Shown piece after piece: positions 1 through 64,000 of a stretch of 64,000 bases of DNA. The position numbers and the translations under genes were made by a program. Location of the stretch: positions 186,001 through 250,000 of the forward strand of contig JBBDYQ010000022.1 of the NCBI GenBank assembly GCA_040901445.1, read 5' to 3'. Numbering within the stretch: the first letter of the stretch is position 1; every line of letters begins with the position of its first letter. The notes under the pieces were generated by a model. It was not told the DNA's origin. It was given only the letters and a program-made list of their open reading frames with translations, and made no database searches. The DNA comes from Thermoleophilaceae bacterium. Lineage in GTDB: Bacteria; Actinomycetota; Thermoleophilia; Solirubrobacterales; Thermoleophilaceae.

Positions 1-538
1 GCTCGGAGACCTCAAGAAGCCCGAGGTGCGCGAGATCGCCCGCGCCGCCGCCCTGCCGGTGGCGGAGAAGCCCGACAGCCAGGACCTCTGCTTCCTGGCG
101 GGCACCAGCCGCGCACGCTTCCTCCGCCGCCACGGTCCCCCGCCGTCGGTGCCCGGGGAGATCGTCGGCGAGCAGGGCGAGGTGCTCGGCGCCCACGGCG
201 GACACGAGGAGTACACGGTGGGCCAGCGCCGCGGGCTCGGCGTGGCGGCCCGCGAGCCGCTGTACGTGCTGCGCAAGGACGCGCGCTCGAACCGCCTGAC
301 GGTGGGCACGCGCGCTGCCCTGGCCACCGACCGCGTGAGCCTGCGCGGAGTGGAACTGCGCCGCCCGGCGGGCGAGGTGGACGGAGTGAAGCTCCGCTAC
401 CGTCAGCCGCCCGTGCCGTGCCGTGTGGAAGGTGAGACGCTGCGACTTGCGCAGGCCGTGGACGGCGTCGCGCCGGGCCAGACGGCCTGCCTGCTGCGCG
501 GCGACGTGGTGGTGGGGTCCGGTGTGATCGATGGCTGA
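1..538 (+). CDS. mnmA: tRNA-specific 2-thiouridylase MnmA, C-terminal part (5' end outside window)
   Basis: MnmA transfers sulfur to U34 of tRNA-Lys, -Glu and -Gln. The frame is open from base 2, so the gene starts before the window; only about the last 178 codons are present. The motif KPDSQDLCF (from base 74) carries the catalytic cysteine that receives the persulfide, followed by PGEIV, YTVGQRRGLG and the C-terminal beta-barrel (EPLYVLRKDARSNRLTVG), all typical of the family. The N-terminal PP-loop ATP-binding motif is not visible. The stop codon overlaps the start of the next gene, so it probably heads or belongs to the operon with the sigma factor. Confidence 0.95.
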   Translation, partial: LGDLKKPEVREIARAAALPVAEKPDSQDLCFLAGTSRARFLRRHGPPPSVPGEIVGEQGEVLGAHGGHEEYTVGQRRGLGVAAREPLYVLRKDARSNRLTVGTRAALATDRVSLRGVELRRPAGEVDGVKLRYRQPPVPCRVEGETLRLAQAVDGVAPGQTACLLRGDVVVGSGVIDG

Positions 539-1016
539 CGGGTCCGCTAACCCCGGCGGCGCCGACATGATCGAGCTCACCACGCCGGTGGACCGCGCCT
601 GGGACCCGGTGGTACGGCTCGTGCTGGGCGGCATCGCCGACCGCATCGACCTGCCCTTCGAGGAGCTCGACGACCTGCAGCTCGCCGTGGAGCGGCTGCG
701 CGCCGAGGCGGGCTCGCAGGAGAGCCTGAAGATCGCGATCGAGCTCACCGAGCGGGGCGTGCGCGTGCGCCTCGGGCCGCTGCGCGAGCGCGCCATCGCC
801 GAGGCGCTGCAGGGCCCCGCGCCGGCCCCGGGCGAGCTCACGCTGCGGCGGGTGCTCGAGACCGTGGTCGACTCCTTCGGCGTTGAGGAGGCGGCCGGCG
901 GGGAGCTCGTGGTGCGCTTGGAGAAGCGCGTGAGGGGCTCGGGGTCGCCGAGCCGCTCGAGCGAGGCCGGACGCCGAGGCTCAGAACGCGGGGCCGGGGG
1001 CCCCGCGGAGGTATGA
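531..1016 (+). CDS. degenerate RsbW/SpoIIAB-like anti-sigma protein
   Basis: A 161-residue protein placed directly before a SigB/SigF-type sigma gene and overlapping it by four bases (ATGA). The middle part, LPFEELDDLQLAVERL, matches the helix of GHKL-type anti-sigma kinases (compare the D-LAVSEA-TNA pattern of RsbW). However, the N-box asparagine and the G1 DxGxGF motif are absent, so ATP binding and kinase activity look lost. The C-terminal 35 residues are Ser/Arg/Gly-rich and probably disordered. The start could be ATG 531, overlapping mnmA, or ATG 567 (MIELTTP), which fits the domain start better. The role as partner of the downstream sigma factor is inferred from position and partial similarity. 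Confidence 0.7.
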   Translation: MADGSANPGGADMIELTTPVDRAWDPVVRLVLGGIADRIDLPFEELDDLQLAVERLRAEAGSQESLKIAIELTERGVRVRLGPLRERAIAEALQGPAPAPGELTLRRVLETVVDSFGVEEAAGGELVVRLEKRVRGSGSPSRSSEAGRRGSERGAGGPAEV

Positions 1017-1765
1017 AGTTCGTGGCTTCCGCGCACGAGCCCCGGGAAGTCGACCGGGAGCTTTTGCGCCTCTACCAGGACACGGGCGACGAGCGCGCGC
1101 GCCGGCAGCTCGTGGAGCGCCACCTCCCGCTCGTGCGCTCGCTCGCGCGGCGCTACGCCGGCCGCGGGGAGTCGGTGGAGGACCTCGAGCAGGTGGGCGC
1201 CATCGGTCTCCTCAAGGCCATCGACCGCTATGACCTCGACCGCGACGTGGCGCTCACCACCTACGCCACGCCCAACGTCGTGGGGGAGATCAAGCGCTAC
1301 TTTCGCGACAAGGCCTGGGCGGTGCGGGTGCCGCGCGGGCTGCAGGAGCTGCACGCCCGCCTGGCCAAGGCCATCGACCGCCTCACCGCCGACCTCGGCC
1401 GCTCGCCCAGCATCGCCGAGATCGCCAAGGACCTCGAGGCCAGCCCGGAGCAGGTGCTGGAGGCGCTCGAGACCGGGTCGGCCTACTCCACCATCTCCCT
1501 CTCGGGCGACGGCGGCGACGGCGAGGAGCAGGACCCGATGGAGGCCATCGGCACCGAGGACGAGGGCTTCGAGCGCAGCGAGGACAGGGCGTCGCTGGCC
1601 CCCGCGCTCGAGGCGCTCCCCACCCGCGAGCGCGAGATCCTGCGGCTGCGCTTCGAGGAGGGCCTGACCCAGACCCAGATCGCGGAGCACTTCGGCATCT
1701 CTCAGATGCACGTCTCGCGGCTCATCCGCAGATCGCTCGAGCAGATGCGCCGCGATCTGTCCTGA
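1013..1765 (+). CDS. RNA polymerase sigma factor, SigB/SigF/SigG family
   Basis: A 250-residue group 3 sigma factor. Region 2 is clear (LVERHLPLVRSLARRYAGRG, then DLEQVGAIGLLKAIDRYD and TYATPNVVGEIKRYFRDK), followed by region 3 (VPRGLQELHARLAKAIDRL) and region 4, with LPTREREILRLRFEEGLTQ and the helix-turn-helix QTQIAEHFGISQMHVSRLIRR. Length and motif order match stress/sporulation sigma factors of Gram-positive bacteria. It is translationally coupled to the upstream degenerate anti-sigma-like gene, so control by partner switching is likely. No extra N-terminal region 1.1 is present, which excludes a housekeeping sigma factor. Confidence 0.93.
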   Translation: MKFVASAHEPREVDRELLRLYQDTGDERARRQLVERHLPLVRSLARRYAGRGESVEDLEQVGAIGLLKAIDRYDLDRDVALTTYATPNVVGEIKRYFRDKAWAVRVPRGLQELHARLAKAIDRLTADLGRSPSIAEIAKDLEASPEQVLEALETGSAYSTISLSGDGGDGEEQDPMEAIGTEDEGFERSEDRASLAPALEALPTREREILRLRFEEGLTQTQIAEHFGISQMHVSRLIRRSLEQMRRDLS

Positions 1766-1780
1766 CGCGCCGGATCCTTA

Positions 1781-1824
1781 AAGAGGACTCAACGTCCTTT
1801 TGGCCAAACCCCCTGACCAAAGGG
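1781..1824 (+). other. two mutually exclusive hairpins between the sigma gene and the peptide-importer operon
   Basis: AAGAGGAC (1781-1788) pairs with GTCCTTTT (1794-1801) around a 5-base loop. CCTTTTGG (1796-1803) pairs with CCAAAGGG (1817-1824). The two stems share CCTTTT and cannot form together. A third short stem (TTCCGGC/GCCGGGAA) follows at about 1831-1848. The region may end sigma-gene transcription or form a leader for the importer; no clean U-tract follows either stem. Confidence 0.4.
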
Positions 1825-1881
1825 AGTAAATTCCGGCTCTGCCGGGAATCACGGCCTGGAAACCATGAGGGAGGGAAACGA

Positions 1882-3564
1882 ATGACGGACCTGGTCAGGC
1901 GTCTGCCCGTGCTCCTCGCGGCGCTGCTGGCAGCAGTCGCGCTCGGGGCTTGCGGCGGGGACGACGATGACGAAGGCGGTCAGGAAGGCGTCTCCGGAGA
2001 AGCGAAGCAGGGCGGGTCGATCACGATCTCGCAGACATCGCAGCCGGACTTCCTGGACCCCGCGCTCTCGTACACCGTGAACGGGTGGGAGCCCATGTGG
2101 CTCGTGTACGCGCCGCTCATCGGCTACAAGCACGCCGAAGGGGAAGAGGGCACCGAGCTGATCCCGTACGCCGCCGAGGCGCTGCCGGAGGTCTCCGAGG
2201 ACGGCCTGACCTATGCGTTCAAGCTGCGTGAGGGGCTGACGTATTCGGACGGCACAGATGCCGTGGCGTCGGACTTCGAGCACACGATCCAGCGCGTGCT
2301 CAACCTCGAGTCGGGCGGCTCCTCGTTCTACCTCGTGATCGAGGGCGCGCAGGAGTACGTGGACGGCGACGACGAGGAAGCCGACATCCCGGGCATCGAG
2401 ACCAACGACGAGACGGGCGAGATCACGATCACTCTCACGGAGCCCGACGGCACGTTCCTCAACGTGCTGGCCATGAACTTCGGCGGCCTCGTCCCGGGCG
2501 ACACGCCCTTCCGCAACATGACGGAGGACCCGCCGCCCGGCCTCGGCCCGTACCACATCACCGAGTCCGTCCCAAACCGGCAGTTCGTGATGGAGAAGAA
2601 CCCCAACTTCGCCATCCCCGACGTGCCCGAGGGCAATGTCGACCGCATCACCACGCGCATCATCAAGAGCGCGCAGCGCCAGACGCAGGACGTGATCAGC
2701 GGCGAGCTCGACTTCATGCAGGACCCGCCGCCGGCGGACCTCAAGCCGGAGGTCAAGCAGCGCTACGCGGACCGGTACGAGGAGGCCGTCACGGTCTCGA
2801 CGTATTACTTCTGGATGAACCAGAGCATCCCGCCGTTCGACGATCCCAAGACCCGCGAGGCGGTCAACCTCGGGATCGACAAGCCGGCGCTGGCCCGCAT
2901 CTTCGCGGGTGAGCTGCAGCCCGGCTGCTCGTTCCTGCCGCCGGGCATGCCCGGCTTCAGCGAGGAGCTCGACGTCTCCGGATGCCCGTTCGGCAACCCG
3001 AACGAGCCGCCGGACCTCGAGGCCGCCCGCGCGGCGCTCGAGGAGTCGGACTACGACGGCGAGACGATCACCGTCTGGACCAACAACGACGACCCGTCGG
3101 ACAGGGTCGGCGAGGCGTACGCGGACATGCTGAACCAGATCGGCTTCGAGACCGAGATCAACATCCTGGACGGCGGCGTGTACTTCCAGACGATCGGCAA
3201 CGAGCGGACCGACGACCTGCACACCGGCTTCGCGAACTGGTTCCAGGACTTCCCGCACCCGGCGAACTTCATGTTCCTCGTGGACGGGGCGTCCATCCAG
3301 CCCACCAACAACCAGAACTTCGGCAACGTCGACGATCCCGAGATCAACGACCTCGTGTCGGAGGCGGGACAGCAGCCGGAGCTCACGGACGACGTGGCGA
3401 GTCAGTACGAGGAGGCCAACCGCCAGTTGGTCGAGGAGTTCCACGTGGCGCCGTACGGCCACCGCAAGCTCGCGACGTTCGTGTCCGAGCGGATGGACTT
3501 CGACAACTGCACGTTGTTCCACCCCGTCTACCAGAACGACTACTCGAGCTTCTGCCTCAAGTAG
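1882..3564 (+). CDS. ABC transporter substrate-binding lipoprotein, oligopeptide/dipeptide (SBP_bac_5) family
   Basis: Extracytoplasmic receptor of the importer encoded downstream. Residues 1-24 form a lipoprotein signal peptide (RRLPVLLAALLAAVALGAC) with lipobox LGAC, so the protein is anchored through Cys24 after cleavage; an acidic linker (GGDDDDE) follows. The rest is the large type II periplasmic fold typical of OppA/DppA-like proteins (GGSITISQTSQPDFLDPAL near the start, later NFAIPDVPEGNVDRITTRII and a C-terminal half with FDDPKTREAVNLGIDKPALA). The length of 560 residues is usual for the family. ATG 1882 is preceded by a strong Shine-Dalgarno sequence (gggaggg). The substrate (peptide, nickel, sugar or opine) cannot be told from sequence alone. 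Confidence 0.92.
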   Translation: MTDLVRRLPVLLAALLAAVALGACGGDDDDEGGQEGVSGEAKQGGSITISQTSQPDFLDPALSYTVNGWEPMWLVYAPLIGYKHAEGEEGTELIPYAAEALPEVSEDGLTYAFKLREGLTYSDGTDAVASDFEHTIQRVLNLESGGSSFYLVIEGAQEYVDGDDEEADIPGIETNDETGEITITLTEPDGTFLNVLAMNFGGLVPGDTPFRNMTEDPPPGLGPYHITESVPNRQFVMEKNPNFAIPDVPEGNVDRITTRIIKSAQRQTQDVISGELDFMQDPPPADLKPEVKQRYADRYEEAVTVSTYYFWMNQSIPPFDDPKTREAVNLGIDKPALARIFAGELQPGCSFLPPGMPGFSEELDVSGCPFGNPNEPPDLEAARAALEESDYDGETITVWTNNDDPSDRVGEAYADMLNQIGFETEINILDGGVYFQTIGNERTDDLHTGFANWFQDFPHPANFMFLVDGASIQPTNNQNFGNVDDPEINDLVSEAGQQPELTDDVASQYEEANRQLVEEFHVAPYGHRKLATFVSERMDFDNCTLFHPVYQNDYSSFCLK

Positions 3565-3633
3565 CGAAGACGCCGAAGCAGGGGAGGGCGCTCCGGCGCC
3601 CTCCCCGCTCTCGGGAGGAGACAGCTCTCAGCA

Positions 3634-4677
3634 TTGGCTTCTGACCCGGCAACCGACTACCAGGTCGATGTCGCGCCGGCCATGTCGCGCCGCGGTGGCG
3701 AAGAGCGTCCCGCGGCCGGCCTCGGCCCCTGGCGCCTCGGCCTCCGGAGGCTGCGCCGCAACAAGGTGGCGATCGCCTTCGGCATCGTCTTCCTGCTGCT
3801 CGTAGGGTCCGCGATCGCCGCGCCGCTGTGGGCCAACCACGTCGCGCACACCACGCCGTTCGAGAACCACCTGTCAGACACCATCGAGCAGGACGGCGAG
3901 ACGGTGAACGTCGTCAGCTTCGACGGTGTGCCGATCGGCCCGACCTACCAGGCCGAGTTCTTCCTCGGGGCCGATCCCAACGGCCGCGACGTGATGGTGC
4001 GCCTGCTCTACGGCGCCCGCAACTCGCTGATGATCGGCGTGGCCGCCGCGCTCATCACCACGCTGCTGTCGATCGTCCTCGGCCTGGTCGCCGGCTACTT
4101 CCGCGGCTGGGTCGACGGCGTGATCTCGCGCGCCTTCGACGTCATGTGGTCGTTCCCCGTGATCATCCTCGGCGTGGCGCTCGGGGTGTCGCTGCAGCTG
4201 GGCGGGCTCCAGCTCGGGCCGATCAACATCGCGGGGGACTCGCTGCTCATCCCCACCCTGGTGATAGGGCTCGTGTACGTCCCGTACATGGCCAGACCCC
4301 TGCGCGGGCAGGTGCTGTCCATGCGCGAGAAGGAGTTCGTGGAAGCCGCGCGCGCCCAGGGGGCCGGGCCGCTGCGGATCATGTTCTCCGAGATCCTGCC
4401 CAACCTCGCGTCCACGATCCTCGTGTTCTCCACGCTGCTCGTGGCCAACGCCGTGCTGCTCGAGGCCGCCCTGTCGTTCCTCGGCGCGGGGGTGCGCCCG
4501 CCGGAGCCCTCGTGGGGCAACATCATCCGCGAGGGCGTGAACCGCGTGTCCACGGCGCCGCACATCGCCATCGTCCCCGGCGCCATGCTCACGCTCACCG
4601 TGCTGGCGCTCAACGTGTTCGGCGACGGCGTGCGCGACGCCCTGGACCCGCGGGCCAAGGTCCGCGTGGAGCACTAG
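3634..4677 (+). CDS. ABC transporter permease, OppC/DppC type
   Basis: Membrane subunit of the peptide-type importer, 347 residues. The start is TTG 3634 after a ggaggag ribosome site. A cytosolic N-terminal tail of about 40 residues (containing LGPWRLGLRRLRRNKVAIAF) precedes the first membrane helix. A large external loop follows (to LGADPNGRDVMVRLLYGARNS), then the BPD_transp_1 core with the EAA loop FVEAARAQGAGPLRIMFSEI, which contacts the ATPases. The C terminus EPSWGNIIREG...LTVLALNVFGDGVRDALDPR is diagnostic of the DppC subfamily. The order here is C before B, the reverse of the classical opp order. Confidence 0.92.
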   Translation: MASDPATDYQVDVAPAMSRRGGEERPAAGLGPWRLGLRRLRRNKVAIAFGIVFLLLVGSAIAAPLWANHVAHTTPFENHLSDTIEQDGETVNVVSFDGVPIGPTYQAEFFLGADPNGRDVMVRLLYGARNSLMIGVAAALITTLLSIVLGLVAGYFRGWVDGVISRAFDVMWSFPVIILGVALGVSLQLGGLQLGPINIAGDSLLIPTLVIGLVYVPYMARPLRGQVLSMREKEFVEAARAQGAGPLRIMFSEILPNLASTILVFSTLLVANAVLLEAALSFLGAGVRPPEPSWGNIIREGVNRVSTAPHIAIVPGAMLTLTVLALNVFGDGVRDALDPRAKVRVEH

Positions 4678-4683
4678 GCGGCA

Positions 4684-5631
4684 ATGGCCCGCTTCGTCAT
4701 CCGCCGGCTCGCGGGCATGGTGTTCGTCCTCTTCGCCGTCTCGCTGCTCACGTTCCTGATCTTCAACGTGATCCCCAACAGCGACCCCGCCGTGCGCATG
4801 GCCGGCCGCCAGGTGTCGGAGAGCACGATCCAGGCGGTCACGAAGGAGTGGGGCTTCGACGAGCCGATCTACGTCCAGTACTGGACCACGATGGAGAAGG
4901 TCTTCACGGGCGACCTCATCTCCTACTTCACCCGCCTCGACGTGATGGACGAGATCATCAGGGGGATCCCGCGCACCCTTTCGCTGGCCATCGGGGCGGC
5001 GGTCATGTGGATGTTCTTCGCGCTCTGCCTGGGCCTCTACAGCGCCATGAAGGCCGGCAGGTTCTCGGATCGCTTCCTCACGATCCTGGCGCTGGTGGGC
5101 ATCTCGATGCCGGTGTTCTGGGTCGGCGCGCTCATGAACCACTACCTCGGCTTCAAGCTCGGCATCTTCCCCAACGGCGGCTACGTCCCGTTCACGGAGG
5201 ACCCGGTGCAGTGGGCCTACCACCTGATCCTGCCGTGGACGGCGCTGTCGCTGCTGTTCATCGGCTTCTACTCGCGCGTGCTGCGGTCCAACGTGCTCGA
5301 CACCATCAACGAGGACTACGTGCGCACCGCGCGGGCCAAGGGACTGTCGGAGCGGCGGGTGATGGTGGCCCACGTGCTGCGCAACTCGCTGATCCCGATC
5401 GTCACGCTCTGGGGCCTGGACTTCGGGGCGGTCATCGGCGGCGGGGCCATCCTCACCGAGACGGTGTTCAGCATCCAGGGCGTGGGCCAGTACTTCGGCG
5501 ACGCCATCGCCCAGCTCGACGTGCCGCCGGTGCTCGCGGTCACGATGCTGGTGGCGTTCTTCGTGGTCTTCCTCAACGCGCTGGTGGACATCGCCTACGC
5601 CGCCCTGGACCCGAGGATCCGGCTCAGGTGA
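4684..5631 (+). CDS. ABC transporter permease, OppB/DppB type
   Basis: Second membrane subunit, 315 residues, six predicted helices. The N terminus FVIRRLAGMVFVLFAVSLLT and the pattern LGFDxP-like GFDEPIYVQYW are standard for DppB. The EAA loop is DYVRTARAKGLSERRVMVAH, followed by LRNSLIPIVTLWGLDFGAVIGG and TVFSIQGVGQYFGDAI. It starts six bases after the OppC-type gene and is followed within five bases by the ATPase gene, so it lies inside one operon. It forms the translocation pore with the OppC-type protein. Confidence 0.93.
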   Translation: MARFVIRRLAGMVFVLFAVSLLTFLIFNVIPNSDPAVRMAGRQVSESTIQAVTKEWGFDEPIYVQYWTTMEKVFTGDLISYFTRLDVMDEIIRGIPRTLSLAIGAAVMWMFFALCLGLYSAMKAGRFSDRFLTILALVGISMPVFWVGALMNHYLGFKLGIFPNGGYVPFTEDPVQWAYHLILPWTALSLLFIGFYSRVLRSNVLDTINEDYVRTARAKGLSERRVMVAHVLRNSLIPIVTLWGLDFGAVIGGGAILTETVFSIQGVGQYFGDAIAQLDVPPVLAVTMLVAFFVVFLNALVDIAYAALDPRIRLR

Positions 5632-5635
5632 CCAC

Positions 5636-6721
5636 ATGACAGAGCGGCTGCTCGACGTCTCGGGGCTCGAGGTGAGCTTCCACACAGAGGAGGGCGTGGT
5701 GCGCGCCGCGGACGGCGTCTCGTTCACGCTTGACCGCGGCGAGGTGCTGGCCATCGTGGGCGAGTCCGGCTCGGGCAAGTCGGTCTCGGTCATGACGCTC
5801 ATGGGGCTGACGCGCTCGCCCAACGCGCGCTTCGGGGGGACCGCCCATCTGCACACCGACCGCGAGCAGGGCGGGGACGTGAAGGTGAAGGGCGACCTGG
5901 AGCTGGTGGGGGCGAGCGACGCCGAGCTGCGCAAGGTGCGCGGCAACGACATCGCCATGATCTTCCAGGACCCGATGACGTCCCTGAACCCGGTGCACCG
6001 GATCGGGGACCAGATCGCGGAGCAGATCCAGGCGCACCAGGACTTGAGCGACGCCGAGGCGCACGAACGCGTGGTGGAGCTGCTCGAGCGCGTGGGCATC
6101 CCCCGGGCGGCGGAGCGCGCCCGCTCCTACCCGCACGAGTTCTCGGGCGGCATGCGCCAGCGCGCGATGATTGCGATGGCGCTCTCGTGCGAGCCCAGCG
6201 TGCTGATCGCCGACGAGCCCACCACCGCACTCGACGTCACCATCCAGGCGCAGATCCTCCAGGAGCTCAACGAGCTGCGCGAGCGCGCCGACGCGGGCGT
6301 GATCGTGGTCACCCACGACCTCGGCGTGGTGGCAGACATCGCCGACCGCATCGCCGTCATGTACTCCGGCCGGATCGTGGAGGAGGGAACGCTGGACGAG
6401 CTCTTCTACGACCCCCAGCACCCCTACACCTGGGGCCTGCTGGGCTCGATCGCCCGCATCGACCGGCCGCGCCCGGAGCGCCTTCCGGCCATCCCCGGCC
6501 TGCCGCCGTCGCTGAACGACCCGCCCGAGGGCTGCCACTTCCGCCCACGCTGCCCGCACGAGTTCGACAAGTGCGCGCACACGCCGCCGCTGGAGGCGCG
6601 CTTCGACGGCGCCGGAGGCCACCGCGACCGCTGCTGGCTCGACCCCGAGCGCAAGCGCGAGCTGCGCGTGGTGGGCCAGGGCGGCCAGATCGGCCTCGAG
6701 CCGGAGGGTGCGCAGGCGTGA
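5636..6721 (+). CDS. ABC transporter ATP-binding protein, OppD/DppD type
   Basis: First ATPase of the importer, 361 residues. Walker A is GESGSGKS (about residues 42-49), the Q-loop is [11 protein letters not shown], the signature is FSGGMRQR and Walker B is [12 protein letters not shown], followed by the switch histidine in VVTHDLGVV. The C-terminal oligopeptide-transporter extension holds the cysteine cluster seen in OppD/OppF ([14 protein letters not shown], then C in DRCWLD), which in the family can bind a [4Fe-4S] cluster. A spacer insert after Walker A ([20 protein letters not shown]) is slightly longer than usual. The stop overlaps the next start as GTGA. Confidence 0.94.
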
Positions 6722-7806
6722 GCGCGAACGGGGGCACGCCGCTCATCGAGATCGAGCACCTCGAGCAGCACTTCCCTATCAAGTCGGGGCTGCTCGTGGA
6801 CCGCGAGGTGGCCCGGGTGCACGCGGTGGACGACGTCTCCCTCGACTTGCGCGAGGGGGAGACCCTGGGGCTGGTGGGCGAGTCTGGCTGCGGCAAGACC
6901 ACGCTGTCGCGCTCGGTGCTGCGGCTGATCGAGCCGACCGGGGGCACGATCCGCTTCCGGGGCGACGACATCACCCACGCGGGACGCAGGGCTCTGCGCC
7001 CGCTGCGCAAGCAGATGCAGATGGTGTTCCAGGACCCGTTCGCGTCCCTGAACCCGCGCAAGCGGGTGGTCCAGCTCGTGGGCGCGCCGCTGCGCCTGTA
7101 CGGCGTGCCCCGCGACCAGATCGAGCCCAAGGTGCGCGAGCTGCTCGACCGGGTGGGGCTCCAGGCCGAGCACCTCAACCGCTTCCCCCACGAGTTCTCC
7201 GGCGGGCAGCGCCAGCGCATCGGCGTGGCGCGCGCGCTGGCCCTGGAGCCGAAGCTGATCCTGCTCGACGAGCCGGTGTCCGCCCTCGACGTGTCCATCC
7301 AGGCACAGATGATCAACCTGCTCGACGACCTCCAGGACGAGTTCGGCCTCACCTACCTGTTCGTGGCCCACGACCTGTCGGTGGTGCGCCACGTCTCCGA
7401 CCGCATCGCCGTGATGTACCTCGGCAAGATCATGGAGGTCTCGCCCTCGGAGGAGCTCTACCGCAAGCCCATCCACCCCTACACGAGCGCGTTGCTGGCG
7501 GCCATCCCGATCCCCGACCCGCGCGAGAACCGCGCCCGCGAGCGGATCGTGGTGAGCGGCGAGCCGCCCTCGCCGATCGACCCACCTTCGGGCTGCGTCT
7601 TCCACACCCGCTGCCCGCGCGCCACGGAGATGTGTCGCACGGTCGTGCCGCCGCTGACGGAGTACGCCGGTGGGCACACGGCGGCCTGCCATCACCCGCT
7701 GAACGTGACGGCCGAGGAGATATCGGCGGCCACGCGCTCGCCGCAGAGCCCGCGCGCGGCGGGGGATGGGCTGCCTGAGCCGGCGGAGGCCGCGGCGGCC
7801 GGCTGA
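6718..7806 (+). CDS. ABC transporter ATP-binding protein, OppF/DppF type
   Basis: Second ATPase, 362 residues from GTG 6718, which overlaps the previous stop by four bases; an upstream-extended reading would lie inside the OppD-type gene and is rejected. Walker A is GESGCGKT, the Q-loop is [15 protein letters not shown], the signature is [15 protein letters not shown], Walker B is [12 protein letters not shown] and the switch is [15 protein letters not shown]. The family's C-terminal cysteine pattern is present ([16 protein letters not shown] ... AACHHP). It completes a full importer of binding protein, two permeases and two ATPases. The C-terminal Ala/Glu-rich tail of about 30 residues is not conserved. 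Confidence 0.94.
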
Positions 7807-8095
7807 CGGCGCGGCGAGGGGCCAACACGCCGTGCCGGGCGGCTGCCCGCTTGTCACCCTCTCGGGCTCGAATATCCGTCCGGGCATGAACTCTGCGGGT
7901 TTCTACGGAAGGAGCGGGATGGTTCGTGCTCATGTCAGCACGATTTCCGCCGTTGAAACTTGTGCAGAGCGGCGCACCACGCGCCCTGATCCGAACGACA
8001 GGGGAGTCCCTCATGCCTTATCGCAAGTGAGGATTCCGGCGAAGGGGCCGCGCTACCAAGCGCGGCCCCTCGCCCGTCAGGGTTAGTTTCAGCGA
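7807..8095 (+). other. 289-base gap with a five-codon ORF, a hairpin and a probable -10 box
   Basis: This is the longest gene-free stretch in the window. It contains a weak stem CGTGCT/AGCACG (7925-7942) followed by ATTT. A tiny ORF, ATG CCT TAT CGC AAG TGA (8013-8030; MPYRK), has a good Shine-Dalgarno sequence (aggggag, 8000-8006). A perfect 12-bp hairpin follows (8043-8070), and TAGTTT (8084-8089) lies six bases before the ATG of the MFS gene. The leader-peptide reading is tentative because the proximal TAGTTT would give a leaderless MFS transcript that excludes this leader. Confidence 0.4.
8043..8070 (+). terminator. perfect 12-bp hairpin upstream of the MFS exporter gene
   Basis: AGGGGCCGCGCT (8043-8054), loop ACCA, AGCGCGGCCCCT (8059-8070). 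It is very GC-rich and stable. No run of T follows, so it is not a classical intrinsic terminator, but such hairpins often end transcripts in high-GC actinobacteria. It could end the importer operon or act as an attenuator. Confidence 0.55.
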
Positions 8096-9325
8096 ATGCG
8101 CAAGGCTCTCGATCTCTTCCGTCACGAGCACGACGCGCGGCTGTTCTTCCTCGCCCACGCGCAGTCCTCGCTCGGAACGGGCGCGGCGTACGTCGGCCTC
8201 GTCGTCCTGGCCTACGACCGCTATCGGTCGCCGTGGGCCATCACGGCGGTCCTGCTTGCCGAGTTCATGCCGGGCATGGTGCTCGGTCCTCTGCTCGGCG
8301 CCGCCGCCGATCGCTGGTCACGACGCCTGTGCGCGGTCGTCGCCGATGTCGTGAACGCCGCGGCTTTCGTGGCCATCGCGACCGTGGACGACTTCACCCT
8401 GACGATCGCGTTCGCCACCGCCGCCGGGGCAGCGAACGGGCTGTACCGCCCGGCGATCCTCGCCGCCCTGCCCGGGCTTGTGCAGCGCGAGCGCGCCGAC
8501 ACCGCGACGGCGGTGTTCGGCTCGTTCACCGATGTCGGCTACACGGTGGGCCCGGCGCTGGCCGCCGCCGCGCTGCTGGTGGCCGACGCCGAGCTGCTGA
8601 TGTTCGTGAACGGCGTGACCTTCGCCCTCTCGGCCCTCCTTCTCTCGAGGCTGACGTTCGGCGCGGTGGCGGCGCCCGGCGGCACGCGCCCATCGCTGTT
8701 CCGAGAGGCGGCCGAGGGATTGCGCGTGGCCGCACGGCGACGCGGCGCGCGGACCGTGATCCTCGCCTCGAGCGCGATCGTCATGTTCGCCGGGCTGTTC
8801 AACGTGGGAGAGCTTCTGCTGGCCGAGGGTGAGCTCGGCGCGGGCGGTACCGGCTACGCCGTCCTTGTCGCCGTCTACGGGGCCGCGGTCGCGGTCGGCT
8901 CGATGACCGGATCGCGCGGCGGGACGATCCCCGAGCTGGCGCGCAACTTCTCGGCCGCGATCCTGCTGGTCGGGGTCGGCATGGTCGGCGCCGGCCTCGC
9001 GCCGACCTTTCCCGTGGCGCTCGGCACGTTCGCGGTGGCCGGCTTCGGCAACGGCCTCGTGGTCGTGCATGAGAGGCTCCTGCTGCAGCGCACGGTCCCG
9101 GATGCCCTGCTCGGCCGCGTGTTCGGCGTGGGCGAGACCCTCGGCTCGTGGGCGTTCGGCTTCGCGTTCGTGGCCGGCGGTGCCATCGCCAGCCTGGTCG
9201 GAACGCGCGAGCTGCTGGTCACGGCCGGAGTGGGGGTGCTCGTGGTGTGGGCCGTCAGCGCGTTCACCGCGAGCCGGGCGTTCGCCGACGCTCCCGACGC
9301 CGGCGAGCCGATCAGCAGGCCTTGA
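8096..9325 (+). CDS. MFS efflux transporter (MFS_3 / macrolide-exporter-like)
   Basis: A 409-residue, 12-helix major facilitator protein. The N terminus (FRHEHDARLFFLAHAQSSLG, then AYDRYRSPWAITAVLLAEFM, LGAAADRWSRRL) follows the MFS_3 pattern of enterobactin- and macrolide-exporter-like proteins. The family motif A appears as GAAADRWSRR. A second half with LLGRVFGVGETLGSWAFGFAF is also typical. The substrate is unknown. A -10-like TAGTTT six bases before ATG 8096 and the absence of a Shine-Dalgarno sequence suggest a leaderless transcript. Its 3' end overlaps the convergent HD-GYP gene by 14 bases. Confidence 0.85.
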   Translation: MRKALDLFRHEHDARLFFLAHAQSSLGTGAAYVGLVVLAYDRYRSPWAITAVLLAEFMPGMVLGPLLGAAADRWSRRLCAVVADVVNAAAFVAIATVDDFTLTIAFATAAGAANGLYRPAILAALPGLVQRERADTATAVFGSFTDVGYTVGPALAAAALLVADAELLMFVNGVTFALSALLLSRLTFGAVAAPGGTRPSLFREAAEGLRVAARRRGARTVILASSAIVMFAGLFNVGELLLAEGELGAGGTGYAVLVAVYGAAVAVGSMTGSRGGTIPELARNFSAAILLVGVGMVGAGLAPTFPVALGTFAVAGFGNGLVVVHERLLLQRTVPDALLGRVFGVGETLGSWAFGFAFVAGGAIASLVGTRELLVTAGVGVLVVWAVSAFTASRAFADAPDAGEPISRP

Positions 9326-10694
9326 GCGCAGGGGGCTCGTCGCGCCCGCGGAAGAGCGCCGCAACGGCTTCCGCGGGTGTGGGGCGAGTCTCCGTGTAAC
9401 CGCGCTCGATCACCCTCGTCAGCCCCGCCACCACGAGCGGGTCGAACTGCGACCCGGCGTTCTCGCGGAGCTCGGTGAGAGCCTCCTCGACTGGCATCGC
9501 CTTCCGGTAGACGCGCGTGGTGGTCATGGCGTTGTAGGCGTCGCAGCAGAAGACGATTCGTGCGGGTAGCGGGATCAGCTCTCCCGCAAGCCCATCCGGG
9601 TAGCCGGCCCCGTCCCAGCGCTCGTGGCAGCAGCGGACGATTCCGCCGACGCGCCCGAGCAGGCCGCCGACGCGGTCCAGCATCTGCTGGCCCTCGACGG
9701 TGTGCGTCTTCATCAGCTCGAACTCGTCGTCGGTGAGCTTGCCCGGCTTGTGGAGGATCTCCTTCGGGATCGTGATCTTGCCCACGTCGTGCAGGAGCGC
9801 AGCGAACTCGAGCTCCTGGCGGTCGTCATCGTGGATCTCGAGCTCGTCTGCCACGGCCACGACGAGCTCCACGACGGAGCGGGAATGGTCGGCCGTGTAG
9901 TTGTCGTCGGCCTCCACGACATCGGAGAGGAGCATCACGGTGCCGCGGTAGGCGCGGTTGAGCTCGAGGGCCGCCGCGTGGCGCTGGTGGCGCTCACGGG
10001 AGAAGACCGACAGGAGCCAGGCCAGTGGCACGAGGGCCAGCAGGAGGAGGACGCTGTCCTCTGCCGCGAAGGCGGCCATGAGCCCTATCGGCCACAGGAT
10101 CGCATCGATGCGGATGCTCCACGCGATGGGGTCGAGCGAGTCACGGGGCGCGACGCCCTTGTCGACCCACTCGAGGAGGAGGGCGGGCCCCGCCATCGTG
10201 ACCGCCTGAGCGGCGAATGCGAGCGCGTAGATGCCGATCTCGTTCGCGTCCGGCTCGCCCGCGCCGGCGAGCCCCAGCACGATCACGGGCCCCACGGCGA
10301 ACCACGCGTCGCTGACGGCGGGGATCAGGCGGTCGGCGTGGACCTTGCCCATGAATAGCTCGGGCACGCGCGAGAGGACCGAGGCGGCTCCCACCACCAC
10401 GAGCACCAGCGGGAGCGGGATGAGGAACAGCATCGGCACGAACAGGACGACGTCCGGGGAGGCGTATCCGGGGCCGATCTCGAACTCCGCTCGCTGGATC
10501 GCCGCGTAGCCCAAGGTGAGTGCGACGAGGAGCAGGACATGGTCGCGCCCCTCGTAGGGGAGCACCACGGCCGCGATCGCGACCGCCCCCACGAACGCGA
10601 GGACTGCGGCGACCTCGGCGAGCCGAGCACGGGCGGTCATGGGAGTGCCGCGGCGCTCACGCTGCGCCGCGACCTGTCGCTCGGCCGGGTCCAT
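9312..10694 (-). CDS. membrane-anchored HD-GYP domain protein (c-di-GMP phosphodiesterase)
   Basis: HD-GYP enzymes hydrolyse cyclic di-GMP. The N-terminal half has about seven hydrophobic segments (for example LAEVAAVLAFVGAVAIAAVV and DVVLFVPMLFLIPLPLVLVV), resembling a MASE-type membrane sensor. The C-terminal half carries the catalytic core: DHSRSVV, the HD pair in LEFAALLHDVGKITIP, KTHTVEGQQML, and CHERWDGAGYPDGL for the GYP motif, where the first His of the usual HHE is Cys. FCCDAYNAMTTTRVYRKAM completes the domain. I chose ATG 10694 (MDPAERQ); GTG 10721 and ATG 10640 are alternatives. The enzyme could lower c-di-GMP sensed by the riboswitch at 33782. Confidence 0.85.
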   Translation of the reverse strand: MDPAERQVAAQRERRGTPMTARARLAEVAAVLAFVGAVAIAAVVLPYEGRDHVLLLVALTLGYAAIQRAEFEIGPGYASPDVVLFVPMLFLIPLPLVLVVVGAASVLSRVPELFMGKVHADRLIPAVSDAWFAVGPVIVLGLAGAGEPDANEIGIYALAFAAQAVTMAGPALLLEWVDKGVAPRDSLDPIAWSIRIDAILWPIGLMAAFAAEDSVLLLLALVPLAWLLSVFSRERHQRHAAALELNRAYRGTVMLLSDVVEADDNYTADHSRSVVELVVAVADELEIHDDDRQELEFAALLHDVGKITIPKEILHKPGKLTDDEFELMKTHTVEGQQMLDRVGGLLGRVGGIVRCCHERWDGAGYPDGLAGELIPLPARIVFCCDAYNAMTTTRVYRKAMPVEEALTELRENAGSQFDPLVVAGLTRVIERGYTETRPTPAEAVAALFRGRDEPPALKAC

Positions 10695-10852
10695 ACCACC
10701 AATAAGGTCGCCCCTTCGCACGTCTGGGCTGAGGTGCAGTCACGCTTTGCGCACCCCTTGCGCCGCGAACCTGCGCAAAGCCGTGCAGGAGGCTGTGCAA
10801 ATCAGCTCCGGCAGCCGAATGGGCGGCGCGGCGAGGTCGGCAGGGCGGCCCC

Positions 10853-10858
10853 TAGACT
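10853..10858 (+). promoter_or_regulatory. -10 box of a probable leaderless alaS promoter
   Basis: TAGACT ends eight bases before GTG 10867. With the usual 6-8 bases from -10 box to transcription start, the message would begin at or next to the start codon. No Shine-Dalgarno sequence precedes the GTG, which agrees. Confidence 0.5.
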
Positions 10859-10866
10859 CCTCAGCC

Positions 10867-13479
10867 GTGCGAGCCGACGAGATCCGAGAGGCGTTCCTGT
10901 CGTTCTTCGAGGAGCGCGACCACCGGCGCATGCCGTCGGCATCGCTGGTGCCCTCGACGTACGACCCGTCGGTGCTGCTCACCACCGCCGGCATGCAGCC
11001 GTTCAAGCCCTGGTTCCGGGGTGAGGAGCAGCCGCCGCACATCCGCCTCACGTCGTGCCAGAAGGTCTTCCGCACCACCGACATCGAGAATGTCGGCACC
11101 ACCGCGAGGCACCTCACGTTCTTCGAGATGCTCGGGAACTTCTCCTTCGGCGACTACTTCAAGCAGGGCGCCGTGGAGCTCGGCTACGAGCTCTCCACAC
11201 GGGGCTTCGGGTTCGATCCCGCGGACGTGTGGATCACCGTCTTCGGCGGCGACGAGGAGCTGGGCCTGGGCCCCGACGACGAGGCCATCGAGTGCTGGCG
11301 CGGGGTGGGCGTGCCCGACGAGCAGATCGTGCTGCTCGGACGCGAGGACAACTTCTGGCAGGCCGGCCCCACCGGCCCCTGCGGGCCGTGCTCGGAGCTC
11401 TACCTCGACCGCGGCCTCGACTTCGGCGGCGAGCACGACCGCCCCGGCGACGACACCGAGCGCTTCCTCGAGTTCTGGAACCTCGTCTTCATGCAGTACG
11501 ACCTCCAGGCCGACGGCGGCATGCGGCCGCTGCCGCAGACGGGCATCGACACCGGCCTGGGGCTCGACCGCCTCGCGGCCATCCTCCAGGACGTGCCCTC
11601 GGTGTTCGAGACCGACCACTTCCGCCCGCTCGTCGGGCTGGGGGAGGAGCTCTCGGGCGCCAAGATGGGGGAGGACGAGCCGGTCACCCGCGCGCTGCGC
11701 ATCCTGGCCGACCACGCCCGCGGCATGACGTTCCTGCTGAGCGACGGCGTCGTGCCCTCCAACGAGGACCGCGGCTACGTGCTGCGCCGGCTCATGCGCC
11801 GCGCCATCCGCCAGGGGCGCATGCTCGGCATCGAGGACCCGTTCCTGCCCAAGCTCTGCGACCGCGCCATCGAGGTCATGGCCGCCGCCTATCCCGAGCT
11901 GAAGTCCGAGCGCGACGCCATCGTGCGCTGGGCGGCGTCGGAGGAGGAGGGCTTCGGCCGCACGCTCGCCCAGGGTGAGCGGATGCTGGCCGAGCTGGTG
12001 GTGCGTGCCAAGGACGAGGGCACCTCGTGGGTGGCCGCGGAGGACGCCTTCAAGCTGCACGACACCTTCGGCTTCCCCTACGAGCTCACCCAGGAGCTGC
12101 TCGCCGAGGAGGGCCTGTCGGTGGACGACCAGGGCTTCGAGGAGCTGATGGAGGAGGCGCGCCGCACAGCCCGCTCGGGCATGCGCCGCCACGGCGGCTC
12201 CGGGCACGAGCAGCTCATGGAGTTCGCCCGCTCGGTGCCCGACGAGACGCGCTTCGTGGGCTACGAGGCGCTGGAGGCCGAGACCGCCGTGCTCGCCGCG
12301 CGCGAGGACAACGGGCGCGTGCTGCTCAAGCTGGCCGAGAGCCCCTTCTACGCCGAGGGCGGCGGCCAGGTGTCCGACTCCGGGGTGATCGACGCCGGCT
12401 CCGCGCGGGGGAGGGTGGACGCCGTGGCGCGCCTGGGCGCCGACCAGGTGATCGTGGTGGAGACCGACTCCGGCGGCTTCGAGCCGGGCGCCGGAGCGCA
12501 CGCGCTCGTGGACCGCGACACCCGCCTGGCCACCATGGCCAACCACACGGCGACGCATCTCCTGCACGCGGCGCTGCGCGCCGAGCTGGGCACCCACGTG
12601 CGCCAGGCGGGCTCCTACGTGGGCCCGGACAAGCTGCGCTTCGACTTCACCCACGGCGAGCGGCTCAGTGCCGAGCAGGCGGCGCGGGTCGAGGAGCGGG
12701 TGAACGCCTGGATCGTGGCCAGCCGGCCCGTCTTCGCCGTGCAGACCACCAAGGCCGAGGCCGAGCGCCTGGGCGCCATGGCGCTGTTCGGCGAGAAGTA
12801 CGGCGACGTCGTGCGGATGGTGGAGGTGGAGGAGGTCTCGCGCGAGCTCTGCGGCGGCACGCACGTGGCCACCACCGCCGAGATCGGCCTCTTCCACGTG
12901 ACCACCGAGACCTCGAGCGCCGCCAACGTGCGCCGCGTGGAGGCGGTCACGGGCCCGGCGGGCATCGGCGAGTTCCGTGCCCGCACGGAGGCGCTGCGCG
13001 AGATCGCGGCCATGCTGCGCGTGCCCGAGCACGAGGTGGTGGGCGCGGTGCAGAAGCTCACCGAGCGGATGAAGGAGCTGGGCAAGCGCCCGCGCGAGGC
13101 GGCCGACAGCGGGGCGGCCGATCGGCTGCTCGAGTCGGCGTCGGAGCTGGGCGGCATCCGCGTGGTGGCCGAGGTCGTGGAGGCGCCCGACGCCAAGGTG
13201 CTGCTCGAGCTCTCCGACCAGGTGCGCCAGAAGCTCGGCGACGCGGCCGTGGTGCTCGGCTGCGCGGTGGAGGGCAAGGTGCATCTCGTGGCCAACTTCG
13301 CGCCGGCCGCCGTGGAGCGGGGCCTCAAGGCGGGCGACGTCGTGCGCCAGGCGGCGCAGGTGGCCGGTGGCGGCGGCGGCGGGCGCGACACCATGGCCCA
13401 GGCCGGCGGCCGCGACCCCGGCAAGCTGCCCGAGGCCATCGCCACGGCGCGGCTGGCCATCGAAAGCGTGCTGCGCTGA
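10867..13479 (+). CDS. alaS: alanyl-tRNA synthetase
   Basis: Charges tRNA-Ala and edits mischarged Ser and Gly. From GTG 10867 the protein has 870 residues, the normal AlaRS length; an upstream extension is open but lacks family similarity. The class II catalytic core runs from EIREAFLSFFEERDH through LLTTAGMQPFKPWFRG (motif 1 area), RLTSCQKVFRTTDIENVG (motif 2) and the TGIDTGLGLDRLAA motif 3. The editing domain zinc site is complete: NHTATHLLHAAL (H560, H564) and CGGTHV (about residues 662-667). The C-terminal DHHA1/C-Ala domain ends with the glycine-rich GGGGGGRDTMAQAGG. It heads the alaS-ruvX-mltG-aroE block. Confidence 0.98.
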   Translation: MRADEIREAFLSFFEERDHRRMPSASLVPSTYDPSVLLTTAGMQPFKPWFRGEEQPPHIRLTSCQKVFRTTDIENVGTTARHLTFFEMLGNFSFGDYFKQGAVELGYELSTRGFGFDPADVWITVFGGDEELGLGPDDEAIECWRGVGVPDEQIVLLGREDNFWQAGPTGPCGPCSELYLDRGLDFGGEHDRPGDDTERFLEFWNLVFMQYDLQADGGMRPLPQTGIDTGLGLDRLAAILQDVPSVFETDHFRPLVGLGEELSGAKMGEDEPVTRALRILADHARGMTFLLSDGVVPSNEDRGYVLRRLMRRAIRQGRMLGIEDPFLPKLCDRAIEVMAAAYPELKSERDAIVRWAASEEEGFGRTLAQGERMLAELVVRAKDEGTSWVAAEDAFKLHDTFGFPYELTQELLAEEGLSVDDQGFEELMEEARRTARSGMRRHGGSGHEQLMEFARSVPDETRFVGYEALEAETAVLAAREDNGRVLLKLAESPFYAEGGGQVSDSGVIDAGSARGRVDAVARLGADQVIVVETDSGGFEPGAGAHALVDRDTRLATMANHTATHLLHAALRAELGTHVRQAGSYVGPDKLRFDFTHGERLSAEQAARVEERVNAWIVASRPVFAVQTTKAEAERLGAMALFGEKYGDVVRMVEVEEVSRELCGGTHVATTAEIGLFHVTTETSSAANVRRVEAVTGPAGIGEFRARTEALREIAAMLRVPEHEVVGAVQKLTERMKELGKRPREAADSGAADRLLESASELGGIRVVAEVVEAPDAKVLLELSDQVRQKLGDAAVVLGCAVEGKVHLVANFAPAAVERGLKAGDVVRQAAQVAGGGGGGRDTMAQAGGRDPGKLPEAIATARLAIESVLR

Positions 13480-13512
13480 TGGCGCTTCCCAGCGCTCCCC
13501 CGGGCAACGGCA

Positions 13513-13549
13513 GGCGACGTTTGTATGAATAGTTCATACAAACGTCGCC
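13513..13549. repeat. perfect 17-bp inverted repeat with 3-base spacer
   Basis: GGCGACGTTTGTATGAA (13513-13529), spacer TAG, TTCATACAAACGTCGCC (13533-13549). It lies in the 98-base gap between alaS and ruvX. The outer GCGACGTTTG/CAAACGTCGC arms resemble those of two other palindromic elements at 20984 and 53545 (GCGACGTTCG). It could be a terminator-like hairpin, a protein-binding site or a small mobile palindrome. Confidence 0.85.
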
Positions 13550-13577
13550 CGTGGGCGGGACGCGGGGGTGTCCGCTG

Positions 13578-13976
13578 ATGCGCGTGCTCGCCCTCGACCA
13601 CGGCGAGGCCCGCTGCGGCTGCGCCCTCTCGGACCCCAGCGGCACGCTCGCCACGCCCATCGGGGCGGTGGAGCGGCCCGACACGCGCCGTGGCCTGACG
13701 GCCATCGCCGGCCTGGTGGACGAGCACGCCGCCGAGCGCGTGGTGGTGGGGCTTCCGCTCACGCTTGCCGGCGAGGAGGGCGAGCAGGCGCGGCGGGCGC
13801 GGGCCTTCGCCGAGCGCCTGGGCGCTCGGGTGGCCGTGCCGGTGGAGCTGTGGGACGAGCGCCTGACCACGCGCCAGGCCGACCGCACCGGCGGCCAGAC
13901 CGACCGCGACTCGCGGGCCGCCGCGCATCTGCTGGACGCATGGCTCCAGGCCCACGTGGGCACGCGGGGCGCATGA
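13578..13976 (+). CDS. ruvX: RuvX/YqgF family putative pre-16S rRNA nuclease / Holliday junction resolvase-like
   Basis: A 132-residue RNase H-fold protein. The opening RVLALDHGEARCGCALSD contains the first catalytic Asp in the G/ALDxGxxRxG pattern. AAERVVVGLPLTLAGEEG and VELWDERLTTRQA supply the second acidic residue and the DERLTT motif, and DSRAAAHLLDAWL the last Asp. YqgF proteins finish 16S rRNA 5' ends. ATG 13578 starts the conserved domain; a longer upstream start would run into the palindrome. It sits between alaS and mltG as in many actinobacteria, and its stop overlaps mltG (ATGA). Confidence 0.92.
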   Translation: MRVLALDHGEARCGCALSDPSGTLATPIGAVERPDTRRGLTAIAGLVDEHAAERVVVGLPLTLAGEEGEQARRARAFAERLGARVAVPVELWDERLTTRQADRTGGQTDRDSRAAAHLLDAWLQAHVGTRGA

Positions 13977-15568
13977 GCGACCGCAGTCCAGAGGAGCGCG
14001 AGCGGGATCGCCTCGAGCGCGAGGCGCGCCGCGCCGCGCGCGCCCGCGGCGAGAAGCCGCCGAAGGACCGCGGTGGCAGCGGCCTGCTGGGCGGGCTGCT
14101 GGGCTCCAAGGGCGGCCATGACGGCGGCTCCCCGCCGCCGGGCGAGCGGCAGGCCGTGAAGCCCGCGCCCGCTGCGAGGCCCGCGCCGGCCGAGCCGGCG
14201 GCCGAGCCGGTCGAGCCGGCGGCCGAGCCGGTCGAGCCGGCGGCCGAGCCGGTCGAGCCGGCGGCCGCGAAGCCAGTGCCGGCCGCGAAGCCGGAGCCGG
14301 CCCCCCGCGCGGAGTCCTCGTCCCGGAAGTCCGCGCCGCGCACGGCGGCAACCGGCCCCCCGGCGGCCGAGACGCCGCCGGCCGAGCCGCCACAGCCGCG
14401 GCGGCGCAGTGCGCCGAAGGTGGACCTGGACCGCGTGCGCCGCCTCACCCGCGAGCGCCGCGCCCGCGGCGGCGCCGCGGCCGGCCCGCCGCCGCCCGCC
14501 GGTAGCGACGCGTCCGAGCGCCCGCGCCGGAGTCGGCGAGGACGCGTCTTTGCCGGGGTGCTGCTGGCCGGGGTGGCGGTGCTCCTGTGGTTCCTGTTCT
14601 CGGTCTTCCAGCCGTTCAAGGGCGAGGGCGAGGGCGAGGTGGCGGTCACGATCCCCACGGGCGCCGGGGTGGGGGACATCGCCGACCTGCTGGACGAGCA
14701 GGGCGTGATCTCCAACGCCACCTTCTTCGAGGTGCGCGCAACCATCGAGGGCGCTCGGGGTGACCTCAAGCCCGGCGTCTACACGCTCGCCGAGGGCATG
14801 AGCTACGGGGCGGCCATCGACGCTCTCTCCGCCGGCCCGCCGAACGACATCATCCGGCTGGTGATCCCCGAGGGCCGCTCGCGCAGCGAGGTCACGGAGC
14901 TCGTGGCCGACACCGGCCTCGAGGGCGACTACGCGGAGGCCACCCGCAGCTCGCGTGTGCTCGACCCCGCCGACTACGGCGCCGAGCGGGCGCGCAACCT
15001 CGAGGGGTTCCTCTGGCCCGCCACCTACGAGCTCGAGCGCGGCTCGTCCGTGCAGTCGCTGGTGAACAAGCAGCTGCGCGCGTTCGACGAGAACATCGAG
15101 GGTGTCTCGATGCGCGCGGCCAGGCGCGCCAACCTCACCCCCTACGACGTGCTCATCATCGCCTCGATGGTGGAGCGCGAGGCCATGCTCGACGAGGAGC
15201 GGCCGATCATCGCCTCGGTCATCTACAACCGCCTGCGGCGCGGCGAGCCGCTGGGTATCGACGCCACCATCCGCTTCGCCACCGAGAACTGGAGCGAGCC
15301 GCTCACCGAGTCCGACCTGCGGATCGACTCCGGCTACAACACGCGCACGAATGCGGGGCTCCCGCCGGGGCCGATCGGCAGCCCGGGCCTGGAGTCGCTC
15401 GAGGCGGCCGCCAACCCCGGCGACACCGACTTCCTCTTCTACGTCGTCAAGCCCGGCACCTGCGGCGAGCACGAGTTCTCGGAGACGCTGGAGGAGTTCG
15501 AGCGCGACGCGGCCCGCTACAACCGCGAGCGCGAGGCGCGTGGCGGCCAGTCGCCCACGGACTGCTGA
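13973..15568 (+). CDS. mltG: endolytic murein transglycosylase MltG (YceG-like)
   Basis: MltG cleaves nascent glycan strands in the membrane and sets glycan chain length. The 531-residue protein has a long, charged, Pro/Ala/Glu-rich cytosolic N terminus (about 195 residues, with a 7-residue tandem repeat EPAAEPV), one membrane helix (FAGVLLAGVAVLLWFLFSVF), a LysM-like segment (VAVTIPTGAGVGDIADLLDE) and the YceG catalytic domain. LIIASMVEREAMLDEERPII contains the catalytic Glu, followed by VIYNRLRRGEPLGIDATIRF. The C terminus ends with LPPGPIGSPGLESLEAAANP, also a family hallmark. The extended N terminus is typical of actinobacterial MltG, but the repeat is local. Confidence 0.93.
   Translation: MSDRSPEERERDRLEREARRAARARGEKPPKDRGGSGLLGGLLGSKGGHDGGSPPPGERQAVKPAPAARPAPAEPAAEPVEPAAEPVEPAAEPVEPAAAKPVPAAKPEPAPRAESSSRKSAPRTAATGPPAAETPPAEPPQPRRRSAPKVDLDRVRRLTRERRARGGAAAGPPPPAGSDASERPRRSRRGRVFAGVLLAGVAVLLWFLFSVFQPFKGEGEGEVAVTIPTGAGVGDIADLLDEQGVISNATFFEVRATIEGARGDLKPGVYTLAEGMSYGAAIDALSAGPPNDIIRLVIPEGRSRSEVTELVADTGLEGDYAEATRSSRVLDPADYGAERARNLEGFLWPATYELERGSSVQSLVNKQLRAFDENIEGVSMRAARRANLTPYDVLIIASMVEREAMLDEERPIIASVIYNRLRRGEPLGIDATIRFATENWSEPLTESDLRIDSGYNTRTNAGLPPGPIGSPGLESLEAAANPGDTDFLFYVVKPGTCGEHEFSETLEEFERDAARYNREREARGGQSPTDC
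14192..14266 (+). repeat. 21-bp tandem repeat inside mltG (EPAAEPV units)
   Basis: Three full 21-base copies (14192-14254) and a partial fourth encode EPAAEPV in frame, in the disordered cytosolic tail of MltG. Because the unit is a multiple of three, copy number can change without a frameshift. Confidence 0.85.
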
Positions 15569-15572
15569 TCGC

Positions 15573-16367
15573 ATGACCGTCCTCGCCGGGGTGCTGGGCC
15601 ATCCCGTCGCCCACAGCCGCTCGCCCGCGATCCACAACGCCGCGTTCGAGGCGCTCGGCCTCGACTGGCTGTACGTGCGCCTGCCGGTGCCGCCCGGCCT
15701 GCTGGCGGAGACGGTGCGCGCGCTGGGCGGGTCCGGGTATCGCGGGGCCAACGTCACGATCCCGCACAAGGAGGCAGCCCTCGCGACGGCCGGGAGCGCC
15801 ACCGGCGCGGCTCGCGCGATCGGGGCGGCCAACACGCTGAGCTTCGCGGACGGCGGCGGCGTGACGGCCGACAACACGGACGCCGGCGGGCTGCTGGACG
15901 CGCTGGGCGAGTCGCCCGAGGGGCTGCGCTGCCTGGTGCTGGGCGCGGGCGGCGCGGGCCGTGCCGCGGCCTGGGCGCTGCGCGAGGCGGGGGCCGCCGA
16001 GGTGGCGGTGTGGAACCGCACGCCGGAGCGCGCGCGGGCGCTGGCAGAGGAGCTCGGCGTTGCGCACGCCGCCCGCCCCGGCGGCGCCGACCTGCTCGTG
16101 AACGCCACCTCGGTGGGCCTCGACCCGGCGCTCGAGGCGGCGGACGCCATCGAGGCGCTCGGCCTGACCGGGGTGGATCCGCCCGCGCGGCTGGTGGACA
16201 TGGCCTACGGCGCCGAGCCCACCGCGCTGTGCGCCTGGGCCGCCCGTGCCGGCGCCCATGTGGTGGACGGCCTGGAGGTGCTCGTGCGCCAGGGTGCTCG
16301 GAGCTTCCGGATCTGGACCGGCCGGGCGGCGCCGCTGGACGTCATGCGCGCCGCCGCTCGCACCTAA
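15573..16367 (+). CDS. aroE: shikimate 5-dehydrogenase
   Basis: Reduces 3-dehydroshikimate to shikimate with NADPH. The 264-residue protein begins with GVLGHPVAHSRSPAIHNAAF, where SRSP binds shikimate. ANVTIPHKEAAL holds the catalytic Lys, NTDAGGLLDAL the catalytic Asp, LVLGAGGAGRAAAWAL is the nucleotide-binding loop and WNRTPERARAL the NRT motif for the NADP phosphate. VNATSVGL and the C-terminal GLEVLVRQGARSFRIWTG also match. ATG 15573 lies five bases after mltG. The other shikimate genes of this region are 31 kb downstream, separated by the pilus and accessory genes. Confidence 0.95.
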   Translation: MTVLAGVLGHPVAHSRSPAIHNAAFEALGLDWLYVRLPVPPGLLAETVRALGGSGYRGANVTIPHKEAALATAGSATGAARAIGAANTLSFADGGGVTADNTDAGGLLDALGESPEGLRCLVLGAGGAGRAAAWALREAGAAEVAVWNRTPERARALAEELGVAHAARPGGADLLVNATSVGLDPALEAADAIEALGLTGVDPPARLVDMAYGAEPTALCAWAARAGAHVVDGLEVLVRQGARSFRIWTGRAAPLDVMRAAART

Positions 16368-16399
16368 ACGTTCAGGCTCCGTCTGCCGATACCAGCTGC

Positions 16400-16894
16400 G
16401 TGACCCTGCCTCGACCTGCCCTGTTCGCGATCCTCGGCGGAGTGCTGATCCTGGCCGTCTTCGCGCTCACCCGCGCGACCGGCCAGGCCGACGACTCCGG
16501 CGCTGCCGCGCCCGCCCCTGCGCCCGCCGCGGAGGCGCCCGCGCCGGCGGCCGAGGAGCCGGTCGCCGAGCCTGCGGCCGCGAAGCCCGCAGACAGTGGC
16601 GTTCCCGCCGGCCTCGAGCAGGCCATCGAGAAGGGCCAGGTTGCCGTGCTCGCCTTCACGCAGGAGGGCGGCGCCGAGGACGACGCCGTCCGCGCCGCGG
16701 TGGGCTCGCTCAGCGGCGTCCCCGTCTTCGTCGACGACGTCACCGAGATCGCCGAGTACCGCAAGGTCGTGGGCGAGCTCGACCTCGACCGCGCCCCCGC
16801 GGTGGTGATCGTGCGCGCCGATGGCAAGGCCGAGGTCATCGAGGGCTACGTCGACCCGGGCTCGCTCGCGCAGCAGGTAGAGGACGCGAGATGA
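16400..16894 (+). CDS. membrane-anchored thioredoxin-like protein of unknown function, linked to pilB
   Basis: A 164-residue protein from GTG 16400. It has one N-terminal helix (LFAILGGVLILAVFALTRAT), an Ala/Pro-rich linker (about residues 28-65) and an extracytoplasmic C-terminal domain of about 85 residues. The pattern VAVLAFTQ...VPVFVDDVTEIAEYRKV...DRAPAVVIVRADGKAEVIEGYVD resembles a thioredoxin fold, with a cis-Pro-like RAPAVVIV, but there is no CxxC pair, so it is not redox-active as a thioredoxin. It overlaps pilB by four bases (ATGA), suggesting a structural role in pilus assembly. I do not recognise a named family. Confidence 0.75.
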   Translation: MTLPRPALFAILGGVLILAVFALTRATGQADDSGAAAPAPAPAAEAPAPAAEEPVAEPAAAKPADSGVPAGLEQAIEKGQVAVLAFTQEGGAEDDAVRAAVGSLSGVPVFVDDVTEIAEYRKVVGELDLDRAPAVVIVRADGKAEVIEGYVDPGSLAQQVEDAR

Positions 16895-18633
16895 CCGAGC
16901 CCTCGGCGCTCCCCGCCGCCGAGGCCGGAGAGAACACTCCCTCGAACGGCATCACGCCCCCCCGCCGCCGAGGCGGCGCCAGCCGTCCGCTGGCCGACGT
17001 GCTCGTGGAGCTGGGCTTCGTGGGCGCCGACCGCATGGCGGCGGCCGTGGAGCAGGGCCGTGCCGAGGGCGCCACGCCAGAGCGGGTGCTGGCCGAGGCG
17101 GGAGACCTGACCCCCGACCGGCACGCCCGCGCCCTGGCCGAACGCTCGGGCCTGGAGCACGTGGACCTGGCGATCTACAAGCCGGACCTGTCGGCCACGA
17201 ACCTGATCAGCGCCCAGAAGGCGCGGCGTTACGAGGCCGTGCCGATCGGCTACGACGAGGCCGGCACGCTGCTCGTGGCGATGGCGAAGCCGGGCAACGT
17301 GCTCGCCCTGGACGACTTCAAGCTCATGACGGGCAGCGAGGTGCGCGCCGTGGTGGCGTCGGCCGACGACATCGCCGGTCTGATCGGGCGCATGAACCGC
17401 CTGGACGACGCGGTGGCCGAGGCCGTGGAGGACCAGGACGAGGAGGAGCTGGCCGTCGTCTCCGAGATCCGCGAGTCGGCCGATGACGCGCCCGTCATCA
17501 AGCTCGTGAACTCGATCATCGCCCAGGCCGCCCAGGACGGTGCCTCCGACATCCACTTCGAACCCGAGGGCCGCGACATGCGCGTGCGCTTCCGCGTGGA
17601 CGGCGTGCTCACCGAGACCACCACGATCCCGCGACGCATGATCCCCGGCGTGATCTCGCGGGTGAAGATCATGGGCGACCTCGACATCGCCGAGCGGCGC
17701 ATGCCCCAGGACGGACGCGTGGGGCTCACGGTGGAGGGCCGCGGGGTCGACATCCGGATCGTGACGATCCCGTCGGTGCACGGCGAGGGCATCGTCATGC
17801 GCCTGCTCGACAAGGACACGTCGCTGATCACGCTCGACGCGCTCGGCATGAAGGACGACAGCCGCGACCGCTTCGAGGCCGCCAGCCGCGCCTCCCATGG
17901 CTGCGTGCTGGTGACGGGGCCCACCGGGTCGGGCAAGTCCACCACGCTGTACGCGGCGCTCAACGCCATCAACTCGATCGACAAGCACATCATCACGATC
18001 GAGGACCCGGTGGAGTACCAGCTCCCGGGCCTCACCCAGATCCAGGTGAACAACCGCTCGGGGCTGACGTTCGCGCGCGGCCTGCGCTCCATGCTGCGCG
18101 CCGATCCCGACGTGATCATGGTCGGCGAGATCCGCGACGGCGAGACCGCGCGCATCGCGGTGGAGTCCGCGCTCACCGGCCACCTCGTCCTCTCCACCCT
18201 GCACACCAACGACGCGCCGTCCGCGATCACCCGCCTCACCGAGATGGGGATCGAGCCCTTCCTCACCGCCTCGGCCGTGGACTGCGTGGTGGCTCAGCGG
18301 CTGGCGCGAATGCTCTGCCGGCACTGCCGCAGGGAGACCACGCTCGGCCCGGACGCGCTCGCCGCCGCGGGCCATGAGGTGGAGGAGCCGATCCAGGCCT
18401 TCGAGCCGGCCGGCTGCGGCCGCTGCGGCGGCAGCGGGTATCGCGGCCGCACCGGCCTGTTCGAGGTGATGAGCGTGAGCGAGGAGATCCGCTCGCTCGC
18501 GATCAAGCGCGAGTCCGCCGACGTGATCCGCACCGTGGCCGTGGAGCAGGGAATGCGCCTGCTGCGCGACGACGGGCTGGAGAAGGTGCGCCACGGCGTG
18601 ACCTCCATCGCCGAGGTGGCGAGGGTCGCGTGA
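16891..18633 (+). CDS. pilB: type IV pilus assembly ATPase PilB (GspE/T2SSE family)
   Basis: Cytosolic hexameric ATPase that powers pilin polymerisation. Its 580 residues comprise an N-terminal GspE_N-like domain (PLADVLVELGFVGADRMAAA ... PIGYDEAGTLLVAMAKPGN), then the motor core. Walker A is GPTGSGKS (about 343-350), the Asp box is ITIEDPVEYQLPGLTQIQVN, Walker B is RADPDVIMVGEIRDGETA and the His box is TGHLVLSTLHTNDA. A zinc-binding tetracysteine lies between about residues 476 and 511 (CRHC and CGRC). ATG 16891 overlaps the previous stop. The set pilB-pilT-pilC is contiguous here, while the pilins start 13 kb downstream. Confidence 0.96.
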   Translation: MTEPSALPAAEAGENTPSNGITPPRRRGGASRPLADVLVELGFVGADRMAAAVEQGRAEGATPERVLAEAGDLTPDRHARALAERSGLEHVDLAIYKPDLSATNLISAQKARRYEAVPIGYDEAGTLLVAMAKPGNVLALDDFKLMTGSEVRAVVASADDIAGLIGRMNRLDDAVAEAVEDQDEEELAVVSEIRESADDAPVIKLVNSIIAQAAQDGASDIHFEPEGRDMRVRFRVDGVLTETTTIPRRMIPGVISRVKIMGDLDIAERRMPQDGRVGLTVEGRGVDIRIVTIPSVHGEGIVMRLLDKDTSLITLDALGMKDDSRDRFEAASRASHGCVLVTGPTGSGKSTTLYAALNAINSIDKHIITIEDPVEYQLPGLTQIQVNNRSGLTFARGLRSMLRADPDVIMVGEIRDGETARIAVESALTGHLVLSTLHTNDAPSAITRLTEMGIEPFLTASAVDCVVAQRLARMLCRHCRRETTLGPDALAAAGHEVEEPIQAFEPAGCGRCGGSGYRGRTGLFEVMSVSEEIRSLAIKRESADVIRTVAVEQGMRLLRDDGLEKVRHGVTSIAEVARVA

Positions 18634-18663
18634 GCTGCCGATAACGAGGAGGACCCAGACCGC

Positions 18664-19737
18664 ATGAGCATCGATTTCGCCGACATCCTGATCGAGGTCT
18701 CGCGCCTCGGAGCATCCGACCTGCACCTCACGGCCGGCTCGCCTCCGATGGTGCGCGAGCGTGGCCGCCTGCGCGCGCTGGACTACCCCAAGCTGTCCCC
18801 GCAGGACACGCGCGAGATCGTCTACTCGATCCTCACCAACGACCAGCGCAAGAAGCTCGAGACCGACTGGCAGATCGACCTCTCCTACGCGGTCCCCGGC
18901 CACGGCCGCTACCGCGTGAACGCCTACTACCAGCGCGCCTCGCTCGGCGCCGCGTTCCGGCTGATCCCCCAGGACATGCCGCACCTGGAGACCCTCGGGC
19001 TGCCGCAGGTCCTGATGGACTTCGCGCGCAAGCCGCGCGGCCTGGTGCTCGTGACCGGCCCGACCGGCTCGGGCAAGTCCACGACGCTCGCGGCCATGGT
19101 CGACCGCATCAACGACGAGCGCCACGAGCACATCCTCACCGTGGAGGACCCGATCGAGTTCCTCCACCGGCACAAGAACTGCATCGTCAACCAGCGCGAG
19201 CTGGGCTCGGACGCGCAGAGCTTCGCGATGGGCCTCAAGGCCGCGCTGCGCCAGGACCCCGACGTGATCCTGGTGGGCGAGATGCGCGACCTCGAGACCA
19301 TCTCCACCGCCCTGACCGCCGCGGAGACCGGGCACCTCGTCTTCGCCACCCTGCACACGCAGGACACCGCACAGACGGTGGACCGCATCGTGGACGTCTT
19401 CCCGCCCGAGCAGCAGCACCAGGTGCGCGTGCAGCTGTCGGTGGCCCTGCAGGGCATCGTCACCCAGCAGCTGCTGCAGACGACCGACGGCAAGGGCCGC
19501 GTGTGCGCCGCCGAGGTGCTGGTGCCCACGCCTGCCGTGCGCAACCTCATCCGCGAGGGCAAGACGCACCAGATCTACTCGGCGCTGCAGACCGGCGGCT
19601 CGCACGGCATGCAGACGATGGACGCCGCGCTGGCGGAGCTCGTGCGCGCCAACAAGATCACCCGCGAGCTGGCGGAGTCACGCTCCTCCACGCCGCAGGA
19701 GCTGCGCCGGCTGCTCGGAACGGTGAAGGTCGCGTAG
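18664..19737 (+). CDS. pilT: type IV pilus retraction ATPase PilT
   Basis: Retraction motor, 357 residues, normal for PilT. The N-terminal PAS-like part (VSRLGASDLHLTAGSPPMVR) and linker precede Walker A GPTGSGKS (about 132-139), the Asp box TVEDPIEFLHRHKNCIVNQRE, Walker B LRQDPDVILVGEMRDLETI and the His box TGHLVFATLHTQDTAQTVDRI. VRVQLSVALQGIVTQQLL is the PilT C-terminal helix. It lacks the tetracysteine of PilB. The Shine-Dalgarno sequence gaggagg precedes ATG 18664. Its presence implies retractile pili (twitching or DNA uptake). Confidence 0.95.
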   Translation: MSIDFADILIEVSRLGASDLHLTAGSPPMVRERGRLRALDYPKLSPQDTREIVYSILTNDQRKKLETDWQIDLSYAVPGHGRYRVNAYYQRASLGAAFRLIPQDMPHLETLGLPQVLMDFARKPRGLVLVTGPTGSGKSTTLAAMVDRINDERHEHILTVEDPIEFLHRHKNCIVNQRELGSDAQSFAMGLKAALRQDPDVILVGEMRDLETISTALTAAETGHLVFATLHTQDTAQTVDRIVDVFPPEQQHQVRVQLSVALQGIVTQQLLQTTDGKGRVCAAEVLVPTPAVRNLIREGKTHQIYSALQTGGSHGMQTMDAALAELVRANKITRELAESRSSTPQELRRLLGTVKVA

Positions 19738-19744
19738 GGCGCGT

Positions 19745-20959
19745 ATGGCCACGTTCGCCTTCAAGGCCCTGGACCTCCAGGGCATCGCCCAGCGCGGGGA
19801 GCTGGACGCCGAGGACAAGCAGGCCGTGGCGTCGCAGCTGCGCTCCAAGGGCCTCATCGTCATCGACATCGAGGAGTGCAAGCCCACCGACGTGGGCGAC
19901 ATCCTCGGCCGCTTCAAGCGGGTCAAGCCACAGGAGCTCACCGTGATGACGCGGCAGCTCTCCACGATGATCTCCTCGGGCATGTCGCTCCTGCGCTCGT
20001 TCTACGTGCTGGAGGACCAGGCCGAGAACGAGAAGCTGCGCGACGCGCTCGTCCAGATCCGCAAGGACGTGGAGGCGGGCATCTCGCTGTCCGGCGCGTT
20101 CGAGCGCCACCCCGACATCTTCAGCGACCTCTACGTGGCGATGGTGGCCGCCGGCGAGACGGGCGGCATCCTGGAGGACACCCTCAAGCGCGTGGCCGAC
20201 CAGCTCGAGAAGGACGACGCCCTGCGCCGCCAGGTGAAGTCGGCGATGACCTACCCGATCCTGATCGGCGGCTTCGCCGTGACCGTTCTCGTCGCGCTGG
20301 TGGCGTTCCTCGTCCCGGTGTTCGAGCAGGTGTTCGAGGACTTCGGCGGGGAGCTGCCGGCCATCACGAAGATGACCGTGACGTTGTCGCACTTCATCAC
20401 GGGCCGCTGGTACATCCTGATCGCCATCGTCATCGCCGTCATCTACGCCTTCAAGCGCTGGAAGGCGTCCGAGAAGGGCCGCGAGCAGTGGGACCGCTTC
20501 AAGCTGAAGCTGCCCTGGAAGATCGGCGGCATCGTGCAGAAGGTTGCGCTGGCGCGCTTCTCCCGCACCTACTCCGCCCTGATCGCCGCCGGCGTGCCGA
20601 TGCTCGAGGCCATCGAGATCACCGGCCGCACCTCGGGCAACAAGGTGATCGAGAAGGCCATGGATGCGGTGCGCGACTCGGTGAAGCGCGGCGGCTCGAT
20701 CGCCGCGCCCATGCGCTCGGAGCCGAGCGCCTTCCCGGTGATGGTCACCCAGATGATCGGCGTGGGCGAGGAGACCGGCGCGCTGGACGCCATGCTCACG
20801 AAGATCGCCGAGTTCTACGAGGACGAGGTCGCGGCCGCCCTGAAGATGCTGACGTCGATCCTCGAGCCGGTGATGATCATGTTCGTCGGCGCCATGGTCG
20901 GGTTCATCGTCATCTCGATGTACCTCCCGATGTTCCAGGTGTACGACCAGATCAAGTAA
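19745..20959 (+). CDS. pilC: type IV pilus inner-membrane platform protein PilC (GspF family)
   Basis: A 404-residue integral membrane platform that couples PilB/PilT to pilin extraction. Two T2SSF repeats are visible: the first with LTVMTRQLSTMISSGMSLLR and MVAAGETGGILEDTLKRVAD, the second with VALARFSRTYSALIAAGVPM and MIGVGEETGALDAMLTKIAE. The hydrophobic segments are YPILIGGFAVTVLVALVAFL, WYILIAIVIAVIYAFKRW and the C-terminal helix IMFVGAMVGFIVISMYLPMF. The first residues ATFAFKALDLQG are a typical PilC start. It is the last gene of this pilus sub-operon and ends 25 bases before a palindromic repeat. Confidence 0.95.
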   Translation: MATFAFKALDLQGIAQRGELDAEDKQAVASQLRSKGLIVIDIEECKPTDVGDILGRFKRVKPQELTVMTRQLSTMISSGMSLLRSFYVLEDQAENEKLRDALVQIRKDVEAGISLSGAFERHPDIFSDLYVAMVAAGETGGILEDTLKRVADQLEKDDALRRQVKSAMTYPILIGGFAVTVLVALVAFLVPVFEQVFEDFGGELPAITKMTVTLSHFITGRWYILIAIVIAVIYAFKRWKASEKGREQWDRFKLKLPWKIGGIVQKVALARFSRTYSALIAAGVPMLEAIEITGRTSGNKVIEKAMDAVRDSVKRGGSIAAPMRSEPSAFPVMVTQMIGVGEETGALDAMLTKIAEFYEDEVAAALKMLTSILEPVMIMFVGAMVGFIVISMYLPMFQVYDQIK

Positions 20960-20983
20960 GGCGGGGCTCGGCTCGCCGCCGCG

Positions 20984-21030
20984 ACGAACGTCGCTGGGTG
21001 GCCCCATAGGGGGCGGCGAGCGACGTTCGC
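20984..21030. repeat. palindromic intergenic element, copy 1 (between convergent genes)
   Basis: Outer arms CGAACGTCGCT (20985-20995) and AGCGACGTTCG (21019-21029) enclose a small inner stem, GCCCC (21001-21005) with GGGGC (21010-21014) around ATAG. It lies between pilC and the convergent DsrE-family gene, where it may serve as a bidirectional terminator. A related copy with the same arms and the same CCCCATAGGGG core lies at 53545-53592. Confidence 0.8.
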
Positions 21031-21044
21031 TGGTGGCCGCGCCC

Positions 21045-21413
21045 TCAGTAGGTGAACGTCATCGCCTCGTCGCCGGCGAACTCCATCAGCGGCGAGGCGC
21101 CTTTGAGCTCGGCGTTCTGGACCAGTTCGTCCTCGTCCAGGTCACGCTCGTTGAAGCAGATCGGGCACACGTAGAAGCGCCCGCCCTTCTCGATGAACTG
21201 CTCGTGCACGCGCGCGACCGGCGGCTCCATGCCCTCGCGGATCGGGTCCGCGTAGCCGTCCATGGCGAGGCGCACGCCGTCCGACGTGAGCCACATCACC
21301 ACGTCCTTGCCCTGGTCCAGCGCGGCGCCGGCGGTGAGGTAGGCCACCACCACGCGGTCGGGGTCCTCCTCGCCGTGCGAGCAGCCGACGATCACGCGTC
21401 CGTTACCTGCCAT
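21045..21413 (-). CDS. DsrE/DsrF-like family protein
   Basis: A 122-residue DsrE-fold protein. The start VIVGCSHGEEDPDRVVVAYL, then ALDQGKDVVMWLTSDGVRLA and KGGRFYVCPICF, are the pattern of the DsrE-like proteins annotated as sulfur-reduction or predicted peroxiredoxin proteins. Conserved cysteines (in GCSHG and CPIC) could carry persulfide or another chalcogen. I chose ATG 21413 because it shares its A with the stop of the upstream methyltransferase (TGATG); GTG 21416 is possible. Tight coupling to the UGA-containing methyltransferase suggests the two act together on sulfur, selenium or arsenic compounds. Confidence 0.85.
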   Translation of the reverse strand: MAGNGRVIVGCSHGEEDPDRVVVAYLTAGAALDQGKDVVMWLTSDGVRLAMDGYADPIREGMEPPVARVHEQFIEKGGRFYVCPICFNERDLDEDELVQNAELKGASPLMEFAGDEAMTFTY

Positions 21414-22210
21414 CACTCATCCCCCCTTGGTTTCGTGGCGCGGATGGTCGACCCCATCGCGCCGAACTTGGCGGCCTTGCGCCGCGTGTCCTCGAACGCC
21501 GAGCGGGCGTAGGTGTCCACGAGCTCGCCCTGCTCGATCTCCGTGTAGCCCATCCCCACGAGGATGCGCGCGTGCTCTCCTTCCAGGAGAGCCCCGGCGA
21601 TTCACCCGGTCCAGAGGTCGATGCGCTTGCGTGCGTCCTCGGAGACCTCGGTGTGGACCACGACGTCGGCCACCTGCAGCCGGCCACCGGGGCGCAGCAC
21701 GCGGTCGATCTCGGCGAAGACCGCCTCCTTGTCGGGCACGAGGTCGATGACGCCGTTGGAAAGGACGACGTCCACGGACCCGTCCTCCAAGGGCAGCGAC
21801 TCGATCAGCGACTCGTGCACCTCGACGTTGGTCAGCCCCATCTCGCGCGCGCTCTCCCGCGCCCGGTCGAGCATGGCCGGGGTCATGTCGATCCCGGTCA
21901 CGTGCCCGCCCGGGCCGGCCATCTGAGCGGCCACCAGCAGGTCGGTGCCGGCGCCGCAGCCGAGGTCGAGCACCCGCCGGTCCGCCTCCACGCGCCCGAG
22001 GGAGAAGGGGTTGGCCACGCCCGCGAAGCTCTCCACGGTCGCGTCGGGCACGCGCGAGAGCTCGGGCTGGGGATAGTCCAGGTCCTCAGCCCACGCGCGG
22101 CCGGTGGGGAAGAGAAAGTCCTGGCCCTGTTCGCTGGAGACGTCGGTGTAGGTCTGCCGGATCTCGCGCCGGAGGACGTCGACGTCCACGGGGAGGTTCA
22201 CGGTGCTCAC
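21413..22210 (-). CDS. ArsM-like SAM-dependent methyltransferase with in-frame UGA (probable selenocysteine)
   Basis: A Rossmann methyltransferase of the arsenite-methyltransferase-like group. Residues 1-202 contain motif I VLDLGCGAGTD (80-90), GIDMTPAMLDRAR, EDGSVDVVLSNGVIDLVPDK and FAEIDRVLRPGGRLQVADVV, then reach RKRIDLWTG followed by UGA (21604-21602). In frame, 62 more codons follow (IAGALLEGEHARILVGMGYT, then EIEQGELVDTYARSAF, ending TKPRGDE) before a stop at 21413-21415. In this family the residue before IAGAL is a conserved, metalloid-binding cysteine, so UGA replaces exactly that residue. Read through, the protein is 265 residues long, the family length, and its stop overlaps the DsrE start; read as a stop, 188 bases of conserved coding sequence are unexplained. 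Sequencing error and pseudogene remain alternatives. Confidence 0.75.
21574..21592 (-). promoter_or_regulatory. bacterial SECIS-like hairpin just downstream of the UGA
   Basis: On the sense (minus) strand, GCTCTCC, loop TGGAA, GGAGAGC forms a perfect 7-bp stem. The stem starts nine bases after the UGA and the loop begins 16 bases after it, with G as the second loop base. Bacterial SECIS elements that recruit SelB are short stem-loops at this distance with a G among the first loop bases. Agreement in stem, loop and spacing supports selenocysteine decoding. Confidence 0.65.
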
Positions 22211-22270
22211 GAGGCGAGCCTACCCCCGCCCGGCCGGTCTGCCCAGCACCGCTGGGGCATGGAGGGGTTT

Positions 22271-23218
22271 CTAAGCCGGCATGTCCACGACGCACGCGGG
22301 CACCGTGGCGTCGCAGCAGTCGGTGAGCGTGGTGATGAAGGCGCGCTCGGACGGCGTCAGGTGGCGGTCGTGTGCGCGCAGCAGCTGGATTGGCCGTGAG
22401 GGGGTGGCCCCGCCCGCGATGCGGAAGGAGCTCAGGCGCCCCTGCTCGAGCTCGTCCTCCACCACCAGCCGGGAGACGAAGCCCACGCCGAGCCCGGCCG
22501 CCACCGCCCGCTTGATCGCCTCGTTGGAGTCGAGCTCCCACGTCTTGGCCGGGCGCACCCCGGCGGCGCTCAGGTGCCTGTCCGCTGTCGCGCGCGTGGA
22601 GGAGCCGCGCTCACGGACCAGCAGCGTGTGCCCGGCGAGCTCCTCTGCGCGGACGTCCTCTGCGGCGAAGGTGCCCGGCGCCACGATGCCCACGAGCTCG
22701 TCGTCGAGGAACGGCTCGACGGCCACGGTCGGGACGGCCTGGATCTCGCCCGCGATCCCCAGCTGAACCTCGCGCGTGGCGACCTGGCGCATGACCTCGG
22801 CGCTGGGGCCGATCGACATCGTCACGTCCACGCCCGGGTGGCGCTCGGCGAAGCACTTCAGCACCGAGGGGAGCACGTAGGTGCCCGGCGTGGTGGACGC
22901 CGCGAGCGTGAGCACGCCCGTTTCGCCCCCGCGCAGCGCCCGCAGCTCGTCCTCCATCGCCGCCAGTGAGCCGAGCATCTGCGAGGCGTGGTCGGCCACG
23001 ACGCGGCCGGCGTCGGTGAGGGTCGAGCCGCGGCCTTCGCGCCGCAGGAGCGGCTCACCGACCGCGCCCTCGAGGGTCTTGAGGTGCTTCGTGGCCGACG
23101 GCTGCCCGATGCGGCACGCGTCGGCCGCCGCGGAGATCGAGCCGCGACGCTCCACCTCCACGAGCAGCCGCAGGCGCAGCGGGTCCAGCGCCTGGGCCAT
23201 GCCGTTCTGGAAGTTCAC
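22271..23218 (-). CDS. LysR-family transcriptional regulator with Cys-rich C terminus
   Basis: A 315-residue regulator (GTG 23218; ATG 23200, MAQALDPLRL, is a likely alternative). The winged-helix HTH is LRLLVEVERRGSISAAADAC, then QPSATKHLKTLEGAVGEPLL. The effector domain follows with GVLTLAASTTPGTYVLPSVL and WELDSNEAIKRAVAAGLGVG, resembling the CysB/CysL-type subgroup. The tail, TLTDCCDATVPACVVDMPA, contains CC-x6-C, unusual for LysR proteins; it could bind a thiophilic metal, metalloid or persulfide (inference). It is divergent from the metallo-hydrolase/MFS pair and probably in one operon with the methyltransferase and DsrE genes, so it likely controls both sides. Confidence 0.88.
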   Translation of the reverse strand: MNFQNGMAQALDPLRLRLLVEVERRGSISAAADACRIGQPSATKHLKTLEGAVGEPLLRREGRGSTLTDAGRVVADHASQMLGSLAAMEDELRALRGGETGVLTLAASTTPGTYVLPSVLKCFAERHPGVDVTMSIGPSAEVMRQVATREVQLGIAGEIQAVPTVAVEPFLDDELVGIVAPGTFAAEDVRAEELAGHTLLVRERGSSTRATADRHLSAAGVRPAKTWELDSNEAIKRAVAAGLGVGFVSRLVVEDELEQGRLSSFRIAGGATPSRPIQLLRAHDRHLTPSERAFITTLTDCCDATVPACVVDMPA

Positions 23219-23220
23219 GG

Positions 23221-23244
23221 ATTCCCAGTCTGCCCTAGCGGAAT
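23221..23244. promoter_or_regulatory. candidate LysR binding site in the divergent intergenic region
   Basis: ATTCC (23221-23225) and GGAAT (23240-23244) form a dyad with a 14-base spacer in the 54-base gap between the LysR gene and the metallo-hydrolase gene. Dyads of this size near a divergent LysR gene are usual. TACCGT (23259-23264), eight bases before ATG 23273, is a plausible -10 box for a leaderless transcript. Confidence 0.45.
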
Positions 23245-23272
23245 GGAGAGCGCAACCCTACCGTCCACTCCC

Positions 23273-24034
23273 ATGTACTTCCGCCAGCTCCTCAACGACG
23301 ACACGGCGTGCGCCTCCTACCTCCTCGGCTGCAAGTCGCGTTCGAGCTTCGCGGTCGTGGACCCGCACATCGCCCTCGTCGACGACTACCTGCGCCTCGC
23401 CGAGGGGCAGGGAGCGTCGATCACCGCCGTCCTCGAGACCCACGTCCAGGCCGATCACGTGTCCGGCCTACCCGACCTCGTGGCCCGCACGGGGGCCACG
23501 GCCTACCTGCCCGAGGGAGCCGACGTGGCCTTCGACCACGTGGCGCTCGCGCACGGTGGAGAGGTCGAGCTCGGCAACGTCTCGGTGGGCGCCCTGGCCA
23601 CGCCCGGCCATGCCGCGGCGCACAACGCGTACACCGTCACCGACCACACCCGGGCCGAGGAGCCGTGGCTCGTGCTCACGGGTGACGCGCTGCTGGTGGG
23701 CGACGCCGGGCGCCCCGACCTCCACGCGTACGGCGAGCTGTCTCCCGAGGAGATGGCACGCCGGCTGCACCGCTCCATCCGCGATCGCATCCTCTCGCTG
23801 CCCGATCACGTGGCTCTCTACCCCGCGCACTACTCCGGCTCGGTGTGCGGCCGCGGGCTCTCCGCGGTGCCCGCGTCCACGGTCGGCTTCGAGCGCGCGC
23901 ACAACCCGGCGCTGCGCTTCGACGGCGAGGACGAGTTCGCGGCAGCGCTGGTGCGGGACATGCCGCCCGCGCCCGGCGGGCAGGCGGAGATCGTCGCGGC
24001 CAATCGCGCCGGGCGACCGCGTTCTCCCGCCTGA
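23273..24034 (+). CDS. MBL-fold metallo-hydrolase, persulfide dioxygenase (ETHE1)-like, with H-x-Q-x-D-H motif
   Basis: A 253-residue metallo-beta-lactamase-fold protein. The order of motifs follows glyoxalase II/ETHE1 persulfide dioxygenases: AVLETHVQADHVSGLPDLVA, PGHAAAHNAYTV, LVLTGDALLVGDAGRPDL and ALYPAHYSGSVCG. ETHE1-type enzymes oxidise glutathione or coenzyme-A-type persulfide to sulfite with a mononuclear iron (His, His, Asp). Here the canonical HxHxDH is HVQADH: Gln replaces the second His, which could change metal binding or activity. The neighbouring DsrE protein and UGA methyltransferase fit a sulfur or selenium substrate. No rhodanese domain is fused. Confidence 0.8.
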   Translation: MYFRQLLNDDTACASYLLGCKSRSSFAVVDPHIALVDDYLRLAEGQGASITAVLETHVQADHVSGLPDLVARTGATAYLPEGADVAFDHVALAHGGEVELGNVSVGALATPGHAAAHNAYTVTDHTRAEEPWLVLTGDALLVGDAGRPDLHAYGELSPEEMARRLHRSIRDRILSLPDHVALYPAHYSGSVCGRGLSAVPASTVGFERAHNPALRFDGEDEFAAALVRDMPPAPGGQAEIVAANRAGRPRSPA

Positions 24035-25314
24035 TGCCCGCCCGGCAGGTCGAGCTCGGCCTGCGGGAGAACCTGCCGCAGTTCTCGCTCCTCGTCGGAC
24101 TCAACGCCTTCGTCGGCGCGATGGTGGGCCTGGAGCGCTCCACGTTGCCGCTTCTGGGGGAGGAGGACTTCGGCCTGGTCTCCAAGGCGGCCGTGCTCTC
24201 GTTCATCGTCGCCTTCGGCGCCGCGAAGGCGCTCACGAACCTCGGCGCGGGGGCGCTGGCGCAGCGGCTCGGGCGGCGGCGCCTGCTGATCGCGGGCTGG
24301 GCGCTGGCGCTTCCGGTGCCGCTGCTGGTGGGCATCGCGCCGTCGTGGGGGTGGATCGTGGCAGCCAACGTGCTGCTCGGGGTCAACCAGGGCCTCGCGT
24401 GGTCCATGACCGTGGTGATGAAGATCGACCTGGTCGGACCGCGGCGACGCGGGTTCGCGCTCGGGCTGAACGAAGCCGCGGGCTACGGCGGCGTGGCGCT
24501 CGCCGCCGCGGCCACGGGTCTGCTCGCGGCGGAGTTCGCGGCGCGCGACGTGCTCGTGGTCGCCGGCGCGGGGATCGCGGTCATCGCGCTACTGCTCTCG
24601 GTGCTGTTCGTTCGCGACACCGCCGGGCACGTCGCCCTCGAGCAGGCGCGCCACCACGCCGCCGATGACCGCCCCGAGCCCCGCCTCCGGGAGGCATTCC
24701 GCGACACGAGCTGGCGGCTGCCGGCTCTGAGGTCGTGCTCGCAGGCCGGGCTGGTGAACAACCTCAACGACGCTCTCGCCTGGGGGCTCGTGCCGCTGTT
24801 CCTCGCCGCCGAGGGGGCGAGCGTGGGACAGATCGGGCTGGTGGCCGCGGTCTACCCGGCGGTGTGGGGGCTCGGGCAGGTCTGGGCCGGGCACTGGTCG
24901 GACCGCGTGGGGCGCAAGCCGCTGATCGTGGCCGGCATGTTCACGCAGGCCGCGGCGCTCGCCGTGCTCGCCGTCTCGGGTGGGGACGTGGCGGTGGCCG
25001 CGGTCTCCGCCATCCTGCTCGGGGTCGGCACCGCGCTCGTGTACCCGACCCTCATCGCGGCGATCTCCGACGCGGTCGCGCCGGTCGCGCGGGCGCCCGT
25101 GGTCGGCGTCTACCGCTTCTGGCGCGATTCGGGCTATGTGGCGGGCGGCCTGGTGGCCGGGGTGGTGGCCGATGCGCTCGGGTTCGGCGGGGCGATCGCG
25201 GTGGTCGCCGGGCTCACCGCGGCCTCGGGAGTGTGGGTCGCGCTGGACCTCCCGGGTAGGCTGCGCCCGCACCCCGACCGGAGGCGGACGAGATGGCGAA
25301 GGACGGTAGCCTGA
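24034..25314 (+). CDS. MFS transporter
   Basis: A 426-residue, 12-helix major facilitator. ATG 24034 overlaps the metallo-hydrolase stop by one base (TGATG), so the two are co-translated. Features include LGAGALAQRLGRRRLLIAGW (motif A variant), GVNQGLAWSMTVVMKIDLVG with PRRRGFALGLNEAAGYGGVA, and in the second half GHWSDRVGRKPLIVAGM and LGVGTALVYPTLIAAISDAV. The sequence resembles sugar/drug antiporters; the substrate is unknown. Context suggests export or uptake of a sulfur-, selenium- or arsenic-containing compound handled by the cluster. The 3' end overlaps the start of the next gene by 22 bases. Confidence 0.85.
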   Translation: MPARQVELGLRENLPQFSLLVGLNAFVGAMVGLERSTLPLLGEEDFGLVSKAAVLSFIVAFGAAKALTNLGAGALAQRLGRRRLLIAGWALALPVPLLVGIAPSWGWIVAANVLLGVNQGLAWSMTVVMKIDLVGPRRRGFALGLNEAAGYGGVALAAAATGLLAAEFAARDVLVVAGAGIAVIALLLSVLFVRDTAGHVALEQARHHAADDRPEPRLREAFRDTSWRLPALRSCSQAGLVNNLNDALAWGLVPLFLAAEGASVGQIGLVAAVYPAVWGLGQVWAGHWSDRVGRKPLIVAGMFTQAAALAVLAVSGGDVAVAAVSAILLGVGTALVYPTLIAAISDAVAPVARAPVVGVYRFWRDSGYVAGGLVAGVVADALGFGGAIAVVAGLTAASGVWVALDLPGRLRPHPDRRRTRWRRTVA

Positions 25315-26339
25315 AGCTCGGACTGAACACCGGCTACTGGGCGGGCGGCCCGCCTCCCGGAGTCACCGAGGCCATCGCGGAGGCCGAGCGGCTGGGCTTC
25401 GACTCGATCTGGACCGCCGAAGCCTACGGCTCGGACGGGCTCACGCCGCTGTCGTGGTGGGGCTCCGCCACCGAGCGCGTCCGGCTGGGCACGGCGATCA
25501 TGCAGATGTCCGCGCGCCAGCCGGCGGCCGCGGCGATGGCGGCCATGACGATGGACCACCTCTCGGGCGGGCGCTTCGTGCTCGGGCTGGGCGTGTCCGG
25601 GCCGCAGGTGGTGGAGGGCTGGTACGGCATGCCGTTCGCCAAGCCGTTGGCCCGCACGCGCGAGTACATCGGCATCCTGCGCGACATCTGGGCGCGCACG
25701 GGCCCGGTGACCAACGGGGGCGGGCACTACCCGCTGCCGCTGCCCGGCGGCACCGGCCTGGGCAAGCCGCTGAAGGCCTCGATCCACCCCGTGCGCGAGG
25801 ACATCCCCATCTTCCTCGGCGCCGAGGGGCCGAAGAACATCGCACTCGCCGCCGAGCTGTGCGACGGCTGGCTGGCGATGCTGTTCTCGCCCGAGCACGA
25901 GGAGATGTACCGCGAGTCGCTGGACGAGGGCTTCGCGCGCGACGGCGCGCGGCGCGGCGCCGAGGACTTCGAGGTGGTGGCCACCGTGCCGCTGATCGTG
26001 TCCGACGACGTGGAGGCGTCCATCGACATGCTGCGCCCCTTCTACGCCCTCTACTTCGGCGGGATGGGGGCCAAGGGGAAGAACTTCCACGCCAACGTGG
26101 CCATCCGCATGGGACACGGGGAGATGATCGAGACGGTCCAGGAGCTCTACCTGGACGGCAAGAAGGACGAGGCCGCCGCCGCGATCCCGCGCGACCTGAT
26201 CGAGCAGCTCTCGCTGGTGGGGCCGCCGGACAAGATCCGGGATGACCTCGAGCCCTGGCGCGAGTCGATCGTCACCACGCTGCTGGTGTCGGGCGACGCC
26301 GCGCTTGCGCGGCAGGCAGCGGAGATCGTGCTCGCGTGA
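25293..26339 (+). CDS. LLM-class F420-dependent oxidoreductase
   Basis: A 348-residue luciferase-like TIM-barrel flavin/F420 enzyme. The start [20 protein letters not shown], then [38 protein letters not shown] and [20 protein letters not shown] follow the mycobacterial-type F420-dependent LLM subfamily. [20 protein letters not shown] and [11 protein letters not shown] are further family signatures. It overlaps the MFS gene, so it may be co-transcribed with it, although its substrate is not predictable. F420 rather than FMN use is inferred from similarity to the actinobacterial subgroup. Confidence 0.85.
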
Positions 26340-26768
26340 TCAGAGCGAGCCGCGTGCGGCCAGCCAGACGCTCGTGAACGCAAGGTCGGTGCGCTCCGCG
26401 ATCACGTCGTAGTCGCCGTCGTAGTGGAGGATGCCGAGCCCGTGGCGGTCCGCAAGGGCTGCCTGCAGCAGGTCGACGGGCGGTAGGCGATGGTGCCCGG
26501 CCCGGGCCAGCTGACTCTGCCCGTCGAGCGCTCGCTCCTCCACCTCGGCGTCGAGCGACACGAGCGGCAGGGTGAGCAGCTCGGCCAGCAGCTCCTCGTG
26601 CTCGCGCGAGTCCCTGGCGGAGTACCCCGCCTCCAGCAGGAACGGCGCCGAGACCGCGATTCGGCCGGCCTCGAGGGCGTCGGCGACCTCGCCTGTCCGC
26701 CCTGGCGCAAGGCCGGGGGAGCCGAGGCGCGCCCAGGCGGAGTTTTCCATCAGCAGCGCGCCGGTCAC
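26340..26768 (-). CDS. PIN-domain ribonuclease toxin (VapC-like)
   Basis: A 142-residue PIN protein that would cleave RNA when freed from its antitoxin. The first motif, usually (L/V)xDxSAxxR, reads LLMENSAWARL, so Glu replaces the first metal-binding Asp. The second acidic residue is in FLLEAGYSAR, and the C-terminal pair is PPVDLLQAALADRHGLGILH followed by YDGDYDVIAE. GTG 26768 overlaps the antitoxin stop (GTGA), the usual arrangement of VapBC operons. A much longer open frame upstream on this strand covers the GMC gene and is an artefact of GC content. Confidence 0.8.
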   Translation of the reverse strand: MTGALLMENSAWARLGSPGLAPGRTGEVADALEAGRIAVSAPFLLEAGYSARDSREHEELLAELLTLPLVSLDAEVEERALDGQSQLARAGHHRLPPVDLLQAALADRHGLGILHYDGDYDVIAERTDLAFTSVWLAARGSL

Positions 26769-27037
26769 CCGCGGGCCCAGCCCGATCTCCGCACTCGGTC
26801 CGCCGCTGCGACATCGCCGGGAACCTCGCCGGCGCGGACGCGGTCGGCCAGACGCCGGCGGAGGCCGGTGACCTGCATGCGCTCGGTCCGGATCCGCGAC
26901 AGCTTCTCGCGGGCACCGAGCACCACGAGCTCGGACAGCTCGAGCCGATCGGCACCCATTTCTTCGCGCAGCTCGTCGAGAGCCGCCTGCACGGGGGGCG
27001 TTTCGGTGATGGCGTGGCGGCGGCGGCTGGTGGGCAC
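26765..27037 (-). CDS. antitoxin (VapB-like) partner of the PIN toxin
   Basis: A 90-residue basic protein directly upstream of and overlapping the PIN gene. It begins PTSRRRHAITETPPVQAALD, followed by ELREEMGADRLELSELVVLG and a C-terminal Arg-rich part (RMQVTGLRRRLADRV). The ETPPVQ-ALDELRE pattern occurs in antitoxins coupled to this PIN type in actinobacteria. GTG 27037 is seven bases after a TACACT -10 box, suggesting leaderless translation; TTG 27040 is the alternative. The identity as antitoxin rests mainly on position and size. Confidence 0.7.
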   Translation of the reverse strand: MPTSRRRHAITETPPVQAALDELREEMGADRLELSELVVLGAREKLSRIRTERMQVTGLRRRLADRVRAGEVPGDVAAADRVRRSGWARG

Positions 27038-27044
27038 CAAGCGT

Positions 27045-27067
27045 AGTGTAGCACCGGTGTGACACCG
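27045..27067 (-). promoter_or_regulatory. promoter and operator of the VapBC-like operon
   Basis: On the minus strand TACACT (27050-27045) is a -10 box seven bases before GTG 27037. Immediately upstream CGGTGT-G-ACACCG (27055-27067) is a palindrome that overlaps the promoter spacer, a good place for autorepression by the antitoxin. Confidence 0.5.
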
Positions 27068-27137
27068 CCCCCGGGCGCTTGACCGCGCACGCCGGCCGGG
27101 GGAGGATCGGACGCAGGCGAGCGAGGGGGAAGCAGGG

Positions 27138-28718
27138 ATGTACGACTACGTGATCGTGGGAGCGGGCTCGGCGGGCTGTGTGCTGGCGGCGCGGCTCAGC
27201 GAGGACCCGGACGTGTCCGTGCTGCTGATCGAGGCGGGACCGAGCGACACGAAGGAGAACGTGCACGTGCCGGCGGCGTTCGGCTCGCTCTTCAAGACCG
27301 ACGTGGACTGGGACTACTCCACGGCGCCCGAGAACGGCTGCGGAGGGCGCATGATGTACCTCCCGCGCGGCAGGACGCTCGGCGGCTCCTCCTCGATCAA
27401 CGCGATGGTCTACATCCGCGGCGCGCGCGAGGACTACGACGGCTGGGGGCAGACCGGCTGGACCTACGACGACCTGCTGCCCTACTTCATCCGCAGCGAG
27501 GACAACGAGCGCGGGGCGTCGAACCTCCACGGCGCCGGCGGCCCGCTCAGCGTCTCGGACTCGCGCTCGCGCAACCCGATGGCCCACGCCTTCGTGGACG
27601 CCGCGGTGGAGGCCGGGCACCCCGGCAACGAGGACTTCAACGGCGCCGGGCAGGACGGCGTGGGCTTCTACCAGGTCACCCAGCGACGGGGCATGCGCTG
27701 CTCCGCGGCCGTCGCCTTCCTGGCGCCGGTGCTCGAGCGCCCCAACCTCACGGTCGAGACGCACCTTCAGGTGCATCGCATCGTGTTCGAGGGCACGCGC
27801 GCGGTGGGCGTGGCCGGCGAGCGGGCGGGGCAGGCGATCGAGGAGCGCGCCGGGAGCGAGGTGATCCTGTCCGCCGGGGCCTACAACTCGCCCCAGCTGC
27901 TCATGCTCTCGGGCGTCGGGCCCGCCGAGCACCTCGCCACCCGCGAGATCGACGTGCTGCTCGACCAGCCCGAGGTGGGCCGCAACCTCGCCGATCACGT
28001 GAACTGCGGGGCGATCTGGACCACGGACGAGCCGGTGTCGCTGCTGCTGGGCATGGAGCCCGAGCAGCAGCTCGCCTTCGCCGAGCGGGGGGAGGGGCCG
28101 CTGACCTCCAACGTTGCCGAGTCGGGCGGTTTCTGGCGCACCGATGAGTCGCTGCCGGCGCCCGACATCCAGTTCCACTGCGCGCCGGTGATGTTCGTGG
28201 ACGAGGGCCTGGGCGACCCAACCGCGCACGGCATGTCCTTCGGCGCCTGCCTGCTCACGCCGCGCAGCCGCGGCAGCGTGACCCTGCGCTCGAACGACCC
28301 CACCGCCAAGCCCTGGATCCGTCACGAGTACCTGTCCGACCCCGACGACGTCCGCGTGATGCTGGAGGGCCTGCGCATGACGCTGGAGATCGCCGGCCGG
28401 CCGGCGCTGGCTCGGTATTGCGCCTCGCCGTTCGTCCACCCGGAGTCGTCCTCGGAGGACGACCTGCTCGCCCACCTGCGCCGGCGCGCCTCCACGCTCT
28501 ACCACCCCACCGGCACGTGCGCGATGGGATCGGTCGTGGACGGCGAGCTGCGGTTCCTGGGTCTCGACGGGCTGCGCGTGGTGGACGCCTCGGTGATGCC
28601 GCAGATCACGCGCGGCAACACCAACGCCCCGGTGATCGCGGTGGCCGAGCGCGCGGCGGACCTCATCCGCGGCCGCGCCCCCGCCGCCGGGGAGGCGGCG
28701 GCGGAGGCCGTGGCCTAG
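27138..28718 (+). CDS. GMC-family FAD-dependent oxidoreductase (choline dehydrogenase-like)
   Basis: A 526-residue flavoprotein alcohol oxidase/dehydrogenase. YDYVIVGAGSAGCVLAARLS is the FAD Rossmann motif. LPRGRTLGGSSSINAMVYIR is GMC signature 1 and GSEVILSAGAYNSPQLLMLS is GMC signature 2. The active-site pair is His in LYHPTGTCAMG and Asn in TRGNTNAPVIAVAERA. Choline dehydrogenases, alcohol dehydrogenases and aryl-alcohol oxidases share this pattern, so the substrate is open. A purine-rich Shine-Dalgarno sequence (gggggaag) precedes ATG 27138. It stands alone, convergent with the VOC dioxygenase gene. Confidence 0.92.
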   Translation: MYDYVIVGAGSAGCVLAARLSEDPDVSVLLIEAGPSDTKENVHVPAAFGSLFKTDVDWDYSTAPENGCGGRMMYLPRGRTLGGSSSINAMVYIRGAREDYDGWGQTGWTYDDLLPYFIRSEDNERGASNLHGAGGPLSVSDSRSRNPMAHAFVDAAVEAGHPGNEDFNGAGQDGVGFYQVTQRRGMRCSAAVAFLAPVLERPNLTVETHLQVHRIVFEGTRAVGVAGERAGQAIEERAGSEVILSAGAYNSPQLLMLSGVGPAEHLATREIDVLLDQPEVGRNLADHVNCGAIWTTDEPVSLLLGMEPEQQLAFAERGEGPLTSNVAESGGFWRTDESLPAPDIQFHCAPVMFVDEGLGDPTAHGMSFGACLLTPRSRGSVTLRSNDPTAKPWIRHEYLSDPDDVRVMLEGLRMTLEIAGRPALARYCASPFVHPESSSEDDLLAHLRRRASTLYHPTGTCAMGSVVDGELRFLGLDGLRVVDASVMPQITRGNTNAPVIAVAERAADLIRGRAPAAGEAAAEAVA

Positions 28719-28755
28719 CGCCCTGCCGATCGCCCGGGTGAACGTTCGCCGGCGC

Positions 28756-29694
28756 TCAGCCCGCGTGGGCGGCCTTCGCCCGCTCGGCGCGCGGGTCGGG
28801 CAGCGGGGTCAGCGTCTGCTCGAGCTGCTCGCGGTAGCCCTCGTAGTCCGGCGGCAGCGAGAGCCCCCGGCCCAGCGACTCGAGCGGCTCGTCCGCGGTG
28901 AAGCCCGGGCCCATCGTGGCGAGCTCGAACAGCACGCCCGACGGCTCGCGGAAGTACACCGAGCGGAAGTAGAAGCGGTCGATCACCGGGGTCGCGTGCG
29001 CCCCGGCGCCAAGCGCCCGCTCGCGCCAGGCCTCGTGCTCGTCCATCGTGGAGGCGAAGGCCACGTGGTGCACGGTGCCACCGCCGGGCATGCCGCCCTC
29101 CGCGGGCGGGGCGTCGTAGACGTAGTAGGAGGAGCGTGCATCTCCCGCCACCTTCCAGCGGCCCTCGCCGTCGGCCTCGAAGGCCAGCGCGTCGCCGAGC
29201 AGCGTGGCGCCGCGGGCCGGGTCGCCCGCGTACGCGCGCACGCCCGCGAAGCCCTGCAGCGCGAAGCCGGCCGGCACGTCGGGCGCGTCGGCGATCAGCG
29301 GATCCTCCGAGCCCTCGTACACGTGGAGCTCGTGCGCCAGGCCCTCGGGGTCGGCGAACAGCAGCCCGCCGTTCTCGCGCGTGGAGGAGAAGCCCTCGCG
29401 GGCGAGGCGCTCCTCCCAGAAGGTCAGGGCTTCCTCGGAGGCCACGCGCCAGCCCACGCGGTGCACCATGCCGTCGCCGGCGCGGCCCTGGCGCGCGCCC
29501 GGATACTCGAAGAACGTCAGGTCCATGCCGGGGCTGCCCTCGTCATCGCCGTAGAAGAGGTGGTAGACGGTCGGGTCGTCCTGGTTGACCGTCTTCTTGA
29601 CCATGCGGAGACCGAGCGTGCCCACGTAGAACTCGACGTTGCGCGGCGCGTCGCCGGTGATCGCGGTGATGTGGTGGATGCCTTCGAGCTTCAT
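28756..29694 (-). CDS. VOC-family ring-cleaving dioxygenase (MhqO/PcpA-like)
   Basis: A 312-residue protein with two vicinal-oxygen-chelate modules (about 1-150 and 155-300). KLEGIHHITAITGDAPRNVE and FYVGTLGLRMVKKTVNQDDP, the mid-segment DGMVHRVGWRVAS, and TVHHVAFASTMDEHEAWRER match the hydroquinone-type dioxygenases MhqO, MhqA and PcpA. Metal ligands are likely His7/His8, a second-module His (TVHHVAF) and the Glu of GVLFELATMGPGF. ATG 29694 follows agggag. In Bacillus, MhqO relatives are induced by quinones through a MarR-type repressor; here a palindrome overlaps the promoter, but no MarR gene is adjacent. Confidence 0.88.
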   Translation of the reverse strand: MKLEGIHHITAITGDAPRNVEFYVGTLGLRMVKKTVNQDDPTVYHLFYGDDEGSPGMDLTFFEYPGARQGRAGDGMVHRVGWRVASEEALTFWEERLAREGFSSTRENGGLLFADPEGLAHELHVYEGSEDPLIADAPDVPAGFALQGFAGVRAYAGDPARGATLLGDALAFEADGEGRWKVAGDARSSYYVYDAPPAEGGMPGGGTVHHVAFASTMDEHEAWRERALGAGAHATPVIDRFYFRSVYFREPSGVLFELATMGPGFTADEPLESLGRGLSLPPDYEGYREQLEQTLTPLPDPRAERAKAAHAG

Positions 29695-29710
29695 TTCGAT
29701 CTCCCTGAAG

Positions 29711-29728
29711 TAGTTGCACATACAACTA
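29711..29728 (-). promoter_or_regulatory. palindromic operator overlapping the dioxygenase promoter
   Basis: TAGTTG (29711-29716), spacer CACATA, CAACTA (29723-29728): a 6-bp dyad typical in size of MarR-family sites. On the minus strand TATAGT, overlapping its edge, is a good -10 box for the dioxygenase gene, so a repressor bound here would block transcription. AT content is high compared with the surroundings. Confidence 0.6.
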
Positions 29729-29794
29729 TACCGGGTCGGCGACTGCATGTCCACACCCGTTCCGTCCGCCCCCCGTGGGACGGTGGACAGTCCA

Positions 29795-31075
29795 ATGGAA
29801 GCGCTTCTCTTCGTCATCGGCTTGGCTTGCGGCTTCGGTGCCGCGCTGCTCGCCCTCGGCCGCCGCGCCGGCGCGGCGCGCGAGGCCGCCGAGCGCGAGC
29901 GCCTGCACGCCGAGGAGCGCATCGCGGACCTCGAGCGGGCCACCGCGGAGAAGATCGCGCTCGTCACCGGCAACCGCGAGCAGCTGCTCAGCGAGATGAA
30001 GGCCATCTCGGCCGACGCCCTGAAGCTCAGCAGCGAGCAGCTCGCCAAGCTCAGCGACGCCGAGCTCGGCAAGCGCACGGAGGAGATCAAGCGCGTGCTC
30101 GAACCCGTCTCCACGCACCTCAAGCGGGTGGAGGAGCAGGTCACGCACCTCGACCGCGAGCGCAAGCACAGCCACGGCAGCGTCGCCCAGATGCTCAAGG
30201 GCGTCACCGAGGAGGTCGGGCGGCTGCGCACGGAGACCGGCACGCTCGTCACCGCGCTCCGCCGCCCGCAGGTGCGCGGCGCGTGGGGGGAGATGCAGCT
30301 GCGCAACTGCGTCGAGGCGGCCAACATGACGCCGCACGTCGACTTCCACGACCAGAAGACCTACGACGACGGCGACGGCGGCCGGCTGCGCCCGGACATG
30401 ACGGTGCACCTTCCGGCCGGCAAGAGCGTGGTGGTGGACAGCAAGGTGCCGCTCGACGCCTATCTGGCCGCGCTCGACGCCAAGGACGACGAGCAGGTGC
30501 GCGACCGCGAGCTCGACCGCCACGCCCGCCAGCTGCGCGCCCATCTCGACACGCTGGCCTCCAAGGCCTACCACGCCCAGCTCGAGGTCTCACCCGAGTT
30601 CGTCGTCTGCTTCATCCCCAACGAGGGCATCTACTGCGCGGCGCTCGACCGCGACCCGTCGCTGCTCGAGCACGGCGCGGCCAAGGGCGTGCTCATCGCC
30701 ACGCCCACCACGCTCATCGCGCTGCTGCACGCCGTCTACTACGGCTGGCGGCAGGAGACCATCGCCGAGTCGGCACGCGAGATCGCCGACGCCGCGCGCG
30801 AGCTTCACAAGCGCACGGCCACCTTCCTCGAGCCGTTCGCAAAGGTCGGGCGCCAGCTCGGGTCGGCCACCAACGCCTACAACGACGCGGTCGGATCGCT
30901 CGAGGCGCGCGTGCTGCCCCAGCTGCGCCGGATCGAGGAGGCGGGCGCCAAGTCCGAGAAGGACCTCGTCCCTCCGGCCGCGCTCGACACCCCGCCGCGT
31001 CTGATCACGGCGCCCGAGCGCCACGGCGCGGCGGAGCGAGACGGCGACGAGCTGCCGCCTGCGCTGTCGGCCTGA
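29795..31075 (+). CDS. rmuC: DNA recombination protein RmuC
   Basis: A 426-residue RmuC-family protein with a putative nuclease fold, thought to limit inversions at short repeats. Residues 1-20 form an N-terminal membrane anchor (MEALLFVIGLACGFGAALLA). A coiled-coil region of about 110 residues (AREAAERERLHAEERIADLE onward) follows. The conserved RmuC core contains PQVRGAWGEMQLRNCVEAAN, RLRPDMTVHLPAGKSVVVDS, KVPLDAYLAAL, YHAQLEVSPEFVVCFIPNEG and GVLIATPTTLIALLHAVYYG. ATG 29795 is preferred because further upstream the open frame has no family similarity and runs into the operator. Confidence 0.93.
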   Translation: MEALLFVIGLACGFGAALLALGRRAGAAREAAERERLHAEERIADLERATAEKIALVTGNREQLLSEMKAISADALKLSSEQLAKLSDAELGKRTEEIKRVLEPVSTHLKRVEEQVTHLDRERKHSHGSVAQMLKGVTEEVGRLRTETGTLVTALRRPQVRGAWGEMQLRNCVEAANMTPHVDFHDQKTYDDGDGGRLRPDMTVHLPAGKSVVVDSKVPLDAYLAALDAKDDEQVRDRELDRHARQLRAHLDTLASKAYHAQLEVSPEFVVCFIPNEGIYCAALDRDPSLLEHGAAKGVLIATPTTLIALLHAVYYGWRQETIAESAREIADAARELHKRTATFLEPFAKVGRQLGSATNAYNDAVGSLEARVLPQLRRIEEAGAKSEKDLVPPAALDTPPRLITAPERHGAAERDGDELPPALSA

Positions 31076-31134
31076 CTGGACCATCCCGGCGTGCGCGACG
31101 CCGCCAGGTTCCTCGGGCTGGCCTGACGCGCGAC

Positions 31135-31197
31135 GTTTGGGTGACGCGGACAAGCTGTCCCGGCGGGTTTGTCCGGGAAGCCCAAGCGCGTCCGCGT
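31135..31197 (+). other. leader with alternative stem structures before the copper-radical oxidase
   Basis: ACGCGGAC (31144-31151) can pair with GTCCGCGT (31190-31197). Alternatively CGGACAA (31147-31153) pairs with TTGTCCG (31169-31175) and TTGGG (31136-31140) with CCCAA (31181-31185). The two folds exclude each other. The region is untranslated and 50 bases from the oxidase start. It matches no riboswitch class I know. Confidence 0.45.
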
Positions 31198-31247
31198 GAA
31201 CAGGGTTAGCCTTCGCAGCGCCGAGCGGTCTCCAAATGGGAGGGGAG

Positions 31248-33263
31248 ATGCCGAGATTGGGCAAGGGATGGGCGGTCGCCGCTGCGGCGGCGGCGGTCGC
31301 GCTGGCGGCTTCACCGGCGTTCGCGCACGATGGCGACCACCTCGACCTCGGGCCCGCCAGCCCCGCGGTGGCGGGCGCGAGCACCGACCCGGCAGCCATA
31401 GGCCGCTTCTCCGACCCGTTCGCCGAGCCCACTGTGGCGGGCAGGTTCACCGACGCGCGCTGCATCACCGATCGTGACGGCGTGACGGTGTGCAAGCCCG
31501 GCGCCGGCAGCGTCACGGTGCTGGCCAGCGGCAAGGTCCTCTACTGGAACGCCCTGGAGGGCACGGAGAACGTGCAGGTGTCCATCGTCGCCGAGGCCGG
31601 AAGGGTGATCCAGAACGACCAGACGCGCCTACTGGACCTGGGCACGGACCCGTTCACGTGGACCGAGCCGTCACCGGTGGACGGAGGCGCCAACCCGGAC
31701 GGGTACGACGACGACCCGCTGTTCCCAGGCGGCAACGGGGAGAAGGAGAACGACGGCGCGCTGTTCTGCTCCGACCTCACCTTCCTGGCGGACGGCCGTG
31801 TGCTCGCGGCCGGCGGCACCGCGTACTACCTCGACCCCGAGATCGGCGACACGGGCTTCGGCATCTCCGAGCTCGAGGGCATCCGAAGCGCGCGCATCTA
31901 CGACCCCGACACCAACACGTGGTCGCAGACGGGCTCGATGCACATCGGCCGCTGGTACCCCAGCCTCGTGACCCTCGGCGACGGCAGCGTGTTCACGGCC
32001 AGCGGCGTGCAGAAGCTGATCAAGCCGGTGTACCCCGACCGCCCCGGCGGGTCCGGCACGAACGTCACCGAGACGGAGACCTACGACCCCGCGACCGGCG
32101 AGTGGACCGACAACGGCGCCGCCGCCAGGCGCTCGCTGCCGCTCTACCCGCGCCTGCACCTGCTGCCCGACGGCGACGTCTTCTACAACGCCGGCGGCCA
32201 GTCGTTCAACCCTGTGGGCCAGTCCTACGACGAGGCGCTGTGGAACATCGCGGCCACCTACGACCCGGACACGCGCAGCTGGACGGACCTGGGGATCCCC
32301 GGCGCCGAGCAGACGGCCAACGGCTCCGACCCGGGGCACGCCCTCGACGACCTGATGAACCTCGGCATCCCCGGCGGCGGCGACGCCTTCACCATCCCGG
32401 GCTTCCGCGGCTCCACGTTCTCGGTGATGCTGCCGCTGCGCGCCGGCGAGGACGGCAGCTACACCGAGGCCTCGTTCCTCACGGCCGGAGGCGTGCTCAA
32501 CCCGCCCAGCCCGGGCAGCTACTTCGCCACCAGCGACAGCCGCATCACGACCGTGGACACGTCCGGCGGCGGCAAGGCCTTGAGCACCCGCGCCACGGGC
32601 GACCTCAGCCGCCCGCGCTGGTACCCGTCGGGCATCCTGCTCCCCACCGGCGAGGTGATCGCGTTCTCGGGCTCCGACCGCGACCACGTGGATGCGCCCG
32701 GGATGGAGTTCCCGGTCAAGCAGGCGGAGCTGTTCGACCCGGAGACCGAGACGTGGGAGCCGCTCGGCGAGGCCCATCGGCCGCGCACCTACCACAACAC
32801 CGCAGCCCTGCTTCCGGACGGGCGCGTGCTGATCGGCGGGCACGTCCCGATCAACACCCTCTACCTGCGCCACCTGGAGCTTCCCGAGCCGTTCGCACCG
32901 AACATCGGCCGCGACCCGTCGTTCGAGCTCTACAGCCCGCCGTACCTGTTCCGGGGCGAGCGGCCCGAGATCGTGTCCGCCGACCCCGGGGACCACGGGG
33001 AGACGATGGAGGTGGTGCTGGATGGCCCCGCCACCGAGATCGAGAGCGTGGTGCTGGTGCGCAACCACAGCACCACGCACGTGATCGACCCCGATCAGCG
33101 CAGCGTGGTGCTTCGCGTCCTGGGCCGCGACGGCAACCGGCTCGAGGTGGCCATGCCCCCGGACCGCAACGTGGCTCCCGCCGGGCCGTACATGCTGTTC
33201 GTGAACCGCGGCGGCGATTCCGGGCCGGTGCCATCGGTGGCGAAGCAGCTGATGCTCGGCTGA
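31248..33263 (+). CDS. secreted copper-radical oxidase, galactose oxidase/GlxA-like (AA5, DUF1929)
   Basis: An exported beta-propeller oxidase that would oxidise an alcohol or aldehyde on a glycan and release H2O2. A signal peptide (GKGWAVAAAAAAVALAASPA, cleavage near AFA-HDG) is followed by kelch repeats (DGRVLAAGGTAYY, LGDGSVFTASGVQ, LLPDGDVFYNAGGQ) and a C-terminal DUF1929 domain. The catalytic set aligns with galactose oxidase: Cys174 in LFCSDL and Tyr237 in RWYPSL for the thioether cofactor, Tyr515-His516 in RTYHNTA and His611 in STTHVID for copper. Streptomyces GlxA, needed for aerial growth, has the same pattern. Two in-frame ATGs (31236, 31248) exist; ggagggg precedes the second. The leader is strongly structured. 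Confidence 0.85.
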   Translation: MPRLGKGWAVAAAAAAVALAASPAFAHDGDHLDLGPASPAVAGASTDPAAIGRFSDPFAEPTVAGRFTDARCITDRDGVTVCKPGAGSVTVLASGKVLYWNALEGTENVQVSIVAEAGRVIQNDQTRLLDLGTDPFTWTEPSPVDGGANPDGYDDDPLFPGGNGEKENDGALFCSDLTFLADGRVLAAGGTAYYLDPEIGDTGFGISELEGIRSARIYDPDTNTWSQTGSMHIGRWYPSLVTLGDGSVFTASGVQKLIKPVYPDRPGGSGTNVTETETYDPATGEWTDNGAAARRSLPLYPRLHLLPDGDVFYNAGGQSFNPVGQSYDEALWNIAATYDPDTRSWTDLGIPGAEQTANGSDPGHALDDLMNLGIPGGGDAFTIPGFRGSTFSVMLPLRAGEDGSYTEASFLTAGGVLNPPSPGSYFATSDSRITTVDTSGGGKALSTRATGDLSRPRWYPSGILLPTGEVIAFSGSDRDHVDAPGMEFPVKQAELFDPETETWEPLGEAHRPRTYHNTAALLPDGRVLIGGHVPINTLYLRHLELPEPFAPNIGRDPSFELYSPPYLFRGERPEIVSADPGDHGETMEVVLDGPATEIESVVLVRNHSTTHVIDPDQRSVVLRVLGRDGNRLEVAMPPDRNVAPAGPYMLFVNRGGDSGPVPSVAKQLMLG

Positions 33264-33293
33264 CCTGCGGCCATCCGCCCGCCCGGAGGGCCG

Positions 33294-33725
33294 CTACGCC
33301 GCGTCCACCTCGATGATGCCGATGCGCTCCGGCTCGCCCTCCACCGGCCGGAACGTGACCTCGTAGCGCCCGGGGCGCGAGGGCAGCACGTCGAAGCGCG
33401 CCGGCGTGCCGGGCTCGGCGGCCTGGATCAGCCCGAGTCCCTGGATGGCCACCTGCCCCGCGTCCTCGACGGCCACCGTGACGACGGCCCGCTCGCCGGC
33501 CTCGATCGTGTGGCGCTCGGGCTCCTCCGACCCGGTCACGAAGCGCAGCTCCTCGGGCGTGCCCGCGGCGGGCGGCGGATCCCCCGCGGGGGGCGCCGGC
33601 GCGGGCGCTTCCTCTGCGGTCGTGGTCTCGCCTGAGTCGTCGTCGGACGGCGGGGCCAGCGACGCGGCCACGGCCGAGAAGCCGAGCACGATCGCGAACA
33701 GCAGCAGGACGCGGCGCAGGTGCAC
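33294..33725 (-). CDS. small exported or membrane-anchored protein of unknown function
   Basis: A 143-residue protein with an N-terminal hydrophobic helix (RRVLLLFAIVLGFSAVAASL), an acidic Thr/Glu and Pro/Ala-rich linker (about 27-55) and a beta-rich C-terminal domain. The domain (HTIEAGERAVVTVAVEDAGQ, then RFDVLPSRPGRYEVTF) has a pattern reminiscent of cupredoxin-like or Ig-like folds but no copper ligands (no Cys, only one His). It is divergent from the pilin transcript and starts seven bases after a GATAAT -10 box. No named family is recognised. Confidence 0.7.
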   Translation of the reverse strand: MHLRRVLLLFAIVLGFSAVAASLAPPSDDDSGETTTAEEAPAPAPPAGDPPPAAGTPEELRFVTGSEEPERHTIEAGERAVVTVAVEDAGQVAIQGLGLIQAAEPGTPARFDVLPSRPGRYEVTFRPVEGEPERIGIIEVDAA

Positions 33726-33732
33726 TGGACGA

Positions 33733-33738
33733 ATTATC
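33733..33738 (-). promoter_or_regulatory. -10 box of a probable leaderless promoter for the gene ending at 33294
   Basis: On the minus strand GATAAT occupies 33738-33733, leaving seven bases before GTG 33725. It is close to the consensus TATAAT and gives a transcript starting at or beside the start codon. Confidence 0.5.
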
Positions 33739-33781
33739 TATGCGCCGGCCCGCTCCATCGGCCGATACCTGACCCAAGCCA

Positions 33782-33898
33782 GGGCCACGGTGAGAAAGGC
33801 AAACCCGTCGTGAGGCGGGGACGCAAAGCTCCGGGGCTCCTCTCCGTCCGCTTCAGACCCGGGCTTGGAGCCGGCCGAGCTGCCACCACGAGTGGCTC
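33782..33898 (+). promoter_or_regulatory. cyclic di-GMP-I (GEMM) riboswitch upstream of the major pilin
   Basis: The conserved core is present: GGCAAACC (33798-33805), a P2 stem CCCGTC/GGCGGG closed by the GNRA tetraloop GTGA (33811-33814), and GGGACGCAAAGC (33818-33829), which form the ligand pocket of the GEMM aptamer. A P3 arm follows (GGCTCC at 33835-33840 with GGAGCC at 33867-33872). The P1 stem is GGGCCAC-like 33782-33788 with GTGGCTC 33892-33898. The expression platform would be the 50 bases to the Shine-Dalgarno sequence aaggagg of the pilin gene. c-di-GMP sensing before a type IV pilin fits motility/attachment control. Confidence 0.9.
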
Positions 33899-33948
33899 CT
33901 CCGGGCGCTGGCAATCAACCAACCAGCACTCCCTCAAGGAGGAGACAC

Positions 33949-34407
33949 ATGCTGCGGAAGCTCATGGAGCGCATGCACAGCGAGGAGAAGGGCTTCACCC
34001 TTATCGAGCTCCTCGTCGTCATGCTGATCATCGGGATCCTGGCCGCCATCGCGCTGCCGGTGTTCCTCGGTCAGCAGGAGAAGGGCCAGGACTCGAGCGC
34101 GAAGTCGGACGCTCGCAACCTGGTGTCCCACGTGGAGTCGTGTTTCGCCGAGACCCAGGCGTACGCGAGCTGCGCCGACTCGGCCGCGCTCAACCCGACC
34201 GGGTTGGCGATCGGCGCGGACAACGGGCAGGTCGAGGTCACGGCGACCGCGGCCGACGGCTACACGATCGTCGGTCACTCCCAGAGCGACCACGATTTCC
34301 AGATCCAGAAGACGTCCACGGGCTCCGTGCGGACCTGTGACACCACCGGCGGCACGTTCGGTGAGGATGGCGACGACGGCGGTGGCTGCAACAACGGCGA
34401 CTGGTAG
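33949..34407 (+). CDS. type IV pilin (likely major subunit, PilA-like)
   Basis: A 152-residue prepilin. The leader MLRKLMERMHSEEKG is cut before Phe16, giving FTLIELLVVMLIIGILAAIA with Glu at +5, the standard class III signal for PilD. The C-terminal head contains two cysteine pairs (C in VESCFAE and ASCAD; C in VRTCDTT and GGCNN) that may form a disulfide loop. Four reasons favour a major subunit: a strong ribosome site, its own terminator right after, its own riboswitch, and small size. It is the first gene of the large pilin cluster. Confidence 0.93.
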   Translation: MLRKLMERMHSEEKGFTLIELLVVMLIIGILAAIALPVFLGQQEKGQDSSAKSDARNLVSHVESCFAETQAYASCADSAALNPTGLAIGADNGQVEVTATAADGYTIVGHSQSDHDFQIQKTSTGSVRTCDTTGGTFGEDGDDGGGCNNGDW

Positions 34408-34432
34408 GCCAACGCCTACACGCTGCAACGTC

Positions 34433-34460
34433 AAGGGCGGGCCTTCGGGCCCGCCCTTTT
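34433..34460 (+). terminator. intrinsic terminator after the major pilin gene
   Basis: AAGGGCGGGCC (34433-34443), UUCG tetraloop, GGCCCGCCCTT (34448-34458), then TT. A perfect 11-bp stem with an extra-stable tetraloop lies 26 bases after the pilin stop. Partial read-through would give the pilin a much higher mRNA level than the minor pilins downstream. Confidence 0.9.
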
Positions 34461-34478
34461 CATGCCGATAACAGGCCC

Positions 34479-35027
34479 ATGCGGGCTGAGCGGGGCTACA
34501 CGATCGTGGAGGCGCTCGTCGTCGTGGTGCTGCTCATCGTCGTGCTCGGCGGCACGCTGAGCCTGCTCGACACCACCGCCCAGATCGCGCCGCAGGAGAA
34601 CGAGCGCGCCCACGCGGTGCGCGAGGCGCAGGTGGGCCTCGGCACGATGGTCCGCGAGCTGCGCCAGTCACGCAGCGTGGAGGCCGGTTACTCCGCCACG
34701 GGGCTGACCGTCCGCACGCCCGTTGCCGGCGTGCCCACGCGCGTCGCATGGGACTGCACGCCGGATTCGGTCTCGAGGCCCGGCGAGGACCTCAGCGCCT
34801 GCCGCCGCGTGCAGTACGCCGCCGACGACACCACGGTGGTGAGCACGACGCATCCACTGGACCGCCTGATGAGTGACCAGGTGTTCGACTACACCGTGGA
34901 GTCCGGCCGCATCCAGTTCGTGACCGCCCGCATCGAGGTCCCCGCCAGCGGTGAGCGCGAGCAGGGGCTCGATCACAGGATCGTGCTCGACGACGGCTTC
35001 TTCCTGCGCAACGTCGCCGACGGCTGA
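34479..35027 (+). CDS. minor prepilin-like protein (PilW/GspJ-like)
   Basis: A 182-residue prepilin with the very short leader MRAERG and mature N terminus YTIVEALVVVVLLIVVLGGT (Glu at +5). The head (SQSVEAGYS-like region, RTPVAGVPTRVAWDCTPDSV, SACRRVQYAADDTTVVSTTH) resembles the GspJ/PilW group: a helix with QVGLGTMVRELRQSR followed by a beta-rich domain with one possible disulfide. It is the first gene after the terminator and leads the first of three minor-pilin modules, ending about 70 bases before the next gene. Confidence 0.85.
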   Translation: MRAERGYTIVEALVVVVLLIVVLGGTLSLLDTTAQIAPQENERAHAVREAQVGLGTMVRELRQSRSVEAGYSATGLTVRTPVAGVPTRVAWDCTPDSVSRPGEDLSACRRVQYAADDTTVVSTTHPLDRLMSDQVFDYTVESGRIQFVTARIEVPASGEREQGLDHRIVLDDGFFLRNVADG

Positions 35028-35096
35028 CCGTAGGTCACTCGTCCAGCCCGGGCCCGTACGCGCGCGTGGCTGGGGCCGCCCGCCGAAGAGATCGAT

Positions 35097-36581
35097 ATGG
35101 CGGAATTCCGTTCCCTGACCCCATGGCGCCTGATCGGCCGCGGGGATGACGGCTTCACGCTCATCGAGCTCAGCATCACCATCGCGGTCCTGCTGGTGGG
35201 CGTCCTCGGCACCGTCGCGCTGATCGACGGCGCGAGCGCCACGACCGCGAACAACAAGGCCCGCGAGGGGGCCACGGCGCTGGCCCGCGAGATGACCGAG
35301 CTCACCCGCTCGGTGCCCTACGACGACCTGGACACCACGCAGATTCCGGTTGAGCTGCAGTCGCGCCCCGGGCTGGCGGACTCCAGCGCCGATCCCGGCT
35401 ACACGCTCGAGCGCCGTGATTTCACGTTCACGGTGTCGGTCAGCGCCTGCTCGGTGGACGACGGCAAGGACGGCCTGGGCTCCCATGGCGGCGCCGTGAC
35501 CTTCTGCCCGGAGAGCTCCACCACCGGCGCCAACGACCGCAACCCCGACGACTACCGGCGCGTGACGGTCGGGCTCACCTGGACCCGCAACGGCAGGGAC
35601 GAGACCGCCCGCCAGACCACCCTCGTCACCAACCCGGCCGGCGGCCTCGGGCCCTCGGTGAAGGACTTCCAGATCCTGTCGCCCGCGACCGCCACGATCA
35701 CGAGCGGCGCGATCACGGATGCGTCGTTCGACGTGCAGACGAGCGCGACGCCGGAGTCGGTCGAGTGGTACGTGAACGGCGCGGCCCAGGGCGTGGCCTC
35801 GGGCAGCGGCACGGACTGGAACTTCACCTGGCCGGTGGCGAGCTTCCTGGACGGCACCTATCTCGTGCAGGCGCGCGCCTTCAACGAGGAGGGCCGCTCG
35901 GGCGTCGCCCGGGTGATGACGGTCGTGCTCAACCGCTTCGCTCCCCAGGCGCCCCAGGGCGTCGGCGCGGGCCGCAACGGCACCGGCTCCGACGTTGACG
36001 TCGAGTGGCACGCCAACGGCGAGGGCGACGTGATCGGCTACCGCGTCTATCGCGTGACCGGCGGCATCGCCGAGCGCGCGTGCCCGGAGGCCGGAGCCGG
36101 CACGGATGCGTTCCTGGAAGGCACTCTGTCGTGCGTGGACCCGTCCGCCCCCGCCGGCGGGCCGCTCGAGTACACGGTGATGGCCATCGACCGCGACGCC
36201 GAGGGGCAGATCCGGGAGGGCGGGGAGACCGCGGCCCCGGTCGCGGAGGGCAATTCCGCCCCCGGCGTACCGGGGGACCTGGTCACGTGCGCGGGCGGCA
36301 CGAGCGGCTGCAACGGCCCCGACGGCACACCCGCGCCCTCGGGCACCACCGCCGTGAGCTGGAGCCCGGCCACCGATCCCGACACGGGGGACACGATCGC
36401 CTTCTACCGCATCTACCGCGACGGAACCGGCTACTCCGCGCGCCTGGACCGCCTGTACCCGACCGGCGGCCCGCTGGTGTGGGTGGATGACGAGACGGGC
36501 GGCACCGCGCACGAGTACCGGGTGAGCGCGGTCGACCAGGACTTCGCCGAGTCAACGCTCGCAGGGCCGGTGGCGGGATGA
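35097..36581 (+). CDS. large minor prepilin with Ig-like and fibronectin type III-like domains
   Basis: At 494 residues this is unusually long for a prepilin. The leader of 19 residues ends GDDG before FTLIELSITIAVLLVGVLGT (PilV/GspI-like). After a pilin head, an Ig-like module begins near residue 195 (VKDFQILSPATATITSGAIT, DGTYLVQARAFNEEGRSG), followed by two FnIII-like modules (from about 280: QAPQGVGAGRNGTGSDVDVE, VIGYRVYRVTGG; and from about 390: TAVSWSPATDPDTGDTIAFY). Such domains are common in surface adhesins, so it could sit at the pilus tip and bind ligands (inference). The stop overlaps the next start (ATGA). Confidence 0.85.
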   Translation: MAEFRSLTPWRLIGRGDDGFTLIELSITIAVLLVGVLGTVALIDGASATTANNKAREGATALAREMTELTRSVPYDDLDTTQIPVELQSRPGLADSSADPGYTLERRDFTFTVSVSACSVDDGKDGLGSHGGAVTFCPESSTTGANDRNPDDYRRVTVGLTWTRNGRDETARQTTLVTNPAGGLGPSVKDFQILSPATATITSGAITDASFDVQTSATPESVEWYVNGAAQGVASGSGTDWNFTWPVASFLDGTYLVQARAFNEEGRSGVARVMTVVLNRFAPQAPQGVGAGRNGTGSDVDVEWHANGEGDVIGYRVYRVTGGIAERACPEAGAGTDAFLEGTLSCVDPSAPAGGPLEYTVMAIDRDAEGQIREGGETAAPVAEGNSAPGVPGDLVTCAGGTSGCNGPDGTPAPSGTTAVSWSPATDPDTGDTIAFYRIYRDGTGYSARLDRLYPTGGPLVWVDDETGGTAHEYRVSAVDQDFAESTLAGPVAG

Positions 36582-37486
36582 TCGCGCGCCTGGAGACCGG
36601 CGAGCGCGGCTTCACCCTCATCGAGACCCTCGTGGCCGCGACGATGATGGCCGGGGTCATGGGCGCCACGCTCACGACGCTCGCCGAGTTCGGCGAGACC
36701 ACACGGCGCGCCGACGCGCAGACCGACGCTCAACAGGAGGCGCGCCGGGCGGTGGACGCGCTCAGCCAGGAGCTGCGCAACCTCGCCAGCCCGACCAACG
36801 AGCTGCCACAGGCCGTCGAGGAGGCCACGGCGTCGGACCTCGTCTTCCTGTCGGTCGGCGCCGAGCGCCCCGAGGGCAGCCTCAACACTCGCAACACCGT
36901 CCGCGTGCGCTACTGCCTCGATGCCGCGACGGCCACCCTGTGGCGGCAGGAGCAAGGCTGGACGACGGCGGCCGCGCCGTCGATCCCGGACACCACGGCG
37001 TGCCCCACGGCGCCCACGACCGGCGGCTGGGAGGCGGCCCGCGTGGCCGCGACGGACGCCCGCAACGATGCCCGCGCGGTCTTCTCCTTCAACGCCGCCG
37101 AGCTCGTGGACATCACCGAGATCAGGATGAAGCTCTGGGTGGACCCGGATCCTGCGCGCGCCCCGGGCGAGACGGTGCTCGAGTCGGTGGCCTTCCTCCG
37201 CAACCAGAACCGGGGTCCCACGGCGAGCTTCACGGTGGCCCCGAGCGGCGGCCAGATCCTGCTCAACGGCTCGGGGTCCACGGATCCCGAGGGCAAGGCG
37301 CTCGAGTACCTCTGGTACGACAACGGCGTGCCCGACCCGGTGGGCGAGGGCATCGTCTTCACCTACTCGCCGTCGGAGGCCGGCGACCACTCCATCAAGC
37401 TGACGGTGGAGGATCCCGCGGGCCTCGAGCACGAAGCGCCGCCGCAGGACGTCTGCCTCGTGGGAGGGGGGCACACGTGTCCGTGA
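36578..37486 (+). CDS. minor prepilin with C-terminal PKD-like domain (PilW-like)
   Basis: A 302-residue prepilin with an 11-residue leader ending ERG and mature FTLIETLVAATMMAGVMGAT. The head follows the PilW pattern (AQQEARRAVDALSQELRNLA). From about residue 208 a PKD-like module is seen: GPTASFTVAPSGGQILLNGS, then GSTDPEGKALEYLWYDNG and AGDHSIKLTVEDPAG. PKD domains occur in surface and protease-associated adhesive proteins. Its stop overlaps the next gene. Confidence 0.85.
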   Translation: MIARLETGERGFTLIETLVAATMMAGVMGATLTTLAEFGETTRRADAQTDAQQEARRAVDALSQELRNLASPTNELPQAVEEATASDLVFLSVGAERPEGSLNTRNTVRVRYCLDAATATLWRQEQGWTTAAAPSIPDTTACPTAPTTGGWEAARVAATDARNDARAVFSFNAAELVDITEIRMKLWVDPDPARAPGETVLESVAFLRNQNRGPTASFTVAPSGGQILLNGSGSTDPEGKALEYLWYDNGVPDPVGEGIVFTYSPSEAGDHSIKLTVEDPAGLEHEAPPQDVCLVGGGHTCP

Positions 37487-38649
37487 TCCGGCGGCTCGCA
37501 CACGACGAGGACGGGTCGGTGGTAGTCGCGGTCGTGGCGCTCACGCTGATGCTCGTGCTCGGTTTCGCCACCTACTCCGCCGTGGGCACCCAGACCCGCC
37601 TGTCGGGTGAGGAGCGGGTGCGCGAATCGGCCTTCAACCTCGGCGAGGGGGCGCTGAACGCGCAGGCCTTCGTGATCGGCCGGCTCGGCCCCGGCAGCCT
37701 CTCGAGGGACTACCCGGACGCGTGCCCGTCGGCGACGGAGCCCACGCTCTGCCCGGATCCCGACCGCATGGAGGAGAGCTTCGACGCGGGGCTCCAGGCC
37801 GACTACGCGGGCGGCCTCACGACCTGGGCCACGAGCGTGCGCGACAACAGCTCCGGCGCCTTCTACGACGACAGCGTGGACAGCCAGCCGGCCTGGGACG
37901 CCAACGAGGACAACCAGGTCTGGGTGCGCGCCACCGCCAACGTGCGCGGCAAGACGCGCACGCTCGTGGCGCTGGTCCAGGTGGAGTCGCGCCCGGTGCA
38001 GTTCCCCCGCTACGCCGTCACCGCCGGCAAGTTCTCCACCACGAACAACGGCAACAAGCTGATCGTGAACACCTCCGGCTCGCTCGGCATCGCCGTGCGC
38101 TGCGCCGAGGCGCCCGAGTCCACGAGCTGCATGGACTACGAGGTGAACAAGGGCCAGGTGAGCCCCAACAACTACCAGCTGTCATACCCGAACCCCACGG
38201 CCATCTCGACCGACGACCTGGTGGGCCTGGAGGAGCTGGCGCAGGCCAACGGCACGTACTTCGAGGAGTGCCCGGCCAACCCGAGCGGGGCGGTGGTGGT
38301 GGTGGAAAGCGGGGACTGCTTCTACAACAACTCCGTCCCAGGGGCGTGCTGCAACACCGAAGCCGCCCCGGGCATCTTCATTGTCAAGGACGGCACGTTC
38401 TCGCTGGGCGGCAACCTGGAGTTCCGCGGCATCATCTACGCGCTCAACCAGCAGGAGTCGAGCGGGCACGTGATCTCGCTGCAGGGGACCTCGGCGATCC
38501 TCGGCGCCGCGATGGTGGACGGCAACGGCGGCATCTCGGCCGGGTCGAGCGGGACCAACATCGTCTTCGACCCGGCTGCGTTCGACGGCGCCAAGAGCTT
38601 CGGCACCGCAGGCATCGTGCAGAACACCTGGCGCGAGATCACTGGCTGA
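37477..38649 (+). CDS. PilX-like pilus assembly protein
   Basis: A 390-residue protein whose N terminus (LAHDEDG then SVVVAVVALTLMLVLGFATY) resembles PilX/GspK-like minor pilins that lack Glu at +5. The next segment (AVGTQTRLSGEERVRESAFN) with LGEGALNAQAFVIGRL is the usual PilX helix. The large C-terminal part includes a region rich in short beta-strands and glycine (FSLGGNLEFRGIIYALNQ, GTSAILGAAMVDGNGGISAG), similar to the DUF-type polymer/beta-helix ends found in such proteins. The start is GTG 37477 (ggagggggg upstream); GTG 37483 is possible. Confidence 0.78.
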   Translation: MSVIRRLAHDEDGSVVVAVVALTLMLVLGFATYSAVGTQTRLSGEERVRESAFNLGEGALNAQAFVIGRLGPGSLSRDYPDACPSATEPTLCPDPDRMEESFDAGLQADYAGGLTTWATSVRDNSSGAFYDDSVDSQPAWDANEDNQVWVRATANVRGKTRTLVALVQVESRPVQFPRYAVTAGKFSTTNNGNKLIVNTSGSLGIAVRCAEAPESTSCMDYEVNKGQVSPNNYQLSYPNPTAISTDDLVGLEELAQANGTYFEECPANPSGAVVVVESGDCFYNNSVPGACCNTEAAPGIFIVKDGTFSLGGNLEFRGIIYALNQQESSGHVISLQGTSAILGAAMVDGNGGISAGSSGTNIVFDPAAFDGAKSFGTAGIVQNTWREITG

Positions 38650-38711
38650 GCGGCGTGCGGGGAGGGAACCGCCTAAAGCCGTTGCGCGAATCCGCCGATT
38701 CCCGATGTGGA

Positions 38712-39353
38712 ATGAAATACACCCGGGAAGACCCTCGTAGGGAAGGCGAGGCGGGCTTCACCCTGATCGAGCTGCTCGTTGTCATGGGTATCTCGCTGAT
38801 CGTCGGTGCCGCCGCGCTGATGGCCATCCAGACGAGCCAGACGAGCACGGCCAAGACGGCCGCCCGCCAGGAGGCCGTGCAGCAGGCCGAGGTCGCGCTG
38901 GACCGCCTCACCGGCGAGACGCGCCAGGCGGTGGCCGTCCGGCTGTGGAGCACCGGGTTCCTCGACCTCAAGACGCGTGTGCGCGTGAACGGCGCCCCAT
39001 CCACGCTGCGGCGCATCCAGTACGACTGCACGGATCTCGCGGCATGTACACGCAAGGACTGCGGCACGGTGTCGTCCACCGGCACCCTCCTGAGCCTCGA
39101 GCAGGACTGCAGCACCGGCACCGCGGTGCCGATCATCCGCGGGCTGGACCAGGTGACCTTCGGGGCCGAGCTCCAGGGCGCAGCCGTGGCCGTTCCGCCC
39201 GCGCGCGAGACCGTGAACGCATCGCCGGTGTTCGACCACGTGACGGTGGCGATGCGCGTGCGCCTCGACGACAAGCCCTCCGGGCGGCAGTCGGTCAAGG
39301 ACCTCGACCCAGTGGAGATCCGGGGGGGTGTGACGCTTGAGAACGTCAACTGA
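38712..39353 (+). CDS. minor prepilin (PilW/GspJ-like), second module
   Basis: A 213-residue prepilin. The leader MKYTREDPRREGEAG precedes FTLIELLVVMGISLIVGAAA (Glu at +5). The helix continues through QEAVQQAEVALDRLTGETRQ, as in PilW-type proteins, and the head contains four Cys (YDCTDLAACTRKDCG and LEQDC) that can form two disulfides. ATG 38712 is supported by the leader; a longer reading upstream overlaps the previous gene in another frame and is a shadow. Confidence 0.85.
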   Translation: MKYTREDPRREGEAGFTLIELLVVMGISLIVGAAALMAIQTSQTSTAKTAARQEAVQQAEVALDRLTGETRQAVAVRLWSTGFLDLKTRVRVNGAPSTLRRIQYDCTDLAACTRKDCGTVSSTGTLLSLEQDCSTGTAVPIIRGLDQVTFGAELQGAAVAVPPARETVNASPVFDHVTVAMRVRLDDKPSGRQSVKDLDPVEIRGGVTLENVN

Positions 39354-40113
39354 CCTCCGCTCCGAGGCCGGCATGACGATCGTCGAGGCGGTCATCGCCT
39401 CGTCGATCCTGCTCGTCGCGATGCTCGGCGGATTCCTGGCGATCGAGTCGGCCTCCAGCGCCACGAAGACCGCCGAGCGACAGGCGATCGCCGCGGCCGC
39501 CGGAGAGGAGGAGGTCGAGCGCCTGGCCGGGCTCGACTTCGACGAGCTCACCCACTGCCAGAGTGCCGCGCCGTCGCACAACAGCGATCCCGGGGCGCCC
39601 GCGGGCCAGGTGCCGGAGAACCCCGAGTACCACGTCGTGAACAGCACGCCGCGGCGCTTCAGCGTGCTGGCCGACTACCGCAGCGCGACCAGCGCGGCGC
39701 TCCCGGGAACAGAGGGCGGCGAGGTACTCGCGGTCGCGGCGAGCAATTGTGCGCTGACGGCCCCGAGCGTGCCTTTCACGTCAGGCGTGGTGACCGGGGA
39801 CGTCTGGCGTTTCGTGACCATCCGCGAGGACAGCTGCCCGCCCAGCCTGCCGGCCCTCACGGCGCCGCTCAACGGCCTGCTCTCCGGGCTCCTCAACATC
39901 GTCGCGGGTCTGCTCGGCGGGCTCACGGATGCCGTCGGCAACGGCGTGAACCTCTTCTGCACCCAGCCGCAGGACTCCAAGCGCATCACAGTGGCGGTGG
40001 TGGTGGACGACGCCTCGACGCTCGGTCCGCGCAAGCCCACGTGGATGTCCACGATCGTCACCAACGACAACGACGGACTGGTACTTGATGAGAGCAGCCG
40101 GCTCGACTTCTGA
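39337..40113 (+). CDS. minor prepilin (PilV-like), second module
   Basis: A 258-residue prepilin from TTG 39337, overlapping the previous gene by 17 bases. The leader MRTSTDLRSEAG precedes MTIVEAVIASSILLVAMLGG with Glu at +5; Met at +1 instead of Phe is tolerated by PilD enzymes. A PilV-type helix follows (RQAIAAAAGEEEVERLAGLD), then a head with several Cys. A hydrophobic insert (LNGLLSGLLNIVAGLLGGLT, about residues 177-200) is odd for a pilin head and may form an amphipathic surface. Confidence 0.8.
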   Translation: MRTSTDLRSEAGMTIVEAVIASSILLVAMLGGFLAIESASSATKTAERQAIAAAAGEEEVERLAGLDFDELTHCQSAAPSHNSDPGAPAGQVPENPEYHVVNSTPRRFSVLADYRSATSAALPGTEGGEVLAVAASNCALTAPSVPFTSGVVTGDVWRFVTIREDSCPPSLPALTAPLNGLLSGLLNIVAGLLGGLTDAVGNGVNLFCTQPQDSKRITVAVVVDDASTLGPRKPTWMSTIVTNDNDGLVLDESSRLDF

Positions 40114-40741
40114 GCGGGGCTTCGCCCTGCCCATGGTGATGGGCTGCGTGCTGCTGCTCGCCATCTTCATGGCGACGGCGATGACCCGCGCCACGGTGGG
40201 GCTGGACGTGAGCAGCCGCGACGTGGCCGCCAAGCGCGCCGTGCAGACCGCCAAGTCCGGTCTTGAGGTGGCGATCTACCGCGCCAACGGGCTCGGGCTG
40301 GACCTCAACCAGCTGCTTCAGCCCACCCAGCAGTGCCTGCTCAGCAGCGTGAGCGGGGCGCTCGGCGTCGAGGGGCTGCCGGGCGGCGCGAACTGGTGCG
40401 CGGCGGTCACCGAGGACCTCGGGACGGGAGCCGGCTTCTCCTACCGCGTCTCCTCGGTCGTCCCGTCGCTCAACGTCGTCCAGACGCTCCTGACCCGCAC
40501 CACCTCCTACCTGCTCCGGCGCCGCATCGTGTCCACGGGGACCGTCGATGGCGTGACGCGCCGCGTGTACGCCGAGTACACGACCGACGGCCAGACGAAC
40601 GAGACCCGGATCTGCGTGCTCGTCTGCCTCCCGCACATCCTCCAGGGCGGCTTCCTCCAGCTCTACCGCATGGATCCCGGCACCTTCCGCGAGTGCGCCC
40701 CCACGCCGCCCACTCCAAGCGACCCGGCGTCGGGCTGCTGA
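40088..40741 (+). CDS. PilX-like pilus assembly protein, second module
   Basis: A 217-residue protein (ATG 40088; TTG 40085 possible) overlapping the previous gene by 26 bases. After an 11-residue leader ending SERG comes FALPMVMGCVLLLAIFMATA, a prepilin-like helix lacking Glu at +5, as in PilX proteins. SSRDVAAKRAVQTAKSGLEV is the following amphipathic helix. The C-terminal part is short and holds several Cys (CVLVCLP, RECAP, SGC). Its stop overlaps the pilD start. Confidence 0.78.
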   Translation: MRAAGSTSERGFALPMVMGCVLLLAIFMATAMTRATVGLDVSSRDVAAKRAVQTAKSGLEVAIYRANGLGLDLNQLLQPTQQCLLSSVSGALGVEGLPGGANWCAAVTEDLGTGAGFSYRVSSVVPSLNVVQTLLTRTTSYLLRRRIVSTGTVDGVTRRVYAEYTTDGQTNETRICVLVCLPHILQGGFLQLYRMDPGTFRECAPTPPTPSDPASGC

Positions 40742-41502
40742 TGGCCGTGTCGCTGGTCGCGGGCACCGCTGTGGGCGTCCTGGGGGCGGCCATCGGCAGC
40801 TTCCTCAACGTGGTCATCCACCGCCTCCCCGCCGGCGAGTCGATCGTGTCGCCGGGCTCGCGCTGCCCGTCGTGCCGCACGGCGCTCGCGCCCTACGACA
40901 ACGTGCCGGTGGTCTCGTGGCTCGTGCTGCGCGGGAGCTGCCGCAGCTGCGGCACGTCGATCTCGCCGCGCTACCCGCTGGTGGAGCTGCTCACCGCGGC
41001 GCTGTTCGCAGTGGTGGCCGTCGTCAACGGGGTTGACGAGCGGCTCGCGCTCTCGCTTCCGTTCGTGGCGGTGCTGATGGCCGTCGCGGCGATCGACCTC
41101 GACCACCGCATCATCCCCAACCGCATCCTGGCCCCGGCCGCGGTGTACGCCGTGGCGGCCGCCGCGGTGGTGGCGCCCGGCGACCTGCCCGAGCTGCTGG
41201 CGGCGGGAGGCGGGGCGTTCGCCTTCCTGCTGGTCACGGCGCTCGTCTACCCGGCGGGGATGGGGATGGGCGACGTGAAGCTGGCCGGCGTCATGGGCCT
41301 GTACCTCGGCGTCGCCGTCGTGCCGGCGCTGCTCGTGGCCTTCGTCGCCGGCTCGCTCGTCGGGATCGTCATGCTCGCCCGCGAGGGGGCGGCCGCGCGC
41401 AAGAAGGGCATCCCGTTCGGGCCGTTCCTGGCGCTCGGCGGCCTGGTCGGGCTGCTGGCCGGCGCCGAGCTGATCGACCTATACGTGCAGAACTTCCTGT
41501 AG
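40741..41502 (+). CDS. pilD: type IV prepilin peptidase (PilD/A24)
   Basis: Membrane aspartyl protease that cleaves the G|F junction of the prepilins encoded around it and N-methylates the new end. The 253-residue protein has the N-terminal methylation domain GAAIGSFLNVVIHRLPAGES with two CxxC pairs (RCPSC, SCRSC) as in bifunctional PilD. The two catalytic Asp motifs are present: AAIDLDHRIIPN and GMGMGDVKLAGVMG. About seven membrane helices are seen. It is embedded between minor-pilin modules two and three, and ATG 40741 overlaps the previous stop. Confidence 0.95.
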   Translation: MAVSLVAGTAVGVLGAAIGSFLNVVIHRLPAGESIVSPGSRCPSCRTALAPYDNVPVVSWLVLRGSCRSCGTSISPRYPLVELLTAALFAVVAVVNGVDERLALSLPFVAVLMAVAAIDLDHRIIPNRILAPAAVYAVAAAAVVAPGDLPELLAAGGGAFAFLLVTALVYPAGMGMGDVKLAGVMGLYLGVAVVPALLVAFVAGSLVGIVMLAREGAAARKKGIPFGPFLALGGLVGLLAGAELIDLYVQNFL

Positions 41503-41541
41503 CGCTCAAGCTTCGCGCCGGGGCCGGCCGATGGCTCTCGC

Positions 41542-42222
41542 ATGCGGGCAGGCGCGTGGATCTCACGTTGTGTCGAGCGCATCCTCGGCGAGGACAGCGG
41601 CTTCACCCTGATCGAGCTCATCTCGGCGATGCTCGTGACGGTCATCGGCGTCGTCGCGCTGATCACGACGCTCGACAGCTCGCGCCAGCTCATCGGCTTC
41701 TCCGAGAGCAAGGAGTCCGCCGTGCACGTGGCCCAGCAGGAGCTCGAGCGGATCCAGGCGCTGGACTACGACGACATCGCCCTGGACGATCATCCGGAGG
41801 CCTGCTCCTCGCCCTGTGACGAGAACAACCCGGCCTTCTACGTGAAGGGCGACTGGTACCGCTGGAACCAGCGGCCCTGGGGCGAGGAATGCGACGCGAG
41901 CGGGGTCCCGCACCTGGACTGCGAGGGGCTCGTCGTCGAGGAGGGCGCCGGGGGCGTCGTCGCGGCCCGCGAGGAGATCACCGAGAACGGCCCCACCGGC
42001 GGGGTCCGGCTCACGATCGAGATACAGCGCTTCATCACCTCGGTCGACGACGACTGCGTGAAGGAGCCGCCGAACGTCGGCGGCTGCACCGGCACCGAGG
42101 ACTACCGGCGGATCACGGTTGCCGTGCGGGTGGTCGGGGTGATCGCCGGTGAGCGCGAGGGGCTGCTCAACGGCGGACCGGGCCGGCCGATACTGCTGTC
42201 CACCGTGGTGCGCCCGGCATGA
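41542..42222 (+). CDS. minor prepilin (PilV-like), third module
   Basis: A 226-residue prepilin. The 20-residue leader MRAGAWISRCVERILGEDSG precedes FTLIELISAMLVTVIGVVAL (Glu at +5). The PilV-type helix continues with ESKESAVHVAQQELERIQAL. The head contains CSSPC, CDASG and VPHLDCEG and a second cysteine pair later (DDDCVKEP ... GGCTGTE), so up to three disulfides are possible. It overlaps the next gene by four bases (ATGA). Confidence 0.85.
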   Translation: MRAGAWISRCVERILGEDSGFTLIELISAMLVTVIGVVALITTLDSSRQLIGFSESKESAVHVAQQELERIQALDYDDIALDDHPEACSSPCDENNPAFYVKGDWYRWNQRPWGEECDASGVPHLDCEGLVVEEGAGGVVAAREEITENGPTGGVRLTIEIQRFITSVDDDCVKEPPNVGGCTGTEDYRRITVAVRVVGVIAGEREGLLNGGPGRPILLSTVVRPA

Positions 42223-43607
42223 GACGGCGCATCCGGTCCGAGGACGGCGTGGCGATGACCGTCGCGATGTTCACGCTCGCGGTGATCGCGCTGTTCTCGG
42301 CGCTGATCGCATCCACGGCAGGGCAGCTCGGCGAGACCTCCAACCAGGACCGCGACAGCAAGCGCGCCCTGGGCGCCGCCGAGGCGGGCATCAACACCGC
42401 CCTGCACCGCCTCAACAACGCTCCGACCCCACTCGACAACCTCGGCTGCTTCACGGACGTGCAACTGGGGGTGCTGGCGGAGGCGACTCCGGTCCCCGGC
42501 GTCGTCGCCACGGGCGATGTTCCGCTGAGCGTGCAGGCGGGGCACTGCCCGGGAGCCGCCGGCCGGGCGGGCAACGACGGCACCTACACGTACTTCATCA
42601 CCCTGCTCAACAACGGCCAGCACTGCGACGCGCAGTACACGACGCAGACCGAGGTCACCAGCCTGCTCGCGCTCGGGATCGGCGGGATCAGCGTGCTGCG
42701 CCGCTGCATCACCTCGATCGGGGTGGTCAACGGCGTCCAGCGCCGTGTGCAGCGCGAGGTGTACTCGGAGTTCCGGCTGTTCCAGGGGCTGATCGGGACA
42801 GGCGACGTGACCGTGAGCACGCTCGCCAACCTCGGCACGAGCCACGTCGGCTCGAACGGGCTGGTGACGATGGCCGGTGGGAGCCTCTTCGGGGGCCAGG
42901 TCGAGATCTATGGGGAGGACGAGCCCCAGATCTTCGCCACCGGCGTGTGGGGGGTGACCCACCGCGCCGACCCGTGGATCCTGGATCCCGTTGAAGTGTC
43001 GGACATCAACGCGGGGACCATCACCTGCGTCGGTCCGTTGATCCTCATCCCCTGCGATACCAGTGTCGCCGGGCTCCATCCGGCCAGTCGCCGGGTGCGG
43101 GTGCCCACCGGCTACACGGTGACGATCGCGGCGGGCGACCACTACATCTGCGAGCTCTCCGTCACGGGCGGCTCGCTCCTCGTGGGTGGCGAGGCGCGCG
43201 TGTTCATCGACGACGACTGCCCGGCTGGGGAGGGTTTCACCATGCAGGGCGGGCTGGTCAACGCCACGGGCATCGTGTCCGCGGAGAACCTCCAGATCTA
43301 TGTCGAGGGCGACAGCACCGTCAGCATCCGCGGCGGCGTGCTGGCCACGGCCAACATCACCCTGTACGCGCCCCGCTCGAGCGTGGTGGTCGAGCAGGGA
43401 GGCGGGCTGCTGGCGCCCATCGTCAAGGGCAGCATCTCGGCCGAGTCGATCACGATCGGGCAGGGCGCCACGTTTGTCGGCGACCCGCTGCTCGACATCA
43501 CAACGCCGTTCGAGCAGATCGCAGGCGTGTGGCATCCGGGCAACTGGTCGGAGTGTCCCGCCAAGCCCGCCGAGGCCGACGACCCGCACTCGGGCTGCAA
43601 CGGCTAA
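42219..43607 (+). CDS. PilX-like pilus assembly protein with beta-helix-like C terminus, third module
   Basis: A 462-residue protein. The short leader ending SEDG precedes VAMTVAMFTLAVIALFSALI, lacking Glu at +5, and RDSKRALGAAEAGINTALHR, the PilX-type helix. The C-terminal 200 residues consist of short, regularly spaced strands (SEFRLFQGLIGTGDVTVSTL, VTMAGGSLFGGQVEIYGEDE, FTMQGGLVNATGIVSAENLQ), suggesting a right-handed beta-helix as in polymer-forming or adhesin domains. It ends with a Cys-containing tail. It is the last pilin-type gene before pilM. Confidence 0.78.
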   Translation: MRRRIRSEDGVAMTVAMFTLAVIALFSALIASTAGQLGETSNQDRDSKRALGAAEAGINTALHRLNNAPTPLDNLGCFTDVQLGVLAEATPVPGVVATGDVPLSVQAGHCPGAAGRAGNDGTYTYFITLLNNGQHCDAQYTTQTEVTSLLALGIGGISVLRRCITSIGVVNGVQRRVQREVYSEFRLFQGLIGTGDVTVSTLANLGTSHVGSNGLVTMAGGSLFGGQVEIYGEDEPQIFATGVWGVTHRADPWILDPVEVSDINAGTITCVGPLILIPCDTSVAGLHPASRRVRVPTGYTVTIAAGDHYICELSVTGGSLLVGGEARVFIDDDCPAGEGFTMQGGLVNATGIVSAENLQIYVEGDSTVSIRGGVLATANITLYAPRSSVVVEQGGGLLAPIVKGSISAESITIGQGATFVGDPLLDITTPFEQIAGVWHPGNWSECPAKPAEADDPHSGCNG

Positions 43608-43654
43608 AGCGCGGCGCGGCAGCGGTCGATACCCGGATCAGGGTCCCCTCTGCC

Positions 43655-44587
43655 ATGACGCCTTTCTCGAAGAACAACAGCTCCCGCGAGCCCGTTGGCC
43701 TGGATGTCGACAGCGCCTACGTGGCCGCCGTCCAGGCGTCCGCCGGGCGCATCGCCGCCGGCGCCAGCATCGATCTCCCCGACGGCCTGGTGGTCGAGGG
43801 CGAGGTCGCCGACGTGGACGGCCTGGCCGCCGTGCTGAAGGAGTTCTTCAAGCAGAACGGTCTGCCGCGCTCCGTGCGCCTGGGCGTGGCCAACCAGCAG
43901 GTGGCCGTCCGCGAGCTCGAGCTGCCGCGCATCGACGACGAGGCCGATCTCGCCGCCGCCATCCGCTTCAAGGCCGAGGAGGCCGTCCCCATGCCGCTCG
44001 GCGAGGCGGTGCTCGACCACCAGGTGATCGGGCACGGCACGAGCCTCGAAGGCACCCCCACCACGCAGGTGATGGTGGTCGCCGCCCGCCAGGGCATGGT
44101 CGAGCGCCTGGCCGATGCTGTGCGTGGCGCCGGCCTCAAGCCCGCGGGCATCGACCTGAACGCGTTCGCGCTCGTCCGCCTGCTCGCCCCGCCGTCGGAT
44201 TCCGACGAGCAGGCGCGCGTGTACTGCCACCTCGCGGGGGTGGCCAACCTCGCCGTCGCCGTGGGGTCCAACTGCCTCTTCACCCGCACCCTCTCGGTGG
44301 TCCCGGCCGCGGAGGCCGAGCTGGCCGCGGCGCAGCTCGCCGAGGAGATCCAGCCCTCCATCGACTACTACCTCGCCCAGCCGGGCGCCAAGGTCGTGGG
44401 CGACGTGGTGCTCTCCGGTCCCGGGGCCGGCGCCCAGGGCCTGGCCGACGCCCTGTCGCCGCTGCTCGGCGTGCCGATCTCGGTGGCCGACCCGCTCGGC
44501 ACGCTCAACCGCGTGGGCCTCCCGCCCGGCGAGAACCCGCAGCGCCACACGATCGCAGCCGGCCTGGCGCTGGGAGCGGCGGCGTGA
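43655..44587 (+). CDS. pilM: type IV pilus assembly protein PilM
   Basis: Cytosolic actin-like protein that links PilN/PilO to the motor. Its 310 residues start with PVGLDVDSAYVAAVQASAGR, the phosphate-1 loop of the actin fold. VRLGVANQQVAVRELELPRI, AIRFKAEEAVPMPLGEAVLD and QVMVVAARQGMVERLADAVR are typical PilM motifs. Residues around LAEEIQPSIDYYLAQPGAKV and DVVLSGPGAGAQGLADAL complete the second nucleotide lobe. The start is ATG 43655, 48 bases after the previous gene; it overlaps pilN (GTGA). Confidence 0.92.
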   Translation: MTPFSKNNSSREPVGLDVDSAYVAAVQASAGRIAAGASIDLPDGLVVEGEVADVDGLAAVLKEFFKQNGLPRSVRLGVANQQVAVRELELPRIDDEADLAAAIRFKAEEAVPMPLGEAVLDHQVIGHGTSLEGTPTTQVMVVAARQGMVERLADAVRGAGLKPAGIDLNAFALVRLLAPPSDSDEQARVYCHLAGVANLAVAVGSNCLFTRTLSVVPAAEAELAAAQLAEEIQPSIDYYLAQPGAKVVGDVVLSGPGAGAQGLADALSPLLGVPISVADPLGTLNRVGLPPGENPQRHTIAAGLALGAAA

Positions 44588-45231
44588 GGGCGGTCAACCT
44601 TCTTCCGGCCAGCCGGCGCACCCAGGACGGCGGCAGCCGCCCCGGCAGCGCCTATGTCGTGCTCGGCGTGCTCGGCGCGCTGCTCGTGGCGGTGGTCATG
44701 TACGTGCTCACCGCCAACGGGCTCACCGGCAAGCAGGACGAGCTCGCGACGGCCCAGGCCGAGACCCAGGCCGCGCAGCAGCGGGCGGCGGCGCTCGGCA
44801 GCTTCGGCGACTTCGCGAGCATCAAGCAGACCCGCGAGGCCACGGTCAGCCAGCTGGCCCAGGCCCGCCTGGACTGGGAGCGGCTCGTGCGCGAGCTCTC
44901 GCGCGTGCTCCCCGACGACGTCTACGTGTCGACCCTGGACGCGAGCGCCGGCGGCGCCGCTGACGCGGCCGCCGCGGCGGCGGGGGCCACCGGCCCCACG
45001 CTCGGTCTCACCGGCTGCGCGCCGTCCAACCCGGACGTGGCGACGCTGATGGTCCGCCTGCGCAAGCTCCACCGCGCGAACGAGGTGGCCCTTACGAGCT
45101 CTGCCCGTGGCCAGGGCGAGGCCGGCGAGTGCGGCGACGGGTACGGCTTCGGCATCACAGTCAGCTTCGATCCGGCCCCGCAGGCGGCTGCGCCCGAGCA
45201 GGTTCCGGCGCACCTGGGCGGTGGCGCATGA
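44584..45231 (+). CDS. pilN: type IV pilus assembly protein PilN
   Basis: Bitopic inner-membrane protein of the alignment complex, 215 residues. The N terminus VRAVNLLPASRRTQ is the conserved NLLP motif that binds PilM. One membrane helix follows (SAYVVLGVLGALLVAVVMYV), then a coiled coil (KQDELATAQAETQAAQQRAA) and a ferredoxin-like domain starting at LDWERLVRELSRVLPDDVYV. An Ala-rich insertion (GGAADAAAAAAGATGPT) interrupts it. GTG 44584 overlaps pilM, and the stop overlaps pilO. Confidence 0.9.
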   Translation: MRAVNLLPASRRTQDGGSRPGSAYVVLGVLGALLVAVVMYVLTANGLTGKQDELATAQAETQAAQQRAAALGSFGDFASIKQTREATVSQLAQARLDWERLVRELSRVLPDDVYVSTLDASAGGAADAAAAAAGATGPTLGLTGCAPSNPDVATLMVRLRKLHRANEVALTSSARGQGEAGECGDGYGFGITVSFDPAPQAAAPEQVPAHLGGGA

Positions 45232-46124
45232 GCATCACCGCGCGCGACAAGAAGATCCTGGCGGTCCTGGCTCTGGTCGGCGTGCTCGCCGGCTACTGGT
45301 TCCTCCTGCTCTCGCCCAAGCGCGAGGAGGTGGCCAAGGTGGAGGAGGAGGTGTCCGCCCAGCAGTCGCAGCGCGACGCCGCCGTCGCCCAGGCGCGGGC
45401 CGCCGAGACCGCGCAGGCCTCCTTCGAGTCCGACTACGCCGAGCTGGTGCGGCTGGGCAAGGCCATCCCGAGCAGCGTGGACATGCCGAGCCTGCTCATT
45501 CAGCTCGACCGTGCCGCCGGCGGCAGCCACATCGACGTGGACAAGGTCACCGTCGGCGCGCGCGTGCCCGCTTCCGGCGCCGCGCCGGCTCCCGCGCCGC
45601 CGGCCGAGGGCGCCGCCGCGCCGGGTGGCGAGGAGGCGGGCAGCGCCCCCGGCCAGGCCGCCGAGGGCGCCGCCGAGGACGCTCAGCAGGTCGACACCCA
45701 GACTTCCGAGAGCGCCCGCGACGGCTCCGTGCCCGTGGGTGGCGGCGCCGGGACGGCCCCGGCCGCCGCGGCCGGCGCCCCCGGCGTGGCCGGCCTCGAC
45801 TCCGTGCCGATCGACTTCGAGTTCACGGGCAGCTTCTTCGACCTCGCCGACTTCTTCCACGAGCTCAAGCGCTTCGTGCACCTCGGCGAGGACGGCATCG
45901 TCGTGCGCGGGCGGCTGATGACGATCGACAACTTCTCCTTCGGCGCCGGCGAGGGCGGCGATAGCGGCGACGGCGGGCTCAAGGCCACCGTCAAGGCCAC
46001 GGTCTACCTCGCCCCCAAGGCCGAGGGCGCCACCGCCGGGGCCACCCCGGCCGGGCCCGCCCCGCAGGGCGATGCCACGAGCGCCGCCGCGCCCACGCCC
46101 CCGACCGCCGCGGTGCAGCCATGA
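45228..46124 (+). CDS. pilO: type IV pilus assembly protein PilO
   Basis: Bitopic partner of PilN. The 298-residue protein has one helix near the N terminus (KILAVLALVGVLAGYWFLLL), a coiled coil (KREEVAKVEEEVSAQQSQRD) and the periplasmic-type domain with IPSSVDMPSLLIQLDRAAGG, then VPIDFEFTGSFFDLADFFHE and LKRFVHLGEDGIVVRGRLMT, the PilO signature. A 75-residue low-complexity Ala/Gly/Glu insertion (about 120-185) separates the two halves, and the tail is Ala/Pro-rich. The position after pilN and the ATGA overlaps confirm the pilMNO operon. Confidence 0.9.
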   Translation: MSITARDKKILAVLALVGVLAGYWFLLLSPKREEVAKVEEEVSAQQSQRDAAVAQARAAETAQASFESDYAELVRLGKAIPSSVDMPSLLIQLDRAAGGSHIDVDKVTVGARVPASGAAPAPAPPAEGAAAPGGEEAGSAPGQAAEGAAEDAQQVDTQTSESARDGSVPVGGGAGTAPAAAAGAPGVAGLDSVPIDFEFTGSFFDLADFFHELKRFVHLGEDGIVVRGRLMTIDNFSFGAGEGGDSGDGGLKATVKATVYLAPKAEGATAGATPAGPAPQGDATSAAAPTPPTAAVQP

Positions 46125-47014
46125 GCCTGCTTTTCAAGGACCTCCTCCACGACCTGCGCGAGAAGCGCCTGTGGCCCGTTGCCGCGCTGCTGCTGCTCGC
46201 CATCGTGGCCGTGCCCGCCGTCCTGCTGCGCTCGCCGTCGGAGGACGGCGCGCCGGCCCCGGCGCCCCCGGTCGCCGCCGGCGCCCAGGCCGACGCGGCT
46301 GTCGTGGCGCTCGCCGGCGAGGGCGAGGTGCCTGCGTCGTCGCTCGACTCGTTCGAGGCCAAGGACCCCTTCCGGTCCCGCGGCTCGGCGGTTCCCACAC
46401 CGCCCGCTCAGGAGCCCGTGGCGCCGCCGGTGCAGGAGCCAGGCGGTGACGGCTCGGGCTCCGGATCGTCTCCGCTGCCTCCGTCCACGTCGGGCGGCGG
46501 CGGCTCGTCGCCCGCATCGGGCGGCTCCCCGGGCAGCCCCGCCACGCCTCCCGCGCAGCCCGACCCGGTGCTCTACACCTACGTGGTGGACGTGCGCTTC
46601 GGCCGTCGCGGCAAGGAACGCGCCCACAACGGCGTGGCCCGCATGGAGCCGCTCCCGGACTCCGAGCAGCCGCTGCTCGTCTTCCTCGGCACCACCGCCA
46701 GCGGCCGCAGCGCCGTGTTCCTGGTGGACCAGGCGCTCGAGCAGCGCGGCGAGGGCATCTGCGAGCCCACCCGTAGCCAGTGCTCGCTCCTCCACCTGCG
46801 CGAGGACGCCGACCACGATCTGCACTTCTTCACCGACACCGAGGGTCGCGGCTACGCGCTCCGGCTGCTCGACATCGAGCTCGTGCCCGTCGAGGATGCC
46901 GTGGAGAAGAACGAGGACGAGGCCGCCGGCGCCAAGCGCTCGCGCACGAAGCGCGACGACCACCGCGCGCGCTGGCCGTTCGACGTCACTCCGTTCGCGG
47001 ATCTCGCGCGCTGA
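46121..47014 (+). CDS. pilus operon membrane protein in the PilP position
   Basis: A 297-residue protein with one N-terminal helix (LWPVAALLLLAIVAVPAVLL), the motif FEAKDPFRSRG (residues about 80-90; similar KDPF motifs occur in PilP/GspC-type proteins), a Pro/Gly/Ser-rich linker, and a C-terminal domain (YTYVVDVRFGRRGKERAHNG, LLVFLGTTASGRSAVFLVDQ) ending in a basic region. It directly follows pilO (ATGA overlap), the place of pilP in Gram-negative pilMNOPQ operons. No PilQ secretin gene follows, as expected for an organism without a classical outer membrane. Confidence 0.7.
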   Translation: MSLLFKDLLHDLREKRLWPVAALLLLAIVAVPAVLLRSPSEDGAPAPAPPVAAGAQADAAVVALAGEGEVPASSLDSFEAKDPFRSRGSAVPTPPAQEPVAPPVQEPGGDGSGSGSSPLPPSTSGGGGSSPASGGSPGSPATPPAQPDPVLYTYVVDVRFGRRGKERAHNGVARMEPLPDSEQPLLVFLGTTASGRSAVFLVDQALEQRGEGICEPTRSQCSLLHLREDADHDLHFFTDTEGRGYALRLLDIELVPVEDAVEKNEDEAAGAKRSRTKRDDHRARWPFDVTPFADLAR

Positions 47015-47039
47015 CCTCTCTGTAGGGTTCCGGAGCGCG

Positions 47040-48203
47040 ATGGCGCTCCGTTTCACCACCGCCGGAGAGTCGCACGGCCCGGGACTCACGGCCGTGCTCG
47101 AGGGCCTGCCCGCGGGTCTGGAGCTGACCCCCGCCGACATCGACCGCGATCTGGCGCGCCGCCAGCTCGGCCACGGCCGCGGCGGGCGGATGAAGATCGA
47201 GAAGGACCGCGCCGAGGTCACCTCCGGGGTGCGCCACGGCCGCACGCTCGGCAGCCCGGTGGCGCTGCGCATCGAGAACCGCGACTACGCCAACTGGGAG
47301 GAGCGGATGAACCCCTGGCCGGTGGATGCCGAGGTGGCGGAGGTGCACCTGCCGCGCCCCGGCCATGCCGACCTCGCCGGGGTGCAGAAGTACGGCTTCA
47401 GCGACGTGCGCAACGTGCTCGAGCGCGCCAGCGCGCGGGAGACCGCCGCGCGCGTTGCCGCCGGAGCGCTCGCCAAGGCGTTCCTGCGCAGCTTCGGGGT
47501 GGAGGTGCTCAGCCACGTCACGCAGATCGGCACGGTGAGCGCGCCCGAGGGCGAGCGGCTGGCGCCGGGGGACTTCGCCCACGTCGACGAGTCGCCCGTG
47601 CGCTGCCTCGACGCGGCGGCGAGCGATGAGATGGTGGCCGAGATCGACCGCGCGCGGAAGGCCAACGAGTCGCTCGGCGGCGTGTACGAGGTCATCGCCT
47701 TCGGCCTGATCCCCGGCCTGGGCTCCCACGTCTCCTGGGAGGAGCGCCTCGACGGGCGCCTGGCCCAGGCCGTCATGTCGATCCAGGCGATGAAGGGCGT
47801 GGGCATCGGCAACGGCTTCGACCTCGCGGGCGTGGTGGGCTCGCAGGCCCACGACGAGATCTTCTGGACCGAGGAGCGCGGCTTTCACCGCGAGACCAAC
47901 CGCGCCGGCGGGCTGGAGGGCGGCATGACCACGGGCGACCCGCTCATCGTGCTCGGCGCCATGAAGCCGCTGCCCACGCTCACCAAGCCGCTGCGCTCGG
48001 TGGACCTCGCCACGTTGGAGCCGGCGCAGGCGCTGCGCGAGCGCACCGACTCCTGCACGGTCCCGGCCGCCGGCGTGGTGGCCGAGGCCATGGTGGCGCT
48101 CGTGCTGGGCACGGCCTACCGCGAGAAGTTCGGCGGCGACCACGTCGACGACGCCGCCGCCGCCCTGCGCGCCTACGAGGAGCGCATCGGGTGGAAGCGC
48201 TAG
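47040..48203 (+). CDS. aroC: chorismate synthase
   Basis: Converts EPSP to chorismate with reduced FMN. The 387-residue protein shows LRFTTAGESHGPGLTAVLEG at the start (signature 1), RRQLGHGRGGRMKIEKDRAE, RPGHADLAGVQKYGFSDVRN (signature 2), ERASARETAARVAAGALAKA and the C-terminal signature RTDSCTVPAAGVVAEAMVAL. All expected His and Asp residues appear in place. ATG 47040 is 25 bases after the pilus operon; the end overlaps the shikimate kinase start by 13 bases. It begins the aroC-aroKB-aroQ-pepQ block. Confidence 0.97.
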   Translation: MALRFTTAGESHGPGLTAVLEGLPAGLELTPADIDRDLARRQLGHGRGGRMKIEKDRAEVTSGVRHGRTLGSPVALRIENRDYANWEERMNPWPVDAEVAEVHLPRPGHADLAGVQKYGFSDVRNVLERASARETAARVAAGALAKAFLRSFGVEVLSHVTQIGTVSAPEGERLAPGDFAHVDESPVRCLDAAASDEMVAEIDRARKANESLGGVYEVIAFGLIPGLGSHVSWEERLDGRLAQAVMSIQAMKGVGIGNGFDLAGVVGSQAHDEIFWTEERGFHRETNRAGGLEGGMTTGDPLIVLGAMKPLPTLTKPLRSVDLATLEPAQALRERTDSCTVPAAGVVAEAMVALVLGTAYREKFGGDHVDDAAAALRAYEERIGWKR

Positions 48204-49735
48204 AAGCCGCCGCCTCGCCCGGCCGCCGCGCGCTCGTCTTCATCGGCTTCATGGGCGCCGGCAAGTCGTCCGCCGCGCGCAGCGTGGCCGCCGAGCTGGG
48301 CACGCAGCCGCTGGACTCCGACCGCGAGCTGGAGCGGGACCTGGGGGAGACCATCGAGGCGTTCTTCGACCGCGAGGGCGAGCCGGCCTTCCGCGCCCGC
48401 GAGGAGGAGACGGTGCTGCGCCTGCTCTCGCACCCGGACGCCGGCGTGATGGCGCTCGGCGGCGGCGCGCTGGCGTCCGAGCGCGTGCGCGAGGCGCTGC
48501 GCGATCACGTGGTGGTCGAGCTCGAGGTGGATCCCGACGACGCCTGGCGCAGGGCGTCGGGCAAGGGCCGCCCGCTGGCGCGCGACCGCGGCCGCTTCGA
48601 CCAGCTGCACGCCGACCGCCGCACGCTCTATGCCTCGGTGGCCGACGCCTCGCTGCCCGCCGGCGACATCAACGAGGCGCGCCGGGCGCTGCCCGCTCTG
48701 CTCGCGCTGCGCGACGCGCCGCGGGGCACGCGGCTGGTGTGGGCGCTCGCCGCGTCCGGCGACTACCCCGTGTTCGTGGGCGAGGGGCTCGTGCGCTCCG
48801 GGTTCGCCTGGCCCGGCGACGGGCGCCGCTTCGTGGTGACCGACGAGACGGTGGCCCGCCATCACGAGGTGGAGGGAGACTGGCGCGTGGCCATCCCGCC
48901 GGGCGAGACCGGGAAGACCATGGCCCGGGCGGAGACGGTGCTGCGCGAGATGGCCCGCGCCGGGGTGGAGCGCGGCGACCTCGTGGTGGCCGTGGGTGGC
49001 GGCGTGGTGGGCGATCTCGCCGGCTTCTGCGCCGCGCTGTACCAGCGCGGCATGCGCCACGTGCAGGTGCCCACCTCGCTCGTCGCGCAGGTGGACTCGG
49101 CCTATGGCGGCAAGACCGGCGTGGACCTCCCCGAGGCCAAGAACTACGCGGGCGCGTATCACCAGCCGAGCGCGGTCATCGTCGACCCCTCGGTGCTCGC
49201 CACCCTCCCGCCCGAGGAGCGCGCGGCGGGCTACGCGGAGGTGGTCAAGACCGCCCTGATAGCCGGCGGGCCGTTGTGGGCCCGGGTGCGCCAGGGCGGC
49301 GAGCCCGACGCCGAGACGATCGTGGGCTGCCTGCGCACCAAGCTCGCGGTGGTGGCGGAGGACGAGCGCGATGCCGGTCGCCGCCAGGTGCTCAACCTCG
49401 GGCACACGGTGGGGCACGCCATCGAGTCGGCCACCGGCTACGCGCGCTACCGCCACGGCGAGGCCATCGCCGTCGGCCTGCTCTGCGCGCTCAGGCTGTC
49501 CGGCCGCGAGGCGCTGCGCGCAGAGGTGGCCGAGCTGCTCTCCTCGCACGGGCTGCCCACGGCCTTCGGCGGCGCGTCGCCCGGCGAGGTCGTCGCGCTG
49601 GTGGAGCGCGACAAGAAGCGTGCGGGCGGCCGGGTGCCGTTCGTCCTCCTGCATGCCCCGGGCAAGGTCACGCCGGGCCACGAGGTCGCGCCGGACGCGC
49701 TGCGAGCCGCCGTGGAGGAGGTGCACGCGCGATGA
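48191..49735 (+). CDS. aroKB: bifunctional shikimate kinase / 3-dehydroquinate synthase
   Basis: A single 514-residue chain carrying AroK and AroB. Residues 1-170 are the kinase: Walker A GFMGAGKSS (19-27), LDSDRELERDLGETIEAFFD, REGEPAFRAREEE, VMALGGGALAS and KGRPLARDRG, which holds the lid arginine. Residues from about 180 are dehydroquinate synthase: VVAVGGGVVGDLAGFCAALY, QVPTSLVAQVDSAYGGKTGV, the zinc ligands Glu (GYAEVVKTALI), His (NLGHTVGHAIESATG) and His (RYRHGEAIAVGLLC). Fusion of these enzymes is seen in some actinobacteria and plastid-type multi-enzymes; in most bacteria the genes are separate. GTG 48191 overlaps aroC. Confidence 0.94.
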   Translation: MEALEAAASPGRRALVFIGFMGAGKSSAARSVAAELGTQPLDSDRELERDLGETIEAFFDREGEPAFRAREEETVLRLLSHPDAGVMALGGGALASERVREALRDHVVVELEVDPDDAWRRASGKGRPLARDRGRFDQLHADRRTLYASVADASLPAGDINEARRALPALLALRDAPRGTRLVWALAASGDYPVFVGEGLVRSGFAWPGDGRRFVVTDETVARHHEVEGDWRVAIPPGETGKTMARAETVLREMARAGVERGDLVVAVGGGVVGDLAGFCAALYQRGMRHVQVPTSLVAQVDSAYGGKTGVDLPEAKNYAGAYHQPSAVIVDPSVLATLPPEERAAGYAEVVKTALIAGGPLWARVRQGGEPDAETIVGCLRTKLAVVAEDERDAGRRQVLNLGHTVGHAIESATGYARYRHGEAIAVGLLCALRLSGREALRAEVAELLSSHGLPTAFGGASPGEVVALVERDKKRAGGRVPFVLLHAPGKVTPGHEVAPDALRAAVEEVHAR

Positions 49736-50172
49736 AGCGGCGCGTGCGCGTGCTCAACGGGGTCAACCTCGACCAGCTGGGGCGCCGGGACCGCGTCCAC
49801 TACGGCGAAGGCTCGCTCACCGACCTCGAGTTCAAGGTGGGCCGCTTCGCCCGCGAGCTCGACCTCGACGTGAGCTTCGAGCAGACCAACCACGAGGGCG
49901 AGTTCTGCGAGTGGCTGCACGACGCCTCGCAGACGGCCGACGGCATCGTGCTCAACCCCGGGGCGTGGACGCACTACTCCTGGGCCATCCACGACGCGCT
50001 CGAGCTCTGCGGCCTGCCCGCGGTGGAGGTCCACCTGTCAGCCGTGGACGAGCGCGAGGAGTGGCGGCGCGTGTCGGTCATCCGCGACCTCTGCATCGAC
50101 ACTGTGCAGGGCGAGGGCGTGGACGGCTATCGCCGCGCGTTCGAGCTGCTGAAGGAGGCGTTCGCGGCGTGA
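49732..50172 (+). CDS. aroQ: type II 3-dehydroquinate dehydratase
   Basis: A 146-residue dodecameric-type dehydroquinase. RVLNGVNLDQLGRRD is the family start (usually NGPNLNxLGxR), HYGEGSLTDLE holds the catalytic Tyr and flap, NHEGEFCEWLHDA, IVLNPGAWTHYSWAIHDALE the catalytic Asn region, and VEVHLSAVDEREEWRRVSVI the catalytic His. Several positions differ from the consensus (GVN for GPN, DRVHYG for EPxxYG), so it is a divergent but intact member. It overlaps both neighbours (ATGA and GTGA) and completes four shikimate steps when aroE is included. Confidence 0.9.
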   Translation: MKRRVRVLNGVNLDQLGRRDRVHYGEGSLTDLEFKVGRFARELDLDVSFEQTNHEGEFCEWLHDASQTADGIVLNPGAWTHYSWAIHDALELCGLPAVEVHLSAVDEREEWRRVSVIRDLCIDTVQGEGVDGYRRAFELLKEAFAA

Positions 50173-51227
50173 GGGGCGATCGGCTGGCGCAGGCGCTCGC
50201 CGAGCGCGAGCTCGACGCGCTGGTCGTCACCACCACGACCAACGTGCGCTGGCTCACGGGCTTCACCGGCTCGAACGGAGTGGCCGTGGTCGGCGCCGGG
50301 CAGCGCGACTTCATCACCGATTTCCGCTACACCGACCAGGCCGCGGCGCAGGTCGAGGGCTTCGACCGCATCCAGGGCGAGCGGTCGTTGGTCGACGACG
50401 CCGCCAAGCGCCTGTCGGGGCGGGTCGGGTTCGAGGACGCGCACCTGTCCGTGCGCACTCACGGGAAGCTGGCGGAGCTGGCCGAGGGGGTGGAGCTGGT
50501 GCCGGCGGGCGACCTGCTGGAGGAGCTGCGCGCCGTCAAGGACCCCGCCGAGGTCGACGCCATCCGCGCCGCCGCCGCGCTCGCCGACGACGCGCTCGAG
50601 GCGGTCGTGCTCGCGCGCGGCCTGGCAGGTCGCAGCGAGCGCGAGGTGGCCCTCGAGCTCGAGGCGGAGATGCGCCGGCGCGGGGCAGAGGATCCGTCGT
50701 TCCCCTCGATCATCGCGGCGGGCCCGCACGGCGCCCGCCCGCACGCCGAGCCGCGCGACGTCGAGATCCCCTCGGGCACGCTGGTCGTCTGCGACTGGGG
50801 CGCGCGGCTCGACGGCTACTGCTCGGACTGCACGCGCACGCTCGCCAGCGGCCCGCTCGAGGGGGAGATGGAGGCGGTCTACGAGCTGGTGCGGGACGCG
50901 CAGGCCGCGGCGGTGGAGGCGGTGCGCCCGGGCGCCGCGTGCCGCGACGTGGACTCCGTGGCGCGCGAGCCCATCGCCGCAGCCGGGCACGGCGATCGGT
51001 TCGGTCACTCGCTCGGGCACGGCGTGGGGCTGGAGGTGCACGAGGAGCCGCGGCTGTCGCAGCAGTCCGAGGGCACGCTCGTCGCGGGGAACGTCGTGAC
51101 CGTCGAGCCGGGCGTCTACGTGAGCGGCGCGTTCGGCGTGCGGATCGAGGACCTCGTGGCGGTCACCGGAACGGGCTGCGAGATCCTCAGCCGCCTGCCC
51201 AAGGCGCTCACGGTCCCCGGCGCGTAG
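50169..51227 (+). CDS. pepQ: M24-family aminopeptidase (Xaa-Pro dipeptidase-like)
   Basis: A 352-residue metallopeptidase. The creatinase-like N domain (ALVVTTTTNVRWLTGFTGSN, RDFITDFRYTDQAAAQV) and the pita-bread catalytic domain are clear. Metal ligands: Asp in VVCDWGARLDG and in YCSDCTRTLAS, His in GHSLGHGVGLEVHE, Glu in VVTVEPGVYV and in RIEDLVAV. The start GTG 50169 overlaps aroQ. In many actinobacteria an elongation factor P gene follows; here the next gene is on the other strand and its 3' end overlaps this one by 112 bases. Confidence 0.92.
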   Translation: MRGDRLAQALAERELDALVVTTTTNVRWLTGFTGSNGVAVVGAGQRDFITDFRYTDQAAAQVEGFDRIQGERSLVDDAAKRLSGRVGFEDAHLSVRTHGKLAELAEGVELVPAGDLLEELRAVKDPAEVDAIRAAAALADDALEAVVLARGLAGRSEREVALELEAEMRRRGAEDPSFPSIIAAGPHGARPHAEPRDVEIPSGTLVVCDWGARLDGYCSDCTRTLASGPLEGEMEAVYELVRDAQAAAVEAVRPGAACRDVDSVAREPIAAAGHGDRFGHSLGHGVGLEVHEEPRLSQQSEGTLVAGNVVTVEPGVYVSGAFGVRIEDLVAVTGTGCEILSRLPKALTVPGA

Positions 51228-52354
51228 GCGCAGCCGGCCAGCACGGCCGCCAGGGGCAGCGTGGCCGTCATGTACGCGGCCCAGTTGAGCAGGTCCCCGT
51301 CGGGCGTGGCCACGCGACGGAAGACCAGCCACAGCGCGGCGGTCGCCAGCACGGTGAGCACGGGCAGCCCGCGCCGCGCCAGCGCCTCCCACGAGGCGAG
51401 CGCGACCAGGAAGGGCACGTGGTAGTACTCGTTGTTCACCGGGTCGAGCAGGCAGCGCAGCAGGAAGAGCAGCGCGAGCAGGGCGAGCAGGCTCTCCGGA
51501 GGCAGTTTGGCCCGGCGGCGCCGCCACAGCGCCGTCAGGGGCAGCGCGAGCAGGACGATCAGAGGGTGGCTGATCTTCGCGAGGGTGGCGTTCAGCGTGT
51601 AGTTGGCCACGGTCGCGGTCTCCCCGGGGCCGATCGTCACCACCCGGTGCTCGGTCTCCCCGAGCGGCCACCACACGTTCATCTCCAGCAGCCTTGGGCT
51701 GTCGGCGTTCGCCGCCATCCGCAGCACTCCTTCGAAGCGTTCGGGGTCGCCGATCGCGAGCGGGGCAGTGAGGATGAGTGCAGCGGCCGTTGCTCCCACC
51801 GTGGCCTTGAGCCGAGCGGGTTTCGGCAAGGCGACGAACACGACAGGCGCCGCGATCAGCGCCCATTGCTTCGTCGCAACTGCCAGCGCCAGCAACACGA
51901 CCGCCGCGGCGGTGCGCTCACGCAGAGCCGCCACCACCGCCGCGGCGCACAGCGCCCCGCCGAGCAGCTCCTCGGGGTGTCCCCACTGGAGCGCCGCCAG
52001 CGCCACGGGGCTCGCCGCGCAGGCGTACACGAGCCCGGCCTTGATGGGGAGCGTGCGCTCGCGCGCGGCGTACAGCGCGGCCAGGCCGGCGGCGGCCACG
52101 CACGGGAACACGCCGAGCCGGTAGAGGGTGGGATCGGAGGCGTCCGCGCCGGCCAGCGCGGCGAACGGCGCGCGCAGCAGCAGCGAGAAGCTGCCCATCA
52201 GCGGCTGAAAGGCGAAGAACTCGCCGAGGTCGCCCTGGAGGAGGGCGCGGATCGCCGGCCCGGCATCGGCGGCGTAGTCCGCGCCGTAGGGGGCCGTCGC
52301 CGCCACGACCGCGCTCATGGCGAGCACGCCGACGATCGCGAGCACGCGCGTCAT
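51116..52354 (-). CDS. polytopic membrane protein, GT87/DUF2029-like glycosyltransferase
   Basis: A 412-residue protein with about ten hydrophobic segments, for example AAAGLAALYAARERTL, AAVVLLALAVATKQWALIAA and ESLLALLALLFLLRCLLDPV. The pattern of an N-terminal helix, an acidic loop (YGADYAADAGPAIRALLQGD) and ALQWGHPEELLGGALCA with VATKQW in the next loop resembles DUF2029/GT-C polyprenyl-phosphate-mannose mannosyltransferases. The C-terminal 37 residues (after CAYAPGT) run antisense into the end of pepQ and are poorly conserved-looking; they may be extension by loss of an earlier stop. Confidence 0.75.
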   Translation of the reverse strand: MTRVLAIVGVLAMSAVVAATAPYGADYAADAGPAIRALLQGDLGEFFAFQPLMGSFSLLLRAPFAALAGADASDPTLYRLGVFPCVAAAGLAALYAARERTLPIKAGLVYACAASPVALAALQWGHPEELLGGALCAAAVVAALRERTAAAVVLLALAVATKQWALIAAPVVFVALPKPARLKATVGATAAALILTAPLAIGDPERFEGVLRMAANADSPRLLEMNVWWPLGETEHRVVTIGPGETATVANYTLNATLAKISHPLIVLLALPLTALWRRRRAKLPPESLLALLALLFLLRCLLDPVNNEYYHVPFLVALASWEALARRGLPVLTVLATAALWLVFRRVATPDGDLLNWAAYMTATLPLAAVLAGCAYAPGTVSALGRRLRISQPVPVTATRSSIRTPNAPLT

Positions 52355-52384
52355 GCGTTCTCATCGGCATAGGATCCCCCGCCC

Positions 52385-53533
52385 GTGAGCGCCGCCATCC
52401 CCCACCGACTGCTGCTGGGCTCGGGCCCAAGCCCCGTGCCCGAGCGGGTGCTGCGGGCGCTGGCGCTGCCCACCATCGGCCATCTCGACCCCGCGTTCGG
52501 CGAGGTCATGGACGAGACGGCCGCTCTGCTGCGGCGCACGTTCCGGACCGAGAACCGCGCCACGCTGCCGGTGTCCGGCACCGGCAGCGGCGGCATGGAC
52601 GCTCTCGTGGTCAACTTCGTCGCTCCCGGCGACCGGGTCGTGGTGGGCGTCAACGGGCTCTTCGGCGAGCGCCTGGCGGACTCCATCGGACGCGCCGGCG
52701 CCACCGCCGTGCGCGTGGAGGCGGAGTGGGGGCGGGCCATCGAGCCGGAGCGGCTGGTGGCCGCCGCGACGGACGGCCTCGACGCGATGGTGGTCGTCCA
52801 CGGGGAGACCTCCACCGGCGCCTGCCAGCCGCTCGACGGCCTGGCCGAGGCGTGTCGCGAGCGCGGCGCGCTGCTGTTGGTCGACTGCGTCACCTCGCTG
52901 GCCGGGCAGCCGCTCGACCTCGACGAGGCAGGCGTGGACGCCGCCTTCAGCGGCACCCAGAAGTGCCTCAACTGCCCGCCGGGCCTGGCGCCGTTCAGCG
53001 CCGGCGAGCGCGCCATCGCCAAGCTCCTCGCCCGCGACGACCAGCCGCGCAGCTGGTACTTCGACCTCTCCCTCGTGCTCGGCTACTGGGAGGGCGACGG
53101 GGGCCGCGCCTATCACCACACCGCCCCGATCAACATGGTCTACGCGCTGCGCGAGGCGCTGGCGATCGTGCACGAGGAGGGCCTGGAGCCGCGCTGGCGC
53201 CGCCACGCCCGCGCGCACGAGGCGCTTCGCGGCGCCCTGGCCGTGCTCGGCTTCGAGCGACTCGCCCCGGCGGGGGAGCAGCTCCACCCGCTGCTGGCGG
53301 TGCGGGTTCCGGACGGCGTGGACGACGCGGGCGTCCGGCGCCGCCTGCTGCTGGAGCACGGCATCGAGATCTCCGGCGGCCTGGGCCCCCTCGCCGGCCG
53401 GGCCTGGCGCATCGGCGTGATGGGGATCGGCGCGGAGGAGGAGCCCCAGCGGCGCCTGGTCTCCGCCCTGGCGGCGTTGCTCGGCCGCGATCCCGCGGAC
53501 GCCCTCGCCGCTCTGGCCGACGGATGGGCCTAG
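52385..53533 (+). CDS. class V aminotransferase (alanine-glyoxylate/serine-glyoxylate type)
   Basis: A 382-residue PLP enzyme. LLGSGPSPVPERVLRALALP and TIGHLDPAFGEVMDE are the usual AGT/SGAT start. VSGTGSGGMDALVVNFVAPG binds the cofactor phosphate, VHGETSTGACQPLD and LLVDCVTSLAGQPLDLDEAG hold the pyridine-binding Asp, and AAFSGTQKCLNCPPGLAPFS carries the PLP Lys. RAYHHTAPINMVYALREALA, the family's substrate-side region, and a C-terminal domain follow. GTG 52385 is ten bases after a TAGGAT -10-like box in the short divergent gap. It could serve in glyoxylate detoxification, serine metabolism or purine catabolism. Confidence 0.92.
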   Translation: MSAAIPHRLLLGSGPSPVPERVLRALALPTIGHLDPAFGEVMDETAALLRRTFRTENRATLPVSGTGSGGMDALVVNFVAPGDRVVVGVNGLFGERLADSIGRAGATAVRVEAEWGRAIEPERLVAAATDGLDAMVVVHGETSTGACQPLDGLAEACRERGALLLVDCVTSLAGQPLDLDEAGVDAAFSGTQKCLNCPPGLAPFSAGERAIAKLLARDDQPRSWYFDLSLVLGYWEGDGGRAYHHTAPINMVYALREALAIVHEEGLEPRWRRHARAHEALRGALAVLGFERLAPAGEQLHPLLAVRVPDGVDDAGVRRRLLLEHGIEISGGLGPLAGRAWRIGVMGIGAEEEPQRRLVSALAALLGRDPADALAALADGWA

Positions 53534-53544
53534 CCCCCGCCACC

Positions 53545-53592
53545 ACGAACGTCGCGCGCTACCCCCCATAGGGGCCAACGAGCGACGTTCGT
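53545..53592. repeat. palindromic intergenic element, copy 2
   Basis: ACGAACGTCGC (53545-53555) and GCGACGTTCGT (53582-53592) are perfect 11-bp arms around an inner hairpin CCCC-ATA-GGGG (53564-53574). Arms and core are shared with the copy at 20984-21030 (both contain CCCCATAGGGG and CGAGCGACGTTCG). It follows the aminotransferase stop by 11 bases and precedes the imuB LexA box. Confidence 0.85.
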
Positions 53593-53634
53593 CGCGACTC
53601 GGCGGCGTTCGCGGGCGCAACCTTGCGCACCATG

Positions 53635-53648
53635 CGAACATGTGTTCG
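53635..53648. promoter_or_regulatory. LexA (SOS) box of imuB
   Basis: CGAACATGTGTTCG is a perfect palindrome matching the actinobacterial/Gram-positive LexA consensus CGAAC-N4-GTTCG. It ends one base before GTG 53650. The same 14 bases, together with the preceding ATG, recur upstream of dnaE2 at 57972-57988. Confidence 0.92.
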
Positions 53649-53649
53649 C

Positions 53650-54903
53650 GTGATCGTCTGCGTGCTCATCCTCCGCTTCTCCCTCCGTGGCGCGCTCGGC
53701 GGAGCGGGGCTGCCGGTGGGCGAGCCGGCGGCGCTCGCGCCCGAGGCCGGGCGGGAGCAGAGCATCGGCGAGGTGTCGCAGGCAGCGGAGGGCTTCGGCG
53801 TCGCGCCGGGCATGCGCGTGGGGGAGGCCATCGCGCGCTGTCCGGGCCTGCGGCTCATCCCGCCCGACCCCGAGGGCGTGCGGACGCTGTGGGCCAAGAC
53901 GCTCGACCGGCTCGAGAGCGTCGGAGCGGCGGTGGAGTCGGACGCCGCGGGCACGGCGTTCTTCGAGGCGCAGGGGCTGCGCGGCATCCACGGCGGCAGT
54001 CTCGAGGGGGTGCTCGCCGCCACCCGCCGCGCGCTCGAGAAGCCGGCACCGCGGCTCGGCGCCGCGCCCAGCCGCTTCTGCGCGTACGCCGCCGCGCGCG
54101 CCAACCGCCCGCGCAAGGGCGCCCGGGTCGTGCGCACCACCGAGGCGCCGGGCTTCCTCGCCCCGCTGCCGGTGGCGCTGCTGCGCGAGCGTCCCGAGCT
54201 CGCCTGGCTGCCGGAGACGCTCATGCGGCTCGGCGTGCGCACGCTCGGCGAGCTGGCGGCGCTGCCCCGCACGGCGGTCGCCGAACGCTTCGGCCATCCC
54301 GGCCTGTTCGCGCTCCGGCTCGCGCAGGGGGAGGACACGCCACTCGATCCCCGGCGTCCGCCCGAGCCGGTGGCCGAGCGGCTGGAGCTGCCCGAGGCGG
54401 CTTCCGGCATCCAGCTCGAGCGGGCGCTCGAGCTGCTCGTGGGACGGGTGCTTGCGCGGCCCGAGCGCCGCGGCCGCACGCTGCGCTCGCTCGCCCTGTC
54501 CGCCCGCTTCGTGGCCGGTGGCACCTGGCGCACGCGGGTCACCCTGCGCCAGGCCTCGGCGGACGGCGGGCGCATCCGCCTCGCGCTCGGCCCGCGTCTC
54601 GCCGAGCTGCCCGCGCCGGCCGACACGATCGGCCTCGAGGTCGAGGCGTTCGGCCCGCCCGCGCACGACCAGTCCCGCCTGCTCGACGACGGCCGCGCCG
54701 CCCGCAGGCGCCGGCTCGACGAGGCGGTGCGCCAGGCCCGCCAGGCCGCCGGCCCGGACGCCGCCATGCGCCTGCTCGAGGTCGACCCGGACTCGCGCGT
54801 GCCCGAGCGCCGCAACCTGCTCATGCCCTTTGAATCGGCCGATCCCTCATCGCCGCACCCGCACGGCGCTTCAGGATCGACCTCGTACGAGGGGGGCGAA
54901 TGA
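53650..54903 (+). CDS. imuB: ImuB-like non-catalytic Y-family polymerase subunit
   Basis: ImuB acts as an adaptor that brings the error-prone polymerase DnaE2 to the sliding clamp. The 417-residue protein has the Y-family layout, but the first catalytic motif (normally DMDAF) is CVLILRFSLRG and the SxDE motif is missing (ESDAAGTAFFEAQG), so it cannot polymerise. IGEVSQAAEGFGVAPGMRVG, EAIARCPGLRLIPPDPEG and LPETLMRLGVRTLGELAALP are typical of ImuB. GTG 53650 immediately after the LexA box is chosen; upstream starts lie inside the operator. The stop overlaps the DUF6504-like gene by four bases. Confidence 0.85.
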   Translation: MIVCVLILRFSLRGALGGAGLPVGEPAALAPEAGREQSIGEVSQAAEGFGVAPGMRVGEAIARCPGLRLIPPDPEGVRTLWAKTLDRLESVGAAVESDAAGTAFFEAQGLRGIHGGSLEGVLAATRRALEKPAPRLGAAPSRFCAYAAARANRPRKGARVVRTTEAPGFLAPLPVALLRERPELAWLPETLMRLGVRTLGELAALPRTAVAERFGHPGLFALRLAQGEDTPLDPRRPPEPVAERLELPEAASGIQLERALELLVGRVLARPERRGRTLRSLALSARFVAGGTWRTRVTLRQASADGGRIRLALGPRLAELPAPADTIGLEVEAFGPPAHDQSRLLDDGRAARRRRLDEAVRQARQAAGPDAAMRLLEVDPDSRVPERRNLLMPFESADPSSPHPHGASGSTSYEGGE

Positions 54904-55148
54904 AGGGCTCGCCCCGCCGCGTCGCGCTCCCACGCCCGGTGGCCGTGCGCGCCACGCGCGCCGGGGCGCCGCTGGCCGTGGAGGGCGTGGTGGTGGAGTC
55001 CGTGATCGAGGAGTGGGTGGTGGAGGATCGCTGGTGGACCGAGCGCCCGCTGCGGCGCCGCTACCTCGAGCTGCTGCTGGAGAACGGCCGCAACGCCGTG
55101 GTCTTCCGCGACCTGGCCGACGGCCGCTGGTTCGAGCAGCGCGCCTGA
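54900..55148 (+). CDS. DUF6504-like small protein linked to imuB
   Basis: An 82-residue protein overlapping imuB (ATGA). The core VVVESVIEEWVVEDRWWTER, then PLRRRYLELLLENGRNAVVF and RDLADGRWFEQRA, is the pattern of a small domain (DUF6504) found beside or fused to ImuB/DinB-type polymerases in actinobacteria. Aromatic and Arg residues (RWWTERPLRRRY) could contact DNA or DnaE2. The function is not known; co-translation with imuB suggests it is a mutasome component. Confidence 0.75.
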   Translation: MKGSPRRVALPRPVAVRATRAGAPLAVEGVVVESVIEEWVVEDRWWTERPLRRRYLELLLENGRNAVVFRDLADGRWFEQRA

Positions 55149-55166
55149 GCGGGTAACAGGCTGTCC

Positions 55167-56813
55167 ATGCCGCGCCTCGTCCTCGGCCCGCTGCTGCGCC
55201 ACGTCGGCGAGCGCGACGCAACCGTCTGGGTGGAGACCGACGCCCCCTGCGAGGTGGAGGTGCTCGGCTGTGCGACCCGCACCTTTGGCGTGGCGGGCCA
55301 CCACTACGCGCTCGTGCACGTCGAGGGCCTGGAGCCGGGCGAGGTGCGCGAGTACGACGTCACCCTCGACGGCGAGCGCGCCTGGCCGCAGGACGGGAGC
55401 GAGTACCCGCCCAGCGTGATCCGCACCGTGAAGAAGGACGCCCCGCTCGAGATCGCCTTCGGCTCCTGCCGGGTGGCGGCGCCGCACGAGCCGCCCTACA
55501 CGCTGTCCAAGGACGAGGACCCGCGCGGCCGCGAGATCGACGCGCTCGTCGCGCTGGTCCAGGCGCTCCGCGCCGGCCCGCCGGACGGCCTGCCGCACCT
55601 GCTCGTCCTGCTCGGGGACCAGGTCTACGCGGACGAGTGCTCACCCGGCGTGCGCGAGTTCATCCGCTCCCGCCGCGACCCGGACGAGCCCCCGGGCGAG
55701 CAGGTGGCGGACTTCGAGGAGTACACGCGCCTCTACGGCGAGACCTGGGGCGACCCACCCCTGCGCTGGCTGCTCTCCACGGTGCCCAGCGCGATGATCT
55801 TCGACGACCACGACGTCCACGACGACTGGAACACGTCGCGGGAGTGGGTGGAGGAGATGCGCGCCAAGCCGTGGTGGGAGGACCGGATCGTGGGCGCCTT
55901 CAGCTCCTACTGGATCTACCAGCACATCGGCAACCTCTCCCCGGCCGATCTCGCCACCGACGAGCTCTACGCGCGCGTGCGCGAGGCCGGCGAGGACGCC
56001 GCTGAGCTCCTGCGCGAGTTCGCCCGCCGCGCCGACCGCGAGACCGCCGGCACCCGCTGGAGCTACCACCGCGACCTCGACGGCACCCGCCTCGTGATGA
56101 TGGACTCGCGGGCGGGCCGCGTGCTCCGAGACGGGCGCCGCTGCATGGTGGACGACGACGAGTGGGCCTGGATCGAGGAGCATGCCTCTGGCGGCGTGGA
56201 CCACCTGTTCCTGGGCACCTCGCTGCCGTGGCTGCTCGCCCCGGGCATGCATCACCTCGAGGCCTGGAACGAGGCGGTCTGCGATGGCGTGTGGGGCCGG
56301 CTCGGCGCGCGGGCGGGGGAATCCGTGCGACAGACGCTCGACCTCGAGCACTGGGCCGCGTTCGGCGAGTCCTTCGAGCGCGTCTGCGGGCTGGTCGAGG
56401 CCGTCGGCTCGGGCCGCCGCGGCCCGCCGCCCGCCAGCATCGTCGCGCTGTCGGGCGACGTCCATCACGCCTACCTGGCCGAAGTCGCGTTCCGGAGCGG
56501 GTCCGGCGTGCGCAGCGCCGTGTACCAGGCCGTCTGCTCGCCGTTCCGCAACCCGCTCGACGAGAAGGAACGCCGCGCTGTCCGCGTTGGCTGCTCACGC
56601 ACCGGGCTCGCCGTCGGGCGCGCGCTGTCGCGGCTGGCGGGCGTCTCCTCGCCGCCGATCCGCTGGCGGTTCACCGAGGGCCCGGTGTTCGACAACCAGG
56701 TGGCCACGATCCGGATCGAGGGCCGCCGCGCGGACCTGCGCATCGAGAAGGCGGTGCCCGACGGCGGCCGCGCGAGCCGCTTGGAGACGACCGTCGAGCG
56801 GCGTCTGGCCTAG
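55167..56813 (+). CDS. PhoD-like metallophosphatase
   Basis: A 548-residue protein of the PhoD-like phosphatase group. Residues 1-85 form an N-terminal beta-sandwich (LVLGPLLRHVGERDATVWVE), the rest a metallophosphatase core: EIAFGSCRVAAP, LLVLLGDQVYADE, AMIFDDHDVHDDWNTSREWV, LVMMDSRAGR, LFLGTSLPWLLAPGMHHLEA and VALSGDVHHAYLAEV. The metal ligands Asp, Asp-His and His-His are in place. No signal peptide is seen, so unlike secreted PhoD it is probably cytosolic. It sits between the SOS genes, but without its own LexA box. Confidence 0.88.
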   Translation: MPRLVLGPLLRHVGERDATVWVETDAPCEVEVLGCATRTFGVAGHHYALVHVEGLEPGEVREYDVTLDGERAWPQDGSEYPPSVIRTVKKDAPLEIAFGSCRVAAPHEPPYTLSKDEDPRGREIDALVALVQALRAGPPDGLPHLLVLLGDQVYADECSPGVREFIRSRRDPDEPPGEQVADFEEYTRLYGETWGDPPLRWLLSTVPSAMIFDDHDVHDDWNTSREWVEEMRAKPWWEDRIVGAFSSYWIYQHIGNLSPADLATDELYARVREAGEDAAELLREFARRADRETAGTRWSYHRDLDGTRLVMMDSRAGRVLRDGRRCMVDDDEWAWIEEHASGGVDHLFLGTSLPWLLAPGMHHLEAWNEAVCDGVWGRLGARAGESVRQTLDLEHWAAFGESFERVCGLVEAVGSGRRGPPPASIVALSGDVHHAYLAEVAFRSGSGVRSAVYQAVCSPFRNPLDEKERRAVRVGCSRTGLAVGRALSRLAGVSSPPIRWRFTEGPVFDNQVATIRIEGRRADLRIEKAVPDGGRASRLETTVERRLA

Positions 56814-56818
56814 GCTAG

Positions 56819-57940
56819 CTAGCGCTCGACCCGGTGGTCGAGCAGGGCGAGGCAGAACGCCTCGACCACGTCCGGGTCGAACTGCACGCCGGCGAAGCGG
56901 CGCAGCTCGCCGAGCGCCGCGGGCACCGGCATGGCCCGCCGGTAGGGCCGCGTGGTGGTCATCGCGTCGTATGCGCTGCACACCGCCACCACGCGCGCGC
57001 CGAGCGGGATCTCGGCGCCGGACAGGCCGTCGGGGTAGCCGTGGCCGTCCCAGCGCTCGGGGATCGAACGGACCATGGCGGCGGCGTCGGCGAGATCGGG
57101 TGCGGCGGCCACGATGCGCTCGCCGATCGCGGTGTGGCGGCGCAGGAACGCCCACTCCTCTTCGTCGAGGGGGCCGGCCTTGTCGAGGATGCGCTCGGGG
57201 ATCGCCATCTTGCCCACGTCGTGGAGGCCGGCGGCGATGCGGATCTGCTCCACCTCGCCGTCCGCCACGCCGAGCTTGCGGGCGGTGTCCTCGGCCAGCT
57301 CGGCCAGCTCCCGCCGCTGCTCCACCTTCTGCTCGTCGCGGTCGCGCAGCGCGGCGGCGAGGGCGTCGCCGGCACGGCCCCGGCGGGCGGCGCGGCGCGC
57401 CAGGCGGTCCTCGCGCAGTCGCTCGCCGGCCAGTCGCAGCCCCTCGGCCGCATCCTCGGCCTCGACCGGCAGCAGCGCCGAGCCCTGGGAGCAGCCAACG
57501 GAGAAGCCCTGGCCCTCCTCGAACAGCGCGGCGGTGGCCACCGACAGCACGCGGTCGGGTCCCTCGCCGTGGATCGGGACGACGATCGAGAACTCGGCCG
57601 GTCCCGTGCGGTGCACTCCGCCGCGCCCGCCGACGGCGCGCACGAGGGCCGCGCCGAGCCGGGCGAGCAGGGCATTGCCCGCGGCGGGGCCGAAGAGCTC
57701 GGCATATCCGTGGAAGTCGTCGAGGTCGAGCACGGCCACGAGAAGGGGGCGCTCGGGGGTGGCGCAGGCCAGGCGGCGCTCGACCTCGGCGGCGAGGTGC
57801 GGCCGCTCCACCACGGCGGTGGGGTCGGGCTCCCCGGCGGCGGCGGCGGGCCGCCTGCGCATGCCGAGCACCGCGAACAGCGCGCCGCCGAGGGCGGCCA
57901 GGAGCAGCTCCAGGGCGTGAGTCGCCTCCACGCTGGACAC
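56819..57940 (-). CDS. GGDEF-like/HD-GYP hybrid signalling protein with degenerate active sites
   Basis: A 373-residue protein with one N-terminal helix (LELLLAALGGALFAVLGMRR), a diguanylate-cyclase-like domain (about 45-165) and an HD-GYP domain. In the first, the GGDEF signature is replaced by TGPAEF, so cyclase activity is unlikely. In the second, the HD pair (IRIAAGLHDVGKMAIPERIL) is intact, but the HHE of the third motif is IPE (RSIPERWDGHGYPDGLSG), removing a metal ligand. VVAVCSAYDAMTTTRPYRRA is standard. It may act as a c-di-GMP sensor or a weak phosphodiesterase. GTG 57940 is divergent from dnaE2, 35 bases from its LexA box. Confidence 0.8.
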   Translation of the reverse strand: MSSVEATHALELLLAALGGALFAVLGMRRRPAAAAGEPDPTAVVERPHLAAEVERRLACATPERPLLVAVLDLDDFHGYAELFGPAAGNALLARLGAALVRAVGGRGGVHRTGPAEFSIVVPIHGEGPDRVLSVATAALFEEGQGFSVGCSQGSALLPVEAEDAAEGLRLAGERLREDRLARRAARRGRAGDALAAALRDRDEQKVEQRRELAELAEDTARKLGVADGEVEQIRIAAGLHDVGKMAIPERILDKAGPLDEEEWAFLRRHTAIGERIVAAAPDLADAAAMVRSIPERWDGHGYPDGLSGAEIPLGARVVAVCSAYDAMTTTRPYRRAMPVPAALGELRRFAGVQFDPDVVEAFCLALLDHRVER

Positions 57941-57974
57941 ATCGGCTGTCCGCCCCGCCCGCTTGAATTCTATG

Positions 57975-57988
57975 CGAACATGTGTTCG
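57975..57988. promoter_or_regulatory. LexA (SOS) box of dnaE2
   Basis: CGAACATGTGTTCG, identical to the imuB box, ends one base before the ATG of dnaE2 (57990). TTCTAT (57968-57973) next to it may be the -10 box, so LexA would cover the transcription start. Confidence 0.93.
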
Positions 57989-57989
57989 T

Positions 57990-60900
57990 ATGCCCTACGT
58001 CGAGCTCCACTGCCATTCCGCCTACTCCTTCCTCGACGGGGCGTCGCACCCGGCGGAGCTGGCGGGGGCGGCGGCGGAGCAGGGCTACCAGGCACTGGCC
58101 CTCACCGACCACGACGGCCTCTACGGCGCCATGGAGCTGGCGCTCGCGGGGGAGCCGCTCGGTGTGCGGGCCATCGCGGGTGCGGAGGTCACGTTGCAGG
58201 GCGGCGCACACCTCACGCTGCTGTGCGAGAGCGCGCAGGGCTGGCGCAACCTCTGCCGCATCCTCACGCACGCGCACGCGGCAACGCGTCCCGTCCCGGG
58301 GCGGGAGCCGCTGCCGCCGTCGGTGCCGCTCGACATCGTGGAGCGCCGAGCGGCGGGACTCGTCTGCCTCAGCGGCTGCGCCCGCTCCGGCCTGCTTGCC
58401 GCACCGGTCGAGCGGGAGGAGCACCGGCAGGCGGCGGAGCTCGGGCGGCGGCTGCTGCGCGCGTTCGGCCCGGACGGCCTGCGCGTGGAGCTGCAGCGCC
58501 CCTTCGCCCGGCGCGACCGCCGGCGCAACCGCCGGCTCGCCGAGCTGGCGGAGCGGCTGGGGGTGCCGTGCGTGGCCACGGGCAACGTCCACGCGCACGA
58601 CCGCTCGCGCACGTCGCTGCAGGACGCCTTCGTCGCGGCGCGCCTGCGCTCCACCCTCGACGACTCAGAGCCCGCCCGCCGCGGCAACTCCTCACACGCG
58701 CTCGCCGGGCCCGGGGCCATGGCGCAGCGCTTCGGCGACCACCCGGAGGCGGTGCACGAGTCGGGCCGCCTGGCCGATCGCCTGCGCTTCGACGTTCGCC
58801 AGGAGCTGGGCTACCGCTATCCCGGCTCCGACGACCCGGAGGCAGACCGCACGCTGGCCGAGCTCTGCCGCGCCCGCATCGGGGAGCGCTACGCGGGGCG
58901 CCGCGCGCTGGCGGAGGCGGGGGAGAGGCTGGAGGAGGAGCTGCGCGTCATCCGCGCGCTCGGCCTGTCGGGCTTCTTCCTCCTCCACCGCGACCTGCTC
59001 GAGCTCGCGCGTGAGGTGGCGGCGGAGGTGCGCGGCCCGTCCGCCGCGCGCGCCGTGCTGCCCCCGGGGCGCGGCCGCGGCTCCAGCGTGGCATCGATCG
59101 TCTGCTACCTCACCGGCCTCTCGCACATCGACCCGGTGGAGAAGCGCCTCGCGCTCGGCCGCTTCCTCAACGACGAGATCACGTCGCTGCCGGACATCGA
59201 CCTCGACTTCCCGCGCGACATCCGCGAGAAGCTCATCCCCCGCATCCACGAGCGCTACGGGCGCGATCACTCGGCGCTCGTCGCGTCGTTCGCCTGCTAC
59301 CAGACGCGCGGGGCGGTACGCGACGTCGGCAAGGCGCTCGGTCTCCCGCCGGGGGAGATCGAGCGGGTGGCGCGCACGGCCGACCCGTGGTCGCACGGAG
59401 ACATCGAGCAGGCCGTGGCCGGCTCGGTGGGCGCGCGCGCCGCGGTCACCCCGCGCTGGCGGGCGCTCGTGCGGCTGGTGGTCGAGGCGCAGAGCCTGCC
59501 GCGCCACCTCTCCCAGCATCCCGGCGGCATGGTCATCTCCACCCGCCCGCTGGTGGACTGCTGCCCGGTGCAGCCCGCCGCCATGGAGGGGCGCCAGGTG
59601 CTGCAGTGGGACAAGGACTCCTGCGGCGACGCCGGCTTCCTCAAGATCGACCTGCTCGGCCTGGGCATGCTGTCGGCGGTCGAGCGCTGCGTGGACGAGA
59701 TCGCCCGCGTCCGGGGCGAGATCGTCGACCTCTCCCGCATCCCCTACGACGACCCGGAGGTGTACGCGCAGATCCAGCGCGCGGAGACCACCGGCGTCTT
59801 CCAGATCGAGAGCCGGGCGCAGATGCAGATGCTCGTGCGCACCCGCCCCGAGTCGCTCGACGACCTCACGGTGCAGGTGGCGCTGGTGCGGCCGGGGCCC
59901 ATCATCGGCGGCGCCGTGCATCCCTACATCGAGCGCAGGAGGCGCCTGCGCGAGGATCCCTCGTACAAGGTGCCCTACGAGCACCCCTCGCTCGAGCCCG
60001 TGTTGAGCGACACGCTCGGCGCCATCGTCTTCCAGGACCAGGTCATCGAGGTGGCCATGGCGTTCGCGGGCTTCACGCCCGGCCAGGCGGAGGGGCTGCG
60101 CCGGGCCATGAGCCGCAAGCGCTCCGAGGCCGCCATGCGCGCCTACGAGGAGCTGTTCCTCGCCGGCGCGGTGGAGCGCGGCGCCACGCTCGAGGTCGCG
60201 GAGAGGGTGTTCGGGCAGATCGTGGGCTTCTCCGGCTTCGGCTTCCCCAAGTCGCACTCGGCGGCGTTCGGCCTGCTCGCCTACCAGTCCACCTGGCTGC
60301 GCGTGCACTACGGCGCGGAGTTCCTCTGCGGCCTGCTCAACGAGCAGCCCATGGGCTTCTACCCGCCCGACGCCCTCGTGCACGAGGCTCAGCGCCGGGA
60401 GATCGAGGTGCTGCCGCCGTGCGTCCAGCGCAGCACGCCACTGTGCCGCACCGAGTCGCGGGACGCCCGCCTGGCCAGGAAGCAGGGGCGAAGCCTTGGT
60501 GGGCCAAGGCGAGCCCCGATGACGCCGCCAGGCGATGCGGCCCCGCGGCTCGGTGTCCGCTTGGGCCTGGGGTTCGTGAACGGGGTGCGTGCGGCGGAAG
60601 TCGACGCCATCGTGGCCGAGCGCGAGCGCGGCGGCCCGTTCGCGAGCACCGCCGACCTCGCGGCCCGCTGTGCCTCCCGCCGCGAGACGCTGGAGCTGCT
60701 GGCCTGGGCCGGCGCGTGCGACTCGCTCTGCCCCGAGGGCGGCCGCCGCGAGGCGCTCTGGAAATTGGGCGCGGCCGTGCCGGGGGAGGCGCTGGCCGAC
60801 GGGGGGGTGCAGCTGGCCCTGCCGCTGGACGCCGGCGCGCCCGAGCTGCGCGAGCTCACCCCGTGGGAGCGGATGGTGGCCGACTACGGGTCCACGCACG

Positions 60901-61364
60901 TCACGCTGCGCGAGCACCCGATCGGGCTCATGCGCCCGGTCATCGGCCCGGGCTTCGCCACCAGCGCCGACCTCGCCGGGCTGCCCCACGGCCGCAGGGT
61001 GAAGGTGGCCGGCCTGGTGGTGGCCCGCCAGCGCCCCGCCACCGCCAACGGCATCACGTTCATGCTGCTCGAGGACGAGCACGGCACCATCAACCTGATC
61101 GTCCCGCCGCCGGTGCTGGAGCGCTGTCGCCTGGCCATCCGCGCCGAGCCCCTGGTCACCGCCGAGGGCCGCCTCGAGCACCGCGAGGGCAACATCAACA
61201 TCCTCGTCTCCAGCGCCGCCCGCCTGGACCGCCCCGACCTCCCCAAGGCCGACGTCCAGCACATCGAGCCCCGCCGCACACCGAGCAGCGAGGCGGGCGA
61301 GGACGTGGGCGACCTGCGCGCGGTGGCCCCGGTGGGCCACAGCTTCGGCCGGCGGGGGCGGTGA
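57990..61364 (+). CDS. dnaE2: error-prone DNA polymerase DnaE2 (ImuC)
   Basis: A 1124-residue C-family polymerase for SOS mutagenesis. The PHP domain opens with YVELHCHSAYSFLDGASHPA and LALTDHDGLYGAMELA. The catalytic palm motif PDIDLDFP is near residues 401-408; YQTRGAVRDVGKAL and SQHPGGMVISTRPLVDCCPV follow, and KSHSAAFGLLAYQSTWLRVH ends the fingers. The C terminus has an OB fold (VKVAGLVVARQRPATANGIT) but no clamp motif of the replicative type. Residues about 815-855 are an extra basic segment encoded by a nested palindrome (60468-60534). ATG 57990 is chosen because it follows the LexA box by one base. ImuA is not in this window. Confidence 0.93.
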   Translation: MPYVELHCHSAYSFLDGASHPAELAGAAAEQGYQALALTDHDGLYGAMELALAGEPLGVRAIAGAEVTLQGGAHLTLLCESAQGWRNLCRILTHAHAATRPVPGREPLPPSVPLDIVERRAAGLVCLSGCARSGLLAAPVEREEHRQAAELGRRLLRAFGPDGLRVELQRPFARRDRRRNRRLAELAERLGVPCVATGNVHAHDRSRTSLQDAFVAARLRSTLDDSEPARRGNSSHALAGPGAMAQRFGDHPEAVHESGRLADRLRFDVRQELGYRYPGSDDPEADRTLAELCRARIGERYAGRRALAEAGERLEEELRVIRALGLSGFFLLHRDLLELAREVAAEVRGPSAARAVLPPGRGRGSSVASIVCYLTGLSHIDPVEKRLALGRFLNDEITSLPDIDLDFPRDIREKLIPRIHERYGRDHSALVASFACYQTRGAVRDVGKALGLPPGEIERVARTADPWSHGDIEQAVAGSVGARAAVTPRWRALVRLVVEAQSLPRHLSQHPGGMVISTRPLVDCCPVQPAAMEGRQVLQWDKDSCGDAGFLKIDLLGLGMLSAVERCVDEIARVRGEIVDLSRIPYDDPEVYAQIQRAETTGVFQIESRAQMQMLVRTRPESLDDLTVQVALVRPGPIIGGAVHPYIERRRRLREDPSYKVPYEHPSLEPVLSDTLGAIVFQDQVIEVAMAFAGFTPGQAEGLRRAMSRKRSEAAMRAYEELFLAGAVERGATLEVAERVFGQIVGFSGFGFPKSHSAAFGLLAYQSTWLRVHYGAEFLCGLLNEQPMGFYPPDALVHEAQRREIEVLPPCVQRSTPLCRTESRDARLARKQGRSLGGPRRAPMTPPGDAAPRLGVRLGLGFVNGVRAAEVDAIVAERERGGPFASTADLAARCASRRETLELLAWAGACDSLCPEGGRREALWKLGAAVPGEALADGGVQLALPLDAGAPELRELTPWERMVADYGSTHVTLREHPIGLMRPVIGPGFATSADLAGLPHGRRVKVAGLVVARQRPATANGITFMLLEDEHGTINLIVPPPVLERCRLAIRAEPLVTAEGRLEHREGNINILVSSAARLDRPDLPKADVQHIEPRRTPSSEAGEDVGDLRAVAPVGHSFGRRGR
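60468..60534. repeat. nested palindrome inserted in frame in dnaE2
   Basis: Outer arms CGCCTGGC (60468-60475) / GCCAGGCG (60527-60534), middle arms GGGGC (60485-60489) / GCCCC (60513-60517) and inner arms GCCTTGG (60493-60499) / CCAAGGC (60504-60510) around TGGG. It encodes a basic stretch after PPCVQRSTP where DnaE2 proteins normally pass directly to the GLGFVNGVR motif, so it looks like an in-frame insertion. Confidence 0.7.
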
Positions 61365-61404
61365 GGCGCTTGCGCCACGCCCCGCCCGCTGCGACGCTGA
61401 CCGA

Positions 61405-61515
61405 GTGAGGGTCATGCGATGGATCGCCTATGGATTGTCGGCCGCCGTCCTCGGCTACGCGATAGCGGTCGTCGTGGCCCTCGTGCTTCTCGGCGACTTC
61501 CTCGGCGACTTCTGA
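61405..61515 (+). CDS. possible 36-residue single-helix membrane protein
   Basis: GTG 61405 (ATG 61414 alternative) to TGA 61513-61515. After a short basic start (VRVMRWIAYG) comes one hydrophobic helix (LSAAVLGYAIAVVVALVLLG), then DFLGDF. It fills most of the gap between dnaE2 and the next small gene. It is supported only by the membrane-helix pattern and in-frame stop; no homologue is recognised. Confidence 0.4.
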   Translation: MRVMRWIAYGLSAAVLGYAIAVVVALVLLGDFLGDF

Positions 61516-61580
61516 GCGCCGGGCGCCCCACCGCGTCAGATCGCCCCGGTCCTGTCTGGGTGAACTGGCACGCTGCCTCG

Positions 61581-61868
61581 ATGTCGACACGCGGCAGCCA
61601 GGGCCGGCGGTTGGTCCAGGAACAGCTCGCCGAGCTGAGCGGGCGTGGAATCCACGAACTCGCTCGCCTCGTCGACACGCCGCAGGTTCGCGTTCAACGG
61701 ATCGGCGACGGCGTCCCGCACCGCGTGCGGATCTATGCCTTCTGGGACATTGAGGAGTGGGATTCCTCGCTCTACGTGCACGTGAAGGTGTACGGCCGTG
61801 GCCTGCGCCGGATCAAGCCCTACTTCGGCTGCCTCGTCCTCGATCCAGACGGCGGCGAGCTGCCGTGA
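61581..61868 (+). CDS. small conserved-looking protein of unknown function
   Basis: A 95-residue soluble protein from ATG 61581. Sequence features: GRRLVQEQLAELSGRGIHEL, then VQRIGDGVPHRVRIYAFWDI and SSLYVHVKVYGRGLRRIKPY ending FGCLVLDPDGGELP. The alternating hydrophobic pattern suggests a small alpha/beta fold. Codon use fits a real gene. No family is recognised. It is followed by the P450 operator region. Confidence 0.55.
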   Translation: MSTRGSQGRRLVQEQLAELSGRGIHELARLVDTPQVRVQRIGDGVPHRVRIYAFWDIEEWDSSLYVHVKVYGRGLRRIKPYFGCLVLDPDGGELP

Positions 61869-61885
61869 GTCTGCCCGCGCCAAAA

Positions 61886-61916
61886 ACTGGCCAGCCGGCC
61901 AGTCCTCCGATATCGT
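61886..61916 (+). promoter_or_regulatory. palindromic operator and leaderless promoter of the P450 gene
   Basis: ACTGGCC (61886-61892), spacer AGCC, GGCCAGT (61897-61903) is a 7-bp dyad like TetR-family operators. TATCGT (61911-61916) is a -10 box seven bases before ATG 61924. The dyad lies in the -35/-10 spacer, so a bound repressor would block the polymerase. The regulator gene is not in the window. Confidence 0.6.
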
Positions 61917-61923
61917 CGGGCCC

Positions 61924-63162
61924 ATGGCCACCGAACGCGAGCCGAAGCCCCTGGAAGACGTTCTGGTCACCGAGCGCGAGGTCTGGCAGGACGGACCGCC
62001 GCACGAGCTGTTCAAGCAGATGCGCGCCGAGTGCCCGGTGCACTGGACCAGCCGCATCAGCGAGTACCCGGAGGAGGACGGCTACTGGTCGGTGACCACG
62101 GCCGACGACGTGCACGCCGTCAGCCGCGACTGGGAGACCTACTCGTCCGAGCGCGGCGGCATCACCCTGCTCACCCACGCGATCATGCCGCTGGAGCTGC
62201 AGCAGGCCATGTTCATCGCCATGGACCCGCCCAAGCACGACCGGCTCAAGGCGCTCTTCCAGCGCGGCTTCACGCCCAAGCGGATCGCCGAGCACGAGGA
62301 GGCCATCCGCGAGATCACGATCAACGTCCTGGACGGGCTCACCGGCGATACGTGCGACCTCGTGACCGACATCGCGCAGCCCGTGGTCTCGCGGGTGATC
62401 GGGAGCTTCATGGGCATCCCGCCCGAGGACGACGAGATCTGGGCGCGGCTGATGAACACCACGCTCGGCGCGGGCGATCCCGACCTCAACCCCGAGGGTG
62501 TCGAGACCGTCATGCAGCGCGACGTGCCCGAGATCTTCGAGCGCTGCCGCGCGCTCATCGCGGAGCGCCGCGAGCGGCCCACCGACGACCTCACGAGCGT
62601 GCTCGTGCACGCCGAGGTGGACGGGGAGCGCCTGGAGGAGCACGAGATCGTCATGGGCTTCTTCCTGCTCGTGGCCGCCGGCAACGACAGCACCAAGGCC
62701 ACCTACTCCAGCGCGATGCGCGCGCTCATGGAGCACCCGGAGGAGCGCCAGAAGCTGATCGACGATCCGTCGCTCATCGCGAGCGCGGTCGAGGAGTCGC
62801 TTCGGATGTTCCCCGCCTTCGCCCACTTCCGCCGCACCGCCACGCGCGACGCCGAGCTCAACGGGGAGGACATCCGCGAGGGCGACAAGCTGGCCATGTG
62901 GTACGTCTCCTCCAACCGCGACGAGACGCGCTACGAGGACCCCGACCGCTTCGACGTCACCCGCAACCCCGAGCACCAGGCCTTCGGTGCCGGCGGTCGC
63001 CACTTCTGCCTGGGCACCGCGCTCGCGCGGCTCGAGCTGAAGGTCCTGCTGGAGGAGACGCTCAGGCGCTTCCCGGCCACCGAGCCGGCCGGCGCGCCCG
63101 CCTACGCCGAGTCGCCCTTCATCAACCAGCTCAAGACGCTGCCGGTGCGGCTGCGGCCATAG
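61924..63162 (+). CDS. cytochrome P450
   Basis: A 412-residue soluble bacterial P450 monooxygenase. The heme loop FGAGGRHFCLGTAL has the cysteine ligand at about 362, ExxR is in EESLRMFPAF (about 290-293), and the I-helix is LLVAAGNDSTKATYSSAM. ITLLTHAIMPLELQQAMFIA and MDPPKHDRLKALFQRGFTPK (the B-C loop and the DPPxHxxxR motif) are characteristic. The layout is close to the CYP125/CYP142/CYP124 steroid and terpenoid group, but the substrate is not decided. No ferredoxin or reductase gene is adjacent in the window. Confidence 0.93.
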   Translation: MATEREPKPLEDVLVTEREVWQDGPPHELFKQMRAECPVHWTSRISEYPEEDGYWSVTTADDVHAVSRDWETYSSERGGITLLTHAIMPLELQQAMFIAMDPPKHDRLKALFQRGFTPKRIAEHEEAIREITINVLDGLTGDTCDLVTDIAQPVVSRVIGSFMGIPPEDDEIWARLMNTTLGAGDPDLNPEGVETVMQRDVPEIFERCRALIAERRERPTDDLTSVLVHAEVDGERLEEHEIVMGFFLLVAAGNDSTKATYSSAMRALMEHPEERQKLIDDPSLIASAVEESLRMFPAFAHFRRTATRDAELNGEDIREGDKLAMWYVSSNRDETRYEDPDRFDVTRNPEHQAFGAGGRHFCLGTALARLELKVLLEETLRRFPATEPAGAPAYAESPFINQLKTLPVRLRP

Positions 63163-64000
63163 CCGCGCCGCTCCAAGAGCGCCTCACCGCCCAGCTGCTC
63201 GCGGGCGAGCCCGCGCGCGACGCGCCTGCCGTGGCCGAGCGGCTGCTGGCCATCCAGGGCCAGGATCCGCGCGGGGCGCGGCTGGCCGTCCGCGCGCGCA
63301 CCACCGGCCTCACGGCGGCCGACGTGGACCGCTCGCTCGGCGAGGACCGCTCGCTCGTCATCACATGGCTGAACCGCGGCACCCTCCACCTCGTCCGAAG
63401 CGAGGACTACCCGTGGCTGCACGCGCTCACCACTCCGCCGCTTCACACCTCCAACGCCACCCGGCTCGCCCAGGAGGGCGTGAGCCCCGACGGCGCCGAG
63501 CGCGCCGTGACCGCGATCGAACGCGCCCTGGGCGACGAGGGGCCGCTCACCCGGGCGCGGCTGCGCGAGCTGATCGACGCCGCCGGTGTCCGTACCGAGG
63601 GCCAGGCGCTCGTGCACCTCCTGGCGAAGGCCACGCTGCGCGGCCTGGTGGTGCGCGGCCCGATGATCGGGAAGCAGCACGCCTTCGTGCTCGCGCGCGA
63701 CTGGCTGGGAAAGCCCGAGCCCGAGCGCGTGGACCGCGACCGCGCCCTCGCCGAGCTGGCCCGCCGCTACCTGGCCGGCCACGGCCCGGCGGACGACCGC
63801 GACCTGGCGCGCTGGGCGGGCTTGCCGCTGCGCGACGCGCGCGCCGGCCTCAGCGCGATCGCGGCCGAGCTCGACGAGCGCGTGGACGGCCTCGTCGACC
63901 TCGCGCAGCGCCCGCCCGCGGGCGACCTGCCGCCGCCGCGCCTGCTCGGCCCCTTCGACCCGCTGCTGCTCGGCTGGCGGTCGCGCGAGCCGATCGTGGG
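63159..64000 (+). CDS. winged-helix DNA-binding domain protein (HTH_42/AlkZ-like), 3' end outside window; start unclear
   Basis: The frame of base 63180 encodes a protein similar to the actinobacterial winged-helix family: ERLTAQLLAGEPARDAPAVA, ERLLAIQGQDPRGARLAVRA, LVITWLNRGTLHLVRSEDYP, LARRYLAGHGPADDRDLARW and PPRLLGPFDPLLLGWRSREP, running to the last base. This family includes DNA glycosylase AlkZ relatives. No ATG, GTG or TTG lies in frame between the P450 end and GTG 63231, which would remove the first helix. The start might be ATA 63159, a GTG at 63231, or the sequence may have an error there. Confidence 0.7.
   Translation, partial: MAAPLQERLTAQLLAGEPARDAPAVAERLLAIQGQDPRGARLAVRARTTGLTAADVDRSLGEDRSLVITWLNRGTLHLVRSEDYPWLHALTTPPLHTSNATRLAQEGVSPDGAERAVTAIERALGDEGPLTRARLRELIDAAGVRTEGQALVHLLAKATLRGLVVRGPMIGKQHAFVLARDWLGKPEPERVDRDRALAELARRYLAGHGPADDRDLARWAGLPLRDARAGLSAIAAELDERVDGLVDLAQRPPAGDLPPPRLLGPFDPLLLGWRSREPIV

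What the first reader, a model, noticed from the sequence alone, without database searches (positions are those of the whole stretch)
21413..22210. Likely new selenoprotein: ArsM-like methyltransferase with UGA at the metalloid-binding cysteine
Seen: the minus-strand ORF ends at UGA 21604-21602 after RKRIDLWTG, yet the same frame continues for 62 codons without a stop, giving IAGALLEGEH and onward. It ends in a TGATG overlap with the next gene. Known: ArsM-like proteins have a conserved Cys at this very position (W-x-G-C-I/V-x-GAL), which binds arsenite. Inference: UGA is read as selenocysteine. If so, this would be a Sec-containing metalloid or selenium methyltransferase, little described for this family.
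Basis: partly seen in the sequence, partly recalled or inferred. Interest (0 to 1): 0.92.

Follow-up and report, generated by a model that had tools for sequence, protein, structure and literature searches.

The report
Selenium-containing ArsM-like methyltransferase beside sulfur genes
This bacterial gene has an internal UGA that is read as selenocysteine rather than stop, making a methyltransferase related to arsenic-methylating enzymes; that kind of selenoprotein is already known, but this branch has lost the other arsenic-holding cysteines and often sits beside sulfur-handling genes, so its substrate is probably not plain arsenite.

Summary
A minus-strand methyltransferase frame (22210-21413) runs through UGA at 21604-21602 and ends in a TGATG overlap with a DsrE-type gene. 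The genome holds selA, selB, selD, a tRNA-Sec (anticodon UCA) and a second selenoprotein, a Sec formate dehydrogenase. Every close orthologue examined has UGA at the same codon: 10 of 10 copies in the order and 40 of 40 strong matches in the class carry an in-frame TGA. More distant relatives have Cys there. A SECIS-type hairpin starts 9 nt after the UGA and covaries across relatives. 'Metalloid-binding' is also only partly right. The position matches CmArsM Cys224 / human AS3MT Cys206, but the two other arsenite ligands are replaced (Val65, Gly153). The clade is separate from canonical ArsM and is often neighboured by persulfide-dioxygenase-like, DsrE, MFS and LysR or ArsR-rhodanese genes. 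My best guess is a Sec-dependent methyltransferase for a soft chalcogen or metalloid substrate. The Sec reading is near certain; the substrate is unproven.

The parts
21413..22210 (-). Selenoprotein methyltransferase gene (265 aa, GTG start, final stop TGA 21415-21413)
21602..21604 (-). In-frame UGA read as selenocysteine (Sec203, motif WTG-U-IAGAL, UxxG type)
   Evidence: UGA in every close orthologue, Cys in more distant relatives
21574..21592 (-). bSECIS hairpin GCUCUCC-UGGAA-GGAGAGC, 9 nt after the UGA codon; apical loop starts 16 nt after it and carries GG
   Evidence: fits the bSECIS model in PMC13188914
21045..21413 (-). DsrE/DsrF-like protein with a CPIC (CxxC) motif, overlapping the methyltransferase stop (TGATG)
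   Evidence: PF02635, 42 bits; adjacent in 20 of 34 close Sec loci
22271..23218 (-). LysR-family regulator 60 bp upstream on the same strand, facing away from the MBL gene
   Evidence: nearest NCBIfam model is the selenium-metabolism LysR NF040786 (201.6 bits, below its cut-off of 250); present in some relatives
23252..24034 (+). Metallo-beta-lactamase protein resembling persulfide dioxygenases (start approximate)
   Evidence: 3tp9 2e-47, ETHE1 4chl 3e-14; 60-72% identical next to relatives
23908..25314 (+). MFS transporter directly after the MBL gene (start approximate)
   Evidence: PF07690; conserved neighbour at 60-75% identity

Best explanation
The gene makes a 265-residue SAM-dependent methyltransferase with the ArsM/AS3MT fold. 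SelB and tRNA-Sec insert selenocysteine at codon 203, directed by a SECIS hairpin just downstream (computationally well supported, no protein data). Sec203 occupies the position of the substrate-binding Cys of arsenite methyltransferases (alignment). The other arsenite ligands of ArsM are missing, so the single selenolate is probably the only chalcogen ligand in the active site (inference). The enzyme most likely uses it to hold or activate a soft substrate next to SAM: a selenide, persulfide or tellurium species, or an arsenical carried on a thiol. The substrate may be passed on by the DsrE partner and the product exported by the MFS protein, within a sulfur/selenium-stress gene cluster (inference).
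For: Sec: selA 474 bits and selB 307 bits adjacent on one contig, selD 380 bits; tRNA-Sec with anticodon tca; a second selenoprotein, formate dehydrogenase ARIUHSSTV. UGA conserved: 10/10 copies in 232 genomes of the order, 40/40 matches above 340 bits in the class carry an in-frame TGA. Sec/Cys pairing with relatives L104-L107 and L027-L030. SECIS: all 7 pairs form in 14 sequences, two pairs change on both sides, 0/500 shuffles reach the covariation score; a similar hairpin is seen in nearly all Sec forms and not at this place in Cys forms. Fold and position: best solved relatives are CrArsM, CmArsM and human AS3MT by sequence and by fold. Missing ligands: VAN/SNG instead of GCG/SNC in the close clade and Gly at 153 in every Sec form read, while canonical ArsM of the same order keeps all three Cys. 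Cluster: MBL, MFS, LysR or ArsR-rhodanese, DsrE; DsrE next to 20/34 close Sec loci and 0/21 canonical ArsM loci.
Against: No protein, transcript or enzyme data. Four of 32 near-complete genomes with a Sec form show no selA (G665, G726, G300, G426) and nothing beyond EF-Tu-level selB scores; they are fragmented assemblies. In L060, L061 and L063 the hairpin is in a shifted register, and in L094, L099 and L102 the predicted fold is weak or different. DsrE is absent within about 1.5 kb of 14 of 34 close loci. The substrate is inferred from missing residues and neighbours only.
Confidence: 0.6

Rival explanations
1. It is a working arsenite methyltransferase in which Sec replaces one Cys and small thiols or the DsrE CxxC pair supply the other ligands, serving arsenic detoxification.
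For: Closest solved structures are arsenite methyltransferases; the best NCBIfam models are named arsenite methyltransferase; Sec sits at the essential Cys; no canonical ArsM-level match shows up in this genome.
Against: C174-equivalent is Gly and C72-equivalent is not Cys in all Sec forms read; C156S or C206S of human AS3MT and C174A of CmArsM are inactive (PMC3877260); the neighbours are sulfur-type, with no arsenic efflux or reductase gene recognised beside it; several relatives (G002, G019, G043) also carry another, more ArsM-like match at 142-155 bits; it scores 203 bits against the arsM model cut-off of 263.
Confidence: 0.25
2. UGA is a true stop: a 202-residue truncated enzyme is made and the downstream frame is a relic or a separate short reading frame.
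For: UGA is the normal stop codon, and the catalytic domain (residues 77-180) lies before it.
Against: The downstream frame is conserved with many synonymous differences across dozens of genomes; relatives read through with Cys; the SECIS hairpin covaries; full Sec machinery is present.
Confidence: 0.02
3. The TGA is a sequencing or assembly error for TGC or TGT.
For: A single base would explain it in one genome.
Against: The same TGA is found in dozens of independent assemblies, with SECIS covariation.
Confidence: 0.005
4. The Sec residue has a redox role (for example, a persulfide or disulfide relay with the DsrE protein) and methyl transfer is lost or secondary.
For: Many known selenoproteins are redox enzymes; DsrE, rhodanese and persulfide-dioxygenase-type genes lie nearby; some members have no Cys at all besides the Sec.
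Against: The SAM-binding motif LDLGxGxxTD is conserved in the whole close clade.
Confidence: 0.12

Closest known systems
Arsenite methyltransferase selenoprotein (NF008823 / PRK11873, UxxG; Fomenko 2007, as listed in PMC13188914; GOS counts in PMC2398784)
   Same: ArsM-type methyltransferase with Sec at the conserved Cys; same UxxG motif.
   Different: This protein is below the PRK11873 cut-off (203 versus 263 bits). I could not read the published sequences, so whether they also lack the other Cys ligands is unknown.
NCBIfam fused selenoproteins NF041536 (ArsM/DUF2284), NF041537 (ArsM/AhpD), NF047649 (methyltransferase/UXPK-star)
   Same: Their methyltransferase domains align one-to-one with residues 9-229 here and are the best-scoring models (214.9, 214.4, 206.3 bits).
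   Different: Those carry a second, fused C-terminal domain and more than one Sec; this protein stands alone with one Sec and is far below their cut-offs (575, 510, 460).
Canonical ArsM / AS3MT (CmArsM 4fs8, CrArsM 5evj, human AS3MT 8xt7)
   Same: Fold, SAM site, and position of Sec203 = CmArsM C224 / human C206.
   Different: Lacks the C72 and C174 ligands (Val65, Gly153); separate clade with full support.
Other DsrE- and persulfide-dioxygenase-containing sulfur-stress clusters
   Same: DsrE, MBL persulfide-dioxygenase-like and ArsR-rhodanese genes in the neighbourhood.
   Different: A selenoprotein methyltransferase is part of the cluster here.

Membership tests
Selenoproteins (Sec recoding) | selA, selB, selD and tRNA-Sec in the genome | tested here: met
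Selenoproteins (Sec recoding) | UGA aligned with Cys or UGA in homologues, frame conserved after it | tested here: met
Selenoproteins (Sec recoding) | bSECIS: 3-9 nt loop, 4-16 bp stem, G in the first two loop positions, 16-37 nt from UGA, energy at most -7.5 kcal/mol | tested here: met
   Loop UGGAA, 7-bp stem, loop 16 nt after UGA, -20.4 kcal/mol for the 45-nt stretch
Selenoproteins (Sec recoding) | Selenium in the purified protein, or a peptide across the UGA | not testable with these tools
   Needs the bench
Arsenite methyltransferase (ArsM/AS3MT) | Class I SAM methyltransferase with ArsM fold | tested here: met
Arsenite methyltransferase (ArsM/AS3MT) | Three As(III) ligands (CmArsM C72, C174, C224), of which the C174 and C224 equivalents are essential | tested here: not met
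   Val65, Gly153, Sec203; only one of three kept (PMC3877260)
Arsenite methyltransferase (ArsM/AS3MT) | Curated score cut-off of NF008823 (263 bits) | tested here: not met
   203.4 bits; a canonical ArsM from the same order scores 290
Arsenite methyltransferase (ArsM/AS3MT) | Methylates arsenite | not testable with these tools
   Enzyme assay needed
NCBIfam fused ArsM selenoproteins (NF041536, NF041537, NF047649) | Fused C-terminal DUF2284, AhpD or UXPK-star domain and curated cut-off | tested here: not met
   The protein ends at residue 265 without such a domain; scores are far below the cut-offs

The most novel reading that the evidence does not exclude
A widespread actinobacterial clade of stand-alone Sec methyltransferases that have given up arsenite chemistry and use one selenolate to methylate a chalcogen species (persulfide, selenide or tellurium), working with DsrE and a persulfide dioxygenase in a sulfur/selenium-stress pathway not described in the sources I could read.
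Probability: 0.35. Interest if true: 0.75.

Novelty: new member of a known kind. Interest (0 to 1): 0.5.

Why it matters
With no curated selenoprotein model reaching its cut-off, automatic annotation would probably call this gene a truncated 202-residue methyltransferase, so a whole clade is likely misannotated in many soil and groundwater Actinomycetota genomes. Sec is kept at this residue almost without exception while the other arsenic ligands are lost. That makes it a clean system for asking what selenium does for a methyltransferase, and whether ArsM-like selenoproteins act on something other than arsenite.

Tried and rejected
Sequencing error: rejected, because the same TGA occurs in dozens of assemblies. 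True stop: rejected on downstream conservation, Cys relatives and SECIS. Filing as ArsM: not done, because two of three arsenite ligands and the curated cut-off are not met. RNAalifold on the first 10 sequences gave a poor consensus because three of them (L060, L061, L063) use a shifted helix; on 14 sequences without those the 7-bp helix is fully paired. One DNA alignment (A4) was misregistered by my coordinates for the window and was replaced by A5. Promoter and terminator scan found nothing. The key paper on neighbourhoods of fused ArsM selenoproteins (Haft and Tolstoy 2025) is not held, and Fomenko 2007 is known here only as a cited reference, so I could not compare sequences. Plasmid homologues (Chelatococcus, Haloarcula) have Cys, also with SNG; the haloarchaeal ones sit beside OsmC genes. 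Pfam calls on guessed neighbour frames failed on wrong frames, so a possible DUF4395-like neighbour is not claimed.

Full report
Observation. The minus-strand frame 22210-21413 contains TGA at 21604-21602 and then stays open for 62 sense codons to a second TGA at 21415-21413, whose last base starts the ATG of the next gene. The read-through product is 265 residues long and U203 lies in LWTGUIAGALLEGEH.

Sec machinery. The window's genome (3.54 Mb, 25 contigs, listed as 100% complete) has selA (473.9 bits) next to a selB match over its cut-off (306.6 bits), selD (379.8 bits) and one tRNA-Sec with anticodon tca. A formate dehydrogenase-like gene on another contig has UGA in ARIUHSSTV, so Sec is evidently used elsewhere in this genome.

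Conservation of the UGA. In 232 genomes of the order, 8 genomes carry 10 close copies (71-79% identity to the window protein where it is not the window itself); each has one in-frame TGA, and it lies at this codon. Seven of those 8 have selA, against 76 of 232 overall (Fisher p 0.002). A scan of GTDB genome contigs added Solirubrobacterales, Thermoleophilia and Acidimicrobiia bins, including a set at 63-65% identity, again all UGA in the ones read. In 399 genomes of the class, all 40 matches above 340 bits have an in-frame TGA. In 396 genomes of the phylum, a second tier at 254-291 bits also has TGA, and lower-scoring relatives have Cys. Among near-complete genomes with a Sec form I count 28 of 32 with selA. 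The four exceptions show no selB over EF-Tu level either, which is the main loose end; they are fragmented assemblies.

SECIS. A hairpin GCUCUCC-UGGAA-GGAGAGC begins 9 nt after the UGA, with its loop 16 nt after it, and fits the published bacterial model. In 14 relatives all 98 pair cells are standard pairs, two pairs change on both sides, and none of 500 shuffles reaches the covariation score. More distant Sec forms keep the hairpin with other pairs and a CGUGC or CGUGU loop; Cys forms lack it at this place. Three loci (L060, L061, L063) use a shifted register and three (L094, L099, L102) fold weakly or differently.

Identity of the protein. Pfam gives class I methyltransferase domains. The best NCBIfam models are the methyltransferase parts of fused ArsM selenoproteins, then PRK11873, all below cut-off. 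The best solved relatives by sequence and fold are CrArsM, CmArsM and human AS3MT (AlphaFold model pLDDT 81). U203 aligns with the Cys of CLAGAL/CLGGAL (CmArsM C224, human C206). The other arsenite ligands, CmArsM C72 and C174 (human C61 and C156), are Val65 and Gly153. Every Sec form read has Gly at 153 and no Cys at 65, whereas canonical ArsM from the same order has SLGCG...SNC...WTGC. Some members (for example L072, L073, L120) have no Cys at all besides the Sec. A tree puts 57 Sec and 8 Cys rows together (support 100) apart from 21 canonical ArsM rows, with five Cys rows branching at the base of the clade and three Cys rows nested inside it, the latter suggesting a reversion (quick tree, long branches flagged).

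Neighbourhood. Downstream is a DsrE-like gene with CPIC; upstream a LysR regulator; divergently an MBL protein like persulfide dioxygenases (3tp9, ETHE1) and an MFS transporter. The MBL and MFS genes recur at 60-75% identity beside relatives. In several relatives an ArsR-rhodanese fusion gene takes the regulator's place. DsrE adjoins 20 of 34 close Sec loci and none of 21 canonical ArsM loci. No arsenic efflux or reductase gene was recognised in the window cluster, though I did not search for these systematically.

What is known. PMC13188914 lists arsenite methyltransferase (UxxG) among experimentally verified selenoprotein families (citing Fomenko 2007) and lists fused ArsM selenoproteins from Haft and Tolstoy 2025; PMC2398784 counted eight Sec forms in ocean data. 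PMC3877260 reports that human C156S and C206S and CmArsM C174A and C224A do not methylate arsenite. So the Sec discovery is not new; what I did not find described is the stand-alone actinobacterial clade with lost arsenite ligands beside sulfur genes.

Mechanism. Shown by computation: Sec insertion signals, conservation, fold, loss of ligands, neighbourhood. Inferred: Sec203 as the sole soft ligand near SAM, a chalcogen-type or thiol-bound metalloid substrate, hand-over by DsrE, export by MFS. Not shown: any activity.

Noticed in passing
L053:6672-7334, L055:3849-4511 and others: An ArsR-type HTH fused to a rhodanese domain sits between the persulfide-dioxygenase-like gene and the methyltransferase in many relatives, including Cys forms L027 and L029; in the window a LysR gene takes that slot.
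   Followed up: partly
G000:C10:4164-4910 (L134): A Sec-containing formate dehydrogenase-like gene (ARIUHSSTV) elsewhere in the same genome.
   Followed up: partly
L104, L105, L106: Cys forms nested inside the Sec clade, in genomes that still have selA: a possible Sec-to-Cys reversion.
   Followed up: partly
L060, L061, L063: The SECIS hairpin uses a shifted register with a bulged U and a different loop while the protein sequence stays nearly the same.
   Followed up: partly
L137, L138 (haloarchaeal plasmids): Homologues of the clade sit directly after an OsmC-family gene and a DUF1059 gene; the Haloarcula one reads Cys with SNG, the Haladaptatus one was not translated.
   Followed up: no
window 16846-20959: Type IV pilus assembly genes (PilB, PilT and PilC-like) lie next to the cluster on the plus strand, identified by eye from their translations.
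   Followed up: no

What the first reader, a model, noticed from the sequence alone, without database searches (positions are those of the whole stretch)
21574..21592. SECIS-like stem-loop at the correct distance after the UGA
GCTCTCC / GGAGAGC with loop TGGAA is a perfect stem that starts nine bases after the UGA. Its loop begins 16 bases after the UGA and has G at its second position, as expected for bacterial SECIS elements bound by SelB. The codons here must also encode the conserved GAL-EGEH segment, so the stem is an extra constraint.
Basis: partly seen in the sequence, partly recalled or inferred. Interest (0 to 1): 0.75.

Follow-up and report, generated by a model that had tools for sequence, protein, structure and literature searches.

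The report
Selenocysteine hairpin in ArsM-like methyltransferase
A short RNA hairpin just after an in-frame UGA makes the ribosome insert selenocysteine into an arsenite-methyltransferase-like enzyme; relatives that carry the UGA keep the hairpin through compensating mutations, and relatives with ordinary cysteine lack it, so this is a sound new example of a known kind of signal.

Summary
On the minus strand, UGA (21604-21602) is codon 203 of an ArsM-like SAM methyltransferase (22210-21413). It is followed after nine bases by GCTCTCC-TGGAA-GGAGAGC (21592-21574), and the loop begins after 16 bases. It meets every published constraint of the bacterial SECIS model. Alone, the hairpin is weak evidence: 23 such hairpins occur in the window. 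Comparison settles it. In 74 UGA-bearing homologues the 7-bp helix forms in 97% of cells, and three pairs change on both sides (CTCTCC/GGAGAG, CTCTGC/GCAGAG, CGCTGC/GCAGCG, GCCTGC/GCAGGC). In 29 cysteine homologues no more than one loop-closing pair survives. The genome has SelA, SelB, SelD and tRNA-Sec, and a second UGA gene (formate dehydrogenase) with the same hairpin plan. The Sec aligns with As-binding Cys224 of CmArsM, but Cys72 and Cys174 are replaced by Val and Gly in this clade, so it should not be called a canonical arsenite methyltransferase. Its substrate is open; its neighbours (DsrE, MBL-fold hydrolase, rhodanese, MFS, LysR) suggest sulfur or selenium chemistry. SECIS: near certain, a new member of a known kind. 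The lone-Sec ArsM-like clade is the more interesting part.

The parts
21602..21604 (-). In-frame UGA, read as selenocysteine (codon 203)
   Evidence: UGA in all 75 homologues of the Sec set, TGC in 29 Cys homologues at the same aligned position; 54-65 residues follow it in all but a contig-end row
21574..21592 (-). Bacterial SECIS hairpin: GCTCTCC-TGGAA-GGAGAGC
   Evidence: Covarying 7-bp helix in Sec homologues, absent in Cys homologues
21413..22210 (-). ArsM-like SAM methyltransferase, Sec203; GTG start (start choice inferred), ends in a TGA stop
   Evidence: Pfam Methyltransf_31 2.7e-34; NCBIfam ArsM models 200-215 bits; model pLDDT 94.6, best structural match ArsM 4fr0 Z 25.9
21045..21413 (-). 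DsrE-family gene; its ATG overlaps the methyltransferase stop (TGATG), probably same operon
   Evidence: PF02635 8.8e-11; a homologue lies by the methyltransferase in 17 of 33 clade-A loci
22271..23218 (-). LysR regulator upstream; best NCBIfam match selenium metabolism-associated LysR, below cut-off
   Evidence: homologue in 9 of 33 clade-A loci
23273..24034 (+). MBL-fold hydrolase in the conserved neighbourhood (end approximate)
   Evidence: PF00753; homologue in 12 of 33 clade-A loci
23845..25314 (+). MFS transporter in the conserved neighbourhood (ORF start as listed; true start probably later)
   Evidence: PF07690; homologue in 15 of 33 clade-A loci

Best explanation
The hairpin is a bacterial SECIS element. 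In the mRNA it folds just 3' of UGA codon 203. SelB carrying Sec-tRNA-Sec binds the apical loop (UGGAA, with G at position 2 and a U-A closing pair) and delivers selenocysteine at the UGA instead of termination, giving a 265-residue ArsM-like methyltransferase with Sec at the position of arsenic-binding Cys224 of CmArsM. Shown: UGA, hairpin, covariation, absence with Cys, machinery in the genome. Inferred: SelB binding, insertion, and a catalytic or ligand role of the Sec.
For: Geometry fits the bSECIS model quoted in PMC13188914: 7-bp stem, 5-nt loop, G in the first two loop positions, N1-G-G-N-N2 pattern, spacing 16, hairpin MFE -11.9. Covariation in 74 Sec homologues: 97.0% of cells paired against 79.9% in shuffles and 31-47% when slid; covariation score 0.444 against 0.146 shuffled; three pairs with double changes. 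Synonymous third positions follow changes at their partner: Leu CTC with Gly GGA, Leu CTG with Ala GCA; Ala GCT with Glu GAG, Ala GCG with Ala GCG. Rare codons are favoured: GCT in 22 of 33 and GAA in 20 of 30, against 8% and 6% in window genes. Cys homologues: no consensus structure, at most one pair from the loop. Own genome: tRNA-Sec by ARAGORN and Rfam, SelB, SelA next to SelB, SelD. A second UGA in formate dehydrogenase (ENQARI-U-HSS) is followed by GGTCCCG-AGTCT-CGGGACC.
Against: No experiment. The single-sequence statistics are weak. Few independent substitutions: about 4-5 changes for most variable positions on the tree, so the shuffle counts overstate significance. L079 (78% identity) has lost the register and only its shifted hairpin remains. 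12 of 41 distant UGA homologues have a broken or shorter helix under my strict 6-bp rule.
Confidence: 0.96

Rival explanations
1. The hairpin is a chance product of GC-rich coding sequence and of the amino acids encoded; UGA is a true stop that truncates the enzyme at residue 202.
For: 23 similar hairpins in the window; MFE unremarkable against codon-preserving resamples.
Against: The codons after UGA stay open for 54-65 residues in 74 of the 75 Sec rows (the other ends with its contig) from several phyla; covariation; no such hairpin in Cys homologues; full Sec machinery.
Confidence: 0.02
2. The hairpin is an intrinsic terminator or another mRNA element unrelated to Sec.
For: It is a GC-rich inverted repeat.
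Against: No T-run, no terminator-like site in the region, no Rfam family match, lies inside a conserved coding region, and is present only where the codon is UGA.
Confidence: 0.01
3. UGA is read as Trp or another residue by a suppressor tRNA or an altered code, and the stem is incidental.
For: None beyond the open frame.
Against: Homologues have only UGA or Cys at this place; the same gene ends in TGA; SelA, SelB, SelD and tRNA-Sec are present.
Confidence: 0.01

Closest known systems
Bacterial SECIS (bSECIS) elements, model described in PMC13188914
   Same: Position, spacing, stem and loop size, G at loop position 2, N1-G-[G/U]-N-N2 loop
   Different: Spacing is at the lower limit (16); sequence unlike the E. 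coli fdh elements, as is usual
Sec-containing arsenite methyltransferase (PRK11873/NF008823, UxxG), PMC2398784 and PMC13188914
   Same: UxxG motif (UIAG), ArsM fold, Sec at the Cys224 position
   Different: Only 203 bits against a cut-off of 263; Cys72 and Cys174 replaced by Val and Gly
NCBIfam ArsM fusion selenoproteins (NF041536 DUF2284, NF041537 AhpD) and NF047649 UXPK-star
   Same: Nearest sequence models (206-215 bits)
   Different: Those have a second domain and two or more Sec; this protein is a single domain with one Sec and lies far below their cut-offs

Membership tests
bacterial SECIS element | In-frame Sec-UGA upstream in a coding region | tested here: met
   UGA at 21604-21602 with conserved coding on both sides
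bacterial SECIS element | Spacing UGA to apical loop 16-37 nt | tested here: met
   16 nt
bacterial SECIS element | 3-9 nt loop on a 4-16 bp stem, MFE <= -7.5 | tested here: met
   5 nt, 7 bp, -11.9 kcal/mol
bacterial SECIS element | G in the first two loop positions | tested here: met
   TGGAA
bacterial SECIS element | Structure maintained by covariation among Sec genes and absent in Cys genes | tested here: met
bacterial SECIS element | Host has SelA, SelB, SelD, tRNA-Sec | tested here: met
bacterial SECIS element | Binds SelB and directs Sec insertion | not testable with these tools
   needs experiment
arsenite methyltransferase ArsM | ArsM fold and SAM-binding domain | tested here: met
   Z 25.9 to 4fr0, about 5 above the best non-ArsM row; Methyltransf_31
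arsenite methyltransferase ArsM | Conserved As(III)-binding Cys72, Cys174, Cys224 (PMC5552862) | tested here: not met
   V65 and G153 at the first two, Sec203 at the third
arsenite methyltransferase ArsM | Curated cut-off of NF008823 (263 bits) | tested here: not met
   203.4 bits
arsenite methyltransferase ArsM | Methylates As(III) | not testable with these tools
   needs assay
ArsM fusion selenoproteins NF041536/NF041537/NF047649 | Curated cut-offs and second domain | tested here: not met
   215, 214 and 206 bits against 575, 510 and 460

The most novel reading that the evidence does not exclude
The Val/Gly (FAGVANP, SNGVI) clade is a distinct selenoenzyme family, not an arsenite methyltransferase: a lone selenolate at the old Cys224 site works on a reduced sulfur, selenium or persulfide substrate, in step with its DsrE, rhodanese and MBL-fold neighbours.
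Probability: 0.35. Interest if true: 0.6.

Novelty: new member of a known kind. Interest (0 to 1): 0.42.

Why it matters
It shows, with a Cys control and compensating substitutions, that the UGA is decoded as Sec in uncultured-rich Thermoleophilia relatives, where reading the UGA as a stop would cut this gene at residue 202. It also exposes a broad selenoprotein clade (Actinomycetota, Chloroflexota, Pseudomonadota, Myxococcota) that looks like ArsM but lacks two of its three arsenic ligands, a testable question about substrate.

Tried and rejected
The first alignment included an unreversed locus, L026, and was discarded. Rfam has no match, which is uninformative here. Terminator reading rejected. 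Tree-based sign tests had too few independent pairs for significance. A selD link: none of the genome-contig loci examined has selD nearby; one G019 copy of the methyltransferase lies about 2-3 kb from selD, not general. The paper that defines the ArsM fusion selenoproteins (Haft and Tolstoy 2025, reference 64 of PMC13188914) is not held, so those families could not be compared residue by residue.

Full report
What is there. The window belongs to a 3.54-Mb, 25-contig genome (G000). Its nearest relatives by the methyltransferase are Solirubrobacterales/Thermoleophilaceae MAGs of the Actinomycetota; the exact taxon is inferred. On the minus strand, GTG 22210 opens a frame that meets UGA at codon 203 (21604-21602) and goes on to a TGA stop at 21415-21413. 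Nine bases after the first UGA lies GCTCTCC-TGGAA-GGAGAGC (21592-21574).

How unusual is it alone? Modestly. Perfect 7-5-7 hairpins occur 23 times in the window. With the protein and codon usage held fixed, 594 of 200,000 resamples make a 7-bp Watson-Crick stem in this register. The folding energy of the region is not exceptional against that null. The position was predicted beforehand by the UGA, which helps, but the case rests on homologues.

Homologues. One scan of 84,980 species genomes plus 81 genomes (the window's own and 80 relatives) gave 75 distinct loci with UGA at this position, the window included, and 29 with TGC. All 33 usable close homologues (61-80% identity, and the window; called clade A here) have UGA. 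Distant ones from the genome scan (44-50%) are mostly UGA with four TGC; the other 25 TGC rows come from the relatives, and 21 of them are canonical ArsM with Cys at the Cys72 and Cys174 positions. In the tree the UGA rows need two changes of state. Four Cys rows sit inside the UGA clade with strong support, and these four have no hairpin.

The helix. In 74 UGA sequences (67 distinct) the seven pairs form in 97.0% of cells; slid partners give 31-47%. Pairs 14/30, 15/29 and 18/26 change on both sides. In coding terms: when residue +8 is Gly (GGA) the Leu codon +5 is CTC, and when it is Ala (GCA) the Leu codon is CTG; when residue +9 is Glu (GAG) the Ala codon +4 is GCT, and when it is Ala (GCG) it is GCG. 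These are synonymous third positions following a change in their pairing partner (L079 is the exception). Distant Sec homologues commonly use another helix, GCCTGC/GCAGGC with loop CGTGC or CGTGT, in the same register. Clade-A codons against usage: GCT at +4 in 22 of 33 and GAA at +7 in 20 of 30, where window genes use GCT 8% and GAA 6%. GAA gives the U-A pair N1-N2 of the published loop pattern. In 29 Cys homologues RNAalifold finds no pairs, and none has more than one pair from the loop. Caveat: sequences are related; parsimony finds only about 4-5 changes at most variable positions.

Exceptions. L079 breaks the register but has TGCTCC-ACGG-GGAGCA a few bases further on. L080 has loop TCGAG. 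Under a strict rule of 6 or more pairs, 32 of 33 clade-A and 29 of 41 distant Sec sequences pass; 5 of 29 Cys pass in any register and 2 near this one.

Machinery. tRNA-Sec with anticodon TCA (Rfam 68.7 bits; ARAGORN), SelB 306.6 bits, SelA 473.9 bits adjacent to SelB, SelD 379.8 bits. Four relatives with the gene were checked and have SelA, SelB and SelD over the cut-offs; three of them have a clear tRNA-Sec at 66 bits or more, while G021's best is 52 bits. Two relatives without it, G003 and G035, lack SelA and have no SelB or SelD over cut-off. A formate dehydrogenase alpha gene in G000 contains ENQARI-U-HSSTVPSLGTSFGRG; the UGA is followed by GGTCCCG-AGTCT-CGGGACC with the loop 18 nt away. 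That it matches the E. coli FdnG Sec site is from my own knowledge.

The protein. Sec203 aligns with CmArsM Cys224 (4fr0/5eg5 numbering), V65 with Cys72 and G153 with Cys174 (assignment by counting along the alignment). All 75 Sec rows have Val at the first; all but one (Ser) have Gly at the second. The fold is ArsM's (Z 25.9; best non-ArsM 20.9). ArsM is defined by those three Cys (PMC5552862), so this is ArsM-like, not shown to be an arsenite methyltransferase. Neighbours in clade A: DsrE 17 of 33, MFS (some rhodanese-fused) 15, MBL-fold 12, LysR 9, ArsR-rhodanese 7; contig ends make these lower bounds. This resembles sulfur or persulfide handling, or selenium handling, more than a classical ars operon; that is an inference.

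Known or new. Sec-ArsM and bSECIS are both established (PMC2398784, PMC9312934, PMC13188914). The SECIS here is a new, well-supported member. The lone-Sec Val/Gly clade matches no NCBIfam model at cut-off; I could not check all literature.

Noticed in passing
G000:C10 about 4490 (L173), outside the window: Second probable selenoprotein gene, a formate dehydrogenase alpha subunit with UGA at ENQARI-U-HSS and its own 7-bp SECIS-like hairpin.
   Followed up: partly
window 21045-21413: DsrE-family gene whose ATG overlaps the methyltransferase stop (TGATG); frequent partner of the gene in relatives, with a CPICF motif.
   Followed up: partly
window 22271-23218: LysR regulator closest to the NCBIfam model of selenium metabolism-associated LysR (201.6 bits, cut-off 250).
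   Followed up: partly
L079:3736-3774: UGA orthologue in which the hairpin has moved a few bases downstream while the old register is lost; a possible case of SECIS turnover.
   Followed up: partly
L149, L122, L145, L151: Cys-containing members nested inside the Sec clade that have neither UGA nor hairpin.
   Followed up: yes
G019:C178 and G019:C78: Two UGA-bearing copies of the methyltransferase in one MAG, one about 2-3 kb from selD; could be a true paralogue or strain mixture.
   Followed up: no

What the first reader, a model, noticed from the sequence alone, without database searches (positions are those of the whole stretch)
33782..33898. c-di-GMP-I riboswitch controls a type IV pilin operon
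The core motifs GGCAAACC, GNRA-capped P2 and GGGACGCAAAGC are all present 50 bases before the pilin Shine-Dalgarno sequence, and a strong terminator follows the pilin gene. c-di-GMP riboswitches before pilins are known mostly from clostridia; an actinobacterial case linked to a whole pilus locus is of interest.
Basis: partly seen in the sequence, partly recalled or inferred. Interest (0 to 1): 0.6.

Follow-up and report, generated by a model that had tools for sequence, protein, structure and literature searches.

The report
Pilin gene with c-di-GMP RNA sensor

Summary
The aptamer is real: 33789-33888 (+) matches Rfam c-di-GMP-I-GGC (63.2 bits, cut-off 59) and c-di-GMP-I (59.7, cut-off 35). 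Its pocket is the canonical c-di-GMP one: A, not the GGC model's G, at the A47-equivalent. It lies 48 nt before the Shine-Dalgarno of a type IV prepilin. Such aptamers are common in this phylum (127 of 296 sampled genomes).

New here: related pilin leaders share a sigma-WhiG-type promoter (TAAA-N14-17-GCCGATAA, up to 2 mismatches: 14 of 26; shuffles 0.4%). Outside the order, 36 of 60 c-di-GMP-I aptamers have one within 95 nt upstream (control stretches 8 of 1031). This genome encodes WhiG and a single-motif RsiG, the c-di-GMP-dependent anti-sigma; 121 of 129 riboswitch-bearing genomes have RsiG against 79 of 167 others. The window's own pilin promoter keeps the -10 but not the -35.

So c-di-GMP may gate one transcript twice, at initiation and in the leader. 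Folding did not reveal the sign of the leader switch; I lean towards OFF.

The parts
33726..33734 (+). half of a box (TGGAC-N4) that in relatives' riboswitch leaders reads TGGAC-N4-GTCCA; weak here (second half TATCT)
   Evidence: box with up to 2 mismatches in 48 of 108 leaders of the order against 23 of 887 control stretches; 2 of 60 in other orders; window copy read by eye
33741..33744 (+). position of the -35 element of a sigma-WhiG-type promoter; reads TGCG, not TAAA
33761..33768 (+). -10 element GCCGATAC of a sigma-WhiG/FliA-type promoter, same distance from the aptamer as in relatives L068 and L070
   Evidence: consensus -35 TAAA, -10 GCCGATAA from PMC8325347 (passages)
33778..33782 (+). 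possible outer stem P0, 5' strand GCCAG (pairs with 33908-33912)
   Evidence: suggestive only: the plain alignment does not exceed shuffles
33789..33888 (+). c-di-GMP-I riboswitch aptamer; P1 33789-33792 with 33884-33887; ligand-contacting residues G33798 (G20), A33825 (A47), C33883 (C92)
33908..33912 (+). possible outer stem P0, 3' strand CTGGC
33937..33942 (+). Shine-Dalgarno AGGAGG of the pilin gene; in the model it pairs with UCCUCC at about 33898-33903 with or without P1
33949..34407 (+). type IV prepilin, 152 aa (MLRKLMERMHSEEKGFTLIELLV...)
   Evidence: N_methyl PF07963, E 6e-9; translation
34433..34460 (+). terminator-like hairpin with UUUU after the pilin gene
16365..16392 (+). sigma-WhiG-type promoter TAAA-N16-GCCGATAC (1 mismatch), 7 nt before a GTG that opens the reading frame preceding pilB
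38674..38701 (+). sigma-WhiG-type promoter TAAA-N16-GCCGATTC (2 mismatches) before a prepilin gene (ATG 38712)
43605..43632 (+). sigma-WhiG-type promoter TAAA-N16-GTCGATAC (2 mismatches) before pilM (ATG 43655)

Best explanation
The pilin mRNA begins just upstream of 33789 and carries a canonical c-di-GMP-I aptamer. In this lineage c-di-GMP is read twice on the same transcript: first at the promoter, where c-di-GMP lets the anti-sigma RsiG hold sigma-WhiG and so stops initiation; then in the leader, where c-di-GMP folds the aptamer and changes translation of the pilin. Shown by computation: aptamer, pocket residues, pilin, the order- and phylum-wide pairing of WhiG-type promoters with c-di-GMP-I aptamers, and WhiG and RsiG genes in this genome. 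Inferred: that WhiG (not FliA or another sigma) starts this transcript, that the switch acts on translation rather than termination (no terminator-like element in the leader), and the sign. I think it more likely that c-di-GMP lowers pilin translation (OFF, about 0.55), which would make the two layers agree.
For: Aptamer. Pocket G20/A47/C92 in 26 of 26 pilin leaders. WhiG-type promoters: 14 of 26 pilin leaders and 11 of 82 other leaders of the order with up to 2 mismatches, shuffles 0.3-0.4%, far-upstream stretches 1 of 202 and 0 of 694; outside the order 36 of 60, against 36 of 3000 shuffles, 3 of 485 upstream and 5 of 546 downstream stretches and 0 of 60 for a scrambled consensus. WhiG candidate: TIGR02479 282.6 bits, 306 bits to 6pfj_A, which a review names as an entry of the S. 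venezuelae RsiG-WhiG work (passage). RsiG: PF22802 73.5 bits, 86-aa ORF with E-QEV-S-YR-R-RIL-H-GKI-D, the published motif with its H variant (section read). RsiG in 121 of 129 riboswitch-bearing genomes against 79 of 167 others. 17 GGDEF matches in the genome. Three more WhiG-type promoters before pilus genes in the window. RsiG/WhiG control of type IV pili is reported for Rubrobacter.
Against: The window's own pilin promoter has no TAAA (TGCG; 4 mismatches in all), so the promoter claim rests on relatives and on other promoters of the locus. Folding with P1 forced or forbidden leaves the Shine-Dalgarno equally covered in the window (0.17 and 0.18 unpaired) and shows no consistent shift in 25 leaders. 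A local Shine-Dalgarno hairpin is no stronger than at 113 control starts. The other three riboswitches of this genome show no WhiG-type promoter with up to 2 mismatches. Counts are not corrected for relatedness.
Confidence: 0.6

Rival explanations
1. Same aptamer, opposite sign: c-di-GMP turns pilin translation ON while RsiG-WhiG turns transcription OFF, giving pili only at intermediate c-di-GMP (a band-pass).
For: The pilin leaders differ in layout from the order's other leaders: start codon mostly 54-90 nt behind the aptamer, whereas 59 of 82 other leaders have a Shine-Dalgarno-like motif within 16 nt of the aptamer, so the platform may work differently. In C. difficile c-di-GMP raises pilA1 through a class II riboswitch, and class I riboswitches can be ON (PMC6366702, passages).
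Against: No alternative structure that frees the Shine-Dalgarno on binding was found.
Confidence: 0.35
2. The WhiG-type promoter is irrelevant to this gene: the window's pilin is transcribed by FliA or a housekeeping sigma, and only the riboswitch senses c-di-GMP.
For: The -35 is lost here; the genome has at least one more sigma of this class, a FliA-like protein beside ORFs that look flagellar (by eye, no family search), with the same promoter specificity (WhiG shares it with flagellar sigmas).
Against: The -10 GCCGATAC is kept at the homologous place, and WhiG-type promoters precede other pilus genes of the window.
Confidence: 0.3
3. The aptamer belongs to the c-di-GMP-I-GGC variant and senses a different ligand.
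For: Best score is to RF03167.
Against: The model's consensus has G at the A47-equivalent, the window has A (alignment); all 26 pilin leaders have A. [quoted passage not shown]
Confidence: 0.05
4. A cGAMP-selective (GEMM-Ib-like) aptamer.
For: Same fold; cGAMP riboswitches occur before pilus genes in Geobacter (recalled).
Against: Residue 20 is G in 26 of 26 pilin leaders; cGAMP-selective members carry A there (recalled).
Confidence: 0.03

Closest known systems
c-di-GMP-I (GEMM-I) riboswitch, Rfam RF01051
   Same: sequence, fold and pocket residues; 59.7 bits against cut-off 35
   Different: possible extra outer stem; translational rather than terminator platform (inferred); found with WhiG-type promoters
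c-di-GMP-I-GGC, Rfam RF03167
   Same: best-scoring model, 63.2 bits
   Different: A, not the model's consensus G, at the A47-equivalent
[quoted passage not shown]
   Same: WhiG, single-motif RsiG and WhiG-type promoters before pilus genes
   Different: that paper's held main text has no mention of riboswitches (0 occurrences); here a c-di-GMP aptamer lies on the same transcript
C. difficile pilA1 with c-di-GMP-II riboswitch Cdi-2-4 (PMC6366702)
   Same: riboswitch before the major pilin gene
   Different: class II, ON, by transcription termination, clostridial

Membership tests
c-di-GMP-I riboswitch (RF01051) | covariance score above the curated cut-off | tested here: met
   59.7 bits against 35, 0 of 14 controls
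c-di-GMP-I riboswitch (RF01051) | G20, A47, C92 pocket | tested here: met
   G33798, A33825, C33883; 26 of 26 pilin leaders
c-di-GMP-I riboswitch (RF01051) | covarying P1/P2/P3 | tested here: met
   10 of 22 predicted pairs with double changes in 24 leaders; these lie in P2 and P3, not in P1
c-di-GMP-I riboswitch (RF01051) | binds c-di-GMP and changes expression | not testable with these tools
   needs in-line probing and fusions
c-di-GMP-I-GGC variant (RF03167) | score above cut-off | tested here: met
   63.2 bits against 59
c-di-GMP-I-GGC variant (RF03167) | G at the A47-equivalent (model consensus; that the name refers to it is recalled) | tested here: not met
   A33825 (alignment)
RsiG-WhiG regulon | genome encodes WhiG and RsiG with E(X)3S(X)2R(X)3[Q/H](X)3D | tested here: met
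RsiG-WhiG regulon | pilin promoter matches TAAA / GCCGATAA with at most 2 mismatches | tested here: not met
   window 4 mismatches; 14 of 26 relatives' leaders met
RsiG-WhiG regulon | such promoters elsewhere in the pilus locus | tested here: met
   16365, 38674, 43605
type IV prepilin | N_methyl class III signal | tested here: met
   PF07963 35.5 bits against 21.2

The most novel reading that the evidence does not exclude
Across Actinomycetota, c-di-GMP-I riboswitches are a second layer on sigma-WhiG transcripts: c-di-GMP is sensed by the anti-sigma at initiation and again by the RNA leader of the same mRNA, so that pili and secreted proteins follow a double (sharpened or band-pass) response to one messenger.
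Probability: 0.55. Interest if true: 0.78.

Novelty: new variant of a known kind. Interest (0 to 1): 0.6.

Why it matters
It would be a case of one second messenger gating the same transcript through two unrelated receptors, a protein anti-sigma and an RNA aptamer. It would give the RsiG-WhiG switch a phylum-wide set of likely targets outside sporulation, and an easy search: a c-di-GMP-I aptamer in an actinobacterial leader points to a WhiG promoter upstream. The signs of the two layers decide between a sharpened off-switch and a band-pass, which two reporter fusions can tell apart.

Tried and rejected
Shine-Dalgarno switching by thermodynamics: forcing or forbidding P1 in 25 leaders gave no consistent change. 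Local Shine-Dalgarno hairpin as a conserved element: looked striking by eye (e.g. GACTC/GAGTC, GAATCC/GGATTC) but does not differ in accessibility from 113 control starts, and is if anything weaker in energy. Outer stem P0 (GCCAG/CTGGC, with GTCAG/CTGAC in L090 and one L097 leader and GCCAA/TTGGC in L113): tempting, but single-leader shuffles are mostly not significant (combined p 0.01) and the plain alignment does not exceed shuffles (80 of 500); kept as suggestive. Competing CTGG/CCAG pairing near the Shine-Dalgarno: seen by eye in under half of the leaders, dropped. Direct pairing of the Shine-Dalgarno with the 5' flank in the non-pilin leaders: 59 of 82 have a Shine-Dalgarno-like motif within 16 nt of the aptamer, but complementarity exceeds shuffles in no more cases than expected (1 of 59 at p 0.05). 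PilB as a third c-di-GMP sensor: it has an MshEN domain, but the RLG...Q motif given in PMC5013675 (passages) is not kept in the sequence (by eye), so not claimed. First RsiG search by a motif pattern that allowed only Q was near control level (candidates read); the Pfam family found it, with H in that place.

Selections and misreads: of the RF03167 matches printed (the list was itself cut) I used 107 plus the window, 108 in all: all but two of those above the cut-off and a hand-picked part of the weaker ones. The pilin set is 24 by rule plus L059 and L108 by eye; L129 was left out of the structure work and one identical L099 leader out of the alignment. The 60 aptamers were taken from the top of the score-ordered list, skipping the same order and some further rows, so they are not a random sample; they come from 18 family labels, and the 36 positives from 12 (my count by hand). 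Four 'G47' readings are my pattern misreading CGCGC runs; the sequences printed read A. A first script for the pocket count had a faulty pattern and was replaced.

Full report
Observation. cmscan of the whole window gives one match at gathering threshold, RF03167 c-di-GMP-I-GGC at 33789-33888 (+), 63.2 bits; the parent model RF01051 scores the same place 59.7 bits against a cut-off of 35. The genome (3.54 Mb, 25 contigs) has three more copies; those three lie in front of long open frames with secreted-looking N-termini (by eye), none of which matched a Pfam family.

Ligand. The alignment to RF03167 differs at the base that follows GGGACGC: the model's consensus has G, the window has A. Residues equivalent to G20, A47 and C92 are G, A and C in 26 of 26 pilin leaders. 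[quoted passage not shown] I therefore expect ordinary c-di-GMP binding. That 'GGC' names the three pocket bases is recalled; the source paper was not held.

Target. The downstream ORF 33949-34407 is a type IV prepilin. The window also holds pilB, pilT and pilC (16.9-21 kb), more prepilin-like genes, a pilD-type prepilin peptidase, PilM and PilO (34.5-46 kb). A hairpin with four U after the pilin gene suggests that the pilin is mostly transcribed alone, so 'operon' is too wide.

Relatives. RF03167 matches in 80 of 151 relatives, 52 of them above cut-off. I mapped 108 aptamers; 24 lead into a prepilin by rule and two more by eye. Of six metagenome-assembled loci that encode a close pilin homologue, four have a c-di-GMP-I aptamer at gathering threshold. 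In a phylum sample 127 of 296 genomes have c-di-GMP-I above cut-off, so an actinobacterial case is common.

Promoter. Upstream of the pilin aptamers the relatives share TAAA-N16-GCCGATAA: up to 2 mismatches in 14 of 26 pilin leaders and 11 of 82 others, against 0.3-0.4% of shuffles and 1 of 202 and 0 of 694 far-upstream stretches. This is the flagellar/WhiG consensus used for Rubrobacter (PMC8325347, passages). Outside the order 36 of 60 aptamers have it within 95 nt and 8 of 60 precede a type IV pilin; controls give 36 of 3000 shuffles, 3 of 485 upstream stretches, 5 of 546 downstream stretches and 0 of 60 for a scrambled consensus. Against my reading: the window's own pilin promoter is TGCG-N16-GCCGATAC, 4 mismatches. 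In its favour: three promoters with up to 2 mismatches stand directly before other pilus genes of the window (16365, 38674, 43605); the two further matches of that search (35131 on the minus strand and 42167) lie in or overlap coding frames. A genome-wide search with a fixed N15 spacer and 2 mismatches gave 38 matches against 11 for the reversed pattern.

Sigma and anti-sigma. The genome has three FliA/WhiG-class proteins over the TIGR02479 cut-off. The best has 306 bits to 6pfj_A and 304 to 6pfv_A, entries that a review lists for the S. venezuelae RsiG-WhiG work (PMC7288161, passage); the protein at C25:108268 is a weaker match beside frames that look flagellar (by eye). RsiG is found by PF22802 at 73.5 bits with 0 of 14 controls; its 86-aa ORF carries one copy of E(X)3S(X)2R(X)3[Q/H](X)3D, the single-motif form that the paper found only in Rubrobacteria and Thermoleophilia. 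From this I infer, without a name for the genome, that it is a thermoleophilian. RsiG is in 115 of 151 relatives and 200 of 296 phylum genomes; 121 of 129 riboswitch-bearing genomes have it against 79 of 167 without riboswitch. That table is not corrected for relatedness. The genome has 17 GGDEF matches.

Mechanism. High c-di-GMP lets RsiG bind WhiG (PMC11139211, passages), so the promoter layer should be OFF at high c-di-GMP. The leader layer has no terminator-like element between aptamer and start codon, so it most likely acts on translation, a tendency reported for riboswitches of this phylum (PMC12452182, passage). Its sign is open: in 25 leaders folding does not couple P1 to the Shine-Dalgarno, the local Shine-Dalgarno hairpin is no more than control starts have, and the outer stem is suggestive only. 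In the order's other leaders a Shine-Dalgarno-like motif often lies right at the foot of the aptamer (59 of 82 within 16 nt), which suggests OFF there, although pairing with the 5' flank does not exceed shuffles. I give OFF 0.55 for the pilin.

Novelty. Neither device is new. Their pairing on one transcript I did not find in print: searches for RsiG with riboswitch (4 papers) and WhiG with c-di-GMP and riboswitch (8 papers) in the held open-access library; passages of three of them treat the two apart, and the other listed papers I saw only as titles and abstract starts. PMC8325347's main text holds 'riboswitch' 0 times. Most subscription papers are not in that library and supplements were not searched, so prior notice cannot be excluded.

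Noticed in passing
window 33726-33739 and upstream of riboswitch leaders of the order: A palindromic box TGGAC-N4-GTCCA upstream of c-di-GMP riboswitch leaders (48 of 108 with up to 2 mismatches, controls 23 of 887); only 2 of 60 outside the order. The binding protein is unknown.
   Followed up: partly
window 16894-18630: PilB carries an MshEN domain (60.9 bits), but the published c-di-GMP-binding residues are not kept.
   Followed up: partly
window 57395-57820 (-): A weak GGDEF match (39.6 bits).
   Followed up: no
L069 and L064: Aptamers with A and C at the G20-equivalent, candidates for changed ligand preference.
   Followed up: no
L044, L045, L049, L052, L054, L091 and others: Many leaders of secreted-looking proteins have CACACC or CACCCC in place of CAAACC together with changed bases opposite in P2.
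   Followed up: no
window 34464-34471 and 18637-18644: Perfect GCCGATAA -10 elements without a TAAA, 7 nt before the ATG of a second prepilin-like gene (34479) and just before pilT (18664).
   Followed up: no
L099 and L097: Pairs of pilin genes close together, each with its own riboswitch leader.
   Followed up: no
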